A stretch of 64,000 bases of DNA from NCBI GenBank assembly GCA_022709385.1, contig JAKLIX010000022.1, positions 1 through 64,000 on the forward strand, written 5' to 3'. The notes beneath the pieces were generated by a model. That model was not told the DNA's origin. It ran no database searches and saw only the letters and a program-made list of their open reading frames with translations. Of the stretch, positions 1-64,000 are shown in pieces (within the stretch, counting starts at the first letter, position 1; each line of letters opens with the position of its first letter). The translations under genes were made by a program, and so were the position numbers. Origin of the DNA: Bacteroidota bacterium (GTDB lineage Bacteria; Bacteroidota; Bacteroidia; Bacteroidales; CAIXZF01).

Positions 1-131
1 ATATTCCCAATACTGCGCACTGTAGGTATTTCCAACCCCCGCAATTTTCCATCTTTTCCTGTCCATTCATTCCGAACCCGTACTTATCCGAAGAATAGGA
101 ACGTCCAGGCATGAGCATCCCGCCAACTGAC
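1..131 (-). pseudogene. Rhs repeat-associated core remnant, cut by window edge
   Basis: Read on the minus strand, this stretch translates to pieces typical of Bacteroidetes Rhs core domains. They are GMLMPGRSYSSDKY, then GFGMNGQE, then (one base out of frame) a GNTYSAQYWEY-like segment. The frame change lies around the AAAAGATGG run near 85-95, so the copy is frameshifted. It stops where the IS21 element begins and runs off the left edge. Rhs cores sit just before the variable toxin tip of polymorphic toxins. Another Rhs tail at 3584-4747 suggests the whole left end is the remains of one or more Rhs loci. Identification rests on motif recognition only. Confidence 0.6.
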
Positions 132-205
132 TATTCCGATGAATCAGCGCCACCATTCCGGCGCAATCAGCGCCACCTGAACCTGGGCGGATTTGTATGG
201 CAATA

Positions 206-946
206 TTAGGCAAATTTTTCTTGTTTTTTCTTTCTTAAAGAGTCTCCTTTTAAATCAAATCGATGAGCATTTCCTGCCAATCTGTCCATTATTGCATCAG
301 CAATTGTATTTTCACCGATATACTCATGCCATCTGTTAACGGGTAACTGGGAGGAGATGAGTGTAGACCGCTTCCCGTAGCGATCCTCAAGGATTTGCAA
401 GAGAGTCAGCCGGGTAATTTTATCCAGGGGATGCAAGCCAAAGTCGTCAAAGATCAGTAACTGAGTTTTTTCAATCTGGTTTAGCAACTTCAGATAAGTT
501 CCGTCTAGTTTTGTCTGGGTAACTTTCTCGAGGAATCTGCTCATCCCGAGATAGAGTGTCTTATATCCGAAAGAGCAGGCCTGGCGGCCAATAGCGCAAG
601 CCAGGTAACTTTTCCCGCAGCCAGTGGCACCAGTGATTAAAACGTTTTCAGAACGTTCAATGAATCCGCAGTCGGCGATCTTGATTAACTGATCCTGAGT
701 AAGATTGCGGGTTGCATTACAGTACACCTGTTCAAAAACGGCGTTGTAACGCAGTTTACTGAGTTTAAGGTACGCCTGGGTTTTTAGGTGTGCCCGGTGC
801 TGAAGTTCTGCTTCAGATAATCTGGCCAGGAACTGGTGGATCGATGGTTGATCCTGGACTGGCAGGGATAAGACTGCCTGGTAGGCATCAGCCATACCGA
901 TAAGTTTTAACTGTTTTAACTGTTCTAAGGTGGTTTGTGTGTTCAT
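206..946 (-). CDS. istB: IS21 family helper ATPase IstB
   Basis: This is the AAA+ ATPase helper of IS21 transposition, related to DnaC and DnaA. It works with IstA to select and deliver target DNA. At 246 aa it has normal IstB length. Walker A (GATGCGKS) is at residues 106-113 and a Walker B-type LLIFDDFG lies near residue 164. The gene starts 15 bp after the istA stop, so the two are co-transcribed. No disruption is visible. Confidence 0.95.
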   Translation of the reverse strand: MNTQTTLEQLKQLKLIGMADAYQAVLSLPVQDQPSIHQFLARLSEAELQHRAHLKTQAYLKLSKLRYNAVFEQVYCNATRNLTQDQLIKIADCGFIERSENVLITGATGCGKSYLACAIGRQACSFGYKTLYLGMSRFLEKVTQTKLDGTYLKLLNQIEKTQLLIFDDFGLHPLDKITRLTLLQILEDRYGKRSTLISSQLPVNRWHEYIGENTIADAIMDRLAGNAHRFDLKGDSLRKKKQEKFA

Positions 947-961
947 AATTGCTTTATTTGG

Positions 962-2524
962 TTAATTGTATGCTTGTGGTCCTCTGAGGTTTTCATGATC
1001 ATCGGGTATGGAAGAAAACAGGTTCTGATCCGGGTCAACGGTATCCAGGTTGTTTGTGAGGATGTTATCAATCAGACGGTAGTTTACTCTCGAAGCTTGC
1101 AAGGCACGACGGCACGCATTTTCAAAACGATCCTTCCCGTAATGCTTTGACAGTCTTATCAAGCCAAGACAGGCATTAAAGGTTTGTTCGGTAAAGGTTC
1201 TGGATTCAAGTATTCTATTAAAGATCTGACGGGAGCACTCCCCAAGTTCTGTGGCTTGTTTTATAAAGTAATCCGCATCCCAGCCCTTGACCTCCCCATA
1301 CTTTCGGTGTTTCACCGGCATATGCTCCTGCAGGGTTGTGTATCCGTGTTTGCGGTAATTGCGTTTGTGGACAGCTATCCTCTGTAAACCAAGATAAACC
1401 TCTACCTCGTCCGTATCGTAAATGAGTTTTACCTGTTTGCCAATGTATTGATAAGGAACACTATAGTGATGCCAGTCTTCACCCAGGGTAACATGATAGT
1501 TCCTCTGCACTTTGGCCGAGGCTGTGTGTTTAATTACGAACGGTTCTTGCGGTAATCGATTGAGAAGTGGCTGCTCCTCGGTTTTGAAGAGGTCGTATCT
1601 ACTGAAGGTGCGCTTCTGTAAAGGGCTTCGTACATGAATGTCAAGTTGTATCAGGATGTTGTCATTCAACTCAGCCAAACTGTAAAACAGCTTGTCCCTC
1701 AATGGGGCGTATATGCGCATATAAGCCAGGTGTACCGTATTCTCAACCGTTGGCTTATCCTTTGGTTTACCAACCCGGGTTGCTATCAGGGTAGTTCCAT
1801 TGTGTAGAGCCCACTGCTCACAGAGTTCTGTAAAAACAGGCTCATAGCGATTACTCTTCTTAACAACCTGTTTCATGTTATCGCTCAGAACCATCCGGGG
1901 TACACCCCCCAGGTAGGCCAAACAACGGCCCAATGCAAGAAAAAGGTGTTCCTGTCTGGCTGAAGCCAGGGCCTCAACGTATGCGAAGCCGCTGAACGGA
2001 AGTACGCACACCAAAACCGGGCATGTAATCACCTCTCCTGTTGAAGGGTCAAGGTAAGTCAACGACTTACCTGCAAAATCAATCTGCAGCACCTCACCGG
2101 GTTGATGGGTAAAGTGCATTGTTGCTGAAGATTTTATTTTGTGATCAGCCAGATGTTCACAGAACTGTGAATAACTGTAAGCCCCTGGTATTTCCTTTCT
2201 GTACTCCTCCCATAACAAAAGCTTGGTAACGCCTGTTTTAGTGAGCTCAGATGAAAAATAATCCATCCGGCTTTGCAGATACTGATATCGCCCGTCAGGT
2301 GCCGGATCGCGGTTTTTCGAATATAGCAATGAGCCAAGTTCTGCGTCCCCAAGCTTTGCAAGCCTGGAAAGATCCATCCCTGTTTGCATAATTTTCAAGG
2401 TGTAATCATCAATAGTATGACGGCTTGAATGCAATAGGCTGGCGATAGCACGCTTCGAGTAGCCTTGCGAAAGAAGTTGTAAAATGCGTCGAATCTGTAA
2501 CATTGTAATGGGTTGTTTTGCCAT
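962..2524 (-). CDS. istA: IS21 family transposase IstA
   Basis: This is a 520-aa DDE transposase of the IS21 family. The N-terminus carries a helix-turn-helix that binds the terminal repeats (about residues 8-45, with SQGYSKRAIASLL). The catalytic core shows Asp149 (LQIDFAG), Asp215 (VLSDNMK) and Glu261 (KPTVENT) with rve-type spacing. A Mu-transposase-like C-terminal domain follows. The frame is full length and upstream of istB, as in other members. It starts about 50 bp inside the innermost right-end repeat at 2575-2597. Confidence 0.95.
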   Translation of the reverse strand: MAKQPITMLQIRRILQLLSQGYSKRAIASLLHSSRHTIDDYTLKIMQTGMDLSRLAKLGDAELGSLLYSKNRDPAPDGRYQYLQSRMDYFSSELTKTGVTKLLLWEEYRKEIPGAYSYSQFCEHLADHKIKSSATMHFTHQPGEVLQIDFAGKSLTYLDPSTGEVITCPVLVCVLPFSGFAYVEALASARQEHLFLALGRCLAYLGGVPRMVLSDNMKQVVKKSNRYEPVFTELCEQWALHNGTTLIATRVGKPKDKPTVENTVHLAYMRIYAPLRDKLFYSLAELNDNILIQLDIHVRSPLQKRTFSRYDLFKTEEQPLLNRLPQEPFVIKHTASAKVQRNYHVTLGEDWHHYSVPYQYIGKQVKLIYDTDEVEVYLGLQRIAVHKRNYRKHGYTTLQEHMPVKHRKYGEVKGWDADYFIKQATELGECSRQIFNRILESRTFTEQTFNACLGLIRLSKHYGKDRFENACRRALQASRVNYRLIDNILTNNLDTVDPDQNLFSSIPDDHENLRGPQAYN

Positions 2525-2574
2525 AGTACCTCGTTTTGGGCAAGGTACTTTATGTTACAAATCCGCTTTGTTCA

Positions 2575-2726
2575 AGTGGCGCTGATTCTGCCGGAATGTC
2601 AGGTCAAAATCAGGTACTCCTTGCTCCAAAATCAAGCACCAACCCCCCATGTTTGGGGTGGCGCTGATTCGACCGGAATGGTGGCGCTGATTTGACCGGA
2701 ATGGGTGGCGCTGATTGGGCCGGAAT
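2575..2726. repeat. IS21 right-end repeats (four copies)
   Basis: Four copies of a GGTGGCGCTGATT...CCGGAAT motif lie at 2575-2597, 2657-2679, 2680-2702 and 2704-2726. The middle pair abut directly. Copies differ mainly in the three or four bases between GATT and CCGGAAT (CTG, CGA, TGA, GGG). The same motif occurs inverted at 133-177. These are probable IstA binding sites. Confidence 0.8.
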
Positions 2727-2748
2727 ATTCACCAACAGCCCCCTCCCG

Positions 2749-2770
2749 ACCTCCCCCACCCGGGGGAGGT
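2749..2770. repeat. GC-rich palindrome next to IS21 end
   Basis: ACCTCCCC and GGGGAGGT form an 8-bp inverted repeat around a short C/G loop, followed by GTTTCTGTT. It could act as a weak terminator between the orphan Rhs fragment and the IS, but the T tract is poor. The function is not established. Confidence 0.35.
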
Positions 2771-2936
2771 GTTTCTGTTCCCTTTTGAGTTCGCCTTGTT
2801 ACTTTGTAAAAGCAACTCAAGTCTATCCCTGCTGTGAGTGAAAGCGTAGTCAAAAAGTATTTATTTATTTCTTGTTCTGTTCTCATTGAAACATATGGGT
2901 AAGCCTCCCCTGGGTTGGGAGCCTGTCCCGATGAAC

Positions 2937-3063
2937 AAAGTGAACCGAGAAGGTTTGGAGCGGCCAGTGATGGATCAACTCCTCGGAAAACAGCAGATTT
3001 CAGGTCATAGTACCGTGCCCCGTAATAGTACAAGCTACTTTGACTTTGGTTCTGATTCACCAT
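2937..3063 (-). pseudogene. Orphan Rhs core fragment (YYYGARYYD...GVDP)
   Basis: A short open frame carries the hallmark SLYYYGARYYDLKSAVFRGVDP-like end of an Rhs core but has no upstream YD repeats. After GVDPS it loses similarity and runs through unrelated sequence to 2632, inside the IS21 end. About 30 bases around the YYYGARYYD codons are nearly identical to the homologous stretch of the Rhs gene at about 4308-4338. That fits a displaced core/tip module, the orphan type seen downstream of Rhs loci. Its 5' end overlaps the stop region of the candidate immunity gene in another frame. Confidence 0.6.
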
Positions 3064-3550
3064 TCATTATTTCATTTTTTAACGACTCATTAGATAGTTT
3101 TAAGTCAATATTCAGTCCTTCTTTGGCTAAAAATAAAATGAATTCTCTTTCTTTTTTTGATCTGATATCTTCAGAAATGAAAACATATTTTTTGAAACCG
3201 GAACAAAATAAAAATCTCTTCTTCTCATTACTTATTATTGTAATTTGAGGAATAGAGCCAGATCCAGTGTAAGAATAAAATACTATTTTTTGTATGTTGA
3301 TATACGGGATAACTATTTTATTCTTTCCGGTAACCCAATGTATTTTAATTGGATAAGTAATAAATAATTTCCTTTCCTTAAACTCTAGAATACAATAGAA
3401 ATATGACAAGAAAATATATGAAATTATTGCTCCAATAATTATTTGCCAATAAATATTGTGAAGTGTTAATTTAATTAAGAAGAAAATCAATGCAAAAATA
3501 AAAGGAACTGTCCTTAATGGGAATACAATACTTTTGACAATGTAGTTCAT
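3035..3550 (-). CDS. Small membrane protein, candidate immunity to the Rhs toxin tail
   Basis: This is a 171-aa protein with two hydrophobic segments near the N-terminus (about residues 10-30 and 35-56). A cytosolic part with alternating beta-rich sequence follows (ITYPIKIHWVTGKNKIVIPY, then FLFCSGFKKYVFISED), resembling PH-like domains fused to two TM helices. It is AT-rich compared with the flanking genome and begins 33 bp after the stop of the Rhs gene at 3584-4747. In polymorphic toxin loci the gene directly downstream of the toxin usually encodes immunity, so that role is inferred from position. No family was firmly recognised. Confidence 0.5.
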   Translation of the reverse strand: MNYIVKSIVFPLRTVPFIFALIFFLIKLTLHNIYWQIIIGAIISYIFLSYFYCILEFKERKLFITYPIKIHWVTGKNKIVIPYINIQKIVFYSYTGSGSIPQITIISNEKKRFLFCSGFKKYVFISEDIRSKKEREFILFLAKEGLNIDLKLSNESLKNEIMNGESEPKSK

Positions 3551-3583
3551 GGCCTTCTTGGTTAATTCAGCATTAAAACATAT

Positions 3584-4747
3584 TTACTTCTCTGTTGCAA
3601 TTTGCTTAATAACTTCTGTGCCAATATCTAATGCTTTTTCGGCTTTACTTGGATCCTTCACTAATCCAGATACATTTGAGCCAAAGTTGAAAAACGAAAA
3701 TCCTGTTTTAAGATCACCAATTGTTTTCTTTGCAGCTGGGGAATTGCAAACTTGTTGTAAGGAACTTTCTCCATTTGAATTAGTCCCAATATCATCAATA
3801 CTATTAACTAATTGCAAGCCTAACCCAACAGTAGCGACTACTCCAGTTTCAGCCATTAATCCAACTCCTGCAGTCATTACACCTATAACACCGCTTGCAA
3901 CTGCCGCATCTTGCCTATCAACCCTGCCCATATTGGCTCCATCATGCCCGCCTTCTAGCTTATTATCAAACTGAGCAAATGAATGACAAAGGTTTCCCAA
4001 AACACTTCTTTGATCCTCTTTGGTTGGTAAAAAAACTTTTGATTCGCTTACACTTACACCATTAGTCGAATAATTCCTATCCACAGATGCGTATTTCATA
4101 CCATTAGTACCTTTCCACTTATGAAATTCACCTCCATTTTTTCGCTTGAAAGCTCTTGCTTCCCGAACATTTGCATTTTCCCAAGGCCATTTTCCGTCAG
4201 GGTCTTGAAGCCTTACAGGATTATTCAGACAATAAGTGAAAGGAGAAATCGAAGGAGTCCTATCACTTAACGGGTCAACCCCCAGAAACACAGACGTTTT
4301 CGGATCATAGTACCGTGCCCCGTAATAGTACAACCCGCTCTCCTCATCAAGCTCTTTGCAGTTAAATTTATAGGGACTGATCCAAGTCTGGGCTTTTTCA
4401 TCGATCAGGACTTCTCCGAAGGGCAGGTAATCGACATGCTGATATGGTGTTCCATCAAATGCGGTAATGAAGGAAGTGCTTCCCAGGTGATCAGGGTGGA
4501 AGAAATACATACCGGTTTCAGGATCATCCCGGTGATTCTGTAGTGAGAGGAAGCTATACAGGCCCGACGACATCACAAAGGTACCGGGCTGCCCGCAACT
4601 GTCAAGGTCGTCCAGTACCATCTGCTCATTCATGGTCATTTTACTGTCATTGTCCTGTTGCGAATTTACATCAAATCCGCAGACCCAGTCGAAAAAATCT
4701 GTTTCATTCACCATGTGACACATGGAGCCCAGGTCGGGTTTTATCAT
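3584..4747 (-). CDS. Rhs repeat-associated core protein with variable C-terminal tip, 5'-truncated
   Basis: The 387-aa product has the Rhs/YD core at about residues 75-185, with FHPDHLGSTSF, YLPFGEVLID, GLYYYGARYYDP, FLGVDPLSD and an NPVRLQDPDGKWPW end. About 200 residues after DPDGK form the variable tip. The tip is AT-rich, with a long Ala/Gly/Val hydrophobic stretch (about residues 280-310) that could enter membranes. Full Rhs proteins are usually well over 1000 aa with many upstream YD repeats. Here the repeats and the secretion part are missing, so this is a truncated gene or a silent tip cassette. The downstream gene at 3035-3550 is its likely immunity partner. No known toxin motif was recognised in the tip. 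Confidence 0.7.
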   Translation of the reverse strand: MIKPDLGSMCHMVNETDFFDWVCGFDVNSQQDNDSKMTMNEQMVLDDLDSCGQPGTFVMSSGLYSFLSLQNHRDDPETGMYFFHPDHLGSTSFITAFDGTPYQHVDYLPFGEVLIDEKAQTWISPYKFNCKELDEESGLYYYGARYYDPKTSVFLGVDPLSDRTPSISPFTYCLNNPVRLQDPDGKWPWENANVREARAFKRKNGGEFHKWKGTNGMKYASVDRNYSTNGVSVSESKVFLPTKEDQRSVLGNLCHSFAQFDNKLEGGHDGANMGRVDRQDAAVASGVIGVMTAGVGLMAETGVVATVGLGLQLVNSIDDIGTNSNGESSLQQVCNSPAAKKTIGDLKTGFSFFNFGSNVSGLVKDPSKAEKALDIGTEVIKQIATEK

Positions 4748-4830
4748 ATTTTAATGAATAGCTTTTCTGGTTTTAAAAAATTCTTCAAGCTAACATACTG
4801 GTTATGTAGCTTTTGCAAGATCAATCCTGC

Positions 4831-4861
4831 ATGTGGCACATCAGGGGTTCATGTGCCACAT
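4831..4861. repeat. Perfect 11-bp inverted repeat
   Basis: ATGTGGCACAT (4831-4841) and ATGTGCCACAT (4851-4861) are exact reverse complements separated by 9 bases. There is no T tract on either side, so it is not a normal intrinsic terminator. It could be a protein-binding site or part of a mobile-element end. Confidence 0.6.
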
Positions 4862-4921
4862 GGCAACTTCTACTCCACCCCAGTACGCTCTTTTTACTTT
4901 TCGCTCAGGCCGCGGGGCCTC

Positions 4922-5004
4922 GGATTGGCGCCGAAACCGGGAAGCTCCCCCGGTTCCCGCAAGCGTGAACCTCAGTCCGCTCCCCCAGGTTTCTCTGCCA
5001 ATCC
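4922..5004. repeat. GC-rich interrupted inverted repeat
   Basis: GGATTGGC (4922-4929) followed by a GAAACC block is mirrored by GGTTTC and GCCAATCC (4997-5004), enclosing about 45 GC-rich bases. The whole could fold into one long stem-loop. Nature and origin are unknown. Confidence 0.45.
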
Positions 5005-5023
5005 TGGAATCGTTTTTTCTGCA

Positions 5024-5122
5024 ATACCTAATGAACACATAAATGCGATGTGTGTTCCCAGATTCATCGGTATAAAGAATCTAAGCGAAAATTACTTCGC
5101 ATTTTCACTAAGATTCTGTTTA
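5024..5122 (+). repeat. B-type MITE copy 1
   Basis: A ~99-bp repeat closely matches 6430-6527. The shared core runs from AATGCGATGTGTGTT through ATTCATCGGTATAAAGAATC to a terminal hairpin containing GCGAAAATTACTTCGC. Left end ATACC and the imperfect right end resemble those of the A-type repeats and of the IS630 end at 41302-41327. It overlaps the last 31 bases of the gene at 5092-5403 and supplies that gene's stop codon. Confidence 0.7.
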
Positions 5123-5403
5123 AACCATTTTTCTGCATTTGGTCTGCGGTGCGGGCAGCCAGGCCAGCAACAGGGTTGTCGTTTACCCTCGTTTAATTCT
5201 TCAAGCATACGGTCTATATGTTCCGCCCTTGTCACGGTTTTTTTGACTGTTGTAACCCAGCAAATCCATTCGTTACGCTGAATGGGTGTAAGTTGATTCC
5301 ATTTCATAAGAACGGCTGGATTGGAAGCCAATGCGCTTTTCATGTCCTCCGGCACTTCATGAAGTATTCCATTGGAAATTTCGCTGGTCTTATTTGGATC
5401 CAT
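5092..5403 (-). CDS. YdeI/OmpD-associated family protein
   Basis: This 103-aa protein matches the short C-terminal form of the YdeI/OmpD-associated (bacteriocin-protection) family. It has PEDMKSALASNP near residue 20, LTPIQRNEWICWV at about 38-50, a KKTVTRAEHIDRMLEEL helix, and a CCWPGCPHR end at about 78-86. Family members are small cytosolic proteins whose biochemistry is poorly known. After CCWPGCPHRR, where relatives usually stop, the frame continues about 17 residues. The last of these and the TAA come from the B-type MITE at 5024-5122, so the C-terminus appears modified by the insertion. Confidence 0.75.
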   Translation of the reverse strand: MDPNKTSEISNGILHEVPEDMKSALASNPAVLMKWNQLTPIQRNEWICWVTTVKKTVTRAEHIDRMLEELNEGKRQPCCWPGCPHRRPNAEKWFKQNLSENAK

Positions 5404-5433
5404 GTTGTTGCTTTTGCATATTTGTCATGTTAT

Positions 5434-5538
5434 TATACCGACACGGAATGAGTTTGCGAAAAAATTGCGATTCAAGGGTGTACGGCATTACTCATACTAA
5501 ACAGCTTTGCATTCGCAAACCTGTCAAGTATGAGTATA
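5434..5538 (+). repeat. A-type IS630-like MITE copy 1
   Basis: A 105-bp repeat starts TATACCGACACGG and ends GAGTATA. Each end shows a 26-bp imperfect terminal inverted repeat: left TATACCGA...GAGTTTGCGA and, reversed, right TATACTCA...ACAGGTTTGCGA. The right end folds into a hairpin (ACTCATACT ... AGTATGAGT, with TTTGC/GCAAA at the tip). Other copies are at 40905-41005, 46055-46158 and 63353-63458. It lies in the gap between 5403 and 5627. Confidence 0.8.
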
Positions 5539-5626
5539 TAATCCGAAAGCATACAATCGTGAGCATCTGGTTAAGCGGATGTGAAGGCCCGCAGGGTTTT
5601 TTGTACAAAATCGTCTGATGATATTT

Positions 5627-6409
5627 TCATCGATTTGTCAGGGAGTTCATGATGTTTTCAAATCGGGTGTTGCTGATGGGATGGTGACTGATGAGTTTTC
5701 CATTTAAAATCATCGCAAAGCTACCGAATGGACTGGGAGTATTTTGGGCCGCCTGGTGATTCTGTATCTCAATTAACTGAGTTTTAATCCTATATTTTTT
5801 TTGAGCCGTTTCCAGAATGGCTATCACATTCTTCTCCGTATACGGGCACTGGGGCGATCTGAATATCGTCAGACCCTTTTGATATTCAGTAAAGCCGGTT
5901 AAGATTTCCTGGTTGAAGGATGGATATTGATCGTTGTCCTTAAATTTTTTTACCATCAACTCGAAATCTGGTTTGGCTTTCTCGACGGGTACAAACCCAT
6001 TCTTTATAAATATTTCACTGCCCGCCATGAAAGAGCCTTTTCTCGTAACCACAGTAACCCCCTCCAATTTCAGGGCTTTCGCATCATCGATGCACTCCGA
6101 TATCAAGGATGAAGCCAAACCTTTCCCTTTGAAATCCTTTCTGAAACCCACAAAGATGCAGTGAATGAACATGAATCCCCTTGCGCTGACAGGTCTGTGC
6201 GCAAATTCACCCGGGATGTATTCTATCATTCCCTGATATCCTCCTGTGGGAGAAACTACTACCTTTATTCTTAAGCCTTTGGGATAATACCCTGTGAACC
6301 ATTCCAACTTTGCCCTCAGCTCCTTATGCTTAGCAATGTCCTTATACCCACAGACGCCAAATTCTGCAAAGTTCTCCGGAGTAAGGTCCACAATGTTGAA
6401 GTCGTTCAT
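5627..6409 (-). CDS. GNAT N-acetyltransferase with YoaP C-terminal domain
   Basis: This 260-aa protein has a GNAT fold in its first two-thirds. FRKDFKGKGLASSLISE (about residues 90-106) is the acetyl-CoA pyrophosphate-binding signature. A C-terminal YoaP-type thioredoxin-like segment follows, with a CPYT dipeptide context near residue 190 (FRSPQCPYTEKN) and PSPFGSFAMILNGKLISH. Such two-domain YoaP-like acetyltransferases occur in many bacteria; the natural acceptor is unknown. It stands alone between two MITE copies (5434-5538 and 6430-6527) and is probably monocistronic. Confidence 0.8.
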   Translation of the reverse strand: MNDFNIVDLTPENFAEFGVCGYKDIAKHKELRAKLEWFTGYYPKGLRIKVVVSPTGGYQGMIEYIPGEFAHRPVSARGFMFIHCIFVGFRKDFKGKGLASSLISECIDDAKALKLEGVTVVTRKGSFMAGSEIFIKNGFVPVEKAKPDFELMVKKFKDNDQYPSFNQEILTGFTEYQKGLTIFRSPQCPYTEKNVIAILETAQKKYRIKTQLIEIQNHQAAQNTPSPFGSFAMILNGKLISHHPISNTRFENIMNSLTNR

Positions 6410-6429
6410 CGGTTCATTTCATTTGGTTC

Positions 6430-6527
6430 ATACCGAGGAAAACAGGAATGCGATGTGTGTTTCCAGATTCATCGGTATAAAGAATCCTACCGAAAATTGC
6501 TTCGCATTTTCACGAAGATTCAGTATA
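6430..6527 (+). repeat. B-type MITE copy 2
   Basis: A ~98-bp repeat starts ATACCGAGGAAAACAGG and ends CAGTATA. The interior is nearly identical to 5024-5122. The left end is even closer to the IS630 remnant end at 41302-41327 (ATACCGAGG...AACAGG..TGCGA). The right-hand hairpin pairs GAATC...GATTC around GCGAAAATTGCTTCGC-like sequence. Confidence 0.7.
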
Positions 6528-6676
6528 TTAATGCATGGTAACCGGTCAGTAAAAACAAGATCACGCTTAGACTCCCCTTGGCATCAGTCCGGGAACAAAG
6601 ATATGCACAAACTCATTTCGATGGTGTCAGTGTATTCAATAAGCATCAGTCTATCCGGGCATATTGAAAATATGCT

Positions 6677-6684
6677 TACATTTG
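6677..6684 (+). promoter_or_regulatory. Candidate -7 box for wza/wzc operon
   Basis: TACATTTG fits the Bacteroidetes sigma-ABfr -7 consensus TAnnTTTG. No clear -33 TTTG lies at the expected spacing, so support is moderate. It is 44 bp before the TTG start of the export lipoprotein. Confidence 0.4.
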
Positions 6685-6727
6685 CAGCATCTTTCCTTAA
6701 AGAGTTAAATAATTTATTATCAGACAC

Positions 6728-7516
6728 TTGAGTAATTATAAAGCGAATCTGCCATTGGCGGCCTTTGCGGGACTACTGCTGGTACTGCTGACTTCCTGTA
6801 TTCCGCAAAAGCGGATCATGTACCTGCAGGACCGCGACGGGGGCGACACTGCGAGGGTTTTTGACCAGGCGGCCAGCCGGGATTACCGTCTTCAGCCCGG
6901 GGACAATCTTTACATCCGGGTGATCGGCCTGGACGAGAGCGCCAACGGCATGTTCAACCTGGCCCCGGGCAGCAGCGCCGTGAATTACGGCAATAGTGAA
7001 GCGGGGCTGTACCTGAGCAGTTACACGGTAGATCCGGCCGGCAACATCCGGATGCCGGTGCTGGGCAGCATCAATGTAAAGGATAAGAGTACGGAAGAGG
7101 CTGAAAGCGCCGTTCAGCAGGCGTTAGACATGTACCTGAAGAGCAGTACCGTGGTGATCAAACTGGTGAGTTTTTATTATACCGTGCTGGGGGAAGTACG
7201 CCGTCCGGGGCGTTATCCTGTGTACCAGCCGCGGCTCAGCCTCTTTGAGGCGATCGGGGAGGCCGGCGACCTGACTACTTTCGGGAACAGGAACAAGGTG
7301 AGGATCATCCGAGGAAACAGCGGCAGAACGGAAGTGCTGAACGTTGATCTGACCAGAAAGGACATCCTCAGCTCGCCTGACTTCTACCTCAAACCCGACG
7401 ATATCATTTACGTGGAACCATTGCGGGCAAAGGGGCTGGTGTTTGAAGCCTTCCCTTACACCCTGATCTTCTCCACCATCACCACAACCCTGCTCATCCT
7501 CAACTTCCTCAAATAA
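6728..7516 (+). CDS. Wza-like polysaccharide export lipoprotein (SLBB)
   Basis: This 262-aa outer-membrane polysaccharide export protein (Wza/OPX family) has a lipoprotein signal ending LLVLLTSC, so Cys24 is lipidated. A Poly_export domain follows (about 50-140, with YRLQPGDNLYIRVIG). An SLBB domain spans about 148-225 (VLGEVRRPGRYPVY, then FGNRNKVRIIRG). A hydrophobic C-terminal helix (about 238-262) would cross the outer membrane, as in Wza. The start is TTG at 6728, because a stop codon lies 15 bp upstream in frame and no ATG gives a signal peptide. The tyrosine kinase partner begins 6 bp downstream. Confidence 0.9.
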   Translation: MSNYKANLPLAAFAGLLLVLLTSCIPQKRIMYLQDRDGGDTARVFDQAASRDYRLQPGDNLYIRVIGLDESANGMFNLAPGSSAVNYGNSEAGLYLSSYTVDPAGNIRMPVLGSINVKDKSTEEAESAVQQALDMYLKSSTVVIKLVSFYYTVLGEVRRPGRYPVYQPRLSLFEAIGEAGDLTTFGNRNKVRIIRGNSGRTEVLNVDLTRKDILSSPDFYLKPDDIIYVEPLRAKGLVFEAFPYTLIFSTITTTLLILNFLK

Positions 7517-7522
7517 AAAGCA

Positions 7523-9979
7523 GTGGATCAGATACCCAAATATCATCAGGAACCCAATGTGGACTTCAAGCTGATGCTCCATAAAATGATCGCCCACTGG
7601 CCATGGTTCCTGCTTTCGCTCCTCATTTTCATATCCGCCGCTTTTCTGTTCAACCGCTATGCCAGGCCGGAATACAGGACAGGCTGCACCATCCTGGTGA
7701 AGGATGACAAGGCTCAGGCCGGCAGTATTCTCAGCGACATCGACCTGTTTGCACCCAAGAAAAACATACAGAACGAGATCGGAATCCTCCGCTCCTATTC
7801 CCTTGCGCGGAAAGCGGTGCAGGATCTCGACCAATACGTATCTTACTTTGTGGGAGGAAGAATCCGTTACAGGGAGCTGTACAAGTTGTCGCCGTTTACC
7901 GTGGTTTACGACAGCTCCAGTCTGCAGGCTGTCGATATGCCGGTGTATATCAGAATCGTCGACAACAGCAAATATGAACTGGAAATCAGGGAAGCGGACG
8001 AGGTAAGCGCGGGCATACCGGAAAACGACAGCGGAAATCCGAAACTGATCAGCATCCCGGCCAGGGTCAGAAAAACACTTGCCTTCGGTGAGACATTCAG
8101 GACGGATTATTTTTCGTTCCGAATCCTGCTGAATGAAAATTATGATGCCGCTGAGCACAAAGGCGGCAGTTTCCGTTTCCATTTCAACACCCTGGACCGG
8201 CTCAGCCGCGAAGTGATGCAGATCTCGGCCGAACCGATCAACAGGGAGGCCTCTATCCTGCAAGTCACCTATGTCAACCAGAACGCCGGCAAAGCGGTGG
8301 ATTACCTGAACAAACTTGCCGAAACCTATATCCGGCGCGACCTGGAAGAGAAAAACCAGAAAGCGGTGAATACCATCAACTTCATCGACGGTCAACTGCT
8401 GGAAATCACTGATTCACTGGGGCTGGCGGAGCGCGAACTCCAGGATTTCAGGGCCGAAAACAAAATCATGGATATCAGCACGGAAGCCAATGCGGTATTC
8501 CAGCGGATCAACGAACTGGAGAAGGAGAAGGCGGTTGAAAAACTAAAATCCAAGTATTACCACTATCTGATGGATTACATCAGGAAAAGCGCCGACCTGA
8601 AAAACGAGATCGTGGCTCCATCGGCCATGGGTATCGACGACCCGGTGCTCAGCAGCCTGATCGGCACTTTAAACCAGCTCATCCTGGAAAAGACCCAGCT
8701 CGGAATCAGCGCCACATCGAAAAATCCTTCACTCGACGCCCTGGAAAGGAAAATCGCTCAAACGGCCCGTGCACTGGAAGATAATATCGAAAATATCGTC
8801 AACCTCTCCAATATCAGCATTCGTGACCTGGACCGCAGGATTGGAGAGATCGAGGCCCAGGTGAACAAACTTCCGGGCACCGAAAGAAAACTGGTCAACA
8901 TCCAGCGGAACTTCACCATCAATGACAGAATCTATACCTTTCTCCTCGAGAAAAGGGCGGAAGCAGCCATCGCCAAAGCTTCCAATATCTCCGACAACAG
9001 AATCATCGACTATGCGATGAGCACCGAGCTGGTGTACCCGCGGAAAAGCCTGAACTATATCCTGGCCCTGCTGCTTGCACTGATCATCCCGGTACTGGTA
9101 ATCTACCTTCGCGATTACATGAACGACAAGATTGTGGAGAAAAAAGACGTGGAAAACCACACCAGCCTTCCCATCCTCGGGCATGTAATCCACAACAACA
9201 GGGACACCCAGATCGTGGTGGCCAAATATCCCAGGTCGTCCATCGCCGAATCCTTCCGTTCGGTCAGAACCAACCTGCAATATCTTGGCAAGGGCAGCGA
9301 AAAACTTAAGATACTGGTAACCAGTACTATGGTATCAGAAGGAAAAACTTTTGTTTCCATCAACCTTTCATCCGTTTACGCCCTGAACGGAAAGAAAACC
9401 GTTCTGCTGGGCTTTGACTTGCGCAAACCTAAGATATACAAGGACTTTGGCCTTTCCAACGCGAAGGGGATCAGTAATTTCCTGATCGGGCAGGCCGGGC
9501 TGGAAGACATCATCCAGGCTTCGCCGGTGGAGAACCTCGACATGATCATGGCCGGGCCCATCCCCCCCAATCCTTCGGAGCTGATCTCGTCTGAAAAGTG
9601 TACAGAATTTTTCAGCCTCTTATCGGAGCGTTATGACTTCATCATCATCGACACGCCGCCGGTAGGGCTTGTAACGGACGCTTTCCTGCTGATGGAACAT
9701 TCCGACATCAATGTCTTTGTGACGCGGCAGCATCACACCAACAAAAAAGTGTTCGGATCCATTATCCGCGACATGGAGCTGAGGAAGCTGCCCAGGCTGA
9801 CCATCCTGATCAACGATGTGAAACTCGGAAGCAAGGGTTACGGTTTCAGTCACGGCTCGGGCTACGGTTACGGCTACGGATATGGGTACGGCTATGGGTA
9901 CGGTTATGGGTATTATGCTGAGGACAAGGAAGCGGATGCCGCAGGGAGCGGCTGGAGGCGCTGGTTTTCGCGCGGATAA
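7523..9979 (+). CDS. Wzc-like exopolysaccharide co-polymerase and tyrosine autokinase
   Basis: This 818-aa inner-membrane protein controls exopolysaccharide polymerisation and export. It has a Wzz domain with TM1 near residues 30-48, a long periplasmic coiled coil (about 260-470), TM2 near 510-530, and a cytosolic BY-kinase domain (about 575-790). The Walker A motif is SEGKT at 605-609, where relatives usually have GEGKT/S. Walker A' is LLGFDLRKP and Walker B is FIIIDTPP. The C-terminal tail holds nine Gly-Tyr dipeptides, the cluster that is autophosphorylated. The start is GTG, 6 bp after the wza-like stop. cysD follows 21 bp later, so the operon may include sulfate activation. Confidence 0.92.
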   Translation: MDQIPKYHQEPNVDFKLMLHKMIAHWPWFLLSLLIFISAAFLFNRYARPEYRTGCTILVKDDKAQAGSILSDIDLFAPKKNIQNEIGILRSYSLARKAVQDLDQYVSYFVGGRIRYRELYKLSPFTVVYDSSSLQAVDMPVYIRIVDNSKYELEIREADEVSAGIPENDSGNPKLISIPARVRKTLAFGETFRTDYFSFRILLNENYDAAEHKGGSFRFHFNTLDRLSREVMQISAEPINREASILQVTYVNQNAGKAVDYLNKLAETYIRRDLEEKNQKAVNTINFIDGQLLEITDSLGLAERELQDFRAENKIMDISTEANAVFQRINELEKEKAVEKLKSKYYHYLMDYIRKSADLKNEIVAPSAMGIDDPVLSSLIGTLNQLILEKTQLGISATSKNPSLDALERKIAQTARALEDNIENIVNLSNISIRDLDRRIGEIEAQVNKLPGTERKLVNIQRNFTINDRIYTFLLEKRAEAAIAKASNISDNRIIDYAMSTELVYPRKSLNYILALLLALIIPVLVIYLRDYMNDKIVEKKDVENHTSLPILGHVIHNNRDTQIVVAKYPRSSIAESFRSVRTNLQYLGKGSEKLKILVTSTMVSEGKTFVSINLSSVYALNGKKTVLLGFDLRKPKIYKDFGLSNAKGISNFLIGQAGLEDIIQASPVENLDMIMAGPIPPNPSELISSEKCTEFFSLLSERYDFIIIDTPPVGLVTDAFLLMEHSDINVFVTRQHHTNKKVFGSIIRDMELRKLPRLTILINDVKLGSKGYGFSHGSGYGYGYGYGYGYGYGYGYYAEDKEADAAGSGWRRWFSRG
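9860..9916 (+). repeat. GGN-TAY hexamer repeat coding for Gly-Tyr tail
   Basis: Nine consecutive Gly-Tyr codon pairs (GGN TAY) encode the phosphotyrosine tail of the kinase at 7523-9979. Third-base variation is frequent, so copy number is probably maintained by selection on the protein. Slippage remains possible. Confidence 0.7.
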
Positions 9980-10000
9980 GCGGCAAGGAAGGCGGGAATT

Positions 10001-10906
<906 letters not shown>

Positions 10907-10917
10907 GCAGGAGATGT

Positions 10918-12204
10918 ATGACAGGACAGGAATTCTCAAGTGCGGCCTATCTCGACATGGAGTTATTGCGTTTTACCACGGCAGGCAGCGTGGACGACGG
11001 CAAGAGCACCCTGATCGGACGCCTGCTGTACGACAGCAAGTCCATCTTCGAGGACCAGCTCGAAGCCGTGAAGAAAGCGAGCATCCTGAAAGGAAGCGAA
11101 TATATCAACCTGGCCCTGCTTACCGACGGGCTCAGGGCGGAAAGAGAACAGGGGATTACCATCGATGTGGCCTACCGCTACTTCGCCACTCCGAAACGGA
11201 AGTTCATCATTGCGGACACGCCAGGCCATACACAATACACCAGGAACATGGTGACCGGCGCTTCCACCGCCAATGCCACCATCGTGCTGATCGACGTACG
11301 CAACGGCGTGACAGAACAAACCTGCCGCCATACTTATATCGCCCACCTGCTTGGCATTCCCCACCTGATTGTCTGCATCAACAAGATGGATCTTGCCGGG
11401 TACAGCCGGGAGCCCTATGAAAGCATCCGGTCTGCCATGACGGAATTTACGGCCCAACTTGGCTTCCGTGACCTGCAATACGTTCCGATCAGCGCCCTGG
11501 CAGGCGACAATGTGGTGGAAGCCTCTGAAAACATGCCATGGTATGAGGGAGGGACACTGATGCAAATCCTGGAAAACGTTGATATCGCTTCAGACCATAA
11601 CTTCACCGACGCCCGTTTCCCCGTTCAGTGCGTAATCCGGCCCATGAGCGATGAATACCACGACTACCGGGCATATGCCGGCCGGGTGGCGGGAGGGGTG
11701 TTTGCCAAAGGCGATGAAGTGATCGTATTGCCCTCCGGCCTGCGGAGCCGGGTCAAATCCGTCGACTTCTTCACGGCATCACTCGAAAAGGCATTCCCTC
11801 CCATGTCGGTCACCCTCAGTCTGGAAGACGACATCGACATCAGCCGGGGCGATATGATCGTGAAGCCGGACCAGATGCCGCTTGCCGGTCAGGACCACGA
11901 GGTCATGCTGTGCTGGTTCAACCCGAAGCCCTTACGAACAGGGGCCAGGTATATCCTCAGGCATGCCACATCGGAGGTCAGGGCGCTGATAAAACAAATC
12001 CATTACAAGGTCAATGTCAATACCCTGGAACATGTCGGAGGCTGCACGGAACTGAATATGAACGACATTGCCTGCGTCGGTCTGAAGACGACCAGGGCCC
12101 TTTATTATGACCCATACCGCCGCAACAGGATCAGCGGCAGCCTGATTCTAATCGATGAAGCCACCCATGAAACCGTAGCGGCCGGAATGATCCTTTGTAC
12201 TTAA
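10918..12204 (+). CDS. cysN: Sulfate adenylyltransferase subunit 1 (GTPase)
   Basis: This is the GTP-hydrolysing subunit that drives APS synthesis with CysD. G1 GSVDDGKS is at residues 23-30, G3 DTPGH near 99-103, and G4 NKMD near 160. EF-Tu-like beta-barrel domains follow. At 428 aa it is a stand-alone CysN: the APS kinase domain fused in NodQ-type proteins is absent. It is translationally close to cysD and followed 19 bp later by kbl. Confidence 0.95.
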   Translation: MTGQEFSSAAYLDMELLRFTTAGSVDDGKSTLIGRLLYDSKSIFEDQLEAVKKASILKGSEYINLALLTDGLRAEREQGITIDVAYRYFATPKRKFIIADTPGHTQYTRNMVTGASTANATIVLIDVRNGVTEQTCRHTYIAHLLGIPHLIVCINKMDLAGYSREPYESIRSAMTEFTAQLGFRDLQYVPISALAGDNVVEASENMPWYEGGTLMQILENVDIASDHNFTDARFPVQCVIRPMSDEYHDYRAYAGRVAGGVFAKGDEVIVLPSGLRSRVKSVDFFTASLEKAFPPMSVTLSLEDDIDISRGDMIVKPDQMPLAGQDHEVMLCWFNPKPLRTGARYILRHATSEVRALIKQIHYKVNVNTLEHVGGCTELNMNDIACVGLKTTRALYYDPYRRNRISGSLILIDEATHETVAAGMILCT

Positions 12205-12223
12205 ACCATAACGCTTACATACC

Positions 12224-13423
12224 ATGTACGGGAAATTCAAAGACTACCTGCAGCAGGAGATCGACAAGATCCATGATGACGGACTCTACAAGGAGGAACG
12301 CATCCTTACCACCCCCCAGGGCGTTCATATCAAGACAAGCCTGGGACTCGACGTACTGAACTTCTGTGCCAACAACTACCTGGGACTCTGCAACGACCCC
12401 CGGACCATGGCAGGCTCCAACATGGCCTTCTTCCGCTGGGGGTATGGCATGGCATCGGTCCGCTTCATCTGCGGAACACAAATGGTGCACAAGGAACTCG
12501 AAAAAAAGATCAGCGAATTCCTGGGCATGGAAGACACCATCCTGTTCTCTTCGGCTTTCGATGCCAATGGCGGGGTGTTTGAACCGCTTTTCGACGAGTA
12601 TTCCGCCATCATCTCCGACGAACTCAACCATGCTTCCATCATCGACGGGGTGCGGGTGTGCAAGGCCCAGCGTTACCGTTACAGGAACAACGACATGGAG
12701 GACCTGGAGGATAAGCTGAAGCAGTCGAAAAATGCGCTGTTCAGGATCATCGTCACCGACGGGGTATTTTCCATGGACGGCATTATCGCACAGGTCGACA
12801 AGATCTGCGATCTGGCCGACAAATACGATGCCCTGGTGATGGTGGACGATTCTCATGCCACGGGTTTTGTTGGGCCTACGGGCAGAGGCACGCATGAATT
12901 CTGCAATGCCATGGGAAGGGTGGATATCATTACCACCACCTTTGGTAAAGCCCTGGGAGGGGCCTCAGGCGGTTGTATCTCGGGACATAAGGAGATCATC
13001 GAGTTTCTCAGGCAGCGCTCCAGACCGTATTTGTTCTCCAACTCCCTGGCACCTCCCATCGCCGGAGCTACCCTGGAAGTGCTGAACCTGCTGTCGGACA
13101 GTCAGGACCTGATCAACAAACTGAACGAGAACACCCGGCTGTTCCGCCAGGGAATTGAGAAAGCCGGATTCAGGATCGTACCGGGAACGCATCCCATCAC
13201 CCCGGTGCTCTTTGGTCATCTGCCCAATGATGCAGCCATCGCCCAGCAGTTTGCAGCGGAATTGCTCAATGAAGGCATTTATGTCATTGGCTTCTCCTAC
13301 CCGGTGGTTCCGCGCGGGAAAGCGCGCATCAGGGTGCAGATCAGCGCTGCGCACAGCAAGGACAATATCGCTTTCGCGATCGAGAAATTCGTGAAGGTGG
13401 GGGCGAAGCTGGGAGCAGTGTAG
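12224..13423 (+). CDS. kbl: Glycine C-acetyltransferase (2-amino-3-ketobutyrate CoA ligase)
   Basis: This is a PLP-dependent alpha-oxoamine synthase that interconverts 2-amino-3-oxobutyrate plus CoA and glycine plus acetyl-CoA in threonine breakdown. At 399 aa it matches E. coli Kbl (398 aa). Lys242 in [12 protein letters not shown] is the Schiff-base lysine. Asp208 and His211 (VDDSHATG) and His136 are the expected PLP contacts. The closest alternative is serine palmitoyltransferase, but the N-terminus and length fit Kbl. Threonine dehydrogenase, its usual partner, is not in the window. It probably ends the cysDN transcript. Confidence 0.9.
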
Positions 13424-13429
13424 GAAAAC

Positions 13430-13501
13430 GTGTGCACGTGTGTACGTTTGCACGTGTGCACGTGTGTACGTTTGCACGTGTGTGCGTGTTTACGTTTGCA
13501 C
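13430..13501. repeat. Three 24-bp tandem repeats
   Basis: Units 13430-13453 and 13454-13477 are identical; 13478-13501 differs at three positions. Each unit alternates GTGTGCACGTG-type and TACGTTTGCAC sequence, rich in ACGT and GCAC. The array lies directly after the kbl stop. Only three units and no spacers exclude a CRISPR array. Confidence 0.85.
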
Positions 13502-13584
13502 GTGGGTGTTTTGTGCTGTGTGGCGGATGGAAGGAGGTGATGTGATTTTTTTTCTGAATCCTTTTCCGGAATAATAATTAACAT

Positions 13585-13592
13585 TATGTTTG
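13585..13592 (+). promoter_or_regulatory. Candidate -7 box for TetR gene
   Basis: TATGTTTG matches TAnnTTTG and sits 28 bp before the ATG at 13621, giving a very short leader. The -33 region is only T-rich, without a clear TTTG. Confidence 0.45.
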
Positions 13593-13620
13593 CAGTGTTA
13601 AATATTTATACTGCTGTTAG

Positions 13621-14217
13621 ATGGAAAAGAAAGATTTACAACAGGCACGAATGAGATCATATTTCATTGATGCCACTCGGGAAATCCTGAAGGGAGAAGG
13701 GCTTAAAGCTCTGAGTGTAAGAACAATAGCTGAAAGGGCCGGATATTCTTACGCTACCATGTACCATTATTTCAAAGACATCAGGGAACTGATATTTTTA
13801 TGTGTGCAGGACTTTCAGGCGGAATGTGCCACTTACGTGCAGGAAGAGACCAGGGACATTGTCAGGGCTTCTGATCTGCTGAAGGGCTGCAGCATTGCCT
13901 TCATGAAGTACTTTATTCAATACCCCGGGATATTCGAGTTGTTTTACCTTGAGAAGATGAATGCCATCGGGGGTCAGAAAGACATTGCCGTTTCCATTTA
14001 CAGTTTTCACGACCGCCTTTGTGAGGAAGGATGGAAAAGATGGGCGGACGAAAACGGTGCAGGACCAGAGGTGGTGGAAAGGATGAAGGCCAGACTGAGG
14101 TATGCTGTTACCGGTATGTTGTTGTTTTACCTGAATCGCCGTCAGCCGGAAAGCTGGGAGGAGATGCATTCGCAGATGCATGCGGTGGCAGAAGACTGCC
14201 TGTCTTCGCTTTTATAA
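13621..14217 (+). CDS. TetR/AcrR family transcriptional regulator
   Basis: This 198-aa repressor-type protein has an N-terminal TetR helix-turn-helix (about residues 15-60). ALSVRTIAERAGYSYATMYHYFKD is the recognition region. The ligand-binding C-terminal half is all-helical and not assignable. It stands alone, with its own promoter box and no obvious target next to it. The downstream helicase gene is convergent. Confidence 0.85.
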   Translation: MEKKDLQQARMRSYFIDATREILKGEGLKALSVRTIAERAGYSYATMYHYFKDIRELIFLCVQDFQAECATYVQEETRDIVRASDLLKGCSIAFMKYFIQYPGIFELFYLEKMNAIGGQKDIAVSIYSFHDRLCEEGWKRWADENGAGPEVVERMKARLRYAVTGMLLFYLNRRQPESWEEMHSQMHAVAEDCLSSLL

Positions 14218-14315
14218 AAAAAAAGCCGGAAAACCGAAGAATTGTCAGTGTAACTGTTTATCAGCGAAGCATATAACTGTCAGAATGACAGCGAGCGCAT
14301 TAGCTTGGCTGTGGT

Positions 14316-15512
14316 TTAGCGGCGGGGTTTTCTGAAATGCTGGCCGCCGTGTTTTTTAAAGGGTTCCCAGGCAGGAGCTTCTCCGAAGCGTAAAGGCAGG
14401 GCGGCTTTGTACACAGCTTTTCCGAGGAGCTTTTCAATTTTTGCGAAGTATTGTTGTTCCTGTTCGCCTATAAGGGTCATGGCCACACCTTCCGACTGGG
14501 CTCTTGCGGTACGTCCGATGCGGTGGATATAATCTTCCCCTTCATGCGGCACATCCATATTCACCACCATATCAATATCTTCTATATCGATTCCGCGCGA
14601 AAGCACATTGGTGGCCACCAGCACCTTGAGTGCCCTGTTTTTAAATGCCAGCAACACTTTCTCTCTTTCCTGCTGGTCGAGGTCTGAGTGAATTTCGCCG
14701 GCCTGCAAACCGAGTCGTTTCAGTTCGCGGGTCAGGTTTTTGGCTTTTTCTTTGGTGGAGCAGAACGCCAGGATGCTTTTACCTTTCTGTTCGCCCAAGA
14801 GATGAACCAGCAGGGGTATTTTCTGTCTTTCATAGACTACATATGCGATCTGGAGTACCCGCTCGGCGGCTTTGGCAATGGCAATGCTGACCTCCACCGG
14901 GTTTTTCAGTATCTTATCTGCCAGATCCCTGATCTCGCGGGGCATGGTTGCAGAGAACATCATGGTTTGCCTGTCTTCCGGCAGGTAGGAGATGATCTTC
15001 ATGATATCGCCGTAAAAGCCCATGTCGAGCATACGGTCAGCTTCATCGAGGATCAGGTATCTGAGGTTTCCGGCTTTGACATAATCCATCATCAGGTGAG
15101 CGATCATGCGGCCGGGAGTACAGATGACCACATCGGTACCACGGGTAAGGGATTCCATTTCACGGCCGAAGGCAGCCCCGGCGGTTCCCCCGTAAACAGC
15201 GATGGAGCTCAGGTGGGTAAAATAGGAAAGGGCGTCCATATGCTGGTCGATCTGCTGGGCGAGTTCGCGGGTGGGCACGATGATCAGGCAGTGAATATTG
15301 CCGGCCACATGGGGTTCAGTCAGCATGCGGTGCAGCACCGGTAACAGAAAGGCAGCCGTTTTGCCTGTGCCGGTTTGTGCCGAAGCAATCACATCCCGTC
15401 CACCCAGGATGGCCGGTATGGCCTGTTCCTGGACAGGGGTCGGGATTTCATAGCCCATGGCGGCAATACCTTCCATCAGGGCCGGGGCAAATCCGAATTC
15501 GTCAAAAGTCAA
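14316..15512 (-). CDS. DEAD-box ATP-dependent RNA helicase (RhlE-like)
   Basis: This 398-aa RNA helicase carries a Q motif FDEFGFAPALMEGI at the start and motif I AQTGTGKT at 45-52. The DEAD box (LILDEADRMLDMGF, about 155) and SAT (MMFSAT) follow. The helicase-C motif VI HRIGRTAR is also present. The basic tail is short (KKHGGQHFRKPRR), closer to compact RhlE proteins than to long DeaD/CsdA. Likely roles are RNA unwinding, ribosome assembly or cold adaptation. It is divergent from the sigma-factor gene at 15626. Confidence 0.92.
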   Translation of the reverse strand: MTFDEFGFAPALMEGIAAMGYEIPTPVQEQAIPAILGGRDVIASAQTGTGKTAAFLLPVLHRMLTEPHVAGNIHCLIIVPTRELAQQIDQHMDALSYFTHLSSIAVYGGTAGAAFGREMESLTRGTDVVICTPGRMIAHLMMDYVKAGNLRYLILDEADRMLDMGFYGDIMKIISYLPEDRQTMMFSATMPREIRDLADKILKNPVEVSIAIAKAAERVLQIAYVVYERQKIPLLVHLLGEQKGKSILAFCSTKEKAKNLTRELKRLGLQAGEIHSDLDQQEREKVLLAFKNRALKVLVATNVLSRGIDIEDIDMVVNMDVPHEGEDYIHRIGRTARAQSEGVAMTLIGEQEQQYFAKIEKLLGKAVYKAALPLRFGEAPAWEPFKKHGGQHFRKPRR

Positions 15513-15625
15513 GGAGAATGGTGTTAAGGAATTGGGTCAAAGGTCAGAAAAAGTTTTGGATAAGCAGCCTGTGTTTTGGAAAAACTGCAACACTCCGGAC
15601 GAATGCCTTATCTTCGTACACAAGA

Positions 15626-16237
15626 ATGAATCCTCCGGCCGGTCATAGCAATGCGAATACGGATCATCCGCTTCAACACAGGACAGATGAAGCGATTTAC
15701 CAGGCTTATGTTGAAAGCGGAGATCCCGCACTGGCGGAGGAACTGTATAAGCGATACCTCCACCTCGTTCTGGGTGTTTGCTATAAATACTTAAAAGACA
15801 GAGAAGAAGCCCGTGACGCCTGTATGCAGGTGTTTCAGCAGCTGCTGATCAAACCGCAGCGAACGGCGATCAGGAGCTTCAGGGACTGGCTGTTCATCAT
15901 CACCCGGAATCACTGCCTGATGGTCCTGCGGAAAGCAAACACGAGGGAAAAGTATCTCGGGGCGAGGTTTCATGAGTTGCAGGCTGAAATTATGGAATCG
16001 GCAGCCCGGATACATCTTTATGATGCAGATGAGCAGGAAAGAAGACTTTCATTGTTGAGGTCAGCCCTGGCGCGCCTGCCTGATGAACAAAGGAAGTGCA
16101 TAGAATTGTTCTATTACGAAGACCTTTCATACCGGCAGATCAGCGAACAGACGGGTTACGGGCTCAAACAGGTGAAGAGCTGCCTGCAGAACGGCAAAAG
16201 GAATTTAAAAATCCTCATGGACCATGGAAAAGCATAA
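15626..16237 (+). CDS. ECF-type RNA polymerase sigma factor
   Basis: This 203-aa sigma-70 family protein has region 2 at about residues 36-105 (LYKRYLHLVLGVCYKYLKDREEA and the DWLFIITRNHCL helix). Region 4 is at about 140-200 (LPDEQRKCIELFYYEDLSYRQISEQTG). The ATG at 15626 was chosen because upstream in-frame sequence is antisense to the helicase N-terminus. The last 14 bases overlap the start of the anti-sigma-like gene at 16224, so the two are translationally coupled. Confidence 0.88.
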   Translation: MNPPAGHSNANTDHPLQHRTDEAIYQAYVESGDPALAEELYKRYLHLVLGVCYKYLKDREEARDACMQVFQQLLIKPQRTAIRSFRDWLFIITRNHCLMVLRKANTREKYLGARFHELQAEIMESAARIHLYDADEQERRLSLLRSALARLPDEQRKCIELFYYEDLSYRQISEQTGYGLKQVKSCLQNGKRNLKILMDHGKA

Positions 16238-17369
16238 AAGCGGAGTGGAAATATTTTCCCCTTCGGGTTGTCTGACCCGGGAGGGGATGCAGGCTGTGGT
16301 TTCGGGGAATCTGGACGACAGTTTGCGGGAACTTGCTGAAAAACATCTTTCGGGATGCGAATTATGCCGTTTGGCCGTGGAGGGATATCAGGCTTTTGTT
16401 GAAGATCACGGAACACTTGCATGGGAGCAGGATCTGGTCCGCACCAACAGTCAGGTCAGTGCACTGGTCACGGCTGAAAGCCCGCTACCGGAAGAGGCTG
16501 GACGCAAACGCAGGCACAATATCATCTGGACCGGCGTGGCCGTAGCCGCCACCATTACCCTCTTCCTCGGCCTGGCCTATGTCATCCGTTTGTGGCTGCC
16601 GCTGCAGCCGGAACAGCTTGCGCAGCAGACTCCGCCGGCAGCGGAGACTGAAAATGTGCTTCCCGAAACAGAAATGCATGAGGACATGCCCCCGGCAAAA
16701 CCTGCGGAGCCCGCGCCCTCCGGTACCCGTCAGACACCTCCGGCAAGTACCGGCAGCAGGGAGCCCAGGCTTGCTGCGAATGCAGTTGTTGCGGAAACAA
16801 CGACTGCTGAGACGGACGCTACCACATCCGATCCACTGCTTCTGGATCCAGTAGCGACAAATCTGGCAACGACGGCCGGCACATCATACAGCGCTGCGCA
16901 GATCAACAGTTCAGGCACAGCCGTAAACCCGTTATCCGCGGATCAGGCAGTGACCAGTTCAGAAATCAAAGAAGTGCGGCAGGAGCACATCAAGGCTGTA
17001 TCCACCATAGAAAAGAAGGCTTCGAAAGCCGGACAGCCCGGCACGGATGATGCTCCGGCAGTTTTTTATCTTGTGGAAGAGATGCCATCATTCCCGGGCG
17101 GTCAGGATTCGCTTCAGGCTTATCTGAACCGCCATATTCAGTACCCGCTCCAGGCCAGGGAGGCCAATATCAGCGGGACCGTCCAGTTGAGTTTTGTGGT
17201 TGACCGCAAGGGAAGGATCAGGGACATCACTGTTTTAAAGGGAATCGGGATGGGTTGCGATGAAGAAGCCGTCAGGGTAGTAAAAAACATGCCCCGCTGG
17301 CATGCAGGAAAACAGGCAGGGAAAACGGTCGATGTCCGTTTCACCCTGCCTGTCCGGTTTGAGTTATAA
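16224..17369 (+). CDS. Anti-sigma factor with zinc finger, TM helix and TonB C-terminal domain
   Basis: The 381-aa protein begins with a zinc-finger anti-sigma domain (His41, Cys45 and Cys48 in KHLSGCELC). One TM helix (about 95-117) is followed by a Pro/Ala/Thr-rich periplasmic linker (about 120-275) and a TonB C-terminal domain (about 285-381, with FPGGQDSLQAYLNRHIQYP and GCDEEAVRVVKNMPRW). By family, the cytosolic part should hold the overlapping ECF sigma factor. The TonB-C domain normally touches outer-membrane or periplasmic partners, suggesting direct envelope sensing. The neighbouring convergent gene ends in a similar TonB-C domain. Confidence 0.8.
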   Translation: MEKHKSGVEIFSPSGCLTREGMQAVVSGNLDDSLRELAEKHLSGCELCRLAVEGYQAFVEDHGTLAWEQDLVRTNSQVSALVTAESPLPEEAGRKRRHNIIWTGVAVAATITLFLGLAYVIRLWLPLQPEQLAQQTPPAAETENVLPETEMHEDMPPAKPAEPAPSGTRQTPPASTGSREPRLAANAVVAETTTAETDATTSDPLLLDPVATNLATTAGTSYSAAQINSSGTAVNPLSADQAVTSSEIKEVRQEHIKAVSTIEKKASKAGQPGTDDAPAVFYLVEEMPSFPGGQDSLQAYLNRHIQYPLQAREANISGTVQLSFVVDRKGRIRDITVLKGIGMGCDEEAVRVVKNMPRWHAGKQAGKTVDVRFTLPVRFEL

Positions 17370-17382
17370 AGCTGCCCCTTGC

Positions 17383-19764
17383 CTAATCCGCTGCAAACCT
17401 CACCGGCAGCGTCATCTTCACCCTTACCGCCTGCCCCTGCTTCATTGCAGGTTTCCATTTCGGCATTCTTTTCACGAGCCTGACTGCCTCCTCATCGCAT
17501 CCGGAACCCAGCCCCTGCTCCACTTTCACATCACTGAGGCTGCCATCGGCATTCACGTAAAAACTAATTGTAACTGTTCCTTCCAGGCCCTTCCACCTGG
17601 CAGCATCGGGGTATTTCAGGTTGATCCGGAAATATTCCTGCAGGGCAGCCTGTCCGCCCGGAAATTCCGGTAAATGCTCACCCGAGGAAAGAAAAGATTT
17701 CGTTTCGAGCTGAATATTTTCTTTCACCTCAGTCCTGTCTGCAGATTTCAGATCACAGTCAAGGGTGGTCAGCTGCGGTGCACAGTATTTCACATTGTTT
17801 ATTCCAGGCGCAGTATACGATACGGTACCCTTTCCGGAACCTTGGCCGCCTCCCACGGCGTAGTTGCTGACCCCTTCAGGAAGGGGCAAAGGCTGGGTAA
17901 CGGTGATCACTTTCCCCTCCTTGTTTCTCACATCGTGATCGATGGCCACAAAGGAAGTGAAGCGGGTCAGGAGGTTGTATTGCAATCCCAGCCCTGTGAT
18001 TTGATTTGCTACGGCCTGCTCATCCTGCTGACCTGAGGCGATACCGAAATCATCGAGGTGACGAATGCGTTCCCTGGCCCAGAGATACCTCAGGGCAAGG
18101 TTGTCACGGCCTCCGGCGTCGGCCAGAAGCAGGTTTGCGCGGTAGGGTCCTTCGCCGGTGGTTCCGCTCAGGGTAATCGACGCATGATCCGACATGTCGC
18201 GGTACTTGCCGAACACGAGCACAGGACGTTCCGAAAACACATCCGGGATGCTGAGGGGTTCCACATCATAGGCATCAAAACCTTTGCAGGTAAGTTTGAT
18301 ATTGGTCAGTACAGGATGCTGCACATATTCCATAAAAGCGGAAGCCATCTCATCGGCATCTTCCCGGCGGGTTACCACAAAAGCCTGTCCCATGCCTGCA
18401 TGGGCAATGCCTTCGATCAGGTAACGGTTCACAGCCGATCCTATGCCGAAGGCAAAGAAATTAGCCCTGTTGAGGTTGTTGCGGATCAGCTTGAAAGCCT
18501 CCTTCTCGACGCTGACATAGCCATCAGTGGCAATCACGAAAGTGCGCGAGAGGTTTTCACTGCTGTTCAGGGCCAGGGCTTTCTGCAGGGCCGGGAGTAA
18601 TTCGGTTCCTCCCCCGCCCTGCTGCTTCCCGACAAATGCCACTGCACCCGAGATGTTGGCTGAGGTAGCCTGCACCGAGGCCGGGGAAAACAATGCCGAT
18701 CCTCCGGCAAACAGCACCACATTGAACTGGTCTGAGGGTTTCAGGCTTTTCAGCAGCTTCTCCATCAGTTTCTTTGAAATATCGAGGGGAAAGCCGTGCA
18801 TGGAACCACTGATATCGACGATGAACACATATTCCCGCGGAGGAATCTGTGCGGTTTTCACGGCTGCGGGCGGGTATACTGCAGCAAGGAAGAATTTTTC
18901 GTCTTTATCCTCATACCTCAGGACTCCGCTCTGCAGGCCGGCACCGCTCAAGCGGTACTGCAGGATGAAATCCCTGTTCCCCTCCCTGCCGGAGGCATCC
19001 TTCAGTCTGAGCTCCGCCACCGTCCGGCTCTTATAATCCGCATCTATTTTGTGAGAGGTACACTTCAGTCCGCTCAAGGGTACGCCTGCATTGATCCTGC
19101 ATTGAATACCGAAACTGTAAAAAGGGGCGATCCCCTCAGTGGTATAGGGATTGGCAATCCACTGGTCATCGCGGCTGGCCAGCATGGCAGGCTGATTCGA
19201 ATACCTGGGCCCCACAACCGTCGGAAATACAAACTCGTACAAGCCCTTTTCGGGGATGATCATCTCGGTATAATCCAGCTCGACCCTGATCTCGTCACCG
19301 GGCATGATGTTGGCCACATTCATCTGGAAAACATTCGGCCGCTGCTGTTCCAGGAGCGATGCAGCCTTTCCGGCCGATTTCGCCTGCTCATAATCCTGCC
19401 TTGCCTTTTCTCTTTCCCGGATGTCGGCCTCTATGATCCTTTCCCCGATGACCATCCGCATCCCGTGTACCGCAGCCCTGGTGGAGGCCGGGAAAACATA
19501 TACCGCCTCAATGGCCTGCTTCCCTTCATTCTTGTAAACCTGCTTCACTTTCACGGCCGCGATCATTCCCAGGATCTGTACCTCTGCCTCTGTCGATTTC
19601 AAAGGCATCTGTTCTGTTCCTGAATAATCCGACTGAATAAAAAAATACGGCGACAAGGTTTTATCACCCTCACCCTCAACCGGCTTACCCTTCTCCTGCC
19701 CGAATGCGGACATCAGGCTAAACACCAGCAATACCAATACATTCACTTTCAATTTTGTCTTCAT
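17383..19764 (-). CDS. VIT and von Willebrand A domain protein with TonB C-terminal domain
   Basis: This 793-aa exported protein has a signal peptide (MKTKLKVNVLVLLVFSLMSAFGQ). A VIT (inter-alpha-trypsin-inhibitor type) domain covers about 45-180. A VWA domain follows with the MIDAS motif DISGSMHG at 317-324. A TonB C-terminal domain spans about 700-793 (LPEFPGGQAALQEYF, GSGCDEEAVRLVKRMPKW). VIT-VWA proteins are thought to mediate metal-dependent protein contacts; the substrate is unknown. It converges on the anti-sigma gene with 13 bp between stops, and the two TonB-C tails are clearly similar. The pair may sense or build the same envelope complex, which is inference. Confidence 0.85.
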   Translation of the reverse strand: MKTKLKVNVLVLLVFSLMSAFGQEKGKPVEGEGDKTLSPYFFIQSDYSGTEQMPLKSTEAEVQILGMIAAVKVKQVYKNEGKQAIEAVYVFPASTRAAVHGMRMVIGERIIEADIREREKARQDYEQAKSAGKAASLLEQQRPNVFQMNVANIMPGDEIRVELDYTEMIIPEKGLYEFVFPTVVGPRYSNQPAMLASRDDQWIANPYTTEGIAPFYSFGIQCRINAGVPLSGLKCTSHKIDADYKSRTVAELRLKDASGREGNRDFILQYRLSGAGLQSGVLRYEDKDEKFFLAAVYPPAAVKTAQIPPREYVFIVDISGSMHGFPLDISKKLMEKLLKSLKPSDQFNVVLFAGGSALFSPASVQATSANISGAVAFVGKQQGGGGTELLPALQKALALNSSENLSRTFVIATDGYVSVEKEAFKLIRNNLNRANFFAFGIGSAVNRYLIEGIAHAGMGQAFVVTRREDADEMASAFMEYVQHPVLTNIKLTCKGFDAYDVEPLSIPDVFSERPVLVFGKYRDMSDHASITLSGTTGEGPYRANLLLADAGGRDNLALRYLWARERIRHLDDFGIASGQQDEQAVANQITGLGLQYNLLTRFTSFVAIDHDVRNKEGKVITVTQPLPLPEGVSNYAVGGGQGSGKGTVSYTAPGINNVKYCAPQLTTLDCDLKSADRTEVKENIQLETKSFLSSGEHLPEFPGGQAALQEYFRINLKYPDAARWKGLEGTVTISFYVNADGSLSDVKVEQGLGSGCDEEAVRLVKRMPKWKPAMKQGQAVRVKMTLPVRFAAD

Positions 19765-19891
19765 GGCGATTGATTTTTTATGTGATTAAATGATTCTCGC
19801 CCCTGCGGGCTCAGCATGAAGATGCAGAAGCCCGCTTTTTTCCATAAACCATGGCAGCTGTGCATTTGAGAACCTGACAAAAATGAGTATA

Positions 19892-19920
19892 TTGATTTCA
19901 GATTAATATTTTTACCTTTG
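19892..19920 (+). promoter_or_regulatory. Promoter of the mevalonate operon
   Basis: TTG (19892-19894) is followed after 18 bp by TACCTTTG (19913-19920), a good match to Bacteroidetes TTTG-N19-TAnnTTTG. The distance to the first ATG (20024) leaves a leader of about 95 bases. Confidence 0.6.
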
Positions 19921-20023
19921 GCCTGATTCATTCTCCTGCATTGTCAGTATGTTTTGTTTATCTTTTTATAGCTTTTTTTAAACATTATTCTTTGACAAGC
20001 GTTACATTATTAATTCAAAACAA

Positions 20024-21022
20024 ATGGAAACCCGCAAGCATGACCACATAGCTTTGGCATTTTCTTCCCGTGTTGAAGGATTGCAGGCCGACAGCCGCTT
20101 TTATTACGAACCCATGGGGGGTGTAATTCCTGATCCGGCCTGGGAGCCTTTCAGTTTTCTTGGTAAGACCATGCGCCTTCCGATGTGGGTATCGAGCATG
20201 ACGGGAGGCACGGCGCTTGCCAGGACCATCAACACCAATCTGGCGATGGCGTGCCGGGAGTTCGGGATGGGGATGGGTCTGGGGAGTTGCAGGATATTAC
20301 TGGAAAACCGGTCGTATCTGCAGGATTTCGACATGAGGGAGATCATCGGAGATGCACTTCCCTTATATGCCAATATCGGCATTGCGCAGCTGGAGCAGAT
20401 GGCAGCACAGGGGTCCTTTCAGGCCCTGACCGACCTGGTGGGAATGCTGAGGGCTGACGGCCTCATCGTCCATGTGAATCCCATGCAGGAATTTCTTCAG
20501 GATGAAGGGGATCTTCTCCGTGTTCCTCCTCTGGAGACCATTGAAATGTTTCTTGATGAGACAGACATAAAGGTGATCATCAAGGAAGTCGGACAAGGCA
20601 TGGGACCAGACAGCATATTAAAAGTCATGCATTTACCCATAGAAGCATTTGAGTTCGGGGCATTTGGCGGGACCAACTTCAGCAAACTGGAGTTGCTCAG
20701 GGGTGATCCTTCGAAGTCGGATTTGTACGAAGCCATGGCCAATACGGGGCACACCGCCGCATGGATGCTGAAAGAAGTGAACCGGCTTCATTCCGAAGGG
20801 CATTATCTCCGTTGCCGGCAACTGATCATTTCAGGGGGTATCCGGTCATTCCTGGATGGTTATTACCTGATCTCCAACAGCAGGTTGCCGGCTGTATTCG
20901 GGCAGGCATCGAATTTCCTGAAATACGCCCGCAACGAATACAATGAGCTCAGGCAGTTTATTGAAGACCAGATCAGGGGATTGTCATTTGCCAGGGCGTA
21001 CCTGGTACCAAAAGCATTGTAA
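20024..21022 (+). CDS. fni: Type 2 isopentenyl-diphosphate delta-isomerase
   Basis: This is an FMN- and NADPH-dependent isomerase that converts isopentenyl diphosphate to dimethylallyl diphosphate, the last step needed after the mevalonate route. At 332 aa it is near family length. RKHDHI at residues 4-9 is the substrate-binding start, SMTGG (58-62) contacts FMN, and GFGGT-type glycine motifs (FGAFGGTNF) follow. It is the first gene of a five-gene operon and overlaps the reductase start by TAATG. Confidence 0.92.
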   Translation: METRKHDHIALAFSSRVEGLQADSRFYYEPMGGVIPDPAWEPFSFLGKTMRLPMWVSSMTGGTALARTINTNLAMACREFGMGMGLGSCRILLENRSYLQDFDMREIIGDALPLYANIGIAQLEQMAAQGSFQALTDLVGMLRADGLIVHVNPMQEFLQDEGDLLRVPPLETIEMFLDETDIKVIIKEVGQGMGPDSILKVMHLPIEAFEFGAFGGTNFSKLELLRGDPSKSDLYEAMANTGHTAAWMLKEVNRLHSEGHYLRCRQLIISGGIRSFLDGYYLISNSRLPAVFGQASNFLKYARNEYNELRQFIEDQIRGLSFARAYLVPKAL

Positions 21023-22326
21023 TGAAAGGGAACATTATCAAGGGATTTTCCAAGCTTCATGAACAGGAAAAGCGCAGGATGGTTTCCGGGCTTTGCCTGC
21101 ATCCTGAAGAGGCTGTCAGAACGATGGAACAGATGATTTTCACTGATGAAAAGTTGCGTGAGAAGTTTATGGATCTCAGCGAGAACACCATCAGCAGTCA
21201 TCATCTTCCCTATGGCATTGCCCCGAATTTTGTGATCAACGGCAACATCTTTCATGTACCGATGGTCATCGAGGAGAGCTCGGTCATTGCCGCAGCGGCG
21301 AGTGCTGCCCGTTTCTGGTCAGAACGTGGCGGATTCCGCATCACCGATCTGAGTGCCACCAAAGTCGGCCATGTTTATTTCCGCTGGTTCGACCAACCTG
21401 CGCTCTTAAAGGAAAAGTGGACCTTGATCAGGCCACAGTTGTTGCACAGGCTGAAAGATTTCACAGCCAATATGGAGCGGCGCGGCGGTGGTGTCAGCAA
21501 GCTGGAGCTGATCGATGACTCCGTCAGAATCGATAAATTATTCAGGCTGAAAGTTTCATTCGAGACCGTAGACTCCATGGGAGCCAACTTCATCAACACC
21601 TGTCTGGAGGAGCTGGCCAGGGGGCTGAATGAGATGCTGAATACCGACGAGGACACTAACAGGCAGCTTTGTCAGGTAGTCATGGCCATATTGAGCAACT
21701 ACACCGATGAATGCACCGTCACTGTAGAGATCGGCTGTGAGAAGAAAGCCCTCAAGGGGATCACGGGCGGGCTGAATGTTCAAGCCTTCACCGATAAAGT
21801 AGCCCTTGCTTATGAAATCGCTTCAAAGGACATATACCGGGCCACCACCCATAACAAAGGGATCATGAACGGCATTGATGCCGTATTGATCGCGACCGGA
21901 AACGATTTCAGGGCTGCAGAGGCTGCTGCCCATGCCTATGCGAGCCGGACCGGCAGGTATCAGGCCCTCAGCTGGTGCAGCACCGATAACAACGCATTGT
22001 ATATCAGGCTTCGTCTTCCACTTTCGGTGGGGACCGTCGGCGGCATTACCAACCTGCATCCGCTCGCCCGCTTGTCGCTGGAGATTCTCGGCAATCCGAA
22101 TGCCAGTGAGTTGATGGGAATTGTCGCTTCGGTGGGACTGGCCAGCAATTTTGCGGCTATTCAGAGCCTTGTAACCACGGGCATACAAAAAGGGCATATG
22201 AAGCTGCATCTGACCAATATTCTGAACATCCTGAATGCAACCCCACAGCAAAGGACCGAAGCCCTGGTTCACTTCGAGGGAAGAACGGTTAGTTTTGCCG
22301 CCGTGAAAGCGTTTCTGAATGACTGA
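21022..22326 (+). CDS. mvaA: Hydroxymethylglutaryl-CoA reductase (class II type)
   Basis: This enzyme reduces HMG-CoA to mevalonate with NAD(P)H. At 434 aa with no membrane anchor it fits class II bacterial enzymes. Expected catalytic residues are visible: Glu84/85 in VIEESSVIAAA, Lys279 in THNKGIMNGID, Asp295 in GNDFRAAEA, and the flexible-tail histidine in GHMKLHL (His392/396). Although class II enzymes can be degradative, the operon is clearly biosynthetic. HMG-CoA synthase is not in the window. It overlaps the next gene by 8 bp. Confidence 0.93.
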   Translation: MKGNIIKGFSKLHEQEKRRMVSGLCLHPEEAVRTMEQMIFTDEKLREKFMDLSENTISSHHLPYGIAPNFVINGNIFHVPMVIEESSVIAAAASAARFWSERGGFRITDLSATKVGHVYFRWFDQPALLKEKWTLIRPQLLHRLKDFTANMERRGGGVSKLELIDDSVRIDKLFRLKVSFETVDSMGANFINTCLEELARGLNEMLNTDEDTNRQLCQVVMAILSNYTDECTVTVEIGCEKKALKGITGGLNVQAFTDKVALAYEIASKDIYRATTHNKGIMNGIDAVLIATGNDFRAAEAAAHAYASRTGRYQALSWCSTDNNALYIRLRLPLSVGTVGGITNLHPLARLSLEILGNPNASELMGIVASVGLASNFAAIQSLVTTGIQKGHMKLHLTNILNILNATPQQRTEALVHFEGRTVSFAAVKAFLND

Positions 22327-23236
22327 ACCGGTAAAATACAAGGCAAACGGCAAACTGCTGATCAGCGGAGAATACCTGGTGCTTCACGGGGCGCTATCCT
22401 TTGCGTTACCGCTCAGGTTCGGGCAACAGATGCAACTTAGCCCGTCGGCCGGCCCGGTGATCCGCTGGACCAGCTCAGATCCCCACGGAACCTGGTATCG
22501 CGCAGAATTCAATCTTCCGGGTCCGGTAAAAGCGAATCCCGGCAGGGAAGACATGTTCATCCTTCGCCTGCTGGAAGCTGCCGGCCGGTTGAACCCGGCT
22601 TTTGCGGCGGGGCTTCAGGGTACTGGAGTGTCGGTTGATGCCAACTATCCGGTTCAATGGGGACTTGGCAGCAGTTCCACGCTGATCTACCTGGTGGCCT
22701 GCTGGGCCGACGTCAATCCGTTTCGCCTGTTCACCATGGTTTCCAAGGGCTCCGGTTACGATCTGGCCTGTGCCGGAAGGTCAAATCCGCTGCTGTTTTC
22801 TCATAAGGGGGATGAGATCATGATCCGTGACATTACCCCCGGGAAGGGCATCCGGGAGCATGCCCTCTTTGCCTGGCTGGGGAACAAACAATCCACCGAC
22901 ACAGAAATTGACCTTTTTCTGGAGACGGCGAATCCTGCACCGACCGACCTGGCGCTGATGGATCTGCTCACCTTGAAAATTGCCACCGCCGATACGGCAG
23001 ACGAACTGCAGGAACAAGTATTGCGGCATGAATCACTGCTGGCGCGGATTCTGCAGCGCGAACCCCTCTCTGCAAGGCTGGAAGATTTTCCGGGAGCCGT
23101 GAAATCGCTGGGTGCCTGGGGAGGAGATTTTGCCATGTTTGTGACCAGACAGCCAAAAGAAACAATACTGCCCTGGTTCAGGGAAAAAGAGATATATCCG
23201 GTATTTACATTCGACGAAATCATTGCAAGCAAATGA
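22319..23236 (+). CDS. GYDIA-type GHMP kinase, probable phosphomevalonate kinase
   Basis: The 305-aa product is a GHMP-superfamily kinase with the substrate loop KANGKLLISGEYLVL at the start. The phosphate-binding GLGSSS is at 115-120, and GYDLACAG at 146-153 matches the GYDIA family of Bacteroidetes. The operon contains mevalonate kinase and the decarboxylase but no standard phosphomevalonate kinase. The step from phosphomevalonate to diphosphomevalonate is therefore the best guess for this enzyme (inference from context). It overlaps both neighbours by a few bases. Confidence 0.75.
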   Translation: MTEPVKYKANGKLLISGEYLVLHGALSFALPLRFGQQMQLSPSAGPVIRWTSSDPHGTWYRAEFNLPGPVKANPGREDMFILRLLEAAGRLNPAFAAGLQGTGVSVDANYPVQWGLGSSSTLIYLVACWADVNPFRLFTMVSKGSGYDLACAGRSNPLLFSHKGDEIMIRDITPGKGIREHALFAWLGNKQSTDTEIDLFLETANPAPTDLALMDLLTLKIATADTADELQEQVLRHESLLARILQREPLSARLEDFPGAVKSLGAWGGDFAMFVTRQPKETILPWFREKEIYPVFTFDEIIASK

Positions 23237-24318
23237 CGAATTCTCCGCTCCGTATTTACCAAAGCACTTCAGGCAGGCTGCAAGCTGCAGGAACCCTGGT
23301 TTCAGGCTGGGAGTCACCATCCAATATTGCGCTGATCAAATACTGGGGGAAGAAGCCGGGACAGATTCCTGCCAATGCATCCCTGAGCCTCAGCCTGTCC
23401 ACTGCCAAAACCATCACCCGTGTTACAGCCGCTGCAGGAGCGGATCATCCCGGGATCCTTTCCGTGAACGGGGAAGCGGAACATCCATTCCGGCATAAAC
23501 TGGATCTCCTGCTGGAAAAGCTGGGTGAGGAAATCCCCATGGTGAAGACCCTGAGCCTGATTATTGAAACAGATAACAGCTTTCCCCATTCGACAGGGAT
23601 TGCCTCCTCAGCCTCGGGCATCAGCGCTTTTATCCTTTGTCTGCTGGAAATTACGGGAAAATTCCTTGGTATCAGTCCCGCAGAAGATGATTTCTTCAGG
23701 GCTGCCTCCTATGCCTCCCGCATCGGATCGGGCAGTGCCTGCAGGTCGGTTTACGGAGGTTTCACCGTCTGGGGAGCCCACCCTGCTATCAAAGGATCAT
23801 CGGATCTGTATGCCATACCTGCCGGCGATGTGACACATACACGTCCGGAGGACTGGTGCGACACCATCCTGGTAGTTTCCTCCAAACCCAAGTCGCTGGC
23901 CAGCAGCCTGGGGCATCACCTGATGGCGGGACATCCCTTCGAGCAGGGCCGCTACCATCAGGCGGCCGGTAACCTGGAAGCCCTGGTTGAAGCCATGCAA
24001 CAGAATCAATTTGAACGCATAGCCGCGATTACCGAGTGCGAGGCGCTCAGCCTTCACGGCCTGCTGATGACATCCCATGAACAGGGTCTGCTGTTGCTGC
24101 CGGGAAGCATCGAAATCATCCACCGCATCCGCCAGGCAAGAAAAGAAGGTTTGCCCGTGTTTTTCACCATAGATGCGGGGCCTAACATCCACCTGCTTTA
24201 CCCGTCAACTGCCAAAGATTCTGTGCACGGCTTCATTCGCGAACGCCTTCTTGAATTCTGTGAAAACCAATATTATATTGATGACCAGGGAGGTTCCGGT
24301 CCGCGAAGCCTCCGCTAA
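23233..24318 (+). CDS. mvaD: Diphosphomevalonate decarboxylase
   Basis: This is an ATP-dependent decarboxylation of mevalonate diphosphate to isopentenyl diphosphate. At 361 aa it has the family signature SNIALIKYWGKK (residues 30-41). The GHMP motif STGIASSASGISAF lies near 117-130, and RIGSGSACRSVYGGF carries the SGSACRS catalytic-site signature. The start overlaps the upstream stop by 4 bp (ATGA). Confidence 0.93.
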   Translation: MTNSPLRIYQSTSGRLQAAGTLVSGWESPSNIALIKYWGKKPGQIPANASLSLSLSTAKTITRVTAAAGADHPGILSVNGEAEHPFRHKLDLLLEKLGEEIPMVKTLSLIIETDNSFPHSTGIASSASGISAFILCLLEITGKFLGISPAEDDFFRAASYASRIGSGSACRSVYGGFTVWGAHPAIKGSSDLYAIPAGDVTHTRPEDWCDTILVVSSKPKSLASSLGHHLMAGHPFEQGRYHQAAGNLEALVEAMQQNQFERIAAITECEALSLHGLLMTSHEQGLLLLPGSIEIIHRIRQARKEGLPVFFTIDAGPNIHLLYPSTAKDSVHGFIRERLLEFCENQYYIDDQGGSGPRSLR

Positions 24319-24331
24319 AACCAAAGTAAGT

Positions 24332-25285
24332 ATGCAAACACAGGAGCATTTCTATTCAAAACTTTTGCTCTTCGGAGAATACTCCATATTGTTCGGGTCT
24401 TCGGCACTGAGTATCCCTTACAGCCAGTTTCAGGCCGAGCTTAGTTTTATCCGCGACGACAAATACACTGCCCTCGACAAGGCCGAGCAAAGCAATTCCA
24501 TGATGAAGGATTTTCTTGCCTGGCTCGGGAATGACTGGCCTGAAGCCGGAGACCACCTTGATCTGGCCAGGTTCCGTTACGACCTCTCCGAGGGTTTGTA
24601 CCTTGAATCCACCATCCCTCAGGGTTACGGACTGGGTTCTTCCGGAGCGCTTTGTGCCGCCGTTTATCACCGGTACACCCTTCACAAGCAAGGGATCTCC
24701 ATTCCGTCACCTGCCATGATCAGCGCATTAAGGATCATTTTTGCGAAAATGGAATCCTTTTTCCATGGTCAGAGTTCAGGCATTGACCCCCTGGCCATTT
24801 ACCTGAAATCACCCCTGCATGTCAAACCCGACGGAAATCCTGAAATCGTGGGTATTCCCAGAAACTGGAACGACAAACCCAGTGGCATTTTCCTGATTGA
24901 TACGGGATATTCGGGAAAAACCAGCAGTTTTGTACCGGATTACCTGAAACTTTTTGTCCCGGATGGTAAGCGATCGGTAACCGGAGAGCAACTGCTCAAT
25001 CTGAACAATCATGCCATTGAAAGCCTGCTCAGGGCCGAAATGCCGGCATTCTGGGAAACCCTTTCCGAACTGTCGGCCTTTCAGTTCAGACACATGCAAA
25101 GCGTGATTCCCCGCAGCATGGACGATTGCTGGCAGCAGGGGCTTGATTCCGGTGATTACTGTCTGAAGATCTGCGGTTCGGGCGGCGGCGGGTTCCTGAC
25201 AGGTTTCGCCCCCGACTACAACAAAGCGCGCATCCGCCTGAAATCCTCCGGCATCCGCACCATCCCTGTTTTTTTAGCAGGCTGA
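24332..25285 (+). CDS. mvk: Mevalonate kinase
   Basis: This GHMP kinase phosphorylates mevalonate. The ATG at 24332 gives a 317-aa protein. A longer in-frame extension to 24173 was rejected because it only overlaps mvaD in another frame, and the N-terminal motif FYSKLLLFGEYSILFG (with Glu16) sits normally near this start. The ATP-binding GYGLGSSGAL is at 98-107, the catalytic Asp152 in GQSSGIDPLA, and motif 3 is CGSGGGGFLTGF. It ends the five-gene mevalonate operon. Confidence 0.9.
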   Translation: MQTQEHFYSKLLLFGEYSILFGSSALSIPYSQFQAELSFIRDDKYTALDKAEQSNSMMKDFLAWLGNDWPEAGDHLDLARFRYDLSEGLYLESTIPQGYGLGSSGALCAAVYHRYTLHKQGISIPSPAMISALRIIFAKMESFFHGQSSGIDPLAIYLKSPLHVKPDGNPEIVGIPRNWNDKPSGIFLIDTGYSGKTSSFVPDYLKLFVPDGKRSVTGEQLLNLNNHAIESLLRAEMPAFWETLSELSAFQFRHMQSVIPRSMDDCWQQGLDSGDYCLKICGSGGGGFLTGFAPDYNKARIRLKSSGIRTIPVFLAG

Positions 25286-25305
25286 CACCATAAAATGTTT
25301 CTGCC

Positions 25306-26385
25306 ATGAATCAACGGATCATTCCCTTCCTCCTACAGTTTCTGCTGCTGCTGGTAAGCTTCCGGTCAGGGGCCCAGGCGCCTCCGGGCTATTACGATCC
25401 CGCTGCAGGTCTCACCGGGCAGGCATTGCTCAGTGCCCTGCATGAGATCATCGATGATCATACACAGGTGGCTTACAGTACGCTGTACACGCATTTCGCC
25501 CTTACCGACAAGAAGGCAGATAACAGCGTATGGGATATGTATTCCGACCTTCCTTCCGGTTTGCCACCATACATATATTATTATAATTCGGGAGATGAGT
25601 GTGGCAATTATACGGCCGAAGGAGATTGCTACAACAGGGAGCACAGCTGGCCCAAGAGCTGGTTCGGAGGAGATATTTACCCCATGTACTCCGATCTTTT
25701 CCACCTGTATCCGACCGACGGATATGTCAACAACAAACGGAGCAATCTGCCTTACGGTACAGTTGCAAATCCCGACTGGACATCGCTGAACGGCAGCAAG
25801 GTAGGCCCGTGTAATGCGCCAGGGTACGGAGGCGATGTGTTTGAACCCATCCATGCCTATAAGGGAGACTTTGCCAGGACATATTTTTACATGTCGGTCC
25901 GTTATTCAGGAGAAGACCTTGCGTGGTCGGGAAGTGATATGACCCAGGGTGCCCAGCTTAAAGCCTGGGCGCTGAACCTGCTGATGCAGTGGCACGCCCA
26001 GGATCCCGTGTCGCAGAAGGAAACCGACAGGAATAATGCCGTTTACCTGATCCAGCAAAACAGAAATCCCTTTATCGACAATCCGGCCTTTGCAGATTTG
26101 ATCTGGGGGCCTGCCGGCGTTTCAGAAAACAGCGGTTCTGCCGGTCTGCTGGTATTCCCAAACCCGGCCGTTTCCATGTGCCACATCGGGGTGCAAAAGC
26201 GCAATCATCAGGAAATCTGTGGATTAGACATTACAGATGCCTGTGGAAGAAACATGATTACCTACCACCAGCCCGGGAAGATTCCGCAGGAGATCTCCGT
26301 GGAAGGACTGGAAAAAGGACTTTACCTGCTCAGGCTGACCTTCAGTGACGGTCAATACCTGTTCGGAAAGATGGTGAAAGAATAG
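25306..26385 (+). CDS. Secreted endonuclease I family nuclease with T9SS sorting domain
   Basis: This 359-aa protein has a signal peptide (to about residue 24, RSGAQA). An endonuclease I/EndA domain (about 25-265) carries the catalytic-site motif NREHSWPKSWF and DLFHLYPTDGYVNNKRSN. The last ~75 residues form a type A T9SS sorting domain (LLVFPNP, then ISVEGLEKGLYLLRL). It is probably secreted and cell-surface attached, degrading extracellular DNA. It starts 20 bp after mvk but is functionally unrelated. Confidence 0.9.
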   Translation: MNQRIIPFLLQFLLLLVSFRSGAQAPPGYYDPAAGLTGQALLSALHEIIDDHTQVAYSTLYTHFALTDKKADNSVWDMYSDLPSGLPPYIYYYNSGDECGNYTAEGDCYNREHSWPKSWFGGDIYPMYSDLFHLYPTDGYVNNKRSNLPYGTVANPDWTSLNGSKVGPCNAPGYGGDVFEPIHAYKGDFARTYFYMSVRYSGEDLAWSGSDMTQGAQLKAWALNLLMQWHAQDPVSQKETDRNNAVYLIQQNRNPFIDNPAFADLIWGPAGVSENSGSAGLLVFPNPAVSMCHIGVQKRNHQEICGLDITDACGRNMITYHQPGKIPQEISVEGLEKGLYLLRLTFSDGQYLFGKMVKE

Positions 26386-26388
26386 CTT

Positions 26389-27054
26389 TCAGAAGCGGAA
26401 CGCCAGTCCGGCCGTAATCCCAAACACCGACACCGTGACTTCAGACTCTTTGTATGAATCTGAAAAAGATGGCTTTGTAGAGAAGTAGTCCAGGTTCAGA
26501 CCGAGGTCGAGGCTGGAGGTGGCGTGATATCGGAGGGATGCACCCACATCGAAGCCGAAGCCCGTGGCCTGGTCGCTTTTCACAAGTACCGTGCTGTTGT
26601 TTTTCCCTTCATTGATCTCCGGAGCGGCAACATAGGTCAAACCTGCCACAGGTCTGAAATCGACGGAAATCTGGTCTCCGGCATCGAAACTCAGCAATGG
26701 TCCGACCATCAGGGCACCATACACCCAGTAGGCGTCATCGTCGTCGGAGCCGAGGAGTTCTGCGTCAAATTTATTGGCGCCCACCGTTACCAAGGCTGCC
26801 ACGCCGATATTAGGCATCAGTTTGTACCCGAAATTGGCAATATTGATATGCAGCCCGGTTTTGGCTCCTCCGGTCTTTGCGCTGAAGATGTCATCTCCGC
26901 CATAGTCGCCCAGCGGAAGGGAAGGTCCCAGGCTGAAAGCATAATATCCCTGTGTATCCGACTTTTTCCCTTTTTTCCCTTTATATCCGCCTTGGGCGGA
27001 AAGGCTGAAACCGACCATCGACAAGGCCAGCAACAATAAAAATGCTTTTTTCAT
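26389..27054 (-). CDS. Porin-family outer membrane beta-barrel protein
   Basis: This 221-aa protein has a signal peptide (MKKAFLLLLALSMVGFSLSAQ) and alternating beta strands ending in aromatic FGITAGLAFRF, as outer-membrane barrels do. It fits the small OmpW/porin-like group common in Bacteroidetes, with a Gly/Lys-rich stretch after cleavage. The ligand is unknown. It is convergent with the nuclease gene, with three bases between stops. Confidence 0.75.
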   Translation of the reverse strand: MKKAFLLLLALSMVGFSLSAQGGYKGKKGKKSDTQGYYAFSLGPSLPLGDYGGDDIFSAKTGGAKTGLHINIANFGYKLMPNIGVAALVTVGANKFDAELLGSDDDDAYWVYGALMVGPLLSFDAGDQISVDFRPVAGLTYVAAPEINEGKNNSTVLVKSDQATGFGFDVGASLRYHATSSLDLGLNLDYFSTKPSFSDSYKESEVTVSVFGITAGLAFRF

Positions 27055-27086
27055 AAAGTGTTTGAATTTGGTTAAAAATTAAGCGA

Positions 27087-27094
27087 CAAAGATA
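27087..27094 (-). promoter_or_regulatory. -7 box for porin gene
   Basis: On the minus strand TATCTTTG matches TAnnTTTG, about 33 bp before the start at 27054, with an upstream TTG at slightly short spacing. Confidence 0.5.
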
Positions 27095-27154
27095 AAGGGA
27101 ATCTTTCAGCAAGTGCCACATCCCGGAAGAGAATATCTCGGCGGGTGTCAGGGT

Positions 27155-27943
27155 TTAATCCGGTATAAATCCCAGCAAGCCGGCCCGTCGCGCATAACTG
27201 ATGGCGGCCTGGGTATTGGGAACATTCATCTTTTCAATAATCCGCTGCCTGTGTGTATTGACAGTATTCACACTAATAAACAGGCGGTCGGCAATCTGCT
27301 TGCTAACAAATCCCTTTGAAATCAAGTGCAATATCTCCGTTTCGCGTTTTGTAAGCAGGCTATCTTCGTCGGGATTGAAATCCCTGAAAGTGAAAATATC
27401 CCCGTTCTGCAGGTTGATCAGGCAGTTCCGGCATGGCCGGTCAAGATCCTGATCGGGTGAGATGTCGAGCAGGCAAAGCGTCAGCCAGGGATAGCCTGAA
27501 GGATCGAGTTCCATCACCATCTTCTGCTCTATCACCCTGACATATACCCCCCTGGCATTGAGCACCCTGTAATCTGAGATCAGTTTATGGGTTTTCATTT
27601 CTTCCCTGGAAGCCTCCAAACCATAGCGGAGAAAAACAATGCCTTCGCGCAGCAGCAGTCTCAAATCTTCAGGGTGAATTTTGCTGTCGAAGAAGGCATT
27701 TCCCTCATTTTCAGCCTGTGCTACATCGTAACCCAGCAGGCTTTCATACTTTCTTGATATGTATATATGTTCCTTCCTGTAAAGATCAAAGACAGTGACG
27801 GCACTGTGTTCCATCACATCGAGCATGCGCAGAAAGTGAAGATGGTGTTCAAACAGGGTATAATCCAGATCCTCCTCCCGGAAGGGAATGGAAGCCAGCA
27901 GTTCAAGGTATTGTCTGTATAAAAGGGAGATTTCTTCTTCCAT
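27155..27943 (-). CDS. PAS domain LuxR-type transcriptional regulator
   Basis: This 262-aa regulator has a PAS-like fold in the N-terminal two-thirds (HIYISRKYESLLGYD and IHPEDLRLLLREG, about 55-100). A LuxR HTH forms the C-terminal part (LLTKRETEILHLISKGFVSKQIADRLFIS, about 195-258). It likely senses a small molecule or redox cue. It is divergent from the TonB-dependent receptor gene, with 87 bp between starts, and may regulate it. Confidence 0.85.
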   Translation of the reverse strand: MEEEISLLYRQYLELLASIPFREEDLDYTLFEHHLHFLRMLDVMEHSAVTVFDLYRKEHIYISRKYESLLGYDVAQAENEGNAFFDSKIHPEDLRLLLREGIVFLRYGLEASREEMKTHKLISDYRVLNARGVYVRVIEQKMVMELDPSGYPWLTLCLLDISPDQDLDRPCRNCLINLQNGDIFTFRDFNPDEDSLLTKRETEILHLISKGFVSKQIADRLFISVNTVNTHRQRIIEKMNVPNTQAAISYARRAGLLGFIPD

Positions 27944-28030
27944 GAATATACTGATTTTTCAGTATTGGGGATCAGGATGGATGCGCTGACCTTTGCTGCG
28001 AAAATACAATCAAACCATAAAACGTGCACC

Positions 28031-30367
28031 ATGCGATCGATTTTCTTCATGTTTTTGTTAAGCGGGGCCTTATCATCATATTCCCAGAGAGCCACCCAGG
28101 TGATTCGAGGCCGGGTGTTGGATTCTGAAACGAGGGTTCCTTTACCCGGAGCCATTGTCCTCATTCCCGGGAGCGAGCCTTTACGCGGGGTATCGACGGA
28201 CGCTGAGGGTTTTTTCCGCATGGAAGGCATCCCTGTGGGGCGTTACAGCCTGGAAGCCCGCTACCTGGGTTATGAGTCAGTCATGGTGTTTGACCTGCAG
28301 CTGGTATCCGGTAAAGAAAGCGTGGTCGAGCTGTGTTTGAAACCGGTGGCAGTGCACACCGGTGGAGTGGAGATCAAAGCGCAGGGCAGCGGTTATGATG
28401 CCGTCAACAAGATGGCTATGTTGAGTGTTCGGCAGATCAGCATGGAAGAAGCGGGGCGATATGCCGGTGGTTTCGATGATCCTTCACGCCTTGCGGCCAC
28501 TTTCGCAGGAGTGGCCGGCAACCTGAGCAGCAATGGCATCGTCATCCGGGGAAATTCCCCGAGAGGTTTGCTGTGGCAGTTGGAGGGGGTACCGGTCAGC
28601 AACCCAAATCATTTTTCTGATGTCACCACATTCGGTGGCGGGGGTATTACCGCGCTCAGCAGCCAGATGATCAGCAATTCGGACTTTTTCACTGCCGCAT
28701 TCCCCGCCGAATACGGCAATGCTTTATCGGGGGTTTTCGACCTGAGGATACGGCAGGGAAACCATGAGAAGACAGAGACCACCGTCAAGGCCGGTACCAT
28801 TGGCCTGGATCTGGCGATGGAAGGGCCGTTCAGCAAAGGGAAACAATCCTCCTACCTTTTCAACTACCGCTACAGTACCCTTGCCCTGCTAGCGCCTTTG
28901 CTGCCGGAGCACGGGGGTTCGGTCCGATATCAGGATCTCTGCTGGAAAACCTTTACGCGGGTTGGCATTGCCGGCACCCTTAGCTTTTTTGGTCTTGGTT
29001 CCACCGACCGCAGCGGCAGCCTGGCGAAAGAGGACAGTTCAGACCAACATTACCCCGAAGACAGACAAAAAGCGACCTCCATTACTTCGGTGGGAGCCCT
29101 GGGACTGTCGTACAAACACATCCTGTCCGCTGCATCACTCCTCACTCTCAGTGTGAATGCCGCAGGTAATATGGTAGATTACACGGCCGACTGGTACCAG
29201 GAGAATGACTCCTATATTCCGGCTGAACGTGTAAATTACCATACATGGAGCCTGTTCTCCGCCACCAGCTTCAATCACCGCTTTTCTCCATCCCACAGCA
29301 TGAAAACGGGCGTACAGTTCCGGAGGATTTTTTATCGTGCCGGTCTGGGACATGCGGCTTATAATGAAAGTTTTGTCCAACTGGTCAGCAGAAGCGGTCA
29401 TGCTGATCTGATCCAGGTGTATGCCCAGTCTAAATACGAGCCTGGTAAACTGTGGCATCTGAATTTCGGCCTGTATTTCAGCCATTTCACCATGAACCGG
29501 CAATCCGGACTTGAACCCAGGGCCGGATTGTGCTGGAACTTACGCCCCGGGCAAAAGCTCAGCCTTGCTTACGGCCTGCACAGCCAGACGGAAATGTTGC
29601 CTGTTTACCTGGTAAACAAAAGTCTGCACGGCTCCATCACCCAACCCAACCGCAGGCTGCCTTTCTCTGCAGCCCATCATCTGGTGCTGGGTTGGGATAA
29701 AACACTGGATTCACATACGAACCTGAAAGCAGAGATCTACCACCAGGCACTCTTTCATATCCCAGTCATTTCCGGAAGCAGCTTCAGCATGATCAACCTC
29801 GAGCGTGACTGGTACCTCAACGAAGCATTCACACCGGACGGAAAGGGGAGGAATACCGGCATTGACCTCACGCTGGAGCGACACATGAACAAAGGGTATT
29901 ACTATCTGTTCACAGCATCGTTGTTTGATTCCAGGTACAGAGACGGAAACGGAGACTGGCGGAACACCCGCTACAACAAGCACTGGCTTTTCAATCTGCT
30001 GGGGGGAAAAGAGTGGCAGACAGGCCGTTCGGGGAATAACACCCTCGGGCTGAATGCCCGCATCAATTTCATGGGAGGCGACCGGATGACACCGGCGGAT
30101 CAGGCTGCCTCGCAAATCACAGGTGATGTGGTATACGATGAATCAAGGGCTTTTACCCGCAAAAAGCCCGATGTGTATTATGTTGACTTCACCCTGAACT
30201 TCACCAGGAACAAACCCGCATACAGCAGCACCTGGTCGGTACAGCTGATCAACCTGCTGGGTCAGAAAGAATATGCAGGATACCGCTATCATCTTCAAAA
30301 ACAGTCAGCGGAGATTTTCGCCGAAGTGACCATGGTACCCAATATATCCTGGAAAATAGCATTCTGA
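28031..30367 (+). CDS. TonB-dependent outer membrane receptor with carboxypeptidase-like domain
   Basis: From ATG 28031 the protein is 778 aa with signal peptide MRSIFFMFLLSGALSSYSQ; an upstream in-frame ATG at 27965 lacks a signal. A CarboxypepD_reg-like domain (about 25-110, VIRGRVLDSETRVPLPGA) precedes the plug (about 120-240, with RLAATFAGVAGN and GIVIRGNSP). A 22-strand-type barrel then runs to the end. Such receptors import nutrients or iron complexes; no SusD partner follows, so it is not a glycan Sus pair. The substrate is unknown. Confidence 0.88.
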   Translation: MRSIFFMFLLSGALSSYSQRATQVIRGRVLDSETRVPLPGAIVLIPGSEPLRGVSTDAEGFFRMEGIPVGRYSLEARYLGYESVMVFDLQLVSGKESVVELCLKPVAVHTGGVEIKAQGSGYDAVNKMAMLSVRQISMEEAGRYAGGFDDPSRLAATFAGVAGNLSSNGIVIRGNSPRGLLWQLEGVPVSNPNHFSDVTTFGGGGITALSSQMISNSDFFTAAFPAEYGNALSGVFDLRIRQGNHEKTETTVKAGTIGLDLAMEGPFSKGKQSSYLFNYRYSTLALLAPLLPEHGGSVRYQDLCWKTFTRVGIAGTLSFFGLGSTDRSGSLAKEDSSDQHYPEDRQKATSITSVGALGLSYKHILSAASLLTLSVNAAGNMVDYTADWYQENDSYIPAERVNYHTWSLFSATSFNHRFSPSHSMKTGVQFRRIFYRAGLGHAAYNESFVQLVSRSGHADLIQVYAQSKYEPGKLWHLNFGLYFSHFTMNRQSGLEPRAGLCWNLRPGQKLSLAYGLHSQTEMLPVYLVNKSLHGSITQPNRRLPFSAAHHLVLGWDKTLDSHTNLKAEIYHQALFHIPVISGSSFSMINLERDWYLNEAFTPDGKGRNTGIDLTLERHMNKGYYYLFTASLFDSRYRDGNGDWRNTRYNKHWLFNLLGGKEWQTGRSGNNTLGLNARINFMGGDRMTPADQAASQITGDVVYDESRAFTRKKPDVYYVDFTLNFTRNKPAYSSTWSVQLINLLGQKEYAGYRYHLQKQSAEIFAEVTMVPNISWKIAF

Positions 30368-30457
30368 GGGCATTCCTTCACGAGAAGCATTTGCCTGAGG
30401 GTAAGCGTAAGATCATTATTCAGTCGGAACGGCGTGGAAGTTATGAGGATTACCCTA

Positions 30458-31720
30458 CTACAGCAGTTGCAGGCGGTTGGCGTCCATCCTGATGAAGATG
30501 AACAGCATGATGGTGAAGGCGAAGAGGGAGGATCCACCGTAGCTGATGAAGGGCAGGGGGATGCCGATCACCGGTGCCAGGCCGATGGTCATCCCGATGT
30601 TCACCAGGAAGTGAAAGAAGAACACCGAAGCCACTCCATAGCCGTAAATGCGTGAAAAGGCTGATCGTTGTCGTTCCGCAATATTTAAAATCCTGATAAA
30701 CAAAATGATAAAGAGGGCAATGGTCAGCACTGATCCGATAAAGCCCCATTCCTCCCCGATGGTGCAAAAGATAAAATCGGTACTTTGCTCCGGAACAAAA
30801 TTATATTTGGTCTGGGTTCCCTGCAGGAAGCCCTTTCCAATGATCCTTCCCGAGCCGATGGCGATCTTTGACTGATTGACGTTATACCCGGCTCCTTTGA
30901 GATCCACCTCCTTGCCAATCAGCACATTGATACGCTCCTTATGGTGAACATCAAGCACATGATGGAAGGCAAAATCGACGGAATACACAAAACCCGCCAC
31001 CAGCAGGAACAAACCCAACAGGGAAACAATGTCGCGTCTGTTTTTCCTGATCTGCGAGAACCAGATCAATGCGATCAGGGCAAGGAAAGCGATGATGATC
31101 CATTTGTCGACCATCAGAGCGAGGATAAACAGAATGATCACCAGTCCGCCGATAATCAACACATTGCCTGACAACCCTTCGCGGTAGAGGACGATAATAA
31201 AAGCGGTGAATACCAGGGCCGAACCGGTATCGTCCTGCAGCAGGATCAGGATTACCGGCAGGCCGATGAGAAAAAAAGTCGTAATCCGGGTACGCAGATC
31301 CTCCATACGGATGTTCAGGCTGCTGAGATGGCGGGCAATGGCCAGGTTCACGGCAATCTTGGCGAATTCTGAAGGCTGCAGGTCAAATCCGCCCAGGTCG
31401 ATCCAGGATTTCGATCCGCTCACCTCCTTGCCGATGAACAGCACAAGGAAGAGGGACAGGATACTCAGGCCGTAGATAAAAAAAGCAAATGCGTTGAATA
31501 CTTTTGGTTCGGTCATCAGGATGATCAATGCCAGCAGGATGGACACCAGTATCCAGATCATCTGTTTTCCGTACCGCTGACTGAGATCAAATATGCTGTC
31601 GTGCTGCTCGTTGAACACGGCGGCGTAAATATTCATCCACCCGAAAAGCACCAGCAACAGGTAGATACCGACCGTGATCCAGTCAATATTTTTGAAAATA
31701 TTCCGCTCTTCTCTGACCAT
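30458..31720 (-). CDS. rodA: Rod shape-determining peptidoglycan polymerase RodA
   Basis: This is a 420-aa SEDS-family glycosyltransferase with about ten TM segments. VPEQSTDFIFCTIGEEWGF is the conserved SEDS loop, and PFISYGGSSL near the C-terminus is typical. It starts 5 bp after the PBP2 stop, so the two form the elongasome pair mrdA-mrdB. Upstream mreBCD genes are not in this window. Confidence 0.93.
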   Translation of the reverse strand: MVREERNIFKNIDWITVGIYLLLVLFGWMNIYAAVFNEQHDSIFDLSQRYGKQMIWILVSILLALIILMTEPKVFNAFAFFIYGLSILSLFLVLFIGKEVSGSKSWIDLGGFDLQPSEFAKIAVNLAIARHLSSLNIRMEDLRTRITTFFLIGLPVILILLQDDTGSALVFTAFIIVLYREGLSGNVLIIGGLVIILFILALMVDKWIIIAFLALIALIWFSQIRKNRRDIVSLLGLFLLVAGFVYSVDFAFHHVLDVHHKERINVLIGKEVDLKGAGYNVNQSKIAIGSGRIIGKGFLQGTQTKYNFVPEQSTDFIFCTIGEEWGFIGSVLTIALFIILFIRILNIAERQRSAFSRIYGYGVASVFFFHFLVNIGMTIGLAPVIGIPLPFISYGGSSLFAFTIMLFIFIRMDANRLQLL

Positions 31721-31725
31721 AGACT

Positions 31726-33540
31726 TCAGTTACTCAGGAGATTACCTTCTATCATCCTGGTTTCCACATCCTTGCGTTTGATCTCTTTCATCAGGTATTT
31801 TTCTATCATTAAAAAGGCGATGGGAGCGGCCCAGGTAGCTCCAAAGCCGGCATTTTCGACGATCACGGAAATGGCAATCTTCGGATTATCCTTGGGTGCG
31901 AAAGCAATGAAGATGGAGTGGTCTTTCCCGTGCGGATTCTGTGCGGTACCGGTCTTACCGCAAATAGGAATGGAATCCATCTTATAATAATGGGCTGTAC
32001 CGGCTTCCACAACCTGGTACATTCCTTCCACCACTGTTTCAAAATGCCTTCGGCTGATGGGGATGCTATGCTTTTGCTGAAATTTTTCCTGCCTGTCGTC
32101 CTGTTTTCCGACGGCACGGATAATATGAGGTGTACAGTAATAGCCCCTGTTGGCGATGGTAGCCGCAAGGTTGGCCAGTTGCAGCGGCGTGGTGAGGATT
32201 TCTCCCTGCCCGATCGACAAAGATACGATGGTGAGGAAACGCCAGCGATTTTTACCGTAAATATTATCGAAATATTCGTTTTTTGGGATAAAGCCGCTGA
32301 CCAGGTTAGGAATGTCACTGTCGAAGGCACTTCCGAAGCCAAGACTGCAGGTCATTTCTCTCCATTTTGCGTAACCCGCGGCCTGGTTAGGCAAGGACCT
32401 GTTGTCGAGGATGGTTCGAAAGACATTACAGTAATAGGCATTACAGGATTGTGCGATGGATTGTATCAGGTCGAGGGGGCCGGCATGGGCATGACAGCCC
32501 ACATGGATAGGACCCGAGGAATAACCCATGGCGCAACCATAGCGGGTTTGGAGATTCAGAACGCCTTCCTCCAGACCGATGAGGGCATGTACCAGTTTAA
32601 AGGTGGAGCCGGGCGGGTATTGAGCCTGTAAGGCTCTGTTGAACAATGGCTTAAGGCTATCCTTCGCCAGGATGTTATAATTATAGCTGCGGACGCGTCC
32701 GACCAGCAGGTTGGGGTCGTATCCGGGGCTGGTGACCAGGGCCAGTATCTCGCCGCTTTCAGGTTCGATGGCCACCACCGATCCCCTTTTATTGGTCATG
32801 AGCAGTTCCCCGTACTCCTGCAGCTTCATATCCAGAGAAGCATAGAGGTTCTTCCCCATCACCGCGATGGTATCGTACTTTCCATCCTGAAAGCTGCCCT
32901 GGTCTCTGTTGAACACGTCCACCATGATGATCCTCGATCCTTTGATCCCGCGCAGGGCTTCCTCATAGGATTTCTCAATACCGCTGATACCGATATAGTC
33001 GCCCGGTTTATAATAGGGATTAACCTCACAGATGCGCGGGCTCACCTCTCCCACATAGCCCATGGTATGGGCGGCGATGGGTCTGACATATTTCCTGAGG
33101 GTACGCGGCTGTACGTAAAAGCCGGGAAATTTATAGAGTTTCTCTTCCAGGAAACCATATGCTTCCTTGGATATCTGCTTTTCAAAGACCGACGGACGAT
33201 ACAGGGAGTATTCCCTGATTTTCTTCATCCTTTCCCTGAAGGTCTCATAATCTATCCCAATGAGTCCGCACAACTCGAGGGTATCGAAATTTCTGGCCTG
33301 CCTGGGGATAACCATCAGGTCGTAGGTAGCCTCGTTATACACCAGCAATTCGCCGCCGCGGTCGTAGATCAGTCCGCGGGCCGGGTATTGTGTAATATGC
33401 CTCAGCACATTGTTGTTGGCGGAGAAGTAGTAGCTGCGGTCGACAATCTGCAGCCAGAACAAGCGCAATACAAAGATCACCCCGGCAATGATGAAAATCA
33501 TGCTGATGACATACTTCCTCTTGTTCAGCGCTTTCTGCAC
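31726..33540 (-). CDS. mrdA: Penicillin-binding protein 2
   Basis: This is the elongation-specific transpeptidase. The 604-aa protein has an N-terminal anchor helix (about 10-30), a PBP dimer domain (about 50-220) and a transpeptidase domain. Active-site motifs are STFK 312-315, SCN 365-367 and KTG 529-531. RodA follows immediately. The gene begins 10 bp beyond a strong intrinsic terminator (33551-33577) that ends the upstream small gene, so it must be driven from within or by readthrough. Confidence 0.93.
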   Translation of the reverse strand: MQKALNKRKYVISMIFIIAGVIFVLRLFWLQIVDRSYYFSANNNVLRHITQYPARGLIYDRGGELLVYNEATYDLMVIPRQARNFDTLELCGLIGIDYETFRERMKKIREYSLYRPSVFEKQISKEAYGFLEEKLYKFPGFYVQPRTLRKYVRPIAAHTMGYVGEVSPRICEVNPYYKPGDYIGISGIEKSYEEALRGIKGSRIIMVDVFNRDQGSFQDGKYDTIAVMGKNLYASLDMKLQEYGELLMTNKRGSVVAIEPESGEILALVTSPGYDPNLLVGRVRSYNYNILAKDSLKPLFNRALQAQYPPGSTFKLVHALIGLEEGVLNLQTRYGCAMGYSSGPIHVGCHAHAGPLDLIQSIAQSCNAYYCNVFRTILDNRSLPNQAAGYAKWREMTCSLGFGSAFDSDIPNLVSGFIPKNEYFDNIYGKNRWRFLTIVSLSIGQGEILTTPLQLANLAATIANRGYYCTPHIIRAVGKQDDRQEKFQQKHSIPISRRHFETVVEGMYQVVEAGTAHYYKMDSIPICGKTGTAQNPHGKDHSIFIAFAPKDNPKIAISVIVENAGFGATWAAPIAFLMIEKYLMKEIKRKDVETRMIEGNLLSN

Positions 33541-33550
33541 GGGAATGAAT

Positions 33551-33577
33551 AAAAAAAGGGGGGAATGATTCCCCCCG
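33551..33577 (-). terminator. Intrinsic terminator of the MORN-repeat gene
   Basis: On the minus strand an eight-pair stem (GGGGGGAA / TTCCCCCC around TGA) is followed by seven T residues. It lies 50 bp past the stop at 33627 and only 10 bp before the PBP2 start. Confidence 0.85.
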
Positions 33578-33626
33578 TAAAATTAGTGACAATTCAGATG
33601 AGCCTGCAGGCCTGTCCGGTATTTGC

Positions 33627-34085
33627 CTAATATTTCTTTTCCATGGTCATTTTCCCGTTTTCATCCCACATATACCAGGTCCCTTTCTTTTCACCCCTTT
33701 CATAATACATTTCGTAGCGTTTCACTCCATTATCATCCCACACATACCAAAAGCCGTCCTTTTTATCGTTCTTATACCCGGCTTCCGCCGTTTTCACACC
33801 CTCACTGTTCCAGGTGATCCAGGTGCCGTCCTTCATGCCTTTTTTAAATGACCTTTGTTCCCTATGCTTACCGTCGGCGAAGAAAAGGGTGGTGATCCCG
33901 TCTTCAAGGCCGTTGACAATTGACCTTTCAGCCAATTTCAAACCCTGTTCATCCGTCTCCGTGTAAACACCCGTAAACTCTTTTCCATTCAGGTAATACA
34001 GCCCGTCTTCCCCGAGTTCGGCCTTTTGGGCTGAGACTGAAAGGGAAAAACAAAGCAGAAGGGACAACACAATAATCTTACGCAT
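33627..34085 (-). CDS. Exported MORN-repeat (YwqK-like) protein
   Basis: This small protein has a signal peptide (MRKIIVLSLLLCFSLSVSAQ) and about five MORN-like repeats (for example KKGMKDGTWITWNSEG, KNDKKDGFWYVWDDNG, ERGEKKGTWYMWDENG). The family is often called YwqK antitoxin-like, though that role is unproven and no toxin gene is adjacent. The ATG at 34085 was chosen because the upstream ATG (34106) lies inside the predicted promoter box. Likely periplasmic. Confidence 0.75.
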   Translation of the reverse strand: MRKIIVLSLLLCFSLSVSAQKAELGEDGLYYLNGKEFTGVYTETDEQGLKLAERSIVNGLEDGITTLFFADGKHREQRSFKKGMKDGTWITWNSEGVKTAEAGYKNDKKDGFWYVWDDNGVKRYEMYYERGEKKGTWYMWDENGKMTMEKKY

Positions 34086-34103
34086 TGGGAGTGATTTAAA
34101 GTA

Positions 34104-34111
34104 CAAAAATA
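34104..34111 (-). promoter_or_regulatory. -7 box for MORN-repeat gene
   Basis: TATTTTTG on the minus strand matches TAnnTTTG and ends 18 bp before the ATG at 34085, which supports that start over the one at 34106. Confidence 0.5.
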
Positions 34112-34132
34112 AAAAAAACGGGCTGCATGGTC

Positions 34133-34165
34133 AAAAAAAAAGACAAACCAGATTGCGGTTTGCCT
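34133..34165 (-). terminator. Intrinsic terminator after carboxypeptidase-like gene
   Basis: On the minus strand a nine-pair stem (AGGCAAACC / GGTTTGTCT, one G-U) with a 7-base loop is followed by a run of eight or more T. It lies 23 bp beyond the stop at 34188. Confidence 0.75.
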
Positions 34166-34187
34166 TTGAAGCGAAAGAAGTCCGGTT

Positions 34188-34538
34188 TTACCTTCCTACG
34201 GTTTCAATCCGGATTTTCAGTTCGGTAGGACCGGGAACTGCCTGTACCTTTTCAGCCTTCTCCCTGTAAGAGATCATCGAGGTGGTAATTTCATATTCGC
34301 CCGGAACCAGACCGGAAAAGCTGAAATTGCCGTCCAGGTCGGTATATGTTTTCAGATTGGTACCCTGAATCTGTACTTCGACGCCGGCCAGCGATTCGCT
34401 GGTCAGATAGTCGAGTACTTTTCCGCTGATGGATGATTTCAGGGTGTTGTTATTGCTTTCCTTTTCATTACCGGCAGTCAGCAAACCGGAACCGATGAAG
34501 AGCATGACGGCCAGAAAGGAGAAAATTGCTTTTTTCAT
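34188..34538 (-). CDS. Small exported carboxypeptidase-regulatory-like domain protein
   Basis: This 116-aa protein (ATG at 34538) has signal peptide MKKAIFSFLAVMLFIGSGLLTAG. A single CarboxypepD_reg-like beta-sandwich follows (about 38-105, with ISGKVLDYLTSESLAGVEVQI and TYTDLDGNFSFSGLVPGEYEI). The same fold heads many TonB receptors; alone, it may be a structural envelope protein. A TATCTTTG box 22 bp upstream supports the chosen start. Confidence 0.8.
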   Translation of the reverse strand: MKKAIFSFLAVMLFIGSGLLTAGNEKESNNNTLKSSISGKVLDYLTSESLAGVEVQIQGTNLKTYTDLDGNFSFSGLVPGEYEITTSMISYREKAEKVQAVPGPTELKIRIETVGR

Positions 34539-34559
34539 ATGGCTTTGAAATTGATGATG

Positions 34560-34567
34560 CAAAGATA
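34560..34567 (-). promoter_or_regulatory. -7 box for carboxypeptidase-like gene
   Basis: TATCTTTG on the minus strand fits TAnnTTTG; the ATG at 34538 is 22 bp downstream, leaving a leader of roughly 15 bases. Confidence 0.5.
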
Positions 34568-34665
34568 CGGCAGGCTGAAAGCCACAGCGCAAAAGCCCAT
34601 TTAAGCTTTTATTATCTTTATGTTAAGCCAATGTTAAGCATAGACCTTTCCGGGAAACCGGCTGC

Positions 34666-35220
34666 TCAGCGCTTTTTAACGACGATATCGGGCGTAAGGA
34701 TGTTGTTGCTGACATTCAGCGCCCTGTCGCAGATACCGGCTTCGAAAGCGATGGTGTCGAAGGAAGACAGGGGGTTGTTAATGTATAGTTCGATCGCTAT
34801 TTCACCCTTGATCGGCTTGGTACTGCCTGAATTGGAGAGGGGGGGGATACGCGAATTATTGGTAAACGGGAGATCGATCTTCTTCAGTATGCCATGCTGT
34901 CTTTCGTAGTATGTGATAAAGAAATTATAATACCACTGGCTTCCGATATTAAACGGGGGCAGGGTGTCGCCCTGGGTCAGCCCGATATCGCCGTCTCCGT
35001 CGGTAAAACTGATTTTCAGTATTCCTTTGTTATCGACACCCGTGGCATTTTGTATTTTTGTGAAGCTGACGAACTGAATGGCGGGCGTATCGGGAAACTT
35101 GTCCTTCTTCAGGCAGGAAACAGACAGCATGAGTAAGGCAGTAAGCAGCAAACCGGCGAGGAGCATCCTCCGTTTGTTCCTGTTATCAGAAAGAGTCAGG
35201 GCAGCAATGATGTTTTTCAC
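34666..35220 (-). CDS. Hypothetical lipoprotein
   Basis: This 184-aa protein has a lipoprotein signal (KRRMLLAGLLLTALLMLSVSC, lipidated Cys36). The acidic loop FTDGDGDIG at about 70-78 recurs in Bacteroidetes lipoproteins. The rest is beta-rich with no recognised domain. Start is GTG at 35220; the internal ATG (35166) would lose the basic KRR needed by the signal peptide. It is divergent from the LuxE-like gene, with 17 bp between starts. Confidence 0.65.
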   Translation of the reverse strand: MKNIIAALTLSDNRNKRRMLLAGLLLTALLMLSVSCLKKDKFPDTPAIQFVSFTKIQNATGVDNKGILKISFTDGDGDIGLTQGDTLPPFNIGSQWYYNFFITYYERQHGILKKIDLPFTNNSRIPPLSNSGSTKPIKGEIAIELYINNPLSSFDTIAFEAGICDRALNVSNNILTPDIVVKKR

Positions 35221-35237
35221 AGTGTAAAATTACAAAA

Positions 35238-36227
35238 ATGTTTGGGCATCTTCCGGAATATGAAGCGATTTTCAGTATCAGGGGAGAACCGGAGTTTAAC
35301 GATCTGGCGCTTGAAATATTTCATTATCAGTATCATCACACTGAAGTTTACGGACGTTTCTGCAGGGCGCTCGGCCGGAAGCCGGGAGAAATCAGACATT
35401 ACAGCGACATTCCTTTTCTGCCGGTTGAATTCTTCAGGACGGAAAGGGTGATTGCCAGGGGACGGGAAGTCAGGCAGGTATTTTACAGCAGCGGGACAGG
35501 CACAGGCCTTCGCAGCATGCATCACCTGGCCGATCCGGCTTTATATGAGATGAGTTTCAGCAAAGGATTCAGGTTATTTTACGGCGACCCGCAGGACTGT
35601 ATCATCCTTGCGCTGCTACCGTCATACATGGAACAACAACATTCCTCCCTCGTGTACATGACCGGAAGCCTGATCAGGCAGACAGGTCATCCTGCTTCAG
35701 GGTTTTACCACCATGATCCCGGGGCTCTGGCCGGAATCATCAGGGAATATGCCACCAGCCCAAGGAAACTGCTGCTGATCGGGGTAAGCTATGCCCTGCT
35801 GGATTTCGTTGCTGAACACCGTTTCAGTATCCCCGGTTTGATTGTTATGGAAACCGGAGGCATGAAAGGACGTCATAAGGAAATCACCAGGGAAGAGCTG
35901 CACGGGATGCTGTGCGCCGGATTCGGGGTGGAGGCCGTACATTCGGAATATGGCATGACCGAATTGTTGTCGCAGGCATATTCCAAAGGTCATGGACTTT
36001 TCCATTCCCCTCCCTGGATGAAGGTGATGATCCGCGACCGTGACGATCCCCTCAGCTGGGTCAAGGAAAGGGAAAGCGGAGGGATCAGCATTGTAGACCT
36101 GGCCAATTTGCATTCCTGCTCTTTTATTGCCACCCAAGATCTGGGCCGATTAAGGGAAGACGGCTTTGAGGTGCTGGGACGATTCGATCACAGCGACGCG
36201 AGGGGATGCAACCTGATGTTACCCTGA
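35238..36227 (+). CDS. LuxE-like acyl-protein synthetase / acyltransferase
   Basis: This 329-aa protein resembles the LuxE/ANL adenylating group. YSSGTGTGLRSMHHL (about 88-102) corresponds to the phosphate-binding Ser/Thr/Gly loop. IVMETGGMKGRHKEITREEL and HSEYGMTELLSQAYS (about 235-250) match the core acyl-adenylate motifs. Members of this group activate carboxylic acids. No luxC-type reductase is present, so the substrate is unknown. The stop codon lies inside the stem of an intrinsic terminator. Confidence 0.75.
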   Translation: MFGHLPEYEAIFSIRGEPEFNDLALEIFHYQYHHTEVYGRFCRALGRKPGEIRHYSDIPFLPVEFFRTERVIARGREVRQVFYSSGTGTGLRSMHHLADPALYEMSFSKGFRLFYGDPQDCIILALLPSYMEQQHSSLVYMTGSLIRQTGHPASGFYHHDPGALAGIIREYATSPRKLLLIGVSYALLDFVAEHRFSIPGLIVMETGGMKGRHKEITREELHGMLCAGFGVEAVHSEYGMTELLSQAYSKGHGLFHSPPWMKVMIRDRDDPLSWVKERESGGISIVDLANLHSCSFIATQDLGRLREDGFEVLGRFDHSDARGCNLMLP

Positions 36228-36241
36228 TGGCAGGGTTTTTT
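36221..36241 (+). terminator. Intrinsic terminator overlapping stop codon
   Basis: ACCCTG-ATGG-CAGGGT forms a perfect 6-bp stem, with the T run TTTTTT beginning at its last base. The TGA of the upstream gene (36225-36227) sits within the stem-loop. Confidence 0.75.
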
Positions 36242-36273
36242 ATATCTTTCGCCCGGAATAAGCAACAGACGAT

Positions 36274-38268
36274 ATGACACCATCCCGACAACAACTGAGA
36301 AAGTCCGCAAACAAAGCCGGTCGAAGCCGTATGCCCGGGATCCCTGACAGCGGACCGAAAACGGGCAGTCCCCTCAAGGAAAAACAAAAGCAATATGTCC
36401 GGCTCTGGCTGCTGCCTGTCCTTTTGATCACCGCCCTGGTCATGAGTCCCACCCTCAACAATGAATTTATCAAGACATGGGACGACGGCGTGTACGTGAC
36501 GGATAACATGACCATCACCAAACTCAATGCCGACAATATCCGGCTGATGTTTACCACCCCTGTCAACGGGACCTACGTACCCCTGCCCCTGCTGAGCTTT
36601 GCCCTGGAATACCACTTTTTTAAACTCAATCCTTTCCCTTACCATCTGAACAACCTCCTCCTCCATTTGCTTTGCGTAGTGCTGGTCTTCCACCTGATGC
36701 GCCTGCTGGGACTGAAGCCTTTGCTTGCCGCTTTTGCCGCGGTGCTGGCCGGGATACACCCGATGCGTCTGGAATCGGTGGCCTGGGTAACAGAACGTAA
36801 AGATTTGCTATTCAGTGTTTTCTATCTTCTTGCCCTGATATCATATACCTATCAGATCACCCGGGAAGAAAAAAAACGGCGGTATTATATCCTTACCCTG
36901 GTCTTTTTTATCCTTTCGCTTTTTTCGAAAATACAGGCAGTGTCGCTGCCATTGGTATTGTTACTGTTTGACTGGTTCTTCAAACGGCCGCTGCAGTGGA
37001 AGCTGCTCTGGGAAAAGTTACCGCATTTCGGGCTCAGTCTCGGTTTCGGCCTGGCCGGGATCTTTATCCTGGAAAGAACCGGTTCTCTTGAGATCAACTA
37101 TGCCTATTCGCTGACCGACCGTTTGTTTTTCGGACTGCATTCGCTGTGGATTTACCTGGTAAAACTGGTTTATCCTTCCCCGCTGAGCGTGTATTACCCC
37201 TATCCCATGTCGCCGGGCAAACCACTTCCCTGGGTTTACTACCTGAGTCCGGTTTTCCTGCTGCTGATCGCTTTCCTTGTCTTTCTAACCCGCAAACACA
37301 ACCGGATGGTAATCTTCGGAAGTTTGTTCTTCCTGTTCAACATCATGTTCCTGTTGCAGATCCTGGGGGCAGGCCAGGCATATATGGCTGACAGGTTCAC
37401 CTATATCCCTTACCTGGGACTGCTTTTTACGGCTGCCTGGGGGCTGCAGTACCTGTCCGAAAAGAAAAAGCAGACCCGGATGCTACTGCTGATGGTCATG
37501 GCGGCGGTTACCCTGGTGTTTTCCTATATGACTTTCGAGCGCAGCAAGCTTTGGAAGAACAGCGAGACGATATGGACCGATGTGATCAGGAAATATCCGG
37601 GCAGGATCGCCTCGGCCTATTCCAACAGGGCTTCGTATTACCGGGAAAAGGAAAAGCGGGCGCAGGCATTGCAGGACTACAGCATTGCCGTGCGGCTTGA
37701 TCCCAACAATGCGGTTTCCATCATGAACCGGGGCAATCTTTACTTCGACGAAGGCAGGCTGGACTCGGCATACACAGATTACAACCGGGCACTCAAGCTG
37801 AATATCAGCAAACTTGAACTGGATCTTTTGTATGCGAATTTCGGCGCTGTGTATGCAAAACGGCAGCAATACGACAGTTCACTCTACTACCTGAATCTTT
37901 CGTTGAAACTTGATTCGTTGTTTCCGACGACTTATCTGAACCGCGGGCTCGTATATGAGAATACCGGCAGGCATCTGCTGGCCATTGCGGATTACCAGCA
38001 TTACCTGGCGTTTGAACCCGGCGACGACAGGGTGTATTCCAGCATCGGTGTGAATTACCAGCATATGAAACGCTATGCGGAAAGCATTCCCTGGTTTGAA
38101 AGGGGCATGAAGGCCAATCCGCGTTCAGGCCTTCATTACAACAACAGGGCTTATTCATACAATGCCCTTGGCCAGACAGACAAAGCAAGGGAAGACATCA
38201 TCCGCGCCATGGAACTGGGGTATCAGGTCAGGCCTGAATTTGCCGCATACCTGGGTTTAAAACCATAA
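36274..38268 (+). CDS. GT-C-type multi-pass membrane protein with TPR domain
   Basis: The 664-aa protein has a basic N-terminus and then about ten TM helices (about 45-420). A luminal loop after TM1 (NNEFIKTWDDGVYVTDN) carries the DD pair typical of GT-C/TMTC-like glycosyltransferases. The C-terminal half holds five or more TPR units (about 440-640, for example RASAYSNRASYYREKEKRAQ-type helices). TMTC-like proteins may glycosylate exported proteins, but acceptor and donor are unknown here. It has its own transcript after the terminator at 36221-36241. Confidence 0.75.
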   Translation: MTPSRQQLRKSANKAGRSRMPGIPDSGPKTGSPLKEKQKQYVRLWLLPVLLITALVMSPTLNNEFIKTWDDGVYVTDNMTITKLNADNIRLMFTTPVNGTYVPLPLLSFALEYHFFKLNPFPYHLNNLLLHLLCVVLVFHLMRLLGLKPLLAAFAAVLAGIHPMRLESVAWVTERKDLLFSVFYLLALISYTYQITREEKKRRYYILTLVFFILSLFSKIQAVSLPLVLLLFDWFFKRPLQWKLLWEKLPHFGLSLGFGLAGIFILERTGSLEINYAYSLTDRLFFGLHSLWIYLVKLVYPSPLSVYYPYPMSPGKPLPWVYYLSPVFLLLIAFLVFLTRKHNRMVIFGSLFFLFNIMFLLQILGAGQAYMADRFTYIPYLGLLFTAAWGLQYLSEKKKQTRMLLLMVMAAVTLVFSYMTFERSKLWKNSETIWTDVIRKYPGRIASAYSNRASYYREKEKRAQALQDYSIAVRLDPNNAVSIMNRGNLYFDEGRLDSAYTDYNRALKLNISKLELDLLYANFGAVYAKRQQYDSSLYYLNLSLKLDSLFPTTYLNRGLVYENTGRHLLAIADYQHYLAFEPGDDRVYSSIGVNYQHMKRYAESIPWFERGMKANPRSGLHYNNRAYSYNALGQTDKAREDIIRAMELGYQVRPEFAAYLGLKP

Positions 38269-38303
38269 TCACCTTCATCTTTTCCGCTTTTTGAAAATCG
38301 GGC

Positions 38304-38311
38304 TACCTTTG
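38304..38311 (+). promoter_or_regulatory. -7 box for the methylmalonyl-CoA genes
   Basis: TACCTTTG matches TAnnTTTG, 16 bp before the ATG at 38328. The -33 region is T-rich (TTTTCC) but not canonical. Confidence 0.5.
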
Positions 38312-38327
38312 CACAAATTTTTTACTG

Positions 38328-38738
38328 ATGGAACTTAGCCACATTGAACACATCGGCATCGCAGTCAAGAGCCTCGAAGAGAGCATCCCTTATTATGAAG
38401 AGGTGCTGGGGCTTGCCTGCTACGCCATTGAAGAAGTCCCCGATCAGAAAGTAAAAACGGCTTTCTTCCGGATCGGGCAAACCAAGCTCGAACTGCTGGA
38501 ATCCACCGATCCTGAAGGCCCCATCGGGAAATTCATTGAGAAGAAAGGAGAAGGGGTTCATCATATTGCTTTTGCCGTCAGGCAGCTCGAACAAGCACTG
38601 GAAGAAACAGCTGCCCGGGGAGTGCAACTCATTGACCAGGTTCCCCGTAAAGGCGCTGAAGGCCTGCACATTGCCTTTCTGCACCCGAAATCCACCCGCG
38701 GGATACTGACAGAATTCTGCGAGGATAAACAACACTAA
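38328..38738 (+). CDS. mce: Methylmalonyl-CoA epimerase
   Basis: This 136-aa glyoxalase-fold enzyme converts (S)- and (R)-methylmalonyl-CoA. Metal ligands fit the VOC pattern: His in [11 protein letters not shown], Glu in TKLELLES, His in GVHHIAFAV, and Glu in RGILTEFCE. It is the first gene of a propionate/succinate operon and is followed 10 bp later by the carboxyltransferase. Confidence 0.93.
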
Positions 38739-38748
38739 ATCAAAGATC

Positions 38749-40308
38749 ATGGAAGAGAATGACAAGATAAAAGAACTGATGGACAAGCGCTCCCAGGCCA
38801 AGTTAGGGGGCGGACAAAAACGCATTGACTCCCAGCACAAAAAAGGCAAGCTTACGGCAAGAGAGCGGATAGACATGCTGGTGGACGAAGGCAGTTTCGA
38901 GGAATTTGACATGTTTGTGACCCATACCTGTACCGATTTCGGACTGGAGAAGGAGCATTATATGGGCGATGGTGTGGTCACAGGTTATGGCACCATCGAC
39001 GGCAGGCTGGTGTATATCTTTTCCCAGGATTTCACTGTTTTCGGAGGATCGCTTTCCGAGGCCTATGCCATGAAAATCTGCAAGGTACTCGACAAGGCCA
39101 TGAAGGTCGGCGCCCCGGTGATCGGCATCAACGACAGCGGCGGTGCAAGGATACAGGAAGGGGTGAAGAGCCTGGGTGGCTATGCCGAGATTTTTCAGCG
39201 CAATATCCTGGCCAGCGGGCTTGTTCCCCAGATCTCGGCCATATTCGGACCTTGTGCCGGTGGCGCCGTGTATTCTCCGGCCCTCACGGATTTCACCATC
39301 ATGACCCGTAAAAACAGCTATATGTTCGTAACCGGCCCCAAGGTGGTAAAGACCGTCACCGGGGAGATCGTCACCGAGGACGAACTCGGAGGGGCCACGG
39401 TCCACGGAACCAAATCAGGGGTCACACATTTCATCGCAGAAGACGAAGAAGAGGGCATCATGTTGATTCGCAAATTGTTAAGCTATCTTCCCCAGAACAA
39501 CCTCGAAGATCCGCCCATACAGCCCTGCACCGATCCCATCGACCGGCTCGATGACGAGCTGAACAAAATGGTTCCTGAAAACCCGAACAAACCATACGAT
39601 GTAAAGGATATCATCCTTTCAGTGGTTGACTACAGCGAGTTTATGGAAGTCCAGCGGCATTATGCCCCCAATATCGTCACCGGTTTCGCACGCTTTAACG
39701 GTATTTCGGTGGGCATCGTGGCCAACCAGCCCAACTATCTTGCAGGGGTGCTCGACATCAACGCTTCACGCAAGGCGGCACGTTTTGTCCGCTTCTGCGA
39801 TGCCTTCAACATCCCGCTGGTGACCTTCGTCGACGTTCCGGGCTTTCTGCCGGGCACGGCCCAGGAATACGGAGGCATCATCCTGCACGGGGCCAAACTC
39901 TTGTTTGCTTACGGCGAGGCTACCGTTCCCAAGGTGACCATCGTATTGCGCAAGGCTTACGGAGGTGCTTATGATGTGATGAGCTCCAAACACCTGCGTG
40001 GCGACATCAACTATGCATGGCCCACGGCAGAGATTGCCGTGATGGGCCCCAAAGGAGCCATTGAAGTCCTTTATCAGAAGAAACTGGCTGAAATCGAAGA
40101 CCCGGCCGAAAAAGAAGCGTTCATCAGGAAACAGGAGGACGATTACAAGGTGAAATTCGCCAATCCATACAATGCTGCAAGATACGGCTATATCGACGAT
40201 ATCATCGAACCCCGGAATACGAGGTTCCGGGTGATCCGGGCCCTGCAATCCCTGTCCACCAAAAAAGACCTCAATCCGCCGAAGAAGCACTGCAACATTC
40301 CGCTCTAA
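38749..40308 (+). CDS. Acyl-CoA carboxylase carboxyltransferase (methylmalonyl-CoA decarboxylase alpha or propionyl-CoA carboxylase beta)
   Basis: This 519-aa subunit transfers CO2 between biotin and (methyl)malonyl-CoA/propionyl-CoA. Two crotonase-like halves are present, with N-terminal [14 protein letters not shown] and [12 protein letters not shown] oxyanion motifs and C-terminal [15 protein letters not shown] and [16 protein letters not shown]. Downstream there is only a biotin carrier; the usual OadG-like and membrane OadB-like subunits of the sodium-pumping decarboxylase are missing. Which reaction it serves is therefore uncertain. Confidence 0.92.
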
Positions 40309-40342
40309 GACTACCATTGACTGCCTAATACCCCGAGCGACC

Positions 40343-40783
40343 ATGAAGAAATACAAATTCAGCATTAACGGAAATCCTTACGAGGTCGAAATCGAAGACC
40401 CGGAAGGAACCACCCTGGAAGTTACAGTAAACGGGACCACCTACGAAGTGGAACTCGACAAAGCCATCACTGTTTCAAAAACGCCCAAACTCGTCAGGCA
40501 TGCTGCCATACCCAGCACGGACTCAGGCCCCCATGATGTGAAAACCAGCAGTCCGGCGGCCCCCAAAGGAAGCGGCAACATCAAATCCCCCCTTCCGGGA
40601 ACCATCCTTGATATCCATGTGGTAAAAGGCGACCAGGTCCGTTTCGGTCAGAAACTCATTACCCTGGAAGCCATGAAAATGGAAAATGTGATCAATTCCG
40701 ACAAAGAAGGGACCGTCAGCCAGATACTCGTGTCGAAAGGAGGCAGCGTGATGGAGGGAGACACCCTGATTACCATCACTTAA
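40343..40783 (+). CDS. Biotin carboxyl carrier protein
   Basis: This 146-aa protein has a biotinyl domain in its last ~75 residues. EAMKMEN places the biotinylated lysine at residue 112. It is preceded by a Pro/Ser-rich linker and a beta-rich N-terminal part of the OadA/MmdC type (KYKFSINGNPYEVEIED). It carries CO2 for the carboxyltransferase directly upstream. The operon ends here, just before an A-type MITE and an IS630 remnant. Confidence 0.92.
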   Translation: MKKYKFSINGNPYEVEIEDPEGTTLEVTVNGTTYEVELDKAITVSKTPKLVRHAAIPSTDSGPHDVKTSSPAAPKGSGNIKSPLPGTILDIHVVKGDQVRFGQKLITLEAMKMENVINSDKEGTVSQILVSKGGSVMEGDTLITIT

Positions 40784-40904
40784 GGAAATTGGCCGGACAT
40801 ATACCGGCATGGAAAGGATTTGCCAATAGTTCGGGATAGTACTCCCGTCAGTTAGGGACTTGCAGCGTCCGGAGAAAAAACGACAGCTTTTGTTTATACT
40901 CAAA

Positions 40905-41005
40905 TATACTCAGTCTTGACAGGTTTGCGAATGCAAAGCTGTTTAGACTGAGTTATGCCGACTGTTATTACACAATTTTTAGCAAAACTGTTCCGTGTCG
41001 GTATA
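40905..41005 (-). repeat. A-type IS630-like MITE copy 2
   Basis: This 101-bp copy is in reverse orientation. Its right terminus (at 40905) starts TATACTCAGTCTTGACAGG and its left terminus (at 41005) reads TATACCGACACGG on the minus strand. The hairpin arms are ACTCAGTCT and AGACTGAGT, i.e. changed in both arms relative to copy 1. It abuts and truncates the IS630 transposase remnant. Confidence 0.8.
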
Positions 41006-41256
41006 TCAGCAAGTAGGCCCTCAATTCCATCCTCCTGGTACCTTTCACGCCAGCGTCGAATTGTTGAGTCATCCGCAAGCAACACTCTAACGATCAGTTC
41101 ATACGGATGACCATCGTTAAGCATCAGGATAGCCTTGATTTTATCGCAGACACGTTTATCTCGCGACTTTTTATGCCTGATATGAAGGTCGTAAACTTGC
41201 GCCGCTGATAACAATGTAGCCATCAGGCGCAAAATAATATTGAAAACACTTGACAT
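41006..41256 (-). pseudogene. IS630-family transposase remnant (N-terminal HTH only)
   Basis: About 83 residues remain of an IS630-type transposase. The DNA-binding half shows RDKRVCDKIKAILMLNDG, a helix with DDSTIRRWRERYQEDG, and GIEGLLAD. The catalytic DDE half is missing, because the frame runs into the A-type MITE at 41005. The element's outer end survives at 41302-41327. Confidence 0.7.
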
Positions 41257-41301
41257 ACTCAGATGCTTTGTATTACTTTTACACAATCCAAGGTTAATAA
41301 G

Positions 41302-41327
41302 TCGCAAACCTGTTCAGCCTCGGTATA
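41302..41327 (-). repeat. Surviving terminal repeat of the IS630 remnant
   Basis: On the minus strand this 26-bp end begins TATACCGAGGCTGAACAGG and ends TTTGCGA, 46 bp before the transposase ATG. It matches the left end of A-type MITE copy 1 at 20 of 26 positions and the right end of that MITE at 20 of 26, including the 12-base ACAGGTTTGCGA. This links the MITEs to this IS. Confidence 0.7.
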
Positions 41328-41466
41328 AATATTTTTTCAACCTTAGATAGTTACGTATATTTATTATTTGGTTTCAATCATACTTTTTTTGAATAAAGTT
41401 TCGCAGTTCAGGGATAGAAGTATGAGATTTTGATAAGCATTTAATAACTATTAACAAAAAGGTCTT

Positions 41467-43992
41467 ATGAAAAAATCTATTATTCAAAACAAGATGCATC
41501 TTGCAAATGCTCACACCATGTTTTTAAGAAAGACTGTCGTAAACCGATTGAGATGGATAACGACATTTGTTATTATGATTTTTCTTCTCCTCTATTCAAG
41601 AGGTCTATTTTCTCAAACCTTTTCTAACCCAATACAACTAACATATATTGATAGTCTTGAATTATACTTAGCTGATACTTTTATTGTCGATACATCAAAC
41701 ATGTGGTTCAGCTTTCAGTCATTAAGTAGGCATTTAATATTAGTGACAAGCCCAATTGATACTGTTATTACCGTTAAACCAGACTCAGTCTACATATATA
41801 CTAATATCAATTCTAATCTTCAACTTGTTAAGAGTTATGATACTGTCTCTATTATTGATTTAGATTCCATGGAAATTGACCAAATATATTATATACGAAC
41901 AAAATACTCACAAAATGGAGCTTCTCGTTTCAGTATTTTTGGAGAACCAAACTATTTTACCGTAAAACTTACTAGAGTCGCAGATAATGTAAACCAGCTT
42001 TGTGTATTTGATACATACTTTAGTTTATCTTTTACGTACCCACCTACATATCCTAATGATTATTTTGTCCAAAATTGTGGAGAATTATTTATCTGTAAAA
42101 ATGATCTATTTAAAATTGAAGCGTACAATCAAACTGATTATAATTATGCTGAATGGAAGTGGAAACTAGAAGGCGCATACATAACCGAAACGAATAATAT
42201 ATCTATTACTCCTCCAATCAACCAGGACCCCCCAATTTCATATACACCTGGGCCTAATAATAATAATTATTTACCGGATCCATATAAAATTGTAGCGTAC
42301 TATGAGCAAGGTGGCTCATATAACGTAAGTCTTACGTTGAAAGGTTGGAAATACAAAAATAATGTGACAACGTACTGGTATGAAGGACACAAAGGAATAG
42401 CTGAATTTACTGTAACAGTATTAGATAAAGATGATTTAGTTAGTAACTTGCCTGGGGATCAATGTCCGAATACAGATATTTCAAGCATCATGATTAATAT
42501 CCCCCCTGGTTTTAAAGTAACCAAAACATATCTGGAACGGCAGCCGAATATAGTAGTAATCAATAATGATACAGAATTTAATAGTTCATTTTCACTGGCT
42601 GAAATTCTTACCACCACTCAGACCCTTCCTTGCGGAAATTATAATTTAAGTGTTACATTTACGCCTTTGGCTGAAAACATTTATTTCCCTCAATCATGCG
42701 TTCCAATTACTCCAATTACTAAGAGTTTTCGTATTGGGTTTACTCCATCAATATCATATACCCAAAATTGCTTTCCTAATCCAATCCAATTCAACGGTAG
42801 TTCTACTTGCCCTGACGAAATAACATGGTGGAAATGGAATTTTGGAGATGCACAAACGTCTCCTTTGCAAAACCCGACTCATCAATATAACCAACACAGC
42901 AATTATAATGTATATCTTTCTGTTGGCAATAATGATCCAAGTTGTACATTTTCAACTTCAACATACTACACGTTCTTAACATCTCCAGAGAAACCTGTAA
43001 TTACAGGCCACAATAATAACTGTAGTTTAGAGTGCTCTTATTCAGTTTCCAATCCAAACTCAAATTATATCTATACATGGACAATTGTTAATTCTGATCC
43101 ACAGAATTCAAATAACTATGGTTCGTTCTCAAGTTCAGGAGTACAAACCGAAATCGATGGAATTGGTTTATCCACAGTGGCAATTTATTGGCTAAGTTCA
43201 TTCATTGCCGTTCCGGAGAGAGTTTACTTAGTTGTTACTGTAGAAAATGCTTACGGTTGCATTATTTCAGATACAATGGAAATATTTGATTGTTGCATTG
43301 GTGAGGACATAGTATTCCAAAATGAAACATTTCCCCCCATTTACATAAACAACAAGACTGTTTCTTTATTGCATTCAAATATTATAAGTACTCTTAATCA
43401 AATATATCATGGTCAGATAGTTATTAATGGAATTCTACTGGTTGATCAAAATTTAACAATCAATGATAATTCACATATAAAATTCGGCCCATGTGCCAGT
43501 ATTATAATAAATCCTGCATGCACACTCACTATTAATAACAGCAAACTTGGTCAACAGTGCAACTATATGTGGAAAGGTATTTATTTAAATCATGGCAGTT
43601 CCCAAATTATAATTACCAATAATTCTGAAGTTTGTGATGCTTTAGACGGAATTGTTTCAAGATCAGGAGGAAATGTATATATCACTTCTTCGGTCTTGAA
43701 AAACAACCTATACTGCTTGCAGATCAAAAATTTCGGTCCTCCCTACGTCGATGATCCAGTGTACTTTCCCGGTTCTGTTTCAATGTGCAGTTTTACTAAT
43801 GATAAGGCCGGAGGTCTGCTGGAATATCCTCCATATGCCGGATTTCGCTCTATTTGCGGAATTGAAGCAAAAAATGTTTCAAATTCAGGTTTAATTATAG
43901 GCAATGCTGAAGATAACTCACCGAACTACTTTAGTAACATGAATCATGCGATAAGAGGTACAGATTCGCGTTTAATAATTTGTAATCACTAG
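41467..43992 (+). CDS. N-terminal part of a large secreted PKD-domain protein, interrupted by a MITE
   Basis: An 841-codon frame has an N-terminal signal/anchor (MIFLLLYSRGLFSQ, residues 38-51) after a basic leader. A PKD-type domain lies near residues 440-500 (WKWNFGDAQTSPLQNPTHQY). A beta-helix-like region follows at the end. The region is strongly AT-rich and Asn/Tyr/Ser-rich compared with flanking genes, suggesting transfer. The frame ends at TAG 43990 inside a 203-bp inserted element. Without it the frame continues exactly into 44199-46052. As it stands the product lacks the T9SS sorting domain. Confidence 0.75.
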   Translation: MKKSIIQNKMHLANAHTMFLRKTVVNRLRWITTFVIMIFLLLYSRGLFSQTFSNPIQLTYIDSLELYLADTFIVDTSNMWFSFQSLSRHLILVTSPIDTVITVKPDSVYIYTNINSNLQLVKSYDTVSIIDLDSMEIDQIYYIRTKYSQNGASRFSIFGEPNYFTVKLTRVADNVNQLCVFDTYFSLSFTYPPTYPNDYFVQNCGELFICKNDLFKIEAYNQTDYNYAEWKWKLEGAYITETNNISITPPINQDPPISYTPGPNNNNYLPDPYKIVAYYEQGGSYNVSLTLKGWKYKNNVTTYWYEGHKGIAEFTVTVLDKDDLVSNLPGDQCPNTDISSIMINIPPGFKVTKTYLERQPNIVVINNDTEFNSSFSLAEILTTTQTLPCGNYNLSVTFTPLAENIYFPQSCVPITPITKSFRIGFTPSISYTQNCFPNPIQFNGSSTCPDEITWWKWNFGDAQTSPLQNPTHQYNQHSNYNVYLSVGNNDPSCTFSTSTYYTFLTSPEKPVITGHNNNCSLECSYSVSNPNSNYIYTWTIVNSDPQNSNNYGSFSSSGVQTEIDGIGLSTVAIYWLSSFIAVPERVYLVVTVENAYGCIISDTMEIFDCCIGEDIVFQNETFPPIYINNKTVSLLHSNIISTLNQIYHGQIVINGILLVDQNLTINDNSHIKFGPCASIIINPACTLTINNSKLGQQCNYMWKGIYLNHGSSQIIITNNSEVCDALDGIVSRSGGNVYITSSVLKNNLYCLQIKNFGPPYVDDPVYFPGSVSMCSFTNDKAGGLLEYPPYAGFRSICGIEAKNVSNSGLIIGNAEDNSPNYFSNMNHAIRGTDSRLIICNH
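43978..43986. repeat. Target-site duplication, left copy
   Basis: ATTTGTAAT immediately precedes the miniature element and is repeated exactly at 44190-44198. Confidence 0.85.
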
Positions 43993-44189
43993 CGTTGCGT
44001 TAACTTTTAAAATTCAATAAATCTATATATTCATTGTTCGTTACGTCCATTATATCAATTAGTTATGTTTTATGCCTCAAGTAAAATTCTCAGCAATCGT
44101 TTCAAATCGTGGCCTACTTATTTCCCTCTATAATGCCCTAATACCAATGGCTTCATAAGTATTTGTCAAACAACAACGCAACGCCAGTG
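43987..44189. mobile_element. 203-bp miniature inverted-repeat element inside the secreted-protein gene
   Basis: The left end CACTAGCGTTGCGTT (43987-44001) and right end AACGCAACGCCAGTG (44175-44189) are inverted repeats matching at 14 of 15 positions. They are flanked by a perfect 9-bp duplication ATTTGTAAT. The interior is AT-rich and codes for nothing. It is a non-autonomous element unrelated in ends to the A and B MITEs; the family of its helper transposase is unknown. Confidence 0.9.
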
Positions 44190-46052
44190 ATTTGTAATAA
44201 TGAATTTACTGATATTGAAATTCCATATTTTTCTTCTATTGATAAAGACAGACAAGGCGCAATTTATTTATTATCAACAAAAACAGCGAATATCGCGCCG
44301 CTAAACATATCTGCTTCATGGGTAGTACTTGGAGGAAATGACGGGAATTCAAATCATTTCACTAACTGTAATGCTGGTTTGTATAATTACAATCAAAAAG
44401 CTACTGTTACAAACAATACATTTGTAGATTGCAAAAATGCGATAAAACTGATTGAAATAATATCCCCAACCATTATACGAGAGAATGAAATCAATATGAC
44501 TTCTGTTGATGAAGTTGGAACGGGTATTTTCGCGGCAAATGTAAACCTGAAATCAACTCCCGATCGAATTGCCATTTCTCGTAATGTAATTACCGATATG
44601 GCAAGTGGAATACGGGTTATTAACTTAAGAGGTCATAACATGCTTCCATTTGTCAGGATAGATACAAATCTTGTCTTTTACAGTGAGAGTTCTAACCCAC
44701 CTCCCAATCCTCCGATTAAGACAGGAATATTTGCCGAGAATTGCATATATCCGCGACTACGTTTTGATAGTATTTCTTTTGCCGATTTGGAGGTATCCGA
44801 GGAGGATATTCAAAGAAAAAAGGGCATTCGTCTTGCGAATGTGCGTACAGGTACGTTAATTGAGAACCATGTTTACAAGGCAGGTTCCGGTATATTTACC
44901 AATGGACTGCTTACGAATACACAGTTTCTGTGTAACAGTCTTGAAGATTGCTTTCATGGATTCTATTTTGGCAATTATACTTCCTTAAGCGACCAGGGCT
45001 ATCCGGAAAACACACAACTTAATATTCCAGGTCTCAATCCGCAAAACTTTTTCTTCGGGAATTATGATCCAATGTTAAATTGTAAATTGCAATCATGCGA
45101 TGGTTGTATTTTAAATCCGGAGGTGCGCTGGTTTTATCAATATGGAGGATCAAGTTCCGTTTTATTGGACGTTGGTCTTAATAATAGTCTTGCATATGAA
45201 AAAATAATACCTTATCCGAATATTATTGGGACCAATGTGTGTGTACTTCAGAACAAAGACCGCAGAGACACCCTACTATGTGATACAATTACCAGGGAAT
45301 CAATACTTGGGCGTATATTAAGGAATGAGAATTTCTATGAAATGCTTCAGGCACAATACTCATATTATGATGCTTACCATCTTTTCGAATTACTCGGAGG
45401 TGATACAAGTGCTTTAAATCTTGGTGGCAGTGACGACTTGGATTACCGTTTGATGTATGACAGCCTGAAAAACGCCAATCCGGGGGCCATTGAGAATTAT
45501 TACTCTTCCGTTGATTTTAATGGTTTAGATTCGGCAAGGTATTGGAATGAACATGTTTACACGAATACCGACTGGGATATTTATCGAAAGGAGGTCAATA
45601 ATATATATCTGAATTCCTGGTTTATCAACAACAGGAATTTAGACAGTGCATCAAGGGCATCATTGTTCTCAATAGCCAATGAAATTCCTTATTACTATGG
45701 AGATGCAGTTTATACTGCCCGTGTCATGCTGGATTTGCATCCCGACGATTTGATGTTACCATATAGTTCTCCTTACACTGCAAACCAGCAGGAAAGAACC
45801 TCTATCCTGGTTTATCCGAATCCAACTTTCGGAAATATTACTATTACTGTATCTGGAGAAATACCTAAATCAATGGAAATTCGTATTTATGACATATTTG
45901 GGCGAGAGGTTTGCAACAAAAGGATAGAAAATGTACAATATGAAAATCAGATTCCATTGCAAAATTTGTCAACCGGATGTTATATTTGCAGAGTTTACAT
46001 TGCAGGTAGCGCATTGACATACACAAAAGTTGTAATTATGGGTAATAAATAG
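44163..46052 (+). CDS. C-terminal part of the interrupted secreted protein, with T9SS sorting domain
   Basis: The open frame has only a TTG inside the MITE as start. Genuine protein sequence begins at codon 44199 (NEFTDIEIPYF). It has right-handed beta-helix-like repeats (about 10-300) and a C-terminal type A T9SS sorting domain (about 545-629: SILVYPNPTFGNI, then IPLQNLSTGCYICRVY). It is in the same frame as 41467-43992 once the 203-bp element and one target copy are removed. The frame itself shows no decay, so the insertion is recent. Confidence 0.75.
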   Translation: MSNNNATPVICNNEFTDIEIPYFSSIDKDRQGAIYLLSTKTANIAPLNISASWVVLGGNDGNSNHFTNCNAGLYNYNQKATVTNNTFVDCKNAIKLIEIISPTIIRENEINMTSVDEVGTGIFAANVNLKSTPDRIAISRNVITDMASGIRVINLRGHNMLPFVRIDTNLVFYSESSNPPPNPPIKTGIFAENCIYPRLRFDSISFADLEVSEEDIQRKKGIRLANVRTGTLIENHVYKAGSGIFTNGLLTNTQFLCNSLEDCFHGFYFGNYTSLSDQGYPENTQLNIPGLNPQNFFFGNYDPMLNCKLQSCDGCILNPEVRWFYQYGGSSSVLLDVGLNNSLAYEKIIPYPNIIGTNVCVLQNKDRRDTLLCDTITRESILGRILRNENFYEMLQAQYSYYDAYHLFELLGGDTSALNLGGSDDLDYRLMYDSLKNANPGAIENYYSSVDFNGLDSARYWNEHVYTNTDWDIYRKEVNNIYLNSWFINNRNLDSASRASLFSIANEIPYYYGDAVYTARVMLDLHPDDLMLPYSSPYTANQQERTSILVYPNPTFGNITITVSGEIPKSMEIRIYDIFGREVCNKRIENVQYENQIPLQNLSTGCYICRVYIAGSALTYTKVVIMGNK

Positions 46053-46054
46053 CT

Positions 46055-46158
46055 TATACCGACATGGAATGGGTTAGCGAAAAATATACTTCAGAACAGT
46101 GTGCGGCATTACTCATTCTACGCAGCTTTGCTTCGCAAACCTGCGTAGAATGAGTATA
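46055..46158 (+). repeat. A-type IS630-like MITE copy 3
   Basis: This 104-bp copy starts two bases after the stop of the upstream gene and ends 13 bp before the ATG at 46172. Hairpin arms ACTCATTCTACGCAG and CTGCGTAGAATGAGT pair perfectly around GCTTTGCTTCGCAAAC-type sequence. Any transcript from upstream into 46172 must pass this hairpin. Confidence 0.8.
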
Positions 46159-46171
46159 TTTTATTTTGAAA

Positions 46172-47416
46172 ATGAAAACTGCTATTTATTTAAGTGCTTG
46201 TATAATTTATTTAACTGCAAGAATATGCACCGGACAAAATCTTATCCCCAACCCAAGCTTTGAACACTACACACATTGTGGTCATCCACAAAATTTTAAT
46301 TTCGCAATACCATGGGTTGCCACATCTAACTCATTTCCAGTTTCATCTCCCGATTTTTTACACACCTGCATGTTAGATTCAAACACTGCCGGCTCCTATG
46401 TTACGATGATAAACACTTATCATGGACGGACAGGGAGTGGTTATGCAGGGGGTATAATGGCAGATACCGTTAATTGCTGTATAGAAAGGATAGAAGTACC
46501 TTTAATTGAAGCTCTGCAAAGAGGCAGGTGTTATACCATAAGAATCTGGTTGGTAACAATTAATCCTCTGATTATGGGTGGTAATCCTATTACACCTCTG
46601 ATTGTTCAAGAAATTGGAGCGTTCTTCAGCCGTGATACCATTATAACAAATAATTCCGATACTTTTTATTTGGTAACGCCACAATTCGAAAACCAAACCG
46701 TGTTCATTCCATATTCTGACTCATGGCAATGTATTCAGGGGAATTTCGTGGCAGAGGGTGGAGAACGTTTTCTCATTATCGGAACGTTCAGACCTTTTAA
46801 CAGCTTAACCATCAGCAATCCTTCCGGCTTGCCGGGAAGATGGTCATATTATCTGTTCGACGACATAAGCGTTTATGAGTGTAACACTGCCGGTGAGAAG
46901 GCAAATGCAGGTGACGACAGGGAAATCTGTTATGGAGAGAGTACAAGGATTGGATCCACTGATCATCCGGAATACTTATACCACTGGACTGCAACGGATG
47001 GTGCACAATATGAAAGCGGGACACCTGTCGTGAAGCCGGAGGTCAGCACTACGTATTATCTCCGGCAAAAAGATTTTAAATTTGACGAGACCATTGACTC
47101 TGTGACCATTTACGTCAGGCGATGTGATACGCTAATGGTTCCGAATGTTTTTACTCCAAACGGGGATCAGTTCAATGATTGCTTAGTCATCAGCAACCCG
47201 TATTCACTTACCTACACTATTGATATCTTTAACCGTTGGGGAAACAGGGTTTTCACTACGGATCAGAACAAAATGTGGTGTGGAGAGCTTCAAACCCTGC
47301 CGGGACAAAGCGGATGTAACCATGCTCCGGACGGAGTGTACTATTACTATATCAAATCTGCCGGTCTGGATGGTCGTCCTTTACAGTATAAGGGCGTTGT
47401 ACACCTGATACGTTGA
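46172..47416 (+). CDS. Secreted protein with gliding-motility-type (T9SS type B) C-terminal domain
   Basis: This 414-aa protein has signal peptide MKTAIYLSACIIYLTARICTG. An N-terminal lectin-like beta-sandwich (NLIPNPSFEHYTHC, about 25-230) is followed by a CHU_C/gliding motility-associated C-terminal domain (about 325-414: VPNVFTPNGDQFNDCLVI, then IFNRWGNRVF and APDGVYYYYIKS). ATG 46172 was chosen over TTG 46166. Likely exported by T9SS; function unknown. It lies 13 bp after a MITE and ends at a clear terminator. Confidence 0.85.
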   Translation: MKTAIYLSACIIYLTARICTGQNLIPNPSFEHYTHCGHPQNFNFAIPWVATSNSFPVSSPDFLHTCMLDSNTAGSYVTMINTYHGRTGSGYAGGIMADTVNCCIERIEVPLIEALQRGRCYTIRIWLVTINPLIMGGNPITPLIVQEIGAFFSRDTIITNNSDTFYLVTPQFENQTVFIPYSDSWQCIQGNFVAEGGERFLIIGTFRPFNSLTISNPSGLPGRWSYYLFDDISVYECNTAGEKANAGDDREICYGESTRIGSTDHPEYLYHWTATDGAQYESGTPVVKPEVSTTYYLRQKDFKFDETIDSVTIYVRRCDTLMVPNVFTPNGDQFNDCLVISNPYSLTYTIDIFNRWGNRVFTTDQNKMWCGELQTLPGQSGCNHAPDGVYYYYIKSAGLDGRPLQYKGVVHLIR

Positions 47417-47442
47417 AATACCATGAATGAACGGATTCCTCC

Positions 47443-47473
47443 CTGCGGTCGGAATGACGCCGCAGATATTTTT
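47443..47473 (+). terminator. Intrinsic terminator after the T9SS type B gene
   Basis: CTGCGG and CCGCAG form a 6-bp stem (11-base loop), followed by ATATTTTT. The loop sequence GTCGGAATGAC resembles a widely dispersed bacterial repeat. Confidence 0.6.
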
Positions 47474-47614
47474 GAAAAAGTCTTGCTGCCGGCTTCGGAG
47501 TAAAAGAGAAAAGGCAGAATTGATTGCGCCGTGAACGTCCGTGAAGTGGGGATTTAAACAGCTTAACTTAAACTGTAAGTATCCCTCCGGCCTGATACAG
47601 AATAAGCACACTGG

Positions 47615-48886
47615 TCAGGAAATCTTTAACTTCATCTTTACCAGCCCTATACGGTTCTCAGAGGCCTGGATGATGGTGAACACCCAGGGGTCGATGATGA
47701 TCTCATCGTCTTTGCCCGGGATGCTGGAGTGGACGGAAATAATAAACCCGGCCAGGGTTTCATAATCTTCAGATTCGGGGATACCCAGCCTATATTTGCT
47801 GTTCAGGTAATCGATTTCAATCCTGCCGGAGAAAAGGTATTCATCATGGCCGGTCCGCCGTTCTACCAGCCTGGCCACATCATACTCATCATCGATCTCA
47901 CCAAGGATCTCCTCGATAATGTCTTCCACCGTGACGATCCCGGAAGTCCCACCCACCTCATCCACTACCACAGCAATACTTTTGCGTTCTTTCAGCATGG
48001 CCTGCAGCGCCCTGTTGGCAGGCATGGCTTCCGGCATGATCATCACCTCCTTGATGATCTCCTGAATACCGGCAGGCTTTCCGAACAAATCAAACGAATG
48101 TACATAACCGGTGATGTTGTCGATACTCTGATGGTACACCAGGATCTTTGAATGTCCCGATGCCACGGCCAGGCTTATCACGTCAGCGACCGAAGCATCA
48201 TCTTCCACAGCCCTGATCTCCGTCCTCGGAACCATACACTCCCTGATCTTGGCATTCCGGAAATCCATGGCATTCTGGAACATCTGTATCCCGGTACCCT
48301 GATCACCCTGCATGCTGGTGGCAGATGACGAAAACTCCTTCAGATAATTGTCGAGGTCAACCATCGAAAACACATATTCCCCTTCGGCAACAGCCACTTT
48401 GAACACCTTTCGCAGCAAGGTTTCCGATAAGGAGGTGAAAAGGTAAACCACCGGGTACAACAGCAGATTGAAAAGCCGGGCCGGATAGGTGAAAAACCTC
48501 AGGGTTCCGTTGGGATTGATGCGAAAGAGGGTTTTGGGGATAAATTCGCCAAACAACAGGATGACAAGGGACGACACCAGGGCCTGCAGGATCAGTATCC
48601 ACAAGGCATTGTTCATGATATCAGGCAGAGAAACACTCAGGAAGCCGTAAAGCATCCTTTCCATCACCAGGCCGTAGATGACCACCACGATATTGTTGGC
48701 AACGAGCATGGAACCGATGAATCTTGAGGGCGTCCTCGTAAGCTCAGTCAGGATCCGGGCATACGCTTTCCCCTTATTCCTGTCCACCTCTATTTTCAGC
48801 TTATTGGCGGAAATGAATGCGATCTCCAGTCCCGAGAACAGTGCTGAAAGCAGTATGGTGATGATGATGATACCGGCATTATCCAT
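47615..48886 (-). CDS. HlyC/CorC family transporter-associated protein
   Basis: This 423-aa protein has a DUF21/CNNM membrane domain (about 1-180, with ALFSGLEIAFISANKLKIE). A tandem CBS pair (about 205-325, MVPRTEIRAVEDDASVADVI) and a CorC_HlyC domain (about 340-423) follow. The family acts in Mg/Co homeostasis or efflux. It is the last gene of a five-gene minus-strand cluster (coaX, OMP, TPR, lptC, corC). The peptidylprolyl isomerase that often follows in Bacteroidetes is not present. Confidence 0.9.
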   Translation of the reverse strand: MDNAGIIIITILLSALFSGLEIAFISANKLKIEVDRNKGKAYARILTELTRTPSRFIGSMLVANNIVVVIYGLVMERMLYGFLSVSLPDIMNNALWILILQALVSSLVILLFGEFIPKTLFRINPNGTLRFFTYPARLFNLLLYPVVYLFTSLSETLLRKVFKVAVAEGEYVFSMVDLDNYLKEFSSSATSMQGDQGTGIQMFQNAMDFRNAKIRECMVPRTEIRAVEDDASVADVISLAVASGHSKILVYHQSIDNITGYVHSFDLFGKPAGIQEIIKEVMIMPEAMPANRALQAMLKERKSIAVVVDEVGGTSGIVTVEDIIEEILGEIDDEYDVARLVERRTGHDEYLFSGRIEIDYLNSKYRLGIPESEDYETLAGFIISVHSSIPGKDDEIIIDPWVFTIIQASENRIGLVKMKLKIS

Positions 48887-48897
48887 CTCAGCAGCAC

Positions 48898-49494
48898 TTA
48901 TTTCCTTTGTTCATCGATGGAGAAACTCCCTGTCGGCCGTTTAATAACCCAGTTGTCGAAACGCTGGTCCGACTCAAAACCCTGACCATAGAGCACTTTA
49001 TCCTGTGTGGTGATTCGAACATGTTCATCGGAAAAGATCTTCGCCTTTCTTTCATCCCAAACCAGGTGTTCGGTGTGCAGGGTTTCCTTGCGCTGTATGC
49101 CGATAACCTCCACTTTGTCCCTGGCTTCCATGATCCTGGTTTTCTCAAAGATAACCGCTTTTCTGCAACGCAGCACGGATTTTTCCACCAACCCCTTATC
49201 GTAAAAAATCACATGAACCCCCCGCGGAAAATCAATATAGGGTTCTTTTCCGCCGTACCTGAGCAGTTGCGGACTTTTCAGCACGATCCTGGTTTCAGCC
49301 GAATCGCTGTAAATGATTTCAACATCGGTTGCGGTTTCTGCCGGAATGGTATCGGCAGCCATCATTTCCGATACTGTTTTCAAATCATTCTCACAGGATT
49401 GCATCAGCATCATCATGATCAGGACAGGCAGGAAGAAAGCCCCTGAACATATTGCCGGCAGGCACCGGTGAGGGCTGCATATCGCCTTTGTCAT
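48898..49494 (-). CDS. lptC: LPS export ABC transporter periplasmic protein LptC
   Basis: This 198-aa lipoprotein-like LptC bridges inner-membrane LptBFG and periplasmic LptA. The signal ends LMMMLMQSC. The beta-jellyroll body includes LKSPQLLRYGGKEPYIDFPRGVHVIFYD. The ATG at 49494 overlaps the upstream TPR stop as ATGA, deciding the start over an upstream in-frame ATG (49536). It lies 11 bp from corC. Confidence 0.85.
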   Translation of the reverse strand: MTKAICSPHRCLPAICSGAFFLPVLIMMMLMQSCENDLKTVSEMMAADTIPAETATDVEIIYSDSAETRIVLKSPQLLRYGGKEPYIDFPRGVHVIFYDKGLVEKSVLRCRKAVIFEKTRIMEARDKVEVIGIQRKETLHTEHLVWDERKAKIFSDEHVRITTQDKVLYGQGFESDQRFDNWVIKRPTGSFSIDEQRK

Positions 49495-50804
49495 TTTTTT
49501 CGGGCCCTTACGGTGGTCTTTTGGTAAATCCAGCATGTGACCAAAAATTCCTGCCCTTCCTTCATCCCTGCTTCCAGAATCTCCTTCTCCTCCGGGAACA
49601 GGGCGCTGTACTGCCTGATGCGGAAACGGGCAATTGAAGCAATGTCCGGATATTGTTCAAGGGCTTCCTGGTATTTTTCGACGGCCAGGCAGAAAACCAT
49701 CTTGCGGTAATAATCCGACTTACCGCAAAACCCCTTGGAAAGGGCATAGCAATCACCCTGGATGATCAGGGAATATCCTTCTGAAGGATCAAGGGCAAGT
49801 GCATTGGCTGCATGCTGGTAGCCGTATGGGGCACGGTCTTCCGAACAATTGACCATAGCGGTATACAGCTGTCCTTTTGCCATGATCAGGCTGTCTCCCG
49901 ATTTCAGGGCTTTCAACAGGACCGGCATGGCAAGCGGTGCAATTCCCTTACGGGCAAAATACGAACCGAGCCTCAGTGCATTCGCAGCAGTGGAATCCAG
50001 GTCGTACAGGCGTTTGGCCAGTTTCAGGTATTTATCGGCCAGCACACAGTGGTTGTGCTCAAGGGCACGAAGCACAGGTTCAAGCACGGCAGGATTCATG
50101 GAATCCTTTTTCAGAAGGTCATCGAAAGCAAGCACAATCCTCTCACAATCAAGGTATTGATGCAGAGCAATGTCCATGGTCTTCACGGCTTCCTGGTGAA
50201 GGTTGGGCTGGATGTATTTATCGGCCAGGGCACTGGCGAGCATTTGCCTGCAGTCAAGATAAACCTGCAGGAGTACCACGGTATCGAGTTTGCCGGCTTC
50301 CGCCAGGCGACAGGCAGTGTTGAAATAGTTCACCAGGATGGGAGGGCGGGAAAGGAAGCCCTCCATGGAAACCGACTTGTTGAGTATCCAGAATGCCTCC
50401 TCAAAACGGGCGCTGTCTCTAAGCAATAATTCAACTCCCTTTCGGCCAAGCACATAGCCTTCCCTTCCAAAATAGGCTATCCTTCTGTCGTAAACAAACA
50501 TCAGGCTGTCCAGCAACTGCCTTCTGGCTTCCTGTTCCCAGGTACGTGCCATCAGGTAATCCAGCATAACAGCCCCTTCCATGTAAATATCCTCCGAAAT
50601 GGCGGGACAGGTGTGGAACACCTGTCTCCAGACAGCGACGGCACCCAACGTATCATGCCTGACCAGCATTTCCCTGTATGTTTCCATTTGCATCACACAG
50701 TTCAGGCTGTCACCGTTATCGATCCGGGCCTGTAAGGAATACGCCTGAAAGAAAACCGGAAAGCAGATGAGCACGAACTGAATGTGTTTCACTGACCTTT
50801 TCAT
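49491..50804 (-). CDS. Exported TPR-type protein
   Basis: This 437-aa protein (ATG 50804) has signal peptide MKRSVKHIQFVLICFPVFFQAYS. A long alpha-helical, TPR-like body follows, with sparse canonical motifs (QHAANALALDPSEGYSLI). A longer upstream reading to 51104 only shadows the outer-membrane protein gene. It lies in the coaX-lptC cluster; in relatives this gene position is kept, suggesting a shared envelope role (inference). Confidence 0.75.
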   Translation of the reverse strand: MKRSVKHIQFVLICFPVFFQAYSLQARIDNGDSLNCVMQMETYREMLVRHDTLGAVAVWRQVFHTCPAISEDIYMEGAVMLDYLMARTWEQEARRQLLDSLMFVYDRRIAYFGREGYVLGRKGVELLLRDSARFEEAFWILNKSVSMEGFLSRPPILVNYFNTACRLAEAGKLDTVVLLQVYLDCRQMLASALADKYIQPNLHQEAVKTMDIALHQYLDCERIVLAFDDLLKKDSMNPAVLEPVLRALEHNHCVLADKYLKLAKRLYDLDSTAANALRLGSYFARKGIAPLAMPVLLKALKSGDSLIMAKGQLYTAMVNCSEDRAPYGYQHAANALALDPSEGYSLIIQGDCYALSKGFCGKSDYYRKMVFCLAVEKYQEALEQYPDIASIARFRIRQYSALFPEEKEILEAGMKEGQEFLVTCWIYQKTTVRARKK

Positions 50805-50814
50805 ATCTCTGATT

Positions 50815-52113
50815 TTATTCAAACTTTCTTCTGTAAAACCAGGTTTCAAACACTGAAAAACCAAGGCTGAACAAAACATAGTTCTCCTGTATGAGATTGT
50901 CGGATGTTGTTCCCTTTCTTCCGAACTCAAAGCCGAAATGGACCCTGGATTTCGTCCGTGACAGGGGCAGTCCGAACCCGAGGGTAAATGCCAGATCGTC
51001 CAGTTGACGGGAATGTAACTGCAGATAGGTTTTGGAATACCTGATACCGGCCCTGTAGCTGACTTTCCGGAAGTAAGCCGAAAGGCTGTTGAAATCGGGG
51101 ACATATTGCATACCCAGTGCCAGGTCCATGCTGTTCTTCAGGGAATCCTTCCCGCCGAATATTTTGAATCTGCTCCAGTCCTGGAAACGCAGGTCAGCCA
51201 CAACCATCCATTTGTCAGGTCTGCCGACCGAGATACCGGTTCCCCAGGCATCGGGAAGGAAAATGCTTCCGTGGATGCCGGGACTGTTTTCAATGGTATC
51301 CTGCACATAAATGATCCCGGTGCTTCCCTGCAGATAGGTTTCCGACAGCAGGGAGTTTTTGGCGGTAATATTGCGGCCGCTGCTGAAAATGGCGCCCGCC
51401 GCCAGTTGCAGGTCATTCCTTAAAGTTGTATGATACTGAAGCCCATAGGTGAACATGAAATCATTGACACTGATGTTGTCGCTGACCCTGAAATAGCGCA
51501 TAAAGGCGGAATCCGGAAAGGTCAGGGCTCTCAGCCTGTTAATGGTTCCGAAGAGGTATGAAACATTGACGCCCGCCGAAAATGACTTTCCAAACCTGAA
51601 GGCATGACCCAGATACACCTGATTAATGCCGCCCGATCCTTCGTACAGTCTGACCATCCGGCCGATGGAGTCGGAAACGGATGCATCACTCACCTTGTAA
51701 CCAACCTGGCTGTAAGGCAGCAGGCCCACGGAAGATTTCCACCAATGGGTGACGGGGAATCCGAACAGGAGGTTTTTTAAGGTAGTGTAATTGGCTTTCT
51801 GGGACAAGCCTTCGGTCTTCAGTGTCTGAAAATTGGTGGTGATGGCGCCCTCAAAGACGAAGGAGGTGGTATCGAAGGCTGAAAATGAGGCCGGATTTAT
51901 CACATTGACAGTGGCGGGATCACGGAAAGCGATGCCGGCACCACCCATGGCCATAGTCTGGTTGTTCGACAGCCTGAACAACTCACCGATACCATAGCGG
52001 GAATAGGGAGAACTGAGAGGCTGCTGGGCCTGTACTGCCCGGCCTGGCAGTAATATCACCAGCAGCAGCAAAAAAAGGCAATCACCTTTCCGCATGGTAA
52101 TCAAGTATTTCAT
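50815..52113 (-). CDS. Outer membrane protein of the FadL/OmpP1-like type
   Basis: This 432-aa barrel protein has a signal peptide (LFLLLLVILLPGRAVQAQ). The N-terminal hatch-like motif SSPYSRYGIGELF and AMGGAGIAFRDPATVNVINPAS is typical of FadL-like proteins, and strands run to the C-terminus. It overlaps coaX by 32 bp. An AAAGGT stretch just upstream supports ATG 52113 over 52095. It probably transports a hydrophobic compound or assists surface assembly; the ligand is unknown. Confidence 0.75.
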   Translation of the reverse strand: MKYLITMRKGDCLFLLLLVILLPGRAVQAQQPLSSPYSRYGIGELFRLSNNQTMAMGGAGIAFRDPATVNVINPASFSAFDTTSFVFEGAITTNFQTLKTEGLSQKANYTTLKNLLFGFPVTHWWKSSVGLLPYSQVGYKVSDASVSDSIGRMVRLYEGSGGINQVYLGHAFRFGKSFSAGVNVSYLFGTINRLRALTFPDSAFMRYFRVSDNISVNDFMFTYGLQYHTTLRNDLQLAAGAIFSSGRNITAKNSLLSETYLQGSTGIIYVQDTIENSPGIHGSIFLPDAWGTGISVGRPDKWMVVADLRFQDWSRFKIFGGKDSLKNSMDLALGMQYVPDFNSLSAYFRKVSYRAGIRYSKTYLQLHSRQLDDLAFTLGFGLPLSRTKSRVHFGFEFGRKGTTSDNLIQENYVLFSLGFSVFETWFYRRKFE

Positions 52114-52813
52114 TCAAACCTTTCAACACAATGTTTGGGCTTGCAAAGATGCTATTTTTCAGCCGATTCTCAAAAAAGTCTGCATCACCTCCGCTGAGCA
52201 CCACCTGTAATCCGGGATTCCCTTCCCCGTAACGGGCAATCATGGCGTCGGTTTCCAGCAGTACCCCCTGCATCACACCCGACAGGATGCTGTCGCGGGT
52301 GTTTGTCCCCGGCAGGCTGAATTGCAGATCCGGTTCCAATAACGGCAATTGACCCGTAAAAGTGTTCAGCGCCTGGAAACGCATCCGGATTCCGGGTGCT
52401 ATGCTGCCACCCAGGTATTCGCCACGGGCTGTGACCAAATCATAGGTTATGCAGGTACCTGCCACGATCACAAGCACCGCCCTGCCGGGAAACAGGGCCC
52501 GGGCTCCGACCGCCGCCGCCAGCCTGTCCCTGCCCAGTGTGGCCGGCGTTTGGTAAAGGTTTCGCAAAGGAAGCAGGGTAGCCTCATCAAGGATGACCAG
52601 CCTGCCCGCTTCCTGCAGGGTGTCAGAAAATGCACGGTCAAGTCCGGTGACGGCCGACAGGATGATGCCGGCATATGGACCCTCCTTAAGTATCGGCATG
52701 AGCAGCTTCGTATGCTCCGCAGTCCGCTCCGTCCAGACCGTTCTGAGTTGCTTTCCTTCGAATACCCCAGCCTTCACCAGGGTGTTTCCCACATCAAGCG
52801 CGAGTTTTTTCAC
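52082..52813 (-). CDS. coaX: Type III pantothenate kinase
   Basis: This is the first enzyme of CoA synthesis. At 243 aa it has the acetate-kinase-fold phosphate loop LALDVGNTLVKAGVF at the start. TLGRDRLAAAVGA (about 93-105) and GTCITYDLV are conserved CoaX motifs. It heads the coaX-OMP-TPR-lptC-corC cluster. Confidence 0.93.
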   Translation of the reverse strand: MKKLALDVGNTLVKAGVFEGKQLRTVWTERTAEHTKLLMPILKEGPYAGIILSAVTGLDRAFSDTLQEAGRLVILDEATLLPLRNLYQTPATLGRDRLAAAVGARALFPGRAVLVIVAGTCITYDLVTARGEYLGGSIAPGIRMRFQALNTFTGQLPLLEPDLQFSLPGTNTRDSILSGVMQGVLLETDAMIARYGEGNPGLQVVLSGGDADFFENRLKNSIFASPNIVLKGLNEILDYHAER

Positions 52814-52889
52814 AATCAGTCACACTTTAAACAATACAGCAGCAAAATATGCCTGTTTCAGTTTCATCCTTTCATCAGGCATTCGAAGC

Positions 52890-53450
52890 TCATAAGCCCA
52901 GTTCCTCACTGACGGGGAGCATCGCGCGGATACAAAGTTCGGCAAATTCCGGTAAAGGAATGCCTATCTTCTCACATTCCAGGATATTCTCTCTCTTCAC
53001 CGAGGCTGCAAAGGCTTTTTCCTTCATCCTTTTTACCACCGAAGCGGGTTTAACGCTTGAAAGCTTTTTATCGGGATACACATAAGTAGTAGCGAATATC
53101 AGTCCGGTAATCGTCTCCCCCGCTGCCAGCGCATGCTGAAACATGGTATTCCTTTCAGCGCCCGACGACATTTCGTTGTGCATGGCAATGGCATCGAGCA
53201 TTTCGGGATCCACATCGTATCCGTCAAGCAGGCCGGCCGTTTGCTGCCCGTGCACAAAGGGGTCGGCTTGCGTGATCTCCACATCCAGGTCGTGCAGCAA
53301 TCCCGCCAGACCCCATACCTCTGTGTTTTGCGAAAGCTTTGCGGCAAGAGCCCTCATGACGGCCTCCGAGGCCAGGCAATGCCTGATCATGCCTTCGCCC
53401 TTCACGTGCCGGTGCAACAACTCCAGCGCCTTTTCCCTTGTAAGCTCCAT
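52890..53450 (-). CDS. HD domain hydrolase
   Basis: This 186-aa protein has an HD metal-dependent phosphohydrolase domain. HxxxD-type ligands are visible in GLAGLLHDLDVEIT (about 50-63), then FVHGQQTAGLL, and AIAMHNEMSSG. It is probably a nucleotide or phosphate-ester hydrolase; the substrate is unknown. Gene order suggests it may precede coaX on one transcript (76-bp gap). Confidence 0.85.
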   Translation of the reverse strand: MELTREKALELLHRHVKGEGMIRHCLASEAVMRALAAKLSQNTEVWGLAGLLHDLDVEITQADPFVHGQQTAGLLDGYDVDPEMLDAIAMHNEMSSGAERNTMFQHALAAGETITGLIFATTYVYPDKKLSSVKPASVVKRMKEKAFAASVKRENILECEKIGIPLPEFAELCIRAMLPVSEELGL

Positions 53451-53489
53451 AATTGATTTTTCTGCAAAAATAGGATTTCGGCCGGAATC

Positions 53490-53518
53490 TTGCCAGCCGG
53501 ACCGATTCGCTATCTTTG
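53490..53518 (+). promoter_or_regulatory. Promoter of the UMF1 transporter gene
   Basis: TTG (53490-53492), an 18-bp spacer and TATCTTTG (53511-53518) repeat the spacing seen before the mevalonate operon. The ATG is about 68 bp downstream. Confidence 0.6.
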
Positions 53519-53585
53519 TGACCCGGGCGGAAAAGGGGAAGCATGTCTTCGAGCTGAATGCCCGGGCCCAACACCATAATCCGGC

Positions 53586-54914
53586 ATGAGGTCCGACAGC
53601 CCTGAACTAAAAAAGAACCACCCGCCCACCATCAGGGCCTGGGTCATGTACGACTGGGCCAATTCAGTATTCCAGCTCACCATTGCATCGGCCATTTTTC
53701 CTGTATATTTTGCAAGCGTCACCATGCGGGAGGGTTCCGACAAGATTTCCTTCTTCGGCAGGGAAATCATCAACACGGTGCTGTATTCATGGACCATCGC
53801 AGCGGCATACCTGCTTGTGGCGGTACTGAGCCCCGGCCTGGGCGCTTTCGCGGATTACAGCGGCAGGAGAAAAGCATTCATGAAAGCGTTCACCTGGACA
53901 GGGGCATGCGGCTGCGGCCTGCTGTTCTTCTTCGGCGATATTCCCTTAGAAGCCGGCATGTCGGCCTTTTTCACGGCCTGGCTTGGCTACGGGGGCAGCC
54001 TGGTGTTTTACAATTCCTTCCTACCGGTGATCGCCGACAGCCGCTACCACGACCAAATCAGCGCCCGCGGCTATGCCATGGGTTACCTCGGAGGCGTTGT
54101 CCTGCTTATCATCAACCTGTGCATCATCCTTTTCCCCGCTTTCTTCTTTATCCGTGACCCGGCTCTGCCCTATCAGCTGTCATTCCTGACGGTCTTTCTC
54201 TGGTGGACCGGATTCTCACAGATCACCTTCAGGCACTTGCCGAAATATACCTTCGGAAATCCGCATCAACGACATATAATCCTTCAAGGATACCGGGAAT
54301 TGCTCAAAGTGTGGAGGCAACTCAGGCAATCCCGCAGCATGCTGCTGTACCTGTTTGCCTTCTTCTTCCTCAGCAGCGGGACACTGACTGTGATGTTCAT
54401 GGCTGCCACTTACGGAGAAAAAGAACTCCGGCTGGATGCAGCAGTGCTGATCGGCACGATCCTGTGCATTCAGTTGCTGGGAGTCGCCGGTGCCTTTCTC
54501 TTTGCAAAACTTTCAGCCCGTTTTGGCAATATCAATATCCTGATGGCGGGAAGCCTGCTGTGGGTGCTGGTCTGTACCTGGGCCTACCATATCCGGGGAC
54601 CGGCCGGCTTTATGGCCGTCGCCGCCTGTGTCGGACTCGTCATGGGCGGAACCCAGGCCCTTGCCCGCTCAGGCTGGGCTAAAATGCTGCCCGAAACCAA
54701 AGACCATACGTCCTTTTTCAGTTTCTACGATGTAATGGAAAAACTTTCCACCGTGGCAGGACTTTTCAGCTTCGGCATCATGGAAACCCTGACAGGCAGT
54801 ATGAGAAAAAGCGTACTCAGCGTGGTGGCTTTCTTCTCGGCCGCTTTTTTCATCCTCCTTATCCTGCAGGCCGGAACCACAGGCAGGCAAAAAACAGTGG
54901 CTCAGCCTCAGTAA
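53586..54914 (+). CDS. MFS transporter of the UMF1 family
   Basis: This 442-aa integral membrane protein has about 12 TM helices. RAWVMYDWANSVFQLTIA at the start and DYSGRRKAFM in loop 2-3 are UMF1/Atg22-like signatures. The substrate is unknown (family members are linked to peptides, sugars or efflux). It has its own promoter; its 3' end overlaps the convergent DsrE-like gene by 7 bp. Confidence 0.85.
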   Translation: MRSDSPELKKNHPPTIRAWVMYDWANSVFQLTIASAIFPVYFASVTMREGSDKISFFGREIINTVLYSWTIAAAYLLVAVLSPGLGAFADYSGRRKAFMKAFTWTGACGCGLLFFFGDIPLEAGMSAFFTAWLGYGGSLVFYNSFLPVIADSRYHDQISARGYAMGYLGGVVLLIINLCIILFPAFFFIRDPALPYQLSFLTVFLWWTGFSQITFRHLPKYTFGNPHQRHIILQGYRELLKVWRQLRQSRSMLLYLFAFFFLSSGTLTVMFMAATYGEKELRLDAAVLIGTILCIQLLGVAGAFLFAKLSARFGNINILMAGSLLWVLVCTWAYHIRGPAGFMAVAACVGLVMGGTQALARSGWAKMLPETKDHTSFFSFYDVMEKLSTVAGLFSFGIMETLTGSMRKSVLSVVAFFSAAFFILLILQAGTTGRQKTVAQPQ

Positions 54915-55366
54915 TCCAGCGTCAGGATCCGCCCTTTAGTGAAACCGAAAAAAGCTTCCTTATTGGCAAGCTGTACCCCTTCCATCAGGTCGTCAGCCGT
55001 ATAACCGGCCAGCTTCAGGCAGGTCGGACAGGCGTAAACTCCCACACCCTTCTCCAGCAGGGTTTTAATATACACATGGGCAGGTTCAAAATCGCCAAGC
55101 TGCAGTTCTTTTGCCCCTTTCACCAGCAATTCCACCGCATGGATGTCCATATACACCAGTACATCCCTGTCCTCCGCCATCATGGTCGCCATCTTTAAGG
55201 GCATCAGGGCCCTGTGCGCATCCTGGTAAGCCTCTGAAATGTGAATAAACACACCATCCTTCACCCCGACGGCAGTATCAGCCGTGACGGATTCATTCAC
55301 CTCTGAACTTTGATTGCAGGAAAAGCCTATCCATGCAGCCAGCATAAGGAATACAATCATCTTCAT
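54908..55366 (-). CDS. DsrE-like lipoprotein
   Basis: This 152-aa protein has a lipoprotein signal with Cys17 (WIGFSC). A DsrE/DsrF-type fold follows (LMPLKMATMMAEDRDVLVYMDIHAVELL, then LLEKGVGVYACPTCLKLAGYT). The CPTC pair, about 115-118, is the likely sulfur-carrying or metal-binding site. Lipid anchoring is unusual for DsrE proteins, which are mostly cytosolic, but occurs in Bacteroidetes. Probable sulfur-relay or redox role in the periplasm. Confidence 0.75.
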   Translation of the reverse strand: MKMIVFLMLAAWIGFSCNQSSEVNESVTADTAVGVKDGVFIHISEAYQDAHRALMPLKMATMMAEDRDVLVYMDIHAVELLVKGAKELQLGDFEPAHVYIKTLLEKGVGVYACPTCLKLAGYTADDLMEGVQLANKEAFFGFTKGRILTLDY

Positions 55367-55512
55367 ACCATTGATTTTTTATAAATTTAACTTCAGGGGG
55401 AGTAAATATAGTACATTCCTGAATGCAGAAAATATTATTTTCGCAGCCTGCTTTGCATCAGCCGATAATAATAAGCTGCCACCGCTGCCGTTAACTAAGA
55501 ATATCCTATAAT

Positions 55513-55971
55513 ATGTTAATTATCAATAGCTACGAGGAATTCGCTCAGTTAAAGGGACAGGAGCTCGGGCTGTCCGGCTACCTGAAGATCACCCAGGAAC
55601 AAATCAATAAGTTTGCGGAAGCCACCCTGGATTTCCAGTGGATACACCTGGATACAGAAAGAGCGGCCAAAGAAAGTCCATATCAAAGTACCATCGCCCA
55701 CGGTTACCTCAATGTCAGTGTGTTACCATACCTCTGGGGACAAATTGTTGAGTTCAAGAACGTGAAGATGATGGTGAACTACGGGATAGAAAGGCTGAAA
55801 TTTACCAGCCCGGTGCTGGTCAACGATGAGGTCAGGGTCAGGGCCCGCCTGGAAGATGTGCAAAACCTCAGGGGGATTACCAAAGCGCAGATTGCCATCA
55901 CCCTCGAAATCAAAGACAAAGCCAAACCGGCATTGGAAGGCCTGATCGTTTTCCTCTATCACTTTGCCTGA
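55513..55971 (+). CDS. MaoC-like (R)-specific enoyl-CoA hydratase
   Basis: This 152-aa hot-dog-fold protein has FAEATLDFQWIHLD (about 36-49), holding the catalytic Asp/His pair. The hydratase-2 loop STIAHGYLNVSVLPYL follows. It probably hydrates (R)-3-hydroxyacyl-CoA chains. No polyhydroxyalkanoate genes are nearby. Confidence 0.88.
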   Translation: MLIINSYEEFAQLKGQELGLSGYLKITQEQINKFAEATLDFQWIHLDTERAAKESPYQSTIAHGYLNVSVLPYLWGQIVEFKNVKMMVNYGIERLKFTSPVLVNDEVRVRARLEDVQNLRGITKAQIAITLEIKDKAKPALEGLIVFLYHFA

Positions 55972-56119
55972 CAGGCAGATATCAGTTAACAATATTTAAC
56001 AAAAAACAATGGAAACACTTTTCGTTTCTGTTGTTTCCTTTTTGGATTCTGCCTTCCTTTGCAGGCCGAAATCCGGGAGGTGTCTCAAGCATCCTTTCAG
56101 GAAGTATTAACAAAAAAGA

Positions 56120-56749
56120 ATGTTCATGGAGGATAAGTTTATCGCGATTCTGGAGAAAACCAGGGAATTGTCTTTCAGGTACCCCATCCGGAGGATGACC
56201 TTTGAAAAGATCGCCGACAAGCTGGGTGTAAGCACCGCGGAGTTGAAGTCTTTTGTCAGGACAAAAACGGAACTGGTTGAGAAAGCGCTTGAATTTGAAC
56301 GTTTCAGTTTTCAGGTAATTTTTCAGAAGCATGATTTTGAGGGCGTGAATGCCATTGATATCCTGTTTACGGTGAGCAAGGAGATGAGCCGCAGGTTCAG
56401 GGACATCAATCCGGCTCTCACCGTTGACCTGAGGAAGTATTACCCTGAAGTTTACCAGAAACATATCGAGGCCAAATATGATTTCATTTTCGATAAAATG
56501 AAGATCAATATTGAAAAGGGGATCAGCCAGGGGATGTACCGCAACGACCTGAGCGTGGAACTGGTGGCAAGGCTTTACATGGCCCGCCTGATGGATATCC
56601 ACAATCCCGAGCTTTTTCCTCCGGAGATGTTTTCTTTTGAACTGCTGTTCAATTACACCATCGAAAGTTTTGTCAGGAGTGTGGCCACCGGCGACGGACT
56701 GAACTATTTCGAAAACAGAATGAAATGCCTGAAGCCTCAAGGGAAGTGA
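56120..56749 (+). CDS. TetR-type regulator 1 of efflux operon
   Basis: This 209-aa protein has an N-terminal HTH (about 15-60, RRMTFEKIADKLGVSTAELKSFVRTKTELV). The helical C-terminal half is similar in layout to the next gene (YYPEVYQKHIEAKYDFIFDKM, LSVELVARLYMARLMDIH). A second TetR gene starts after one base. It is the first gene of the operon with TolC, adaptor and RND pump, so it likely controls that pump. Confidence 0.85.
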   Translation: MFMEDKFIAILEKTRELSFRYPIRRMTFEKIADKLGVSTAELKSFVRTKTELVEKALEFERFSFQVIFQKHDFEGVNAIDILFTVSKEMSRRFRDINPALTVDLRKYYPEVYQKHIEAKYDFIFDKMKINIEKGISQGMYRNDLSVELVARLYMARLMDIHNPELFPPEMFSFELLFNYTIESFVRSVATGDGLNYFENRMKCLKPQGK

Positions 56750-56750
56750 T

Positions 56751-57359
56751 ATGAAGGACGAACGTTATGAACGGATACTCAATGAGTCGGGAAGGATCTT
56801 CCAGACATACGGGATCAGGAATGTATCCATGGATGATATCTGCACCACACTCGGGATTTCGAAGAAAACCCTTTACCAGTATGTGAATAATAAGGCCGAC
56901 CTGATCTTCAAGATCCTTGAAGCGCATCATGAGGTTTACAGGCAGTTTATCCAGGACCAGCTTGATCAGGGCGGAAATGCCATCGACATCATGCTGGCGG
57001 TGGATTCTTTTGTTTGCAGTGAAATGAAGAACTATACCCCCGACAACATATTCGTTTTGAAGAAATACTACCCGGAGGTTTACCAGGCCATTTTCGAGAT
57101 GAAACGGACTTCCATCCTGGAAGGCATCACGGCCAACCTGAATGCCGGTATCCGTGACGGACTGTACAGGAAAGATCTGGATGTGGACCTGGTAGCCCGG
57201 ATGTTCGTCAAGAACCTCGAGGAGATCCACCAGCTGGAAATGAGCAGCAGCGACAACAGCTATGAGAAGATTTTCGGAACGATGTACGATCACCATATCA
57301 GGGCCATCGTCACTCCTGACGGACTTGAATATTATGAAAAGAAAAAACAACGCCAATAA
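56751..57359 (+). CDS. TetR-type regulator 2 of efflux operon
   Basis: This 202-aa TetR protein has HTH VSMDDICTTLGISKKTLYQYVNNK (about 24-47). Its C-terminal part shares KKYYPEVYQ and LDVDLVARMFVKNLEEIHQ with the preceding regulator, so the two are tandem paralogues, possibly forming heterodimers. It is followed 9 bp later by the TolC-type gene. Confidence 0.88.
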   Translation: MKDERYERILNESGRIFQTYGIRNVSMDDICTTLGISKKTLYQYVNNKADLIFKILEAHHEVYRQFIQDQLDQGGNAIDIMLAVDSFVCSEMKNYTPDNIFVLKKYYPEVYQAIFEMKRTSILEGITANLNAGIRDGLYRKDLDVDLVARMFVKNLEEIHQLEMSSSDNSYEKIFGTMYDHHIRAIVTPDGLEYYEKKKQRQ

Positions 57360-57368
57360 ACAACATCC

Positions 57369-58766
57369 ATGAAACACTACCCGATCCTGTTCATGATCCT
57401 GCTTTCCTGCTGGTTTTCGGGCCGGCTGACCGCCCAGGAAGCCGGAAAGCCATTCAGCCTGAAGGAGGCGCAGGAGTACGCCCTTAAACACCATGCTGCA
57501 GCCAAAAATGCAGGCATTGACCTTGAACTTGCAAAAAAGAAGATCTGGGAAACCACCGCTATCGGCCTTCCCCAGGTAAATGCATCCGTATCTTACCAGT
57601 ACATGCTGGATGTTCCCACCACCCTGCTGCCCGACTTCATTACCCCGGCCATCATTGGGGTGAACAAACAGCTGTTCGGGCTGGAGCTGATCGAACCTGA
57701 ACCGCCCATACAGTACTTTCCTGCCAAGTTCGGCACCGAACAAAACCTCAGCCTTCAGGGAAGCTTGTCGCAGCTGATCTTCAACGGACAATACCTGGTC
57801 GGATTACAGGCTGCCCGCACCTTTTACCGCTCGGCCGAAAAAAACCTCGAAAAAACCAACATCGAAGTCCGGGCCAACCTCACCCAGACCTATTATATGC
57901 TTGCCGTATTCACGGAGAACCGCAAACTGCTCGCCAAAACCGTTACCTCCGTTGAGAGAACCCTCTTTGAACTGGAAGAATCCTATAAAAACGGCCTGGT
58001 GGAAGATATCGTGGTGGATCAGATGAAATACAACCTGACCAACCTGCGCAATACCCTCAGTGCGGTCGACGGACAACTGCAGGTAGCCGGAAAGCTGCTG
58101 AAATTCCAGATGGGACTCGAGCCGGCGGAAAACATCACCATCACCGACTCTGTCCCCGTGCTGCTCGAAGACATGAACCAGCTTCCCATGGCCGCAGGGA
58201 CCTTCAAGGCAGAAAACCACATCGACTACCGCATAGTCGAAACCGGAGAACAACTCCAGTACCTCAACCTGAGAAAAGAACAGGCCAACTACATGCCGGT
58301 GCTCAGTGCCTTCTTTACCAGGCAGGAAAATGCCATGCGGGATAAATTCGATTTCCTCGACAAATCGGGAGAGTGGTATCCGACCACCATCCTCGGCATC
58401 AGCCTTTCGGTACCCATCTTCACCAGCGGCATGCAACATGCCAGAGTCCAGCAGGCCCGCCTCGAACTGGAAAAGATGCGCAACACCAAAGACCAGGTGA
58501 AACAGGGACTCAGCCTTGCCGCAGAAGAAGCCAGGATCAACTACAACAATGCCCTGGATAAATTTCTTGCCGAAAAAGACAACCTCAGCCTGAGCGACAA
58601 AATCTACCAGAAAACCCTGATCAAGTTCAGGGAAGGGATCGCCAGCAGTACCGATCTCACCCAGAACTACAACCAGTACCTCACAAGCCAGAGCACCTAT
58701 TTCAACACCCTGTTCGAGCTGCTGACCGCCAGGATTGCGCTCGACAAAGCCTATCAGCAATTTTAA
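57369..58766 (+). CDS. TolC-family outer membrane efflux protein
   Basis: This 465-aa outer-membrane channel has a signal peptide (ending GRLTAQEAG). Two OEP repeats of coiled-coil helices follow, with LKEAQEYALKHHAAAKNAGID in the first and AREEA-type helix QLEKMRN in the second. It forms the exit duct for the RND pump encoded downstream. Confidence 0.9.
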   Translation: MKHYPILFMILLSCWFSGRLTAQEAGKPFSLKEAQEYALKHHAAAKNAGIDLELAKKKIWETTAIGLPQVNASVSYQYMLDVPTTLLPDFITPAIIGVNKQLFGLELIEPEPPIQYFPAKFGTEQNLSLQGSLSQLIFNGQYLVGLQAARTFYRSAEKNLEKTNIEVRANLTQTYYMLAVFTENRKLLAKTVTSVERTLFELEESYKNGLVEDIVVDQMKYNLTNLRNTLSAVDGQLQVAGKLLKFQMGLEPAENITITDSVPVLLEDMNQLPMAAGTFKAENHIDYRIVETGEQLQYLNLRKEQANYMPVLSAFFTRQENAMRDKFDFLDKSGEWYPTTILGISLSVPIFTSGMQHARVQQARLELEKMRNTKDQVKQGLSLAAEEARINYNNALDKFLAEKDNLSLSDKIYQKTLIKFREGIASSTDLTQNYNQYLTSQSTYFNTLFELLTARIALDKAYQQF

Positions 58767-58787
58767 ACCACGCTAACAAGACACATA

Positions 58788-59903
58788 ATGAAAAAGCTAT
58801 GGATCTTCGCCGGCCTGCTCCTGATGATCGCCGGCTGCAACAGCAAACAAGACAAAAAAGCAGAACTGGCCCGGCTCATCTCCCAGAGAGACGCGCTTAC
58901 GGAACAAATCAACAAGCTCCGCCAGGAAATCGCCCTGACCGATTCCACACAGGATGACAGCCGTTCCAAGACCGTGGTGGTCACGACAATTCAACCGCAA
59001 ACCTTCAACCACTTCATCGAGATTCAGGGAAAAGTGGACGGAGATGAGAATATCGGGGTCAATCCGCGTACTCCGGGCGTTGTCAGCAATATCCTGGTGA
59101 AAGTCGGCGACCGGGTATCCCGCGGACAGACGCTCATGGAACTGGATGCCGAAGTGACCCGCAGATCGCTCGACGAAGTGAAGGAAAGGCTGGCATTTGC
59201 CACTACGGTTTACAACAAGTATAAAAACCTCTGGGATCAAAAGATCGGTTCCGAGATCGAATACCTCAGTGCCAAAAACAACAAGGAGAGCCTGGAAAGG
59301 ACGGTGAAAACCCTGGAGGAAACCCTGGAAATGTCGCGCATCGTTTCACCCATCAGCGGCACGGTGGAAGAAATCCCGGTGAAGATAGGACAGGCCGTAT
59401 CGCCCGGTTTCCCTGCCATCCGTGTGATCAACTTTTCCAGGATCAAGGTGGTGGCCGAACTGGCCGAATCCTATGCCAGGAGAGTGAAAGCCGGCGATGA
59501 GGTGAACCTGTACTTTCCCGACTACAACCAGGAAACTTCGGCCCGTATCGCATTCGCCAGCAAATACATCAACCCGGTGAACAGAACCTTCCAGATCGAG
59601 GTCGATCTGAATGAACCCGGTAACGGATACAAGGCCAATATGGTGGCTGTGGTCAGGATCAACGATTACAGCAATCCCGCTGCATTCGTGGTTCCCATCA
59701 ATGCCGTCCAGAAATCCTCCGACGGCCATTTCGTTTTCCTGGCCAGGCCCGGTAAGGGAGGAACTGTGGCACATAAACAGCCCATCAGCCTGGGAAGTAT
59801 CTACAACGGACTGGCAGAGGTCACTTCCGGACTGGAAGCAGGCCAGCAGGTGATCACCATGGGCTACCAGGACCTGTTTGAAGGACAAGTCGTTAAACGC
59901 TGA
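58788..59903 (+). CDS. RND efflux periplasmic adaptor lipoprotein
   Basis: This 371-aa MFP/HlyD-type adaptor has lipoprotein Cys17 (LLMIAGC) and a short coiled coil (22-45). A lipoyl-like barrel-sandwich (GVNPRTPGVVSNILVKVGDRVSRGQ) surrounds a hairpin, with GTVEEIPVKIGQAVSPGFPAI as second half. It links the RND permease to the TolC channel. Confidence 0.92.
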   Translation: MKKLWIFAGLLLMIAGCNSKQDKKAELARLISQRDALTEQINKLRQEIALTDSTQDDSRSKTVVVTTIQPQTFNHFIEIQGKVDGDENIGVNPRTPGVVSNILVKVGDRVSRGQTLMELDAEVTRRSLDEVKERLAFATTVYNKYKNLWDQKIGSEIEYLSAKNNKESLERTVKTLEETLEMSRIVSPISGTVEEIPVKIGQAVSPGFPAIRVINFSRIKVVAELAESYARRVKAGDEVNLYFPDYNQETSARIAFASKYINPVNRTFQIEVDLNEPGNGYKANMVAVVRINDYSNPAAFVVPINAVQKSSDGHFVFLARPGKGGTVAHKQPISLGSIYNGLAEVTSGLEAGQQVITMGYQDLFEGQVVKR

Positions 59904-59942
59904 TAACCCGCCCTTGAAACTTATCCTACTTAACCCACTGTC

Positions 59943-62900
59943 ATGAAAGAGATCACAGAAAAAGTGAAGGAGTTCTTCGGAACCTCCTGGGCCATCGACA
60001 ACCGCTCCAGCATATACGTGCTGACAGTCATCATCACCATCCTGGGATTGTTCAGCTATTTCACCATGCCCAAGGAGTCCTTCCCCGAGGTGGTGATCCC
60101 CACGGTACTCGTCAGCACCGTTTACCCCGGCACATCGCCCCAGGACATGGAAAACCTGGTTACCAGGCCCATAGAAAAGGAACTGAAATCCCTGTCCGAC
60201 GTTAAAAACATCACCAGCTCCTCCCTGCAGGACTATTCCTCCATCGGCGTAGAGTTCAACACCGATGTCGAAATCACCGAAGCCAAACAAAGGGTGAAAG
60301 ATGCCGTGGACAAAGCCCGTCCCAAACTTCCCAACAACCTTCCATCAGAACCCGACGTGATGGACATCAACCTGTCGGAATTCCCCATCATGTATATCCA
60401 GTTATCCGGCAATTACGACCTCGACAGGCTGAAAAAATACGCGGAAGCCGCCCAGGACAAGATAGAGACACTCAAGGAAATCACCCGCGTGGATATCGTC
60501 GGCGCCCTCGAGCGGGAGATCCAGGTAAATGTGGATATGTACAAACTCCAGATCGCAAGCCTCACCCTGGGCGATGTGGAACGGGCCATCGCCGGCGAAA
60601 ACCTCACCATCTCGGGTGGAAATATGACCACCTACGGCATGAAAAGATCCATCAGGGTGGAAGGCCAGTTTAAAGATCCGTCCGAAATCGCCAATATCGC
60701 CCTCATCTCCTCCAGCGGCGCCATGGTGTATATCAAGAATATCGCCACCGTAAAGGATACCTTCAAGGAACAGGAAAGCTTCTCCCGCCTCAACGGGAAA
60801 AACGTCATCACCCTGAATGTAATCAAAAAGAGCGGGGAAAACCTGCTCAATGCCTCCGATCAGATCAACGACATCCTTGCTGAAATGAAAAAGGCAGACT
60901 TCCCGCCCGACTTGGACGTGGTCCTCACCGGCGAACAGTCGCGCTATACCAGGAACACCCTGGAAGAACTCAACTTTACCATGATCGTAGGCTTCCTGCT
61001 CGTGACCCTGGTACTGATGTTCTTCATGGGATTCACCAATGCCTTCTTCGTGGCCCTGGCCGTGCCCCTGTCGATGTTCATCGCTTATATGATCATGCCG
61101 GCACTGGATTATTCCATGAACATGATGACCATGTTCAGCTTCATCTTTGCCCTGGGGATCATCGTCGACGACGCCATCGTGGTGATAGAAAACACCCACC
61201 GTATCCATAAATTCCAGCCGGATATCGTCAAAGCTGCCAAATACGGAGCAGGCGAAGTGTTTCTGCCCATCCTTTCAGGTACCCTCACCACCCTGGCACC
61301 CTTCTTCCCCCTGATCTTCTGGCCGGGTATCGTCGGTCAGTTCATGATCTACCTTCCCGTTACCCTCATCATCTCCCTGTTCGCCTCCCTCTTCGTGGCC
61401 TATTTTATCAATCCGGTATTCGCGGTTTCCTTTATGAAACACGAATACCACACCATGAAAGATTCGGAAAGAAGAAGAAGGCTCAGAAGAAGCTCCATCC
61501 TTTTCATTTCCCTCGGACTGATCTTCCACCTGATGCGCTGGCCCGGCATGGGGAACTTCATGATCCTGGTCTTTATCCTTAACCTGCTCTTCCACCTCTA
61601 TGTCAAAAAAGCCATCAAATGGTTCCAGTCCACCGGCTGGCCCGCGGCACTGAACCTCTACGAAAAACAACTCCGTTTCTTCCTGAAGGGAAGGATGCCA
61701 TACTGGCTCCTGGGCGGTATCATGGCCCTTTTCTTCCTTGCCTTCATCATTGCAGGCATGGCCAACCTGAAAGTCAGGTTCTTTCCCGACAATGAGCCCA
61801 ACAATATCTATGTGATGATCAGCCTTCCCGTGGGTACCGACCAGCTTGTTACCGACAGCATCACGGCCGTTGTGGAACAGAAAGTGATGGATGTGCTCGG
61901 GAAAGACAATCCCGACGTGGAATCGGTCATCACCAACGTGGCCCTCGGCGCAAGCGATCCGGAAGGTTTCGACCGCTCCGTAGCCTCAGAAAAGGGAATG
62001 ATCACGGTCAACTTTGTGGAACACAAATTCCGTCAGGGACAAAAAACGGAAACCTACCTCGAAAAAATCAGGGAAGTGGTGAAGGGAATCCCCGCCGCCA
62101 ACATCGTGGTGCAGAAAAACAGCATGGGCCCGCCAACCGGTAAACCCATCAATATCGAGATCAGCGGCGAGGACCTGCCCGTCCTCATCGCCAATGCCGA
62201 AGCATTCCAGAATTACCTTGATTCCGCACAGATCCAGGGAATACAGGAACTTAAATCGAATTTCGATAAATATAAACCGGAGGTCATCATCAAGATCGAC
62301 CGCGAAAGGGCCAACCGCGAAGGCATTTCCACAGGCCAGATCGCCATGGAAATCCGGAATGCCGTTTATGGCGCAGAAGTCTCGAAATTCAAGGACGGAG
62401 AAGACGAATACCCCATCCAGCTCCGCTACGACGAAAAAACCCGCAAAAACGTGGATGCCCTGATCAACCTGAAGATCATCTTTATGGATATGGTCTCGGG
62501 AAAACTGCGCCAGATCCCGCTTTCCTCTGTGGCTTCCATCCAGTACCAGGACAGCTACGGCGGTATCAACCGGAAAAACCTCAAACGGGTGATCACCATC
62601 TCTTCGGAAGTACTCAGCGGATACACCGCCAATGAAGTCGTTGCCAAAATCAAAACCCTGGCGGAAAGGTTTCCGAAAAGCATGGGCATTGAGATCAAAC
62701 TGACAGGAGAACAGGAAGAACAGGAAGAAACCTCCAACTTCCTCTTCCTGGCCATGATCATTTCACTCGGCCTGATCTTCTTCATCCTGATCACCCAGTT
62801 TAATTCCATCGGCAAAGCGGTGATCATCCTGAGCGAGGTGGTCTTTTCCATCATCGGGGTGATCCTGGGCTACGCCATCTTCGGCATGGACATCTCCATC

Positions 62901-63356
62901 CTGATGACCGGACTGGGAATCGTGGCCCTGGGAGGAATCGTCGTGAGGAACGGCATCCTGATCGTGGAGTTCACCGATGTGCTGAAAAGCCAGGGCCTGA
63001 AAACACGGCAGGCGCTGATCCAGGCCGGAAAAACGCGTATCACCCCGGTGATCCTGACGGCTACCGCCACCATGATGGGACTGGTCCCCCTGGCACTCGG
63101 CCTCAACATCAACTTTGTTACCCTGTTCACGGAACTCAATCCGCACATCCACTATGGCGGCGACAACGTGATGTTCTGGGGCCCGCTGTCCTGGGCCATC
63201 ATCTTCGGACTGAGCTTCGCCACCTTCCTCACCCTGATCTTCGTGCCTGCCATGTACCTGATGTACGAAGCCTTCAAGGTGAGGCTCAGCAGGAGAAAGT
63301 CCAACAAAACCTATCGCAGGATACAAAAGGGAGAATCACCCTTCATGTGGAATTAA
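59943..63356 (+). CDS. RND efflux transporter permease (AcrB/HAE1 type)
   Basis: This 1137-aa inner-membrane proton antiporter has 12 TM helices and two large periplasmic loops. Asp409-Asp410 in LGIIVDDAIVVIENTHR form the proton relay, and GGIVVRNGILIVEF marks the second half. The C-terminal tail is basic. Substrate range is unknown; the two-TetR operon suggests induction by hydrophobic compounds. Its stop codon lies inside an A-type MITE. Confidence 0.93.
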   Translation: MKEITEKVKEFFGTSWAIDNRSSIYVLTVIITILGLFSYFTMPKESFPEVVIPTVLVSTVYPGTSPQDMENLVTRPIEKELKSLSDVKNITSSSLQDYSSIGVEFNTDVEITEAKQRVKDAVDKARPKLPNNLPSEPDVMDINLSEFPIMYIQLSGNYDLDRLKKYAEAAQDKIETLKEITRVDIVGALEREIQVNVDMYKLQIASLTLGDVERAIAGENLTISGGNMTTYGMKRSIRVEGQFKDPSEIANIALISSSGAMVYIKNIATVKDTFKEQESFSRLNGKNVITLNVIKKSGENLLNASDQINDILAEMKKADFPPDLDVVLTGEQSRYTRNTLEELNFTMIVGFLLVTLVLMFFMGFTNAFFVALAVPLSMFIAYMIMPALDYSMNMMTMFSFIFALGIIVDDAIVVIENTHRIHKFQPDIVKAAKYGAGEVFLPILSGTLTTLAPFFPLIFWPGIVGQFMIYLPVTLIISLFASLFVAYFINPVFAVSFMKHEYHTMKDSERRRRLRRSSILFISLGLIFHLMRWPGMGNFMILVFILNLLFHLYVKKAIKWFQSTGWPAALNLYEKQLRFFLKGRMPYWLLGGIMALFFLAFIIAGMANLKVRFFPDNEPNNIYVMISLPVGTDQLVTDSITAVVEQKVMDVLGKDNPDVESVITNVALGASDPEGFDRSVASEKGMITVNFVEHKFRQGQKTETYLEKIREVVKGIPAANIVVQKNSMGPPTGKPINIEISGEDLPVLIANAEAFQNYLDSAQIQGIQELKSNFDKYKPEVIIKIDRERANREGISTGQIAMEIRNAVYGAEVSKFKDGEDEYPIQLRYDEKTRKNVDALINLKIIFMDMVSGKLRQIPLSSVASIQYQDSYGGINRKNLKRVITISSEVLSGYTANEVVAKIKTLAERFPKSMGIEIKLTGEQEEQEETSNFLFLAMIISLGLIFFILITQFNSIGKAVIILSEVVFSIIGVILGYAIFGMDISILMTGLGIVALGGIVVRNGILIVEFTDVLKSQGLKTRQALIQAGKTRITPVILTATATMMGLVPLALGLNINFVTLFTELNPHIHYGGDNVMFWGPLSWAIIFGLSFATFLTLIFVPAMYLMYEAFKVRLSRRKSNKTYRRIQKGESPFMWN

Positions 63357-63458
63357 CTCATACTCGACAGGTTTGCGAATGCAAAGCTATCAAGCATAAG
63401 CAATGCCGTACACCCCTTGATCGCATTTTTTTTCGCAAACTCATTCCGTGTCGGCATA
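63353..63458 (-). repeat. A-type IS630-like MITE copy 4
   Basis: This 106-bp reverse copy includes the TAA of the RND gene (63354-63356) and ends 5 bp before the stop of the convergent TPR gene. Left and right ends read TATGCCGACACGG and TTAACTCATACTCGACAGG in element orientation. The hairpin survives largely through G-U type changes. It fills the whole convergent intergenic space and may act as a two-way terminator. Confidence 0.8.
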
Positions 63459-63463
63459 GCAGT

Positions 63464-64000
63464 TTAAGGCGTTCCGGCCCCGTCCCCCCGGCCGGAACGC
63501 TCCCCTGCTTCCTCCAGAAACCTCACGACATCGGGATTTCCCGGCTGTGCTTCCGCCGCTTTCCTCATGTATGCAAGAGATGCCTCCCGGTCGCTTTCCG
63601 CAAACAATAATGCCAGGTGGTAATTCGGCTCAAAACGTTTGGGATTGATTGCAAGCACCGCCTTCCATGCCCCGATCCGGTCAGGTATGCCCGGCTGTTT
63701 CAGGATCAGGCCGAGGTTGCGGTAAACGTTTTCTTCCTCCGGATCGAGCCGAAGTATCCGCAGGTAACACTGCAGGGTGGAATCAGGCTGCTTCAGGTAG
63801 TCGTAGTACACATTCCCCAGGTGAAACCAGGCATCCTGGTAAGCCGGATGGATCTGAACCGCCTTCTGAAGCATCGCCAGGGCCTTGGAAAAATGATCGT
63901 TACGAAGTGAGGCGTCGCGGGTCTGGTTCGCGGCCCAGGCATGCCACTGACCTGCAATGTTGTTGCTTTTGGCACTGTTGGATGAAACCTCCGCATCGGT
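63464..64000 (-). CDS. TPR-repeat protein, C-terminal part (cut by window end)
   Basis: The frame is open to the right window edge, so the true start is outside. Visible residues include SNSAKSNNIAGQWHAWAANQ-type sequence and then several TPR units (HPAYQDAWFHLGNVYYDYLK, EENVYRNLGLIL, FEPNYHLALLFAE). The tail is Gly/Arg rich. The class is like the TPR half of the GT-C protein at 36274, but whether a membrane half precedes it is unknown. Confidence 0.8.
   Translation of the reverse strand, partial: TDAEVSSNSAKSNNIAGQWHAWAANQTRDASLRNDHFSKALAMLQKAVQIHPAYQDAWFHLGNVYYDYLKQPDSTLQCYLRILRLDPEEENVYRNLGLILKQPGIPDRIGAWKAVLAINPKRFEPNYHLALLFAESDREASLAYMRKAAEAQPGNPDVVRFLEEAGERSGRGDGAGTP

Follow-up and report, generated by a model that had tools for sequence, protein, structure and literature searches.

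The 64,000-nucleotide stretch of DNA analysed here (the window) begins at the first position of contig C15 of a 4.08 Mb genome in 32 contigs from a member of the Bacteroidales. Near this contig end, the minus strand carries the end of an Rhs core, then a tip that belongs to no family, a gene for a protein of 171 amino acids, a core stub and an IS21 element. This arrangement raises the question of whether the locus is a toxin-immunity pair displaced from a larger Rhs gene and, if so, where such a toxin might act. The original prediction, made from the sequence, was that recombination had exchanged tips at this site and that a pore-forming or membrane-targeting toxin was possible.

The unit begins with an open reading frame for 387 amino acids (4747..3584, minus strand, as are all features of the unit). 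Codons 1-186 of this frame (4190..4747) constitute the core, which ends at the sequence DPDG, and residues 107-185 match the Rhs-associated core (TIGR03696, E 5e-21). The remaining 202 amino acids and the stop codon (3584..4192) form the C-terminal tip, which is the putative toxin. By eye, the 387-amino acid frame shows no signal peptide and there are in-frame stops just upstream, which is likewise the condition reported for orphan rhs genes of Enterobacteria in PMC3967940. After 33 bases there follows the putative immunity gene (3035..3550), whose TAG stop codon is directly succeeded by CTTGTACTATTACGG, the beginning of the short core stub (LYYYGARYYD...VDP, 2972..3033). The second YYYGARYYD motif is encoded at 3027..3004. 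The stub lacks the SPYxYC..NNP..DPxG part of the core and has no recognisable tip behind it. Farther along are the IS21 transposase gene istA (962..2524; NF033546, E 4e-58) and the helper ATPase gene istB (206..946; NF038214, E 9e-67), followed by a frameshifted fragment of a different Rhs-type core (1..120) that is cut by the contig end and whose motif was recognised by eye in the translations.

All parts of the originally predicted order (core, tip, small protein with two membrane segments, second core) are present, but the second core is a short stub only. The two cores had been described as nearly identical in DNA, and they do share 29 identical nucleotides; over the full 62 nucleotides, however, their identity is 82% and beyond this the stub has decayed. 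The description of the tip as AT-rich is borne out, as the GC content falls from 0.47 in the core to 0.39 in the tip and then to 0.26 in the 171-amino acid gene, versus 0.49 for the window. A feature missed earlier is that the first core (4747-4190) is itself displaced.

There are 16 matches to the Rhs core in the whole genome. The closest one outside the window belongs to a 3245-codon reading frame on contig C27, wherein SpvB, TcdB_midN, FG-GAP and RHS-repeat domains precede the core, and this core shares 86% DNA identity with the window core over 489 nucleotides. Two more cores are present on the 3' side of the tip and small gene of this parent. The first of them has another tip and additional small membrane genes, and the second is truncated where the contig ends. 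Additional core pieces are present on C19, C11, C9 and C30. The first 12 kb of the window contain no main rhs gene upstream of the unit, and the parent lies on C27. Contigs C9, C11, C15, C19, C27 and C30 all break off within a core sequence or close to one, and because this is true of both C15 and C27, any linkage between these two is not visible. Since a full-length parent and displaced cores occur together on C27 and core pieces are found on other contigs, the unit in the window is one member of a dispersed collection of displaced Rhs tips. The combination of 16 core matches with a full-length Rhs gene that is followed by displaced cores, another tip and other small genes supports the tip exchange that had been proposed.

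The giant frame (positions 2421-12158 of locus L019 on C27, minus strand) lies a short way downstream of a gene whose product has a T9SS sorting tail. A membrane protein of 154 amino acids on C27 and its displaced tip were considered as kin of the window pair, but they were rejected with hhalign probabilities of 1.7 and 0.1.

If the tip were merely the conserved tail of all Rhs proteins, it should recur with the core. A search of the same genome yields one match to the tip versus 10 exact core sites. Five relatives of the tip were found in four other Bacteroidota genomes (G028, G123 and G345 with one each and G132 with two), and the G028 representative shares 39% identity with the tip in the window. 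Searching 295 genomes of relatives at E <= 0.01 gave five genomes including the organism's own, one of which (G152) is spurious; that match falls inside a frame named by eye as UMP kinase and was dropped. A profile search recovered the organism's own genome and G345 among 395 genomes of the class (2/395), and a search of 395 genomes of the phylum only its own (1/395). No tip relatives could be confirmed among viral contigs and plasmids. From a genome-collection scan, 3 of 13 pattern matches were confirmed, and all of them are known loci (G028, G123 and one of the two in G132).

With leave-one-out profiles, each of the six tips was recovered first (E 7e-58 to 2e-12), while the best of 1335 decoy reading frames, from which any holding a family member were excluded in each run, reached E 0.18. 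As noted at the outset, the tip has no known toxin motif: there is no match in Pfam (five of the six tips in alignment A1, the sixth within its carrier), NCBIfam or PHROGs (five of the six) or among PDB sequences that covers it, and the tip profile finds no PDB chain at E <= 1. A match to CBM_10 at the start of the tip (E 0.008, below the cut-off) was taken as chance. By homology, the tip apparently represents a putative toxin family without a name that is rare and patchy in its distribution.

The carriers of this tip are of several types. The tip is attached to a displaced Rhs core in the window and in G028, and to a partial core in G123. In G345 the carrier is a long open Rhs frame (859 codons) that reaches the contig end. 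The two G132 tips have carriers with non-Rhs N-termini and without an Rhs core. These G132 carriers match no family and no contractile sheath was found for them, and we take them to resemble eCIS-linked proteins on account of their acidic linker repeats. The locus in G028 (L057, 7681-15135) is an array in which four or more Rhs cores bear different tips and have small genes between them, and in which a first tip of JAB-like toxin type, the window-type tip, a weakly metalloprotease-like neighbour and another tip are represented.

The block common to all six tips comprises the C-terminal ~130 residues, whereas the N-terminal third differs between Rhs and non-Rhs carriers. Invariant columns among the six trimmed tips are G15, G34, N60, D63, G66, K92 and K132. 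The shared block includes a hydrophobic Gly/Ala/Val segment, behind which lie a conserved NSxDD..G stretch and, likewise, an invariant Lys. In the window, the predicted Ala/Gly/Val segment corresponds to tip residues 96-114 (3851..3907), with a mean hydropathy of 1.83, and a hydrophobic peak is present in all six tips, at the corresponding place in the alignment. The height of this peak over 19 residues is moderate (1.8-2.3), and shuffled sequences reach it in 0.4-10% of cases (2.2% for the window tip and 10% for the G123 tip). Glycine-zipper patterns do not line up among the six tips, and the quality of the structure model of the tip (pLDDT 41) is too low to search for its fold.

Behind each of the six tips lies a gene for about 149-171 amino acids from a single family, at a distance of about -26 to +65 nucleotides that depends on the start codon chosen. 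The five other partners share 19-26% identity with the 171-amino acid protein of the window, and leave-one-out profiles recovered six of six partners (E 1e-20 to 4.5e-12). Thus, adjacency and homology at every locus point to a cognate immunity gene next to the tip, with a predicted role in neutralisation. The partner had been described as a protein with two transmembrane segments, which agrees with its hydrophobic peaks at residues 8-26 and 37-55 and its modelled helices at residues 5-29 and 33-58 (3377..3538). Two such peaks near the N-terminus are present in all eight partners examined, including two orphan homologues.

The model of the 171-amino acid protein (mean pLDDT 64.5) consists of two long helices, six strands and then a helix. 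Comparison with the PDB gave rows at residues 60-145 that are mostly PH-fold entries with Z scores of 3.2-3.9, and a Foldseek search with the model returned nothing at E <= 0.001. A PH domain is a seven-stranded barrel with a C-terminal helix, and the partner model, at its middling confidence, shows six strands before the helix. Two members of the partner family resemble bPH_7 (PF20794) across both the helices and the beta part, at 19.3 and 15.6 bits, which is below the gathering score of 25 bits, and the window protein itself has no match to this family. We call the predicted domain (residues 61-143, 3122..3370) PH-like rather than a proven PH domain because the PDB Z scores are only 3.2-3.9, Foldseek gives no match and the bPH_7 scores are below the cut-off. 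A Foldseek match to TDP2 and PDB-comparison rows to unrelated helical proteins were rejected as weak. In a targeted full-text literature search, an immunity architecture with two helices and a PH-like domain was not found described for Rhs or other polymorphic toxins.

Partner homologues without a detected tip are found in G218 (two copies), G001, G085 and, weakly, G103. They were taken from the profile search only, and four single-sequence matches outside the organism's own genome (E 0.002-0.007) were left unused. The family thus does occur without a detected tip, a finding that would weaken the toxin-immunity assignment if it were widespread, but it does so in only 4/295 genomes. G001 belongs to the same family of organisms as the bacterium studied here. 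The G001 gene and one of the two G218 genes have no Rhs frame in the surrounding 17-20 kb. When the window partner was held out of the profile, a G218 orphan scored above it (48.2 versus 42.8 bits). Because there are tip-less homologues and the G218 orphan outscores the window partner, the partner family is wider than the toxin family of the tip. Orphan immunity genes have precedents, such as ExiCD in PMC12744356.

We consider it likely, with a probability of roughly two in three, that this locus is an orphan rhs-CT/rhsI cassette encoding a putative toxin that acts in or on a membrane, with the membrane partner as its putative antidote. The existence of a tip-partner module is well supported by its anatomy, by homology among six loci, by synteny at all six, by the differing carriers and by the arrays of displaced cores. 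The pattern is that of a polymorphic toxin with its immunity protein because the carrier varies while the tip and the small gene are constant, the spread is rare and patchy, and displaced copies exist. Co-conservation at all six tip loci, two of which have a non-Rhs carrier, lends support to the toxin and membrane immunity pair first suggested, for which the function is predicted. A pore-forming or membrane-targeting action of the tip is plausible. Membrane action is favoured because the hydrophobic Gly/Ala segment is conserved in six of six tips and the partner is a membrane protein, whereas the moderate hydropathy and the low confidence of the tip model (pLDDT 41) count against it.

We infer toxicity, membrane action, neutralisation, reloading and the route of delivery as follows. 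The main Rhs protein elsewhere in the genome would carry one C-terminal toxin at a time, and older toxin-immunity pairs would be displaced and stored as short units of core, tip and immunity gene. The C-terminal 130 residues of the tip, with their hydrophobic Gly/Ala helical segment, probably enter the inner membrane of a competing cell or make it permeable. The PH-like membrane protein with two helices probably binds the toxin and blocks it at the membrane. Recombination within the core might reload the stored tip onto the main Rhs gene. With regard to delivery, the contractile-sheath families PF04984 and PF05943 were each found in none of the five tip-bearing genomes, although control genomes were found by the same search, which could miss divergent sheaths of Bacteroidota. 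There is thus no indication in these five genomes of cargo for a T6SS or eCIS. T9SS sorting tails occur in five of five, and the parent Rhs protein may be exported to the surface or by a route linked to the T9SS.

The kind of system proposed is already known, and several precedents can be compared with the window. Orphan rhs modules reload by recombination according to PMC3967940, which gives 95% identity over 522 bp between the orphan and main rhs genes of Salmonella LT2. The window unit, like the orphan rhs-CT/rhsI modules known from Enterobacteria such as Salmonella (PMC3967940, PMC3150448), has a C-terminal core fragment ending in DPxG, an unrelated variable tip and an adjacent small gene, and it retains DNA homology to a main rhs gene that would permit reloading. 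Unlike the LT2 example, that homology is 86% over 489 nucleotides and the parent is on another contig. The host also differs from those of the enterobacterial modules, being a member of the Bacteroidales in which a contractile sheath was not found.

Tse5 of Pseudomonas aeruginosa (Tse5/Tsi5) is described in PMC10684867 as an Rhs tip that forms pores in the inner membrane. Both are C-terminal Rhs tips placed at this membrane, by demonstration for Tse5 and by prediction here, but the window tip has no sequence match among PDB chains and no T6SS sheath was detected. Tse5, CDI ionophores and EsxX share a hydrophobic, membrane-insertable domain, and the window tip has a candidate for such a domain of moderate hydropathy only. 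As in the CDI ionophores and their CdiI proteins (PMC11630599), a variable part precedes a shared hydrophobic domain and the immunity proteins are hydrophobic and highly divergent. In contrast to CdiI, the partner here carries a PH-like domain after its two helices, and homology was not detected. Immunity to channel-forming effectors is provided in almost all cases by a polytopic membrane protein, as stated in PMC12744356. The partner also resembles Imm17 and other immunity proteins with two transmembrane segments (PMC3482391), which likewise have two membrane helices and occur in Bacteroidetes. Imm17 is described in that source with WxW and an R between its helices, whereas the window protein lacks WxW, has the added PH-like domain and gives no Pfam match. 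The pair appears to add an unnamed toxin-immunity family to the polymorphic toxins, and its presence on both Rhs and non-Rhs carriers makes it a good candidate for direct assays of toxicity and protection.

The strongest competing explanation is that the unit is a dead remnant of a decaying rhs island whose genes are neither expressed nor reloadable, a fate that would be compatible with a former toxin-antidote pair. This is possible, albeit doubtful. The IS21 element in the island, the dispersed repeats, the frameshifted core at 1-120, the degraded stub, the absence of a visible export signal and the contig ends in or near core repeats are all in keeping with decay. However, both reading frames are intact and align over their length with relatives at 19-39% identity, and the core homology needed for reloading has been kept.

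Another view retains the cassette but makes the toxin an enzyme or inhibitor that acts in the periplasm or on membrane lipids, wherein the hydrophobic segment would serve as an anchor or aid entry and the membrane partner would encounter the toxin at that place. We regard this as unlikely, although a hydrophobic stretch by itself is no proof of a pore. The tip of the parent on C27 has a GCIR-type motif like that of L,D-transpeptidases, recognised by eye and without a family call, and some immunity proteins of cell-surface L,D-peptidase toxins are secreted or transmembrane proteins according to Zhang et al. (PMC3482391). However, the invariant columns of the tip reveal no evident catalytic set, with only N60 and D63 as possible members.

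Rather less probable still is that the hydrophobic part serves for entry or translocation and that toxicity resides in the last 60-70 residues, with a target in the cytoplasm. CDI ionophores do have modular entry and toxin domains (PMC11630599), and the way in which the N-terminal third of the tip varies with the carrier, Rhs or non-Rhs, could be read likewise. Yet the block shared by all tips unites the hydrophobic part with the C-terminus and the variable part precedes it, and partners of cytoplasmic toxins are mostly soluble as surveyed in PMC3482391. A non-toxic role for the two genes as a conserved membrane pair is scarcely credible, as the tip lies at the C-termini of Rhs and other carriers whose N-termini differ and is rare and scattered among genomes (5/295, 2/395 and 1/395 in the searches above, its own included and one spurious), even though partner homologues without tips exist.

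At the junctions with the DNA before them, five short stubs (those on C9, C11, C19 and C27 and the one in the window) begin at the same core codon, LY|YYGARYYD, and the DNA upstream of them is unrelated except that C9 resembles C11. Three of these stubs lie behind real reading frames of 171, 164 and 210 amino acids, whose stop codons are located 7, 7 and 3 nucleotides before the YYYGAR codon, or 0-2 nucleotides before the start of core homology. No long reading frame ends at the junction of the C9 and C11 stubs. A fourth orphan core, near the end of contig C27, is found 11 nucleotides after the stop codon of a gene for 115 amino acids and begins at a different core position. Within this genome, therefore, displaced cores behind real small genes start 0-11 nucleotides after a stop codon. 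Such a common starting codon right behind the stop of the preceding gene differs from what is described for the enterobacterial modules (PMC3967940, PMC3150448). The same abutment was sought in the arrays of G134, G021 and G028 but was not seen; these arrays retain a longer part of the core and lack a real reading frame that ends so close, such that the exact abutment was observed in this genome only.

One explanation for these junctions is that units of core site, tip and immunity gene are exact mobile cassettes in this lineage, moved by a dedicated site-specific or short-homology mechanism. We consider this a long shot. Trimming that stops at the final useful base of the small gene, together with recombination among stubs, would explain the junctions. 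If the cassette reading were true, the units would be integron-like cassettes that use a coding core as the site, such that a new warhead would be inserted in frame and the old warhead with its antidote would be pushed one place down. The exact junctions between stop codons and stubs offer a concrete, testable handle on the exchange of tip cassettes.

Several repeats and genes near the unit were also observed. At 5434-5538 there is a dispersed repeat of 105 bp with 22-nucleotide inverted arms, copies of which (84-96% identical) are present in at least six other stretches of the genome. On C30 one copy splits an Rhs core, on C19 another is directly adjacent to a core, and on C9 a third lies 20 nucleotides beyond the core match. 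A second dispersed family of about 100 bp is represented at 5024-5122 and 6425-6532 (88%), with more members on C2, C27 and C30. The palindrome ATGTGNCACAT (4713-4861) is observed five times in the window versus an expectation of 0.08; three such palindromes are grouped at the beginning of the displaced core or immediately upstream of it, and similar ones occupy the same place on C30. Beside the Rhs unit (5092-5403, minus strand) is a gene for a small protein with an OmdA/YdeI 'bacteriocin-protection' domain (PF13376, E 2e-16). Farther away (7523-9979, plus strand), a large frame resembles an exopolysaccharide-type tyrosine kinase and has a Gly-Tyr repeat (GYGYGYGYG...) near its C-terminus, as judged by eye.

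What the first reader, a model, noticed from the sequence alone, without database searches (positions are those of the whole stretch)
41302..41327. Dispersed ~100-bp repeats are IS630-derived MITEs
Six repeats (5024-5122, 5434-5538, 6430-6527, 40905-41005, 46055-46158, 63353-63458) share 26-bp ends. These ends match the end that survives 46 bp before an IS630-like transposase start (20 of 26 bases for each end of copy 1, including ACAGGTTTGCGA). Ends of TATAC...GTATA agree with TA target duplication, as known for IS630/Tc1 elements. This gives a probable parent for an apparently undescribed repeat family.
Basis: partly seen in the sequence, partly recalled or inferred. Interest (0 to 1): 0.72.

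Follow-up and report, generated by a model that had tools for sequence, protein, structure and literature searches.

The report
Two-hairpin IS630-type miniature transposons in Bacteroidales
The short repeats are tiny defective jumping genes that almost certainly moved by borrowing the enzyme of a larger (IS630-type) jumping gene now lost from this genome; they are built unusually, as two tandem hairpins, and the same design occurs in many related bacteria.

Summary
The ~104-bp repeats are non-autonomous IS630-type elements (MITEs). Four of the six window copies are one family (family 1, at least 56 copies in the genome). The other two (5024, 6430) are a second, related family (at least 40 copies). 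Empty copies of the same sequence show insertion at TA with TA duplication. The end before the transposase fragment matches MITE ends at 20-23 of 26 bases. In a relative (G331), a full-length 1161-bp IS630 element has two unlike ends; one matches one end of the resident ~103-bp MITEs at 24/26, the other less well (17-19/26). No intact parent is left in the window's own genome: the transposase is a truncated N-terminus, and all three such remnants stop exactly at a MITE border.

The end motif recurs in 16 of 393 sampled genomes (10 families) of the order, mostly with this architecture, and the stems covary. The autonomous elements' ends tested form no such hairpins. Why the stems stay paired is open. 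New variant of a known kind (closest: RUP of Streptococcus pneumoniae).

The parts
5434..5538 (-). family-1 MITE, 105 bp, hairpins A and B, ends TATAC...GTATA
   Evidence: 40+ close copies in genome
40905..41005 (+). family-1 MITE, 101 bp, different but paired A stem (ACTCAGTCT/AGACTGAGT); abuts the truncated transposase
46055..46158 (-). family-1 MITE, 104 bp, perfect A stem (ACTCATTCTACGCAG/CTGCGTAGAATGAGT)
63353..63458 (+). family-1 MITE, decayed A hairpin and left end (TTAAC)
5023..5122 (+). family-2 MITE (related two-hairpin family, different end core)
   Evidence: at least 40 matches in genome
6429..6527 (+). family-2 MITE
41302..41327 (-). surviving 5' end of an IS630-type element, TATACCGAGGCTGAACAGGTTTGCGA
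   Evidence: 20-23/26 to family-1 ends; 0 expected by chance
41006..41301 (-). truncated IS630 transposase gene, N-terminal HTH part only (about 76 codons); no DDE part found in the genome
   Evidence: 41% identical over 74 aa to the full IS630 transposase of G331
40905..41327 (.). composite unit: IS630 5' end plus MITE, bounded by TATAC...GTATA; no IS630 3' part follows
   Evidence: same kind of truncation at C4:3580 and C4:6297
19854..19891 (-). degenerate half element (hairpin-A outer end)
   Evidence: nhmmer E 1.6e-5
40800..40830 (.). possible degenerate B end, weak
   Evidence: 17/26, nhmmer E 0.067

Best explanation
The repeats are MITEs of an IS630 (Tc1/mariner-type) transposon group of Bacteroidales. 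A transposase of that group, not found intact in this assembly, recognised their 26-bp ends (TATAC-variable-ACAGGTTTGCRA), cut them out and pasted them at TA, duplicating the TA (TA duplication shown; transposase action inferred). Each element is four end-like segments, A A' B' B, folding as two hairpins of ~50 bp. Where the outer ends can be compared with an autonomous element, B corresponds to the transposase-proximal 5' end and A to the 3' end. The transposase apparently read only the outermost ends: MITE-within-MITE composites and 'IS630 5' end + MITE' composites sit at several sites with the same TA-type borders, and the outer arms are more conserved than the inner arms. The paired stems are probably a by-product of the inverted-repeat origin, kept matching by arm-to-arm copying or by some selection on structure; which of the two is not settled.
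For: Copy number: 47 matches of family 1 at E<=10 including partial ones, 56 near-full copies after pooling, 40 of family 2. TATAC 49/56 and GTATA 43/56 at the borders. Empty sites: the copy at C30:442-546 against the uninterrupted paralogue at window 4584-4703 (95% over 120 bp, single TA at the junction); C30:148936 against a nearby paralogue (95% over 119 bp, single TA); a family-1 copy inside a family-2 element at a TA present in intact family-2 copies (93%); C5:122380 (95% over 78 bp, one TA base mutated). Parentage: G331 IS630, 1161 bp, transposase NF033545 2.8e-67 and DDE_3 4.3e-34, right end 24/26 and left end 17-19/26 to the two ends of the ~103-bp MITEs in the same genome. Own remnant 20-23/26. 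Distribution: 16 of 393 genomes of the order in 10 families, control pattern 0 in all. Anatomy: own-arm score 13.3 against 5.1 shuffled and 9.2 with other elements' arms for A; 9.1, 5.0, 5.8 for B; covariation 0.241 against 0.087 shuffled, 7 pairs changed on both sides. Composites at 9 loci. Outer arm altered in 6 of 39 copies, inner arm in 16 of 38.
Against: No intact IS630 in the window's genome, so the parent is inferred from relatives and remnants. The left end of the G331 element matches MITE end B only 17-19/26, little above the 15/26 shared by the element's own two ends. Transposition was not observed. Only one full-length element with matching ends was found; other IS630 genes in MITE-bearing genomes (G048, G084, G068, G091) show no such ends next to them. 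Empty sites are paralogues in one genome, not orthologues in strains.
Confidence: 0.88

Rival explanations
1. REP/BIME-type hairpins moved as single strands by a Y1 (RAYT) transposase; the IS630 resemblance is accidental.
For: Imperfect hairpins in tandem with a conserved mismatch (T.T at columns 13/41 in most sequences) recall REP pairs; REP biology from the PMC2817692 abstract.
Against: TA duplication at empty sites is not the Y1 pattern (established knowledge); end identity to IS630 elements in two genomes; ~104-bp units with 26-bp ends are larger than REPs. A RAYT gene was not searched for in the genome.
Confidence: 0.04
2. The hairpins are kept by the host for an RNA-level role (terminator, RNase processing, mRNA stability), and mobility is secondary.
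For: Stems covary across genomes; known MITE RNAs can be processed by RNase III or RNase E (PMC10969869).
Against: Individual copies decay on the inner arm without compensation; no enrichment between convergent genes for family 1 in a crude ORF-based count (2 of 40); no Rfam match in the window; copies of different stem sequence sit in one genome.
Confidence: 0.08
3. Ordinary MITEs of a different, unseen transposon; the IS630 remnant carries a convergent end.
For: The full parent is absent here; TA duplication also occurs with other elements (established knowledge).
Against: 24/26 match between a MITE end and a full IS630 end in G331; two remnants of IS630 5' regions in the own genome both begin with TATAC ends.
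Confidence: 0.04

Closest known systems
RUP of Streptococcus pneumoniae (107 bp, IS630-Spn1)
   Same: Length ~105 bp, TA duplication, ends like a resident IS630, about 100 copies, often found in IS genes (PMC2229807, PMC3049150)
   Different: RUP TIR given as 9 bp; most bacterial repeats are described as folding end to end, whereas here each end pairs with an internal partner (two hairpins); here no intact parent was found in the genome; host is Bacteroidales
CIR of Caulobacter/Brucella
   Same: Two inverted repeats forming two arms (PMC2229807)
   Different: CIR mobility and TA duplication are not established; no IS630 link reported there
Correia/NEMIS (Neisseria) and ERIC (enterobacteria)
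   Same: 100-200 bp, TA at termini, TIRs, TSD (PMC2229807)
   Different: different end sequences, no tandem double hairpin of four end copies described there
Bacteroidota MITEs: BrickBuilt (Porphyromonas gingivalis, IS5) and MITECca01 (Cardinium, IS982)
   Same: IS-derived MITEs in the same phylum (PMC4596501, PMC9769881)
   Different: other IS families, other ends and sizes (MITECca01 ~240 bp)

Membership tests
MITE (non-autonomous element) | short, many dispersed copies, no transposase of its own | tested here: met
   100-106 bp, 56 near-full copies of family 1, too short to encode a transposase
MITE (non-autonomous element) | terminal inverted repeats | tested here: met
   TATAC...GTATA borders, 26-bp ends with shared core
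IS630/Tc1/mariner-type MITE | target-site duplication TA | tested here: met
   paralogous empty sites
IS630/Tc1/mariner-type MITE | ends match those of an autonomous IS630 element | tested here: met
   24/26 for one end and 17-19/26 for the other in G331; remnant 20-23/26 in own genome. The second end is a weak match
IS630/Tc1/mariner-type MITE | intact partner transposase in the same genome (needed for present mobility, not for membership) | tested here: not met
   no DDE_3 match in G000 at 97% completeness
IS630/Tc1/mariner-type MITE | mobilised in trans by the transposase | not testable with these tools
   needs an excision or binding assay
REP/BIME (Y1/RAYT) | no target duplication | tested here: not met
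   TA duplicated
REP/BIME (Y1/RAYT) | Y1 tyrosine transposase in genome | not tested
RUP | sequence homology to RUP / IS630-Spn1 | not tested
   compared by published properties only

The most novel reading that the evidence does not exclude
A Bacteroidales-wide superfamily of IS630-dependent elements whose two covarying, consistently imperfect hairpins are themselves part of the mobilisation step (for example extruded or single-stranded during replication), so that structure as well as end sequence is selected.
Probability: 0.14. Interest if true: 0.75.

Novelty: new variant of a known kind. Interest (0 to 1): 0.47.

Why it matters
It gives an apparently undescribed repeat family a probable mobiliser, a TA target and a recognisable end motif, and shows a repeat design (four transposase-end segments, two hairpins, total length held near 104 bp) found in ten families of one order. 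The fast-changing but nearly always paired bases of the stem make a testable case of structure kept by mutation bias or by selection. For genome annotation it explains about a hundred repeats in one genome.

Tried and rejected
Rfam scan of the window: nothing. Intact parent in the own genome: none by DDE_3 or by the G331 transposase. The nearest genome of the same family (G001) has neither repeat nor IS630, so no orthologous empty sites. Viral contigs: no exact end motif; plasmids: no match. IS630 genes in G048, G084, G068, G091 and fragments L186, L188, L190 showed no matching ends next to them. Hits outside Bacteroidota in the genome scan (Peregrinibacteria, Clostridia) lack the second half; my estimate is about 15 chance hits in 257 Gb for that pattern, so they were set aside; the Alphaproteobacteria hit L136 has the flanks of a Bacteroidales contig (L174) and looks mis-binned. 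A terminator role between convergent genes got no support from a crude gene-orientation count. A first script for arm scores failed and was rerun.

Full report
OBSERVATION. The six coordinates are right to within one or two bases. A profile search splits them: 5434, 40905, 46055 and 63353 are one family (family 1, E 1.8e-33 to 2.6e-24); 5024 and 6430 are a second family (family 2, E 1e-21 and 8.4e-24) with weak cross-matches. The 20/26 identity between window 41302-41327 and each end of copy 5434 is exact, other copies reach 23/26, and 100 shuffles of the window give no match to such an end within 3 mismatches. In the whole genome (4.08 Mb, 32 contigs, 97% complete) family 1 has 47 matches in one search and 56 near-full copies after pooling; family 2 has at least 40 (capped).

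ANATOMY. Each family-1 element is 100-106 bp. The left ~50 bp (A) and the right ~50 bp (B) are separate hairpins: each 26-bp end pairs with an inverted, end-like internal segment. The element is thus A A' B' B, about four times 26 bp. DNA folding of the six window copies gives z-scores of -2.9 to -7.1. Over 84 clean elements from all genomes, the outer A arm aligns to its own inner arm at 13.3 against 5.1 for shuffled and 9.2 for other elements' inner arms; for B 9.1, 5.0 and 5.8. On 16 A halves of different stem sequence, 89% of cells pair, 7 pairs have changes on both sides, and the covariation score is 0.241 against 0.087 shuffled and at most 0.069 for slid partners. The variable bases are at columns 7-10; most of the rest is conserved, including a T.T mismatch at columns 13/41. 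These sequences were chosen by hand as representatives, and related sequences can exceed shuffles without structure, so the slid control is the firmer one.

TARGET. Removing an element and one TA, and searching the joined flanks, finds uninterrupted copies of the same sequence: C30:442-546 against window 4584-4703 (95% over 120 bp), C30:148936 against a nearby paralogue (95% over 119 bp), a family-1 copy inside a family-2 element (93% over 101 bp against intact copies), and C5:122380 (95% over 78 bp, one base of the TA mutated). The first two keep exactly one TA at the junction; in the third the empty copies have the TA and one base of the left TA copy is mutated in the filled one. The IS630 remnant at C4:3580 is likewise cut by a family-2 element at a TA that is present uncut in the window remnant (read by eye).

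PARENT. The window fragment is the N-terminal HTH part of an IS630 transposase. No DDE domain was found in the genome, and only two other 5' remnants (C4:3580, C4:6232). A relative, G331, has a complete 1161-bp element (L128 895-2055) with a 341-aa IS630 transposase (NF033545 2.8e-67, DDE_3 4.3e-34), 41% identical to the window fragment over 74 aa. Its right end is 24/26 identical to end A of the ~103-bp MITEs of the same genome; its left end 17-19/26 to end B, against 15/26 between the element's own two ends. So one end is a strong link and the other a modest one. The autonomous ends themselves (two own remnants, both G331 ends) have no pairing inner arm (scores 5-7, within shuffles) whereas three MITE A halves score 15-20. 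Hairpins therefore belong to the MITE form and do not look like a general need of the transposase.

HOW IT WORKED. Inferred: transposase bound the outer ends, cut and pasted at TA. Two observations suggest that only the outermost ends count. First, a MITE nested in a MITE occurs at nine loci with different flanks (the pattern cut some of them short at 187-190 bp, the complete ones are 205-207 bp), as if the composite moved as a unit. Second, all three IS630 remnants end exactly at a MITE border and the 3' part of the IS630 is absent beyond it; pairing of the IS630 5' end with the far end of an inserted MITE would carry off just such a unit. The alternative, insertion followed by unrelated deletion, is not excluded. 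In family-1 copies the outer arm is altered in 6 of 39 and the inner arm in 16 of 38, as expected if outer ends were under selection for mobility and copies then decayed. Two copies (C29:190177, C6:78497) have the outer arm changed at two sites to the complement of the inner arm, which looks like arm-to-arm copying; they may share one event.

DISTRIBUTION. The motif TATACNNNNNNTNNACAGGTTTGCRA occurs in 16 of 393 genomes of the order, 10 families, with no hit of the reversed control pattern. Record titles of most matching contigs are Bacteroidales/Bacteroidetes, and most of these show the same two-hairpin unit, typically 102-104 bp. None in viral contigs or by similarity in plasmids.

KNOWN KIND. 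The nearest described relative is RUP, 107 bp, with IS630-Spn1-like ends and TA targets (PMC2229807, PMC3049150). According to PMC2229807 the other bacterial repeats it reviews fold end to end and CIR has two arms; the two-hairpin IS630 MITE is therefore a variant. No paper found in four searches describes it, but subscription journals and ISfinder could not be searched.

OPEN. Why stems stay paired while changing sequence; what the conserved mismatch does; whether any intact transposase of this clade still moves them.

Noticed in passing
63353-63458: The left border of this MITE supplies the stop codon (TAA at 63354-63356) of a long RND-efflux-like ORF (59943-63356).
   Followed up: no
5092-5403: A small ORF on the minus strand ends inside the family-2 MITE at 5024-5122, so the repeat supplies its last codons and stop.
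   Followed up: no
41467-46052: Two consecutive large ORFs (841 and 629 aa, the second with a sorting-type C-terminus) may be one broken surface-protein gene.
   Followed up: no
L088, L038, L039 (around the MITEs): Another dispersed repeat with GTTTAG-rich units (...GGAGACCGGTTTAGGAGTTTAG...) recurs near several MITE copies.
   Followed up: no
L136 (SACF01000056.1) and L174: A contig labelled Alphaproteobacteria carries a MITE with the same flanks as a Bacteroidales contig; probably mis-binned.
   Followed up: partly
alignment A1 columns 13/41 and 19/35: Conserved T.T and G.G mismatches inside otherwise covarying stems; paired in a few own-genome subfamilies (13/41 in window 46055 and C4:6308; 19/35 in C4:6308).
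   Followed up: partly
L128 2456-2509: A solitary 54-bp palindrome TATACTGACGG...CGTCAGTATA downstream of the full IS630 in G331: a single-hairpin form of the element.
   Followed up: partly
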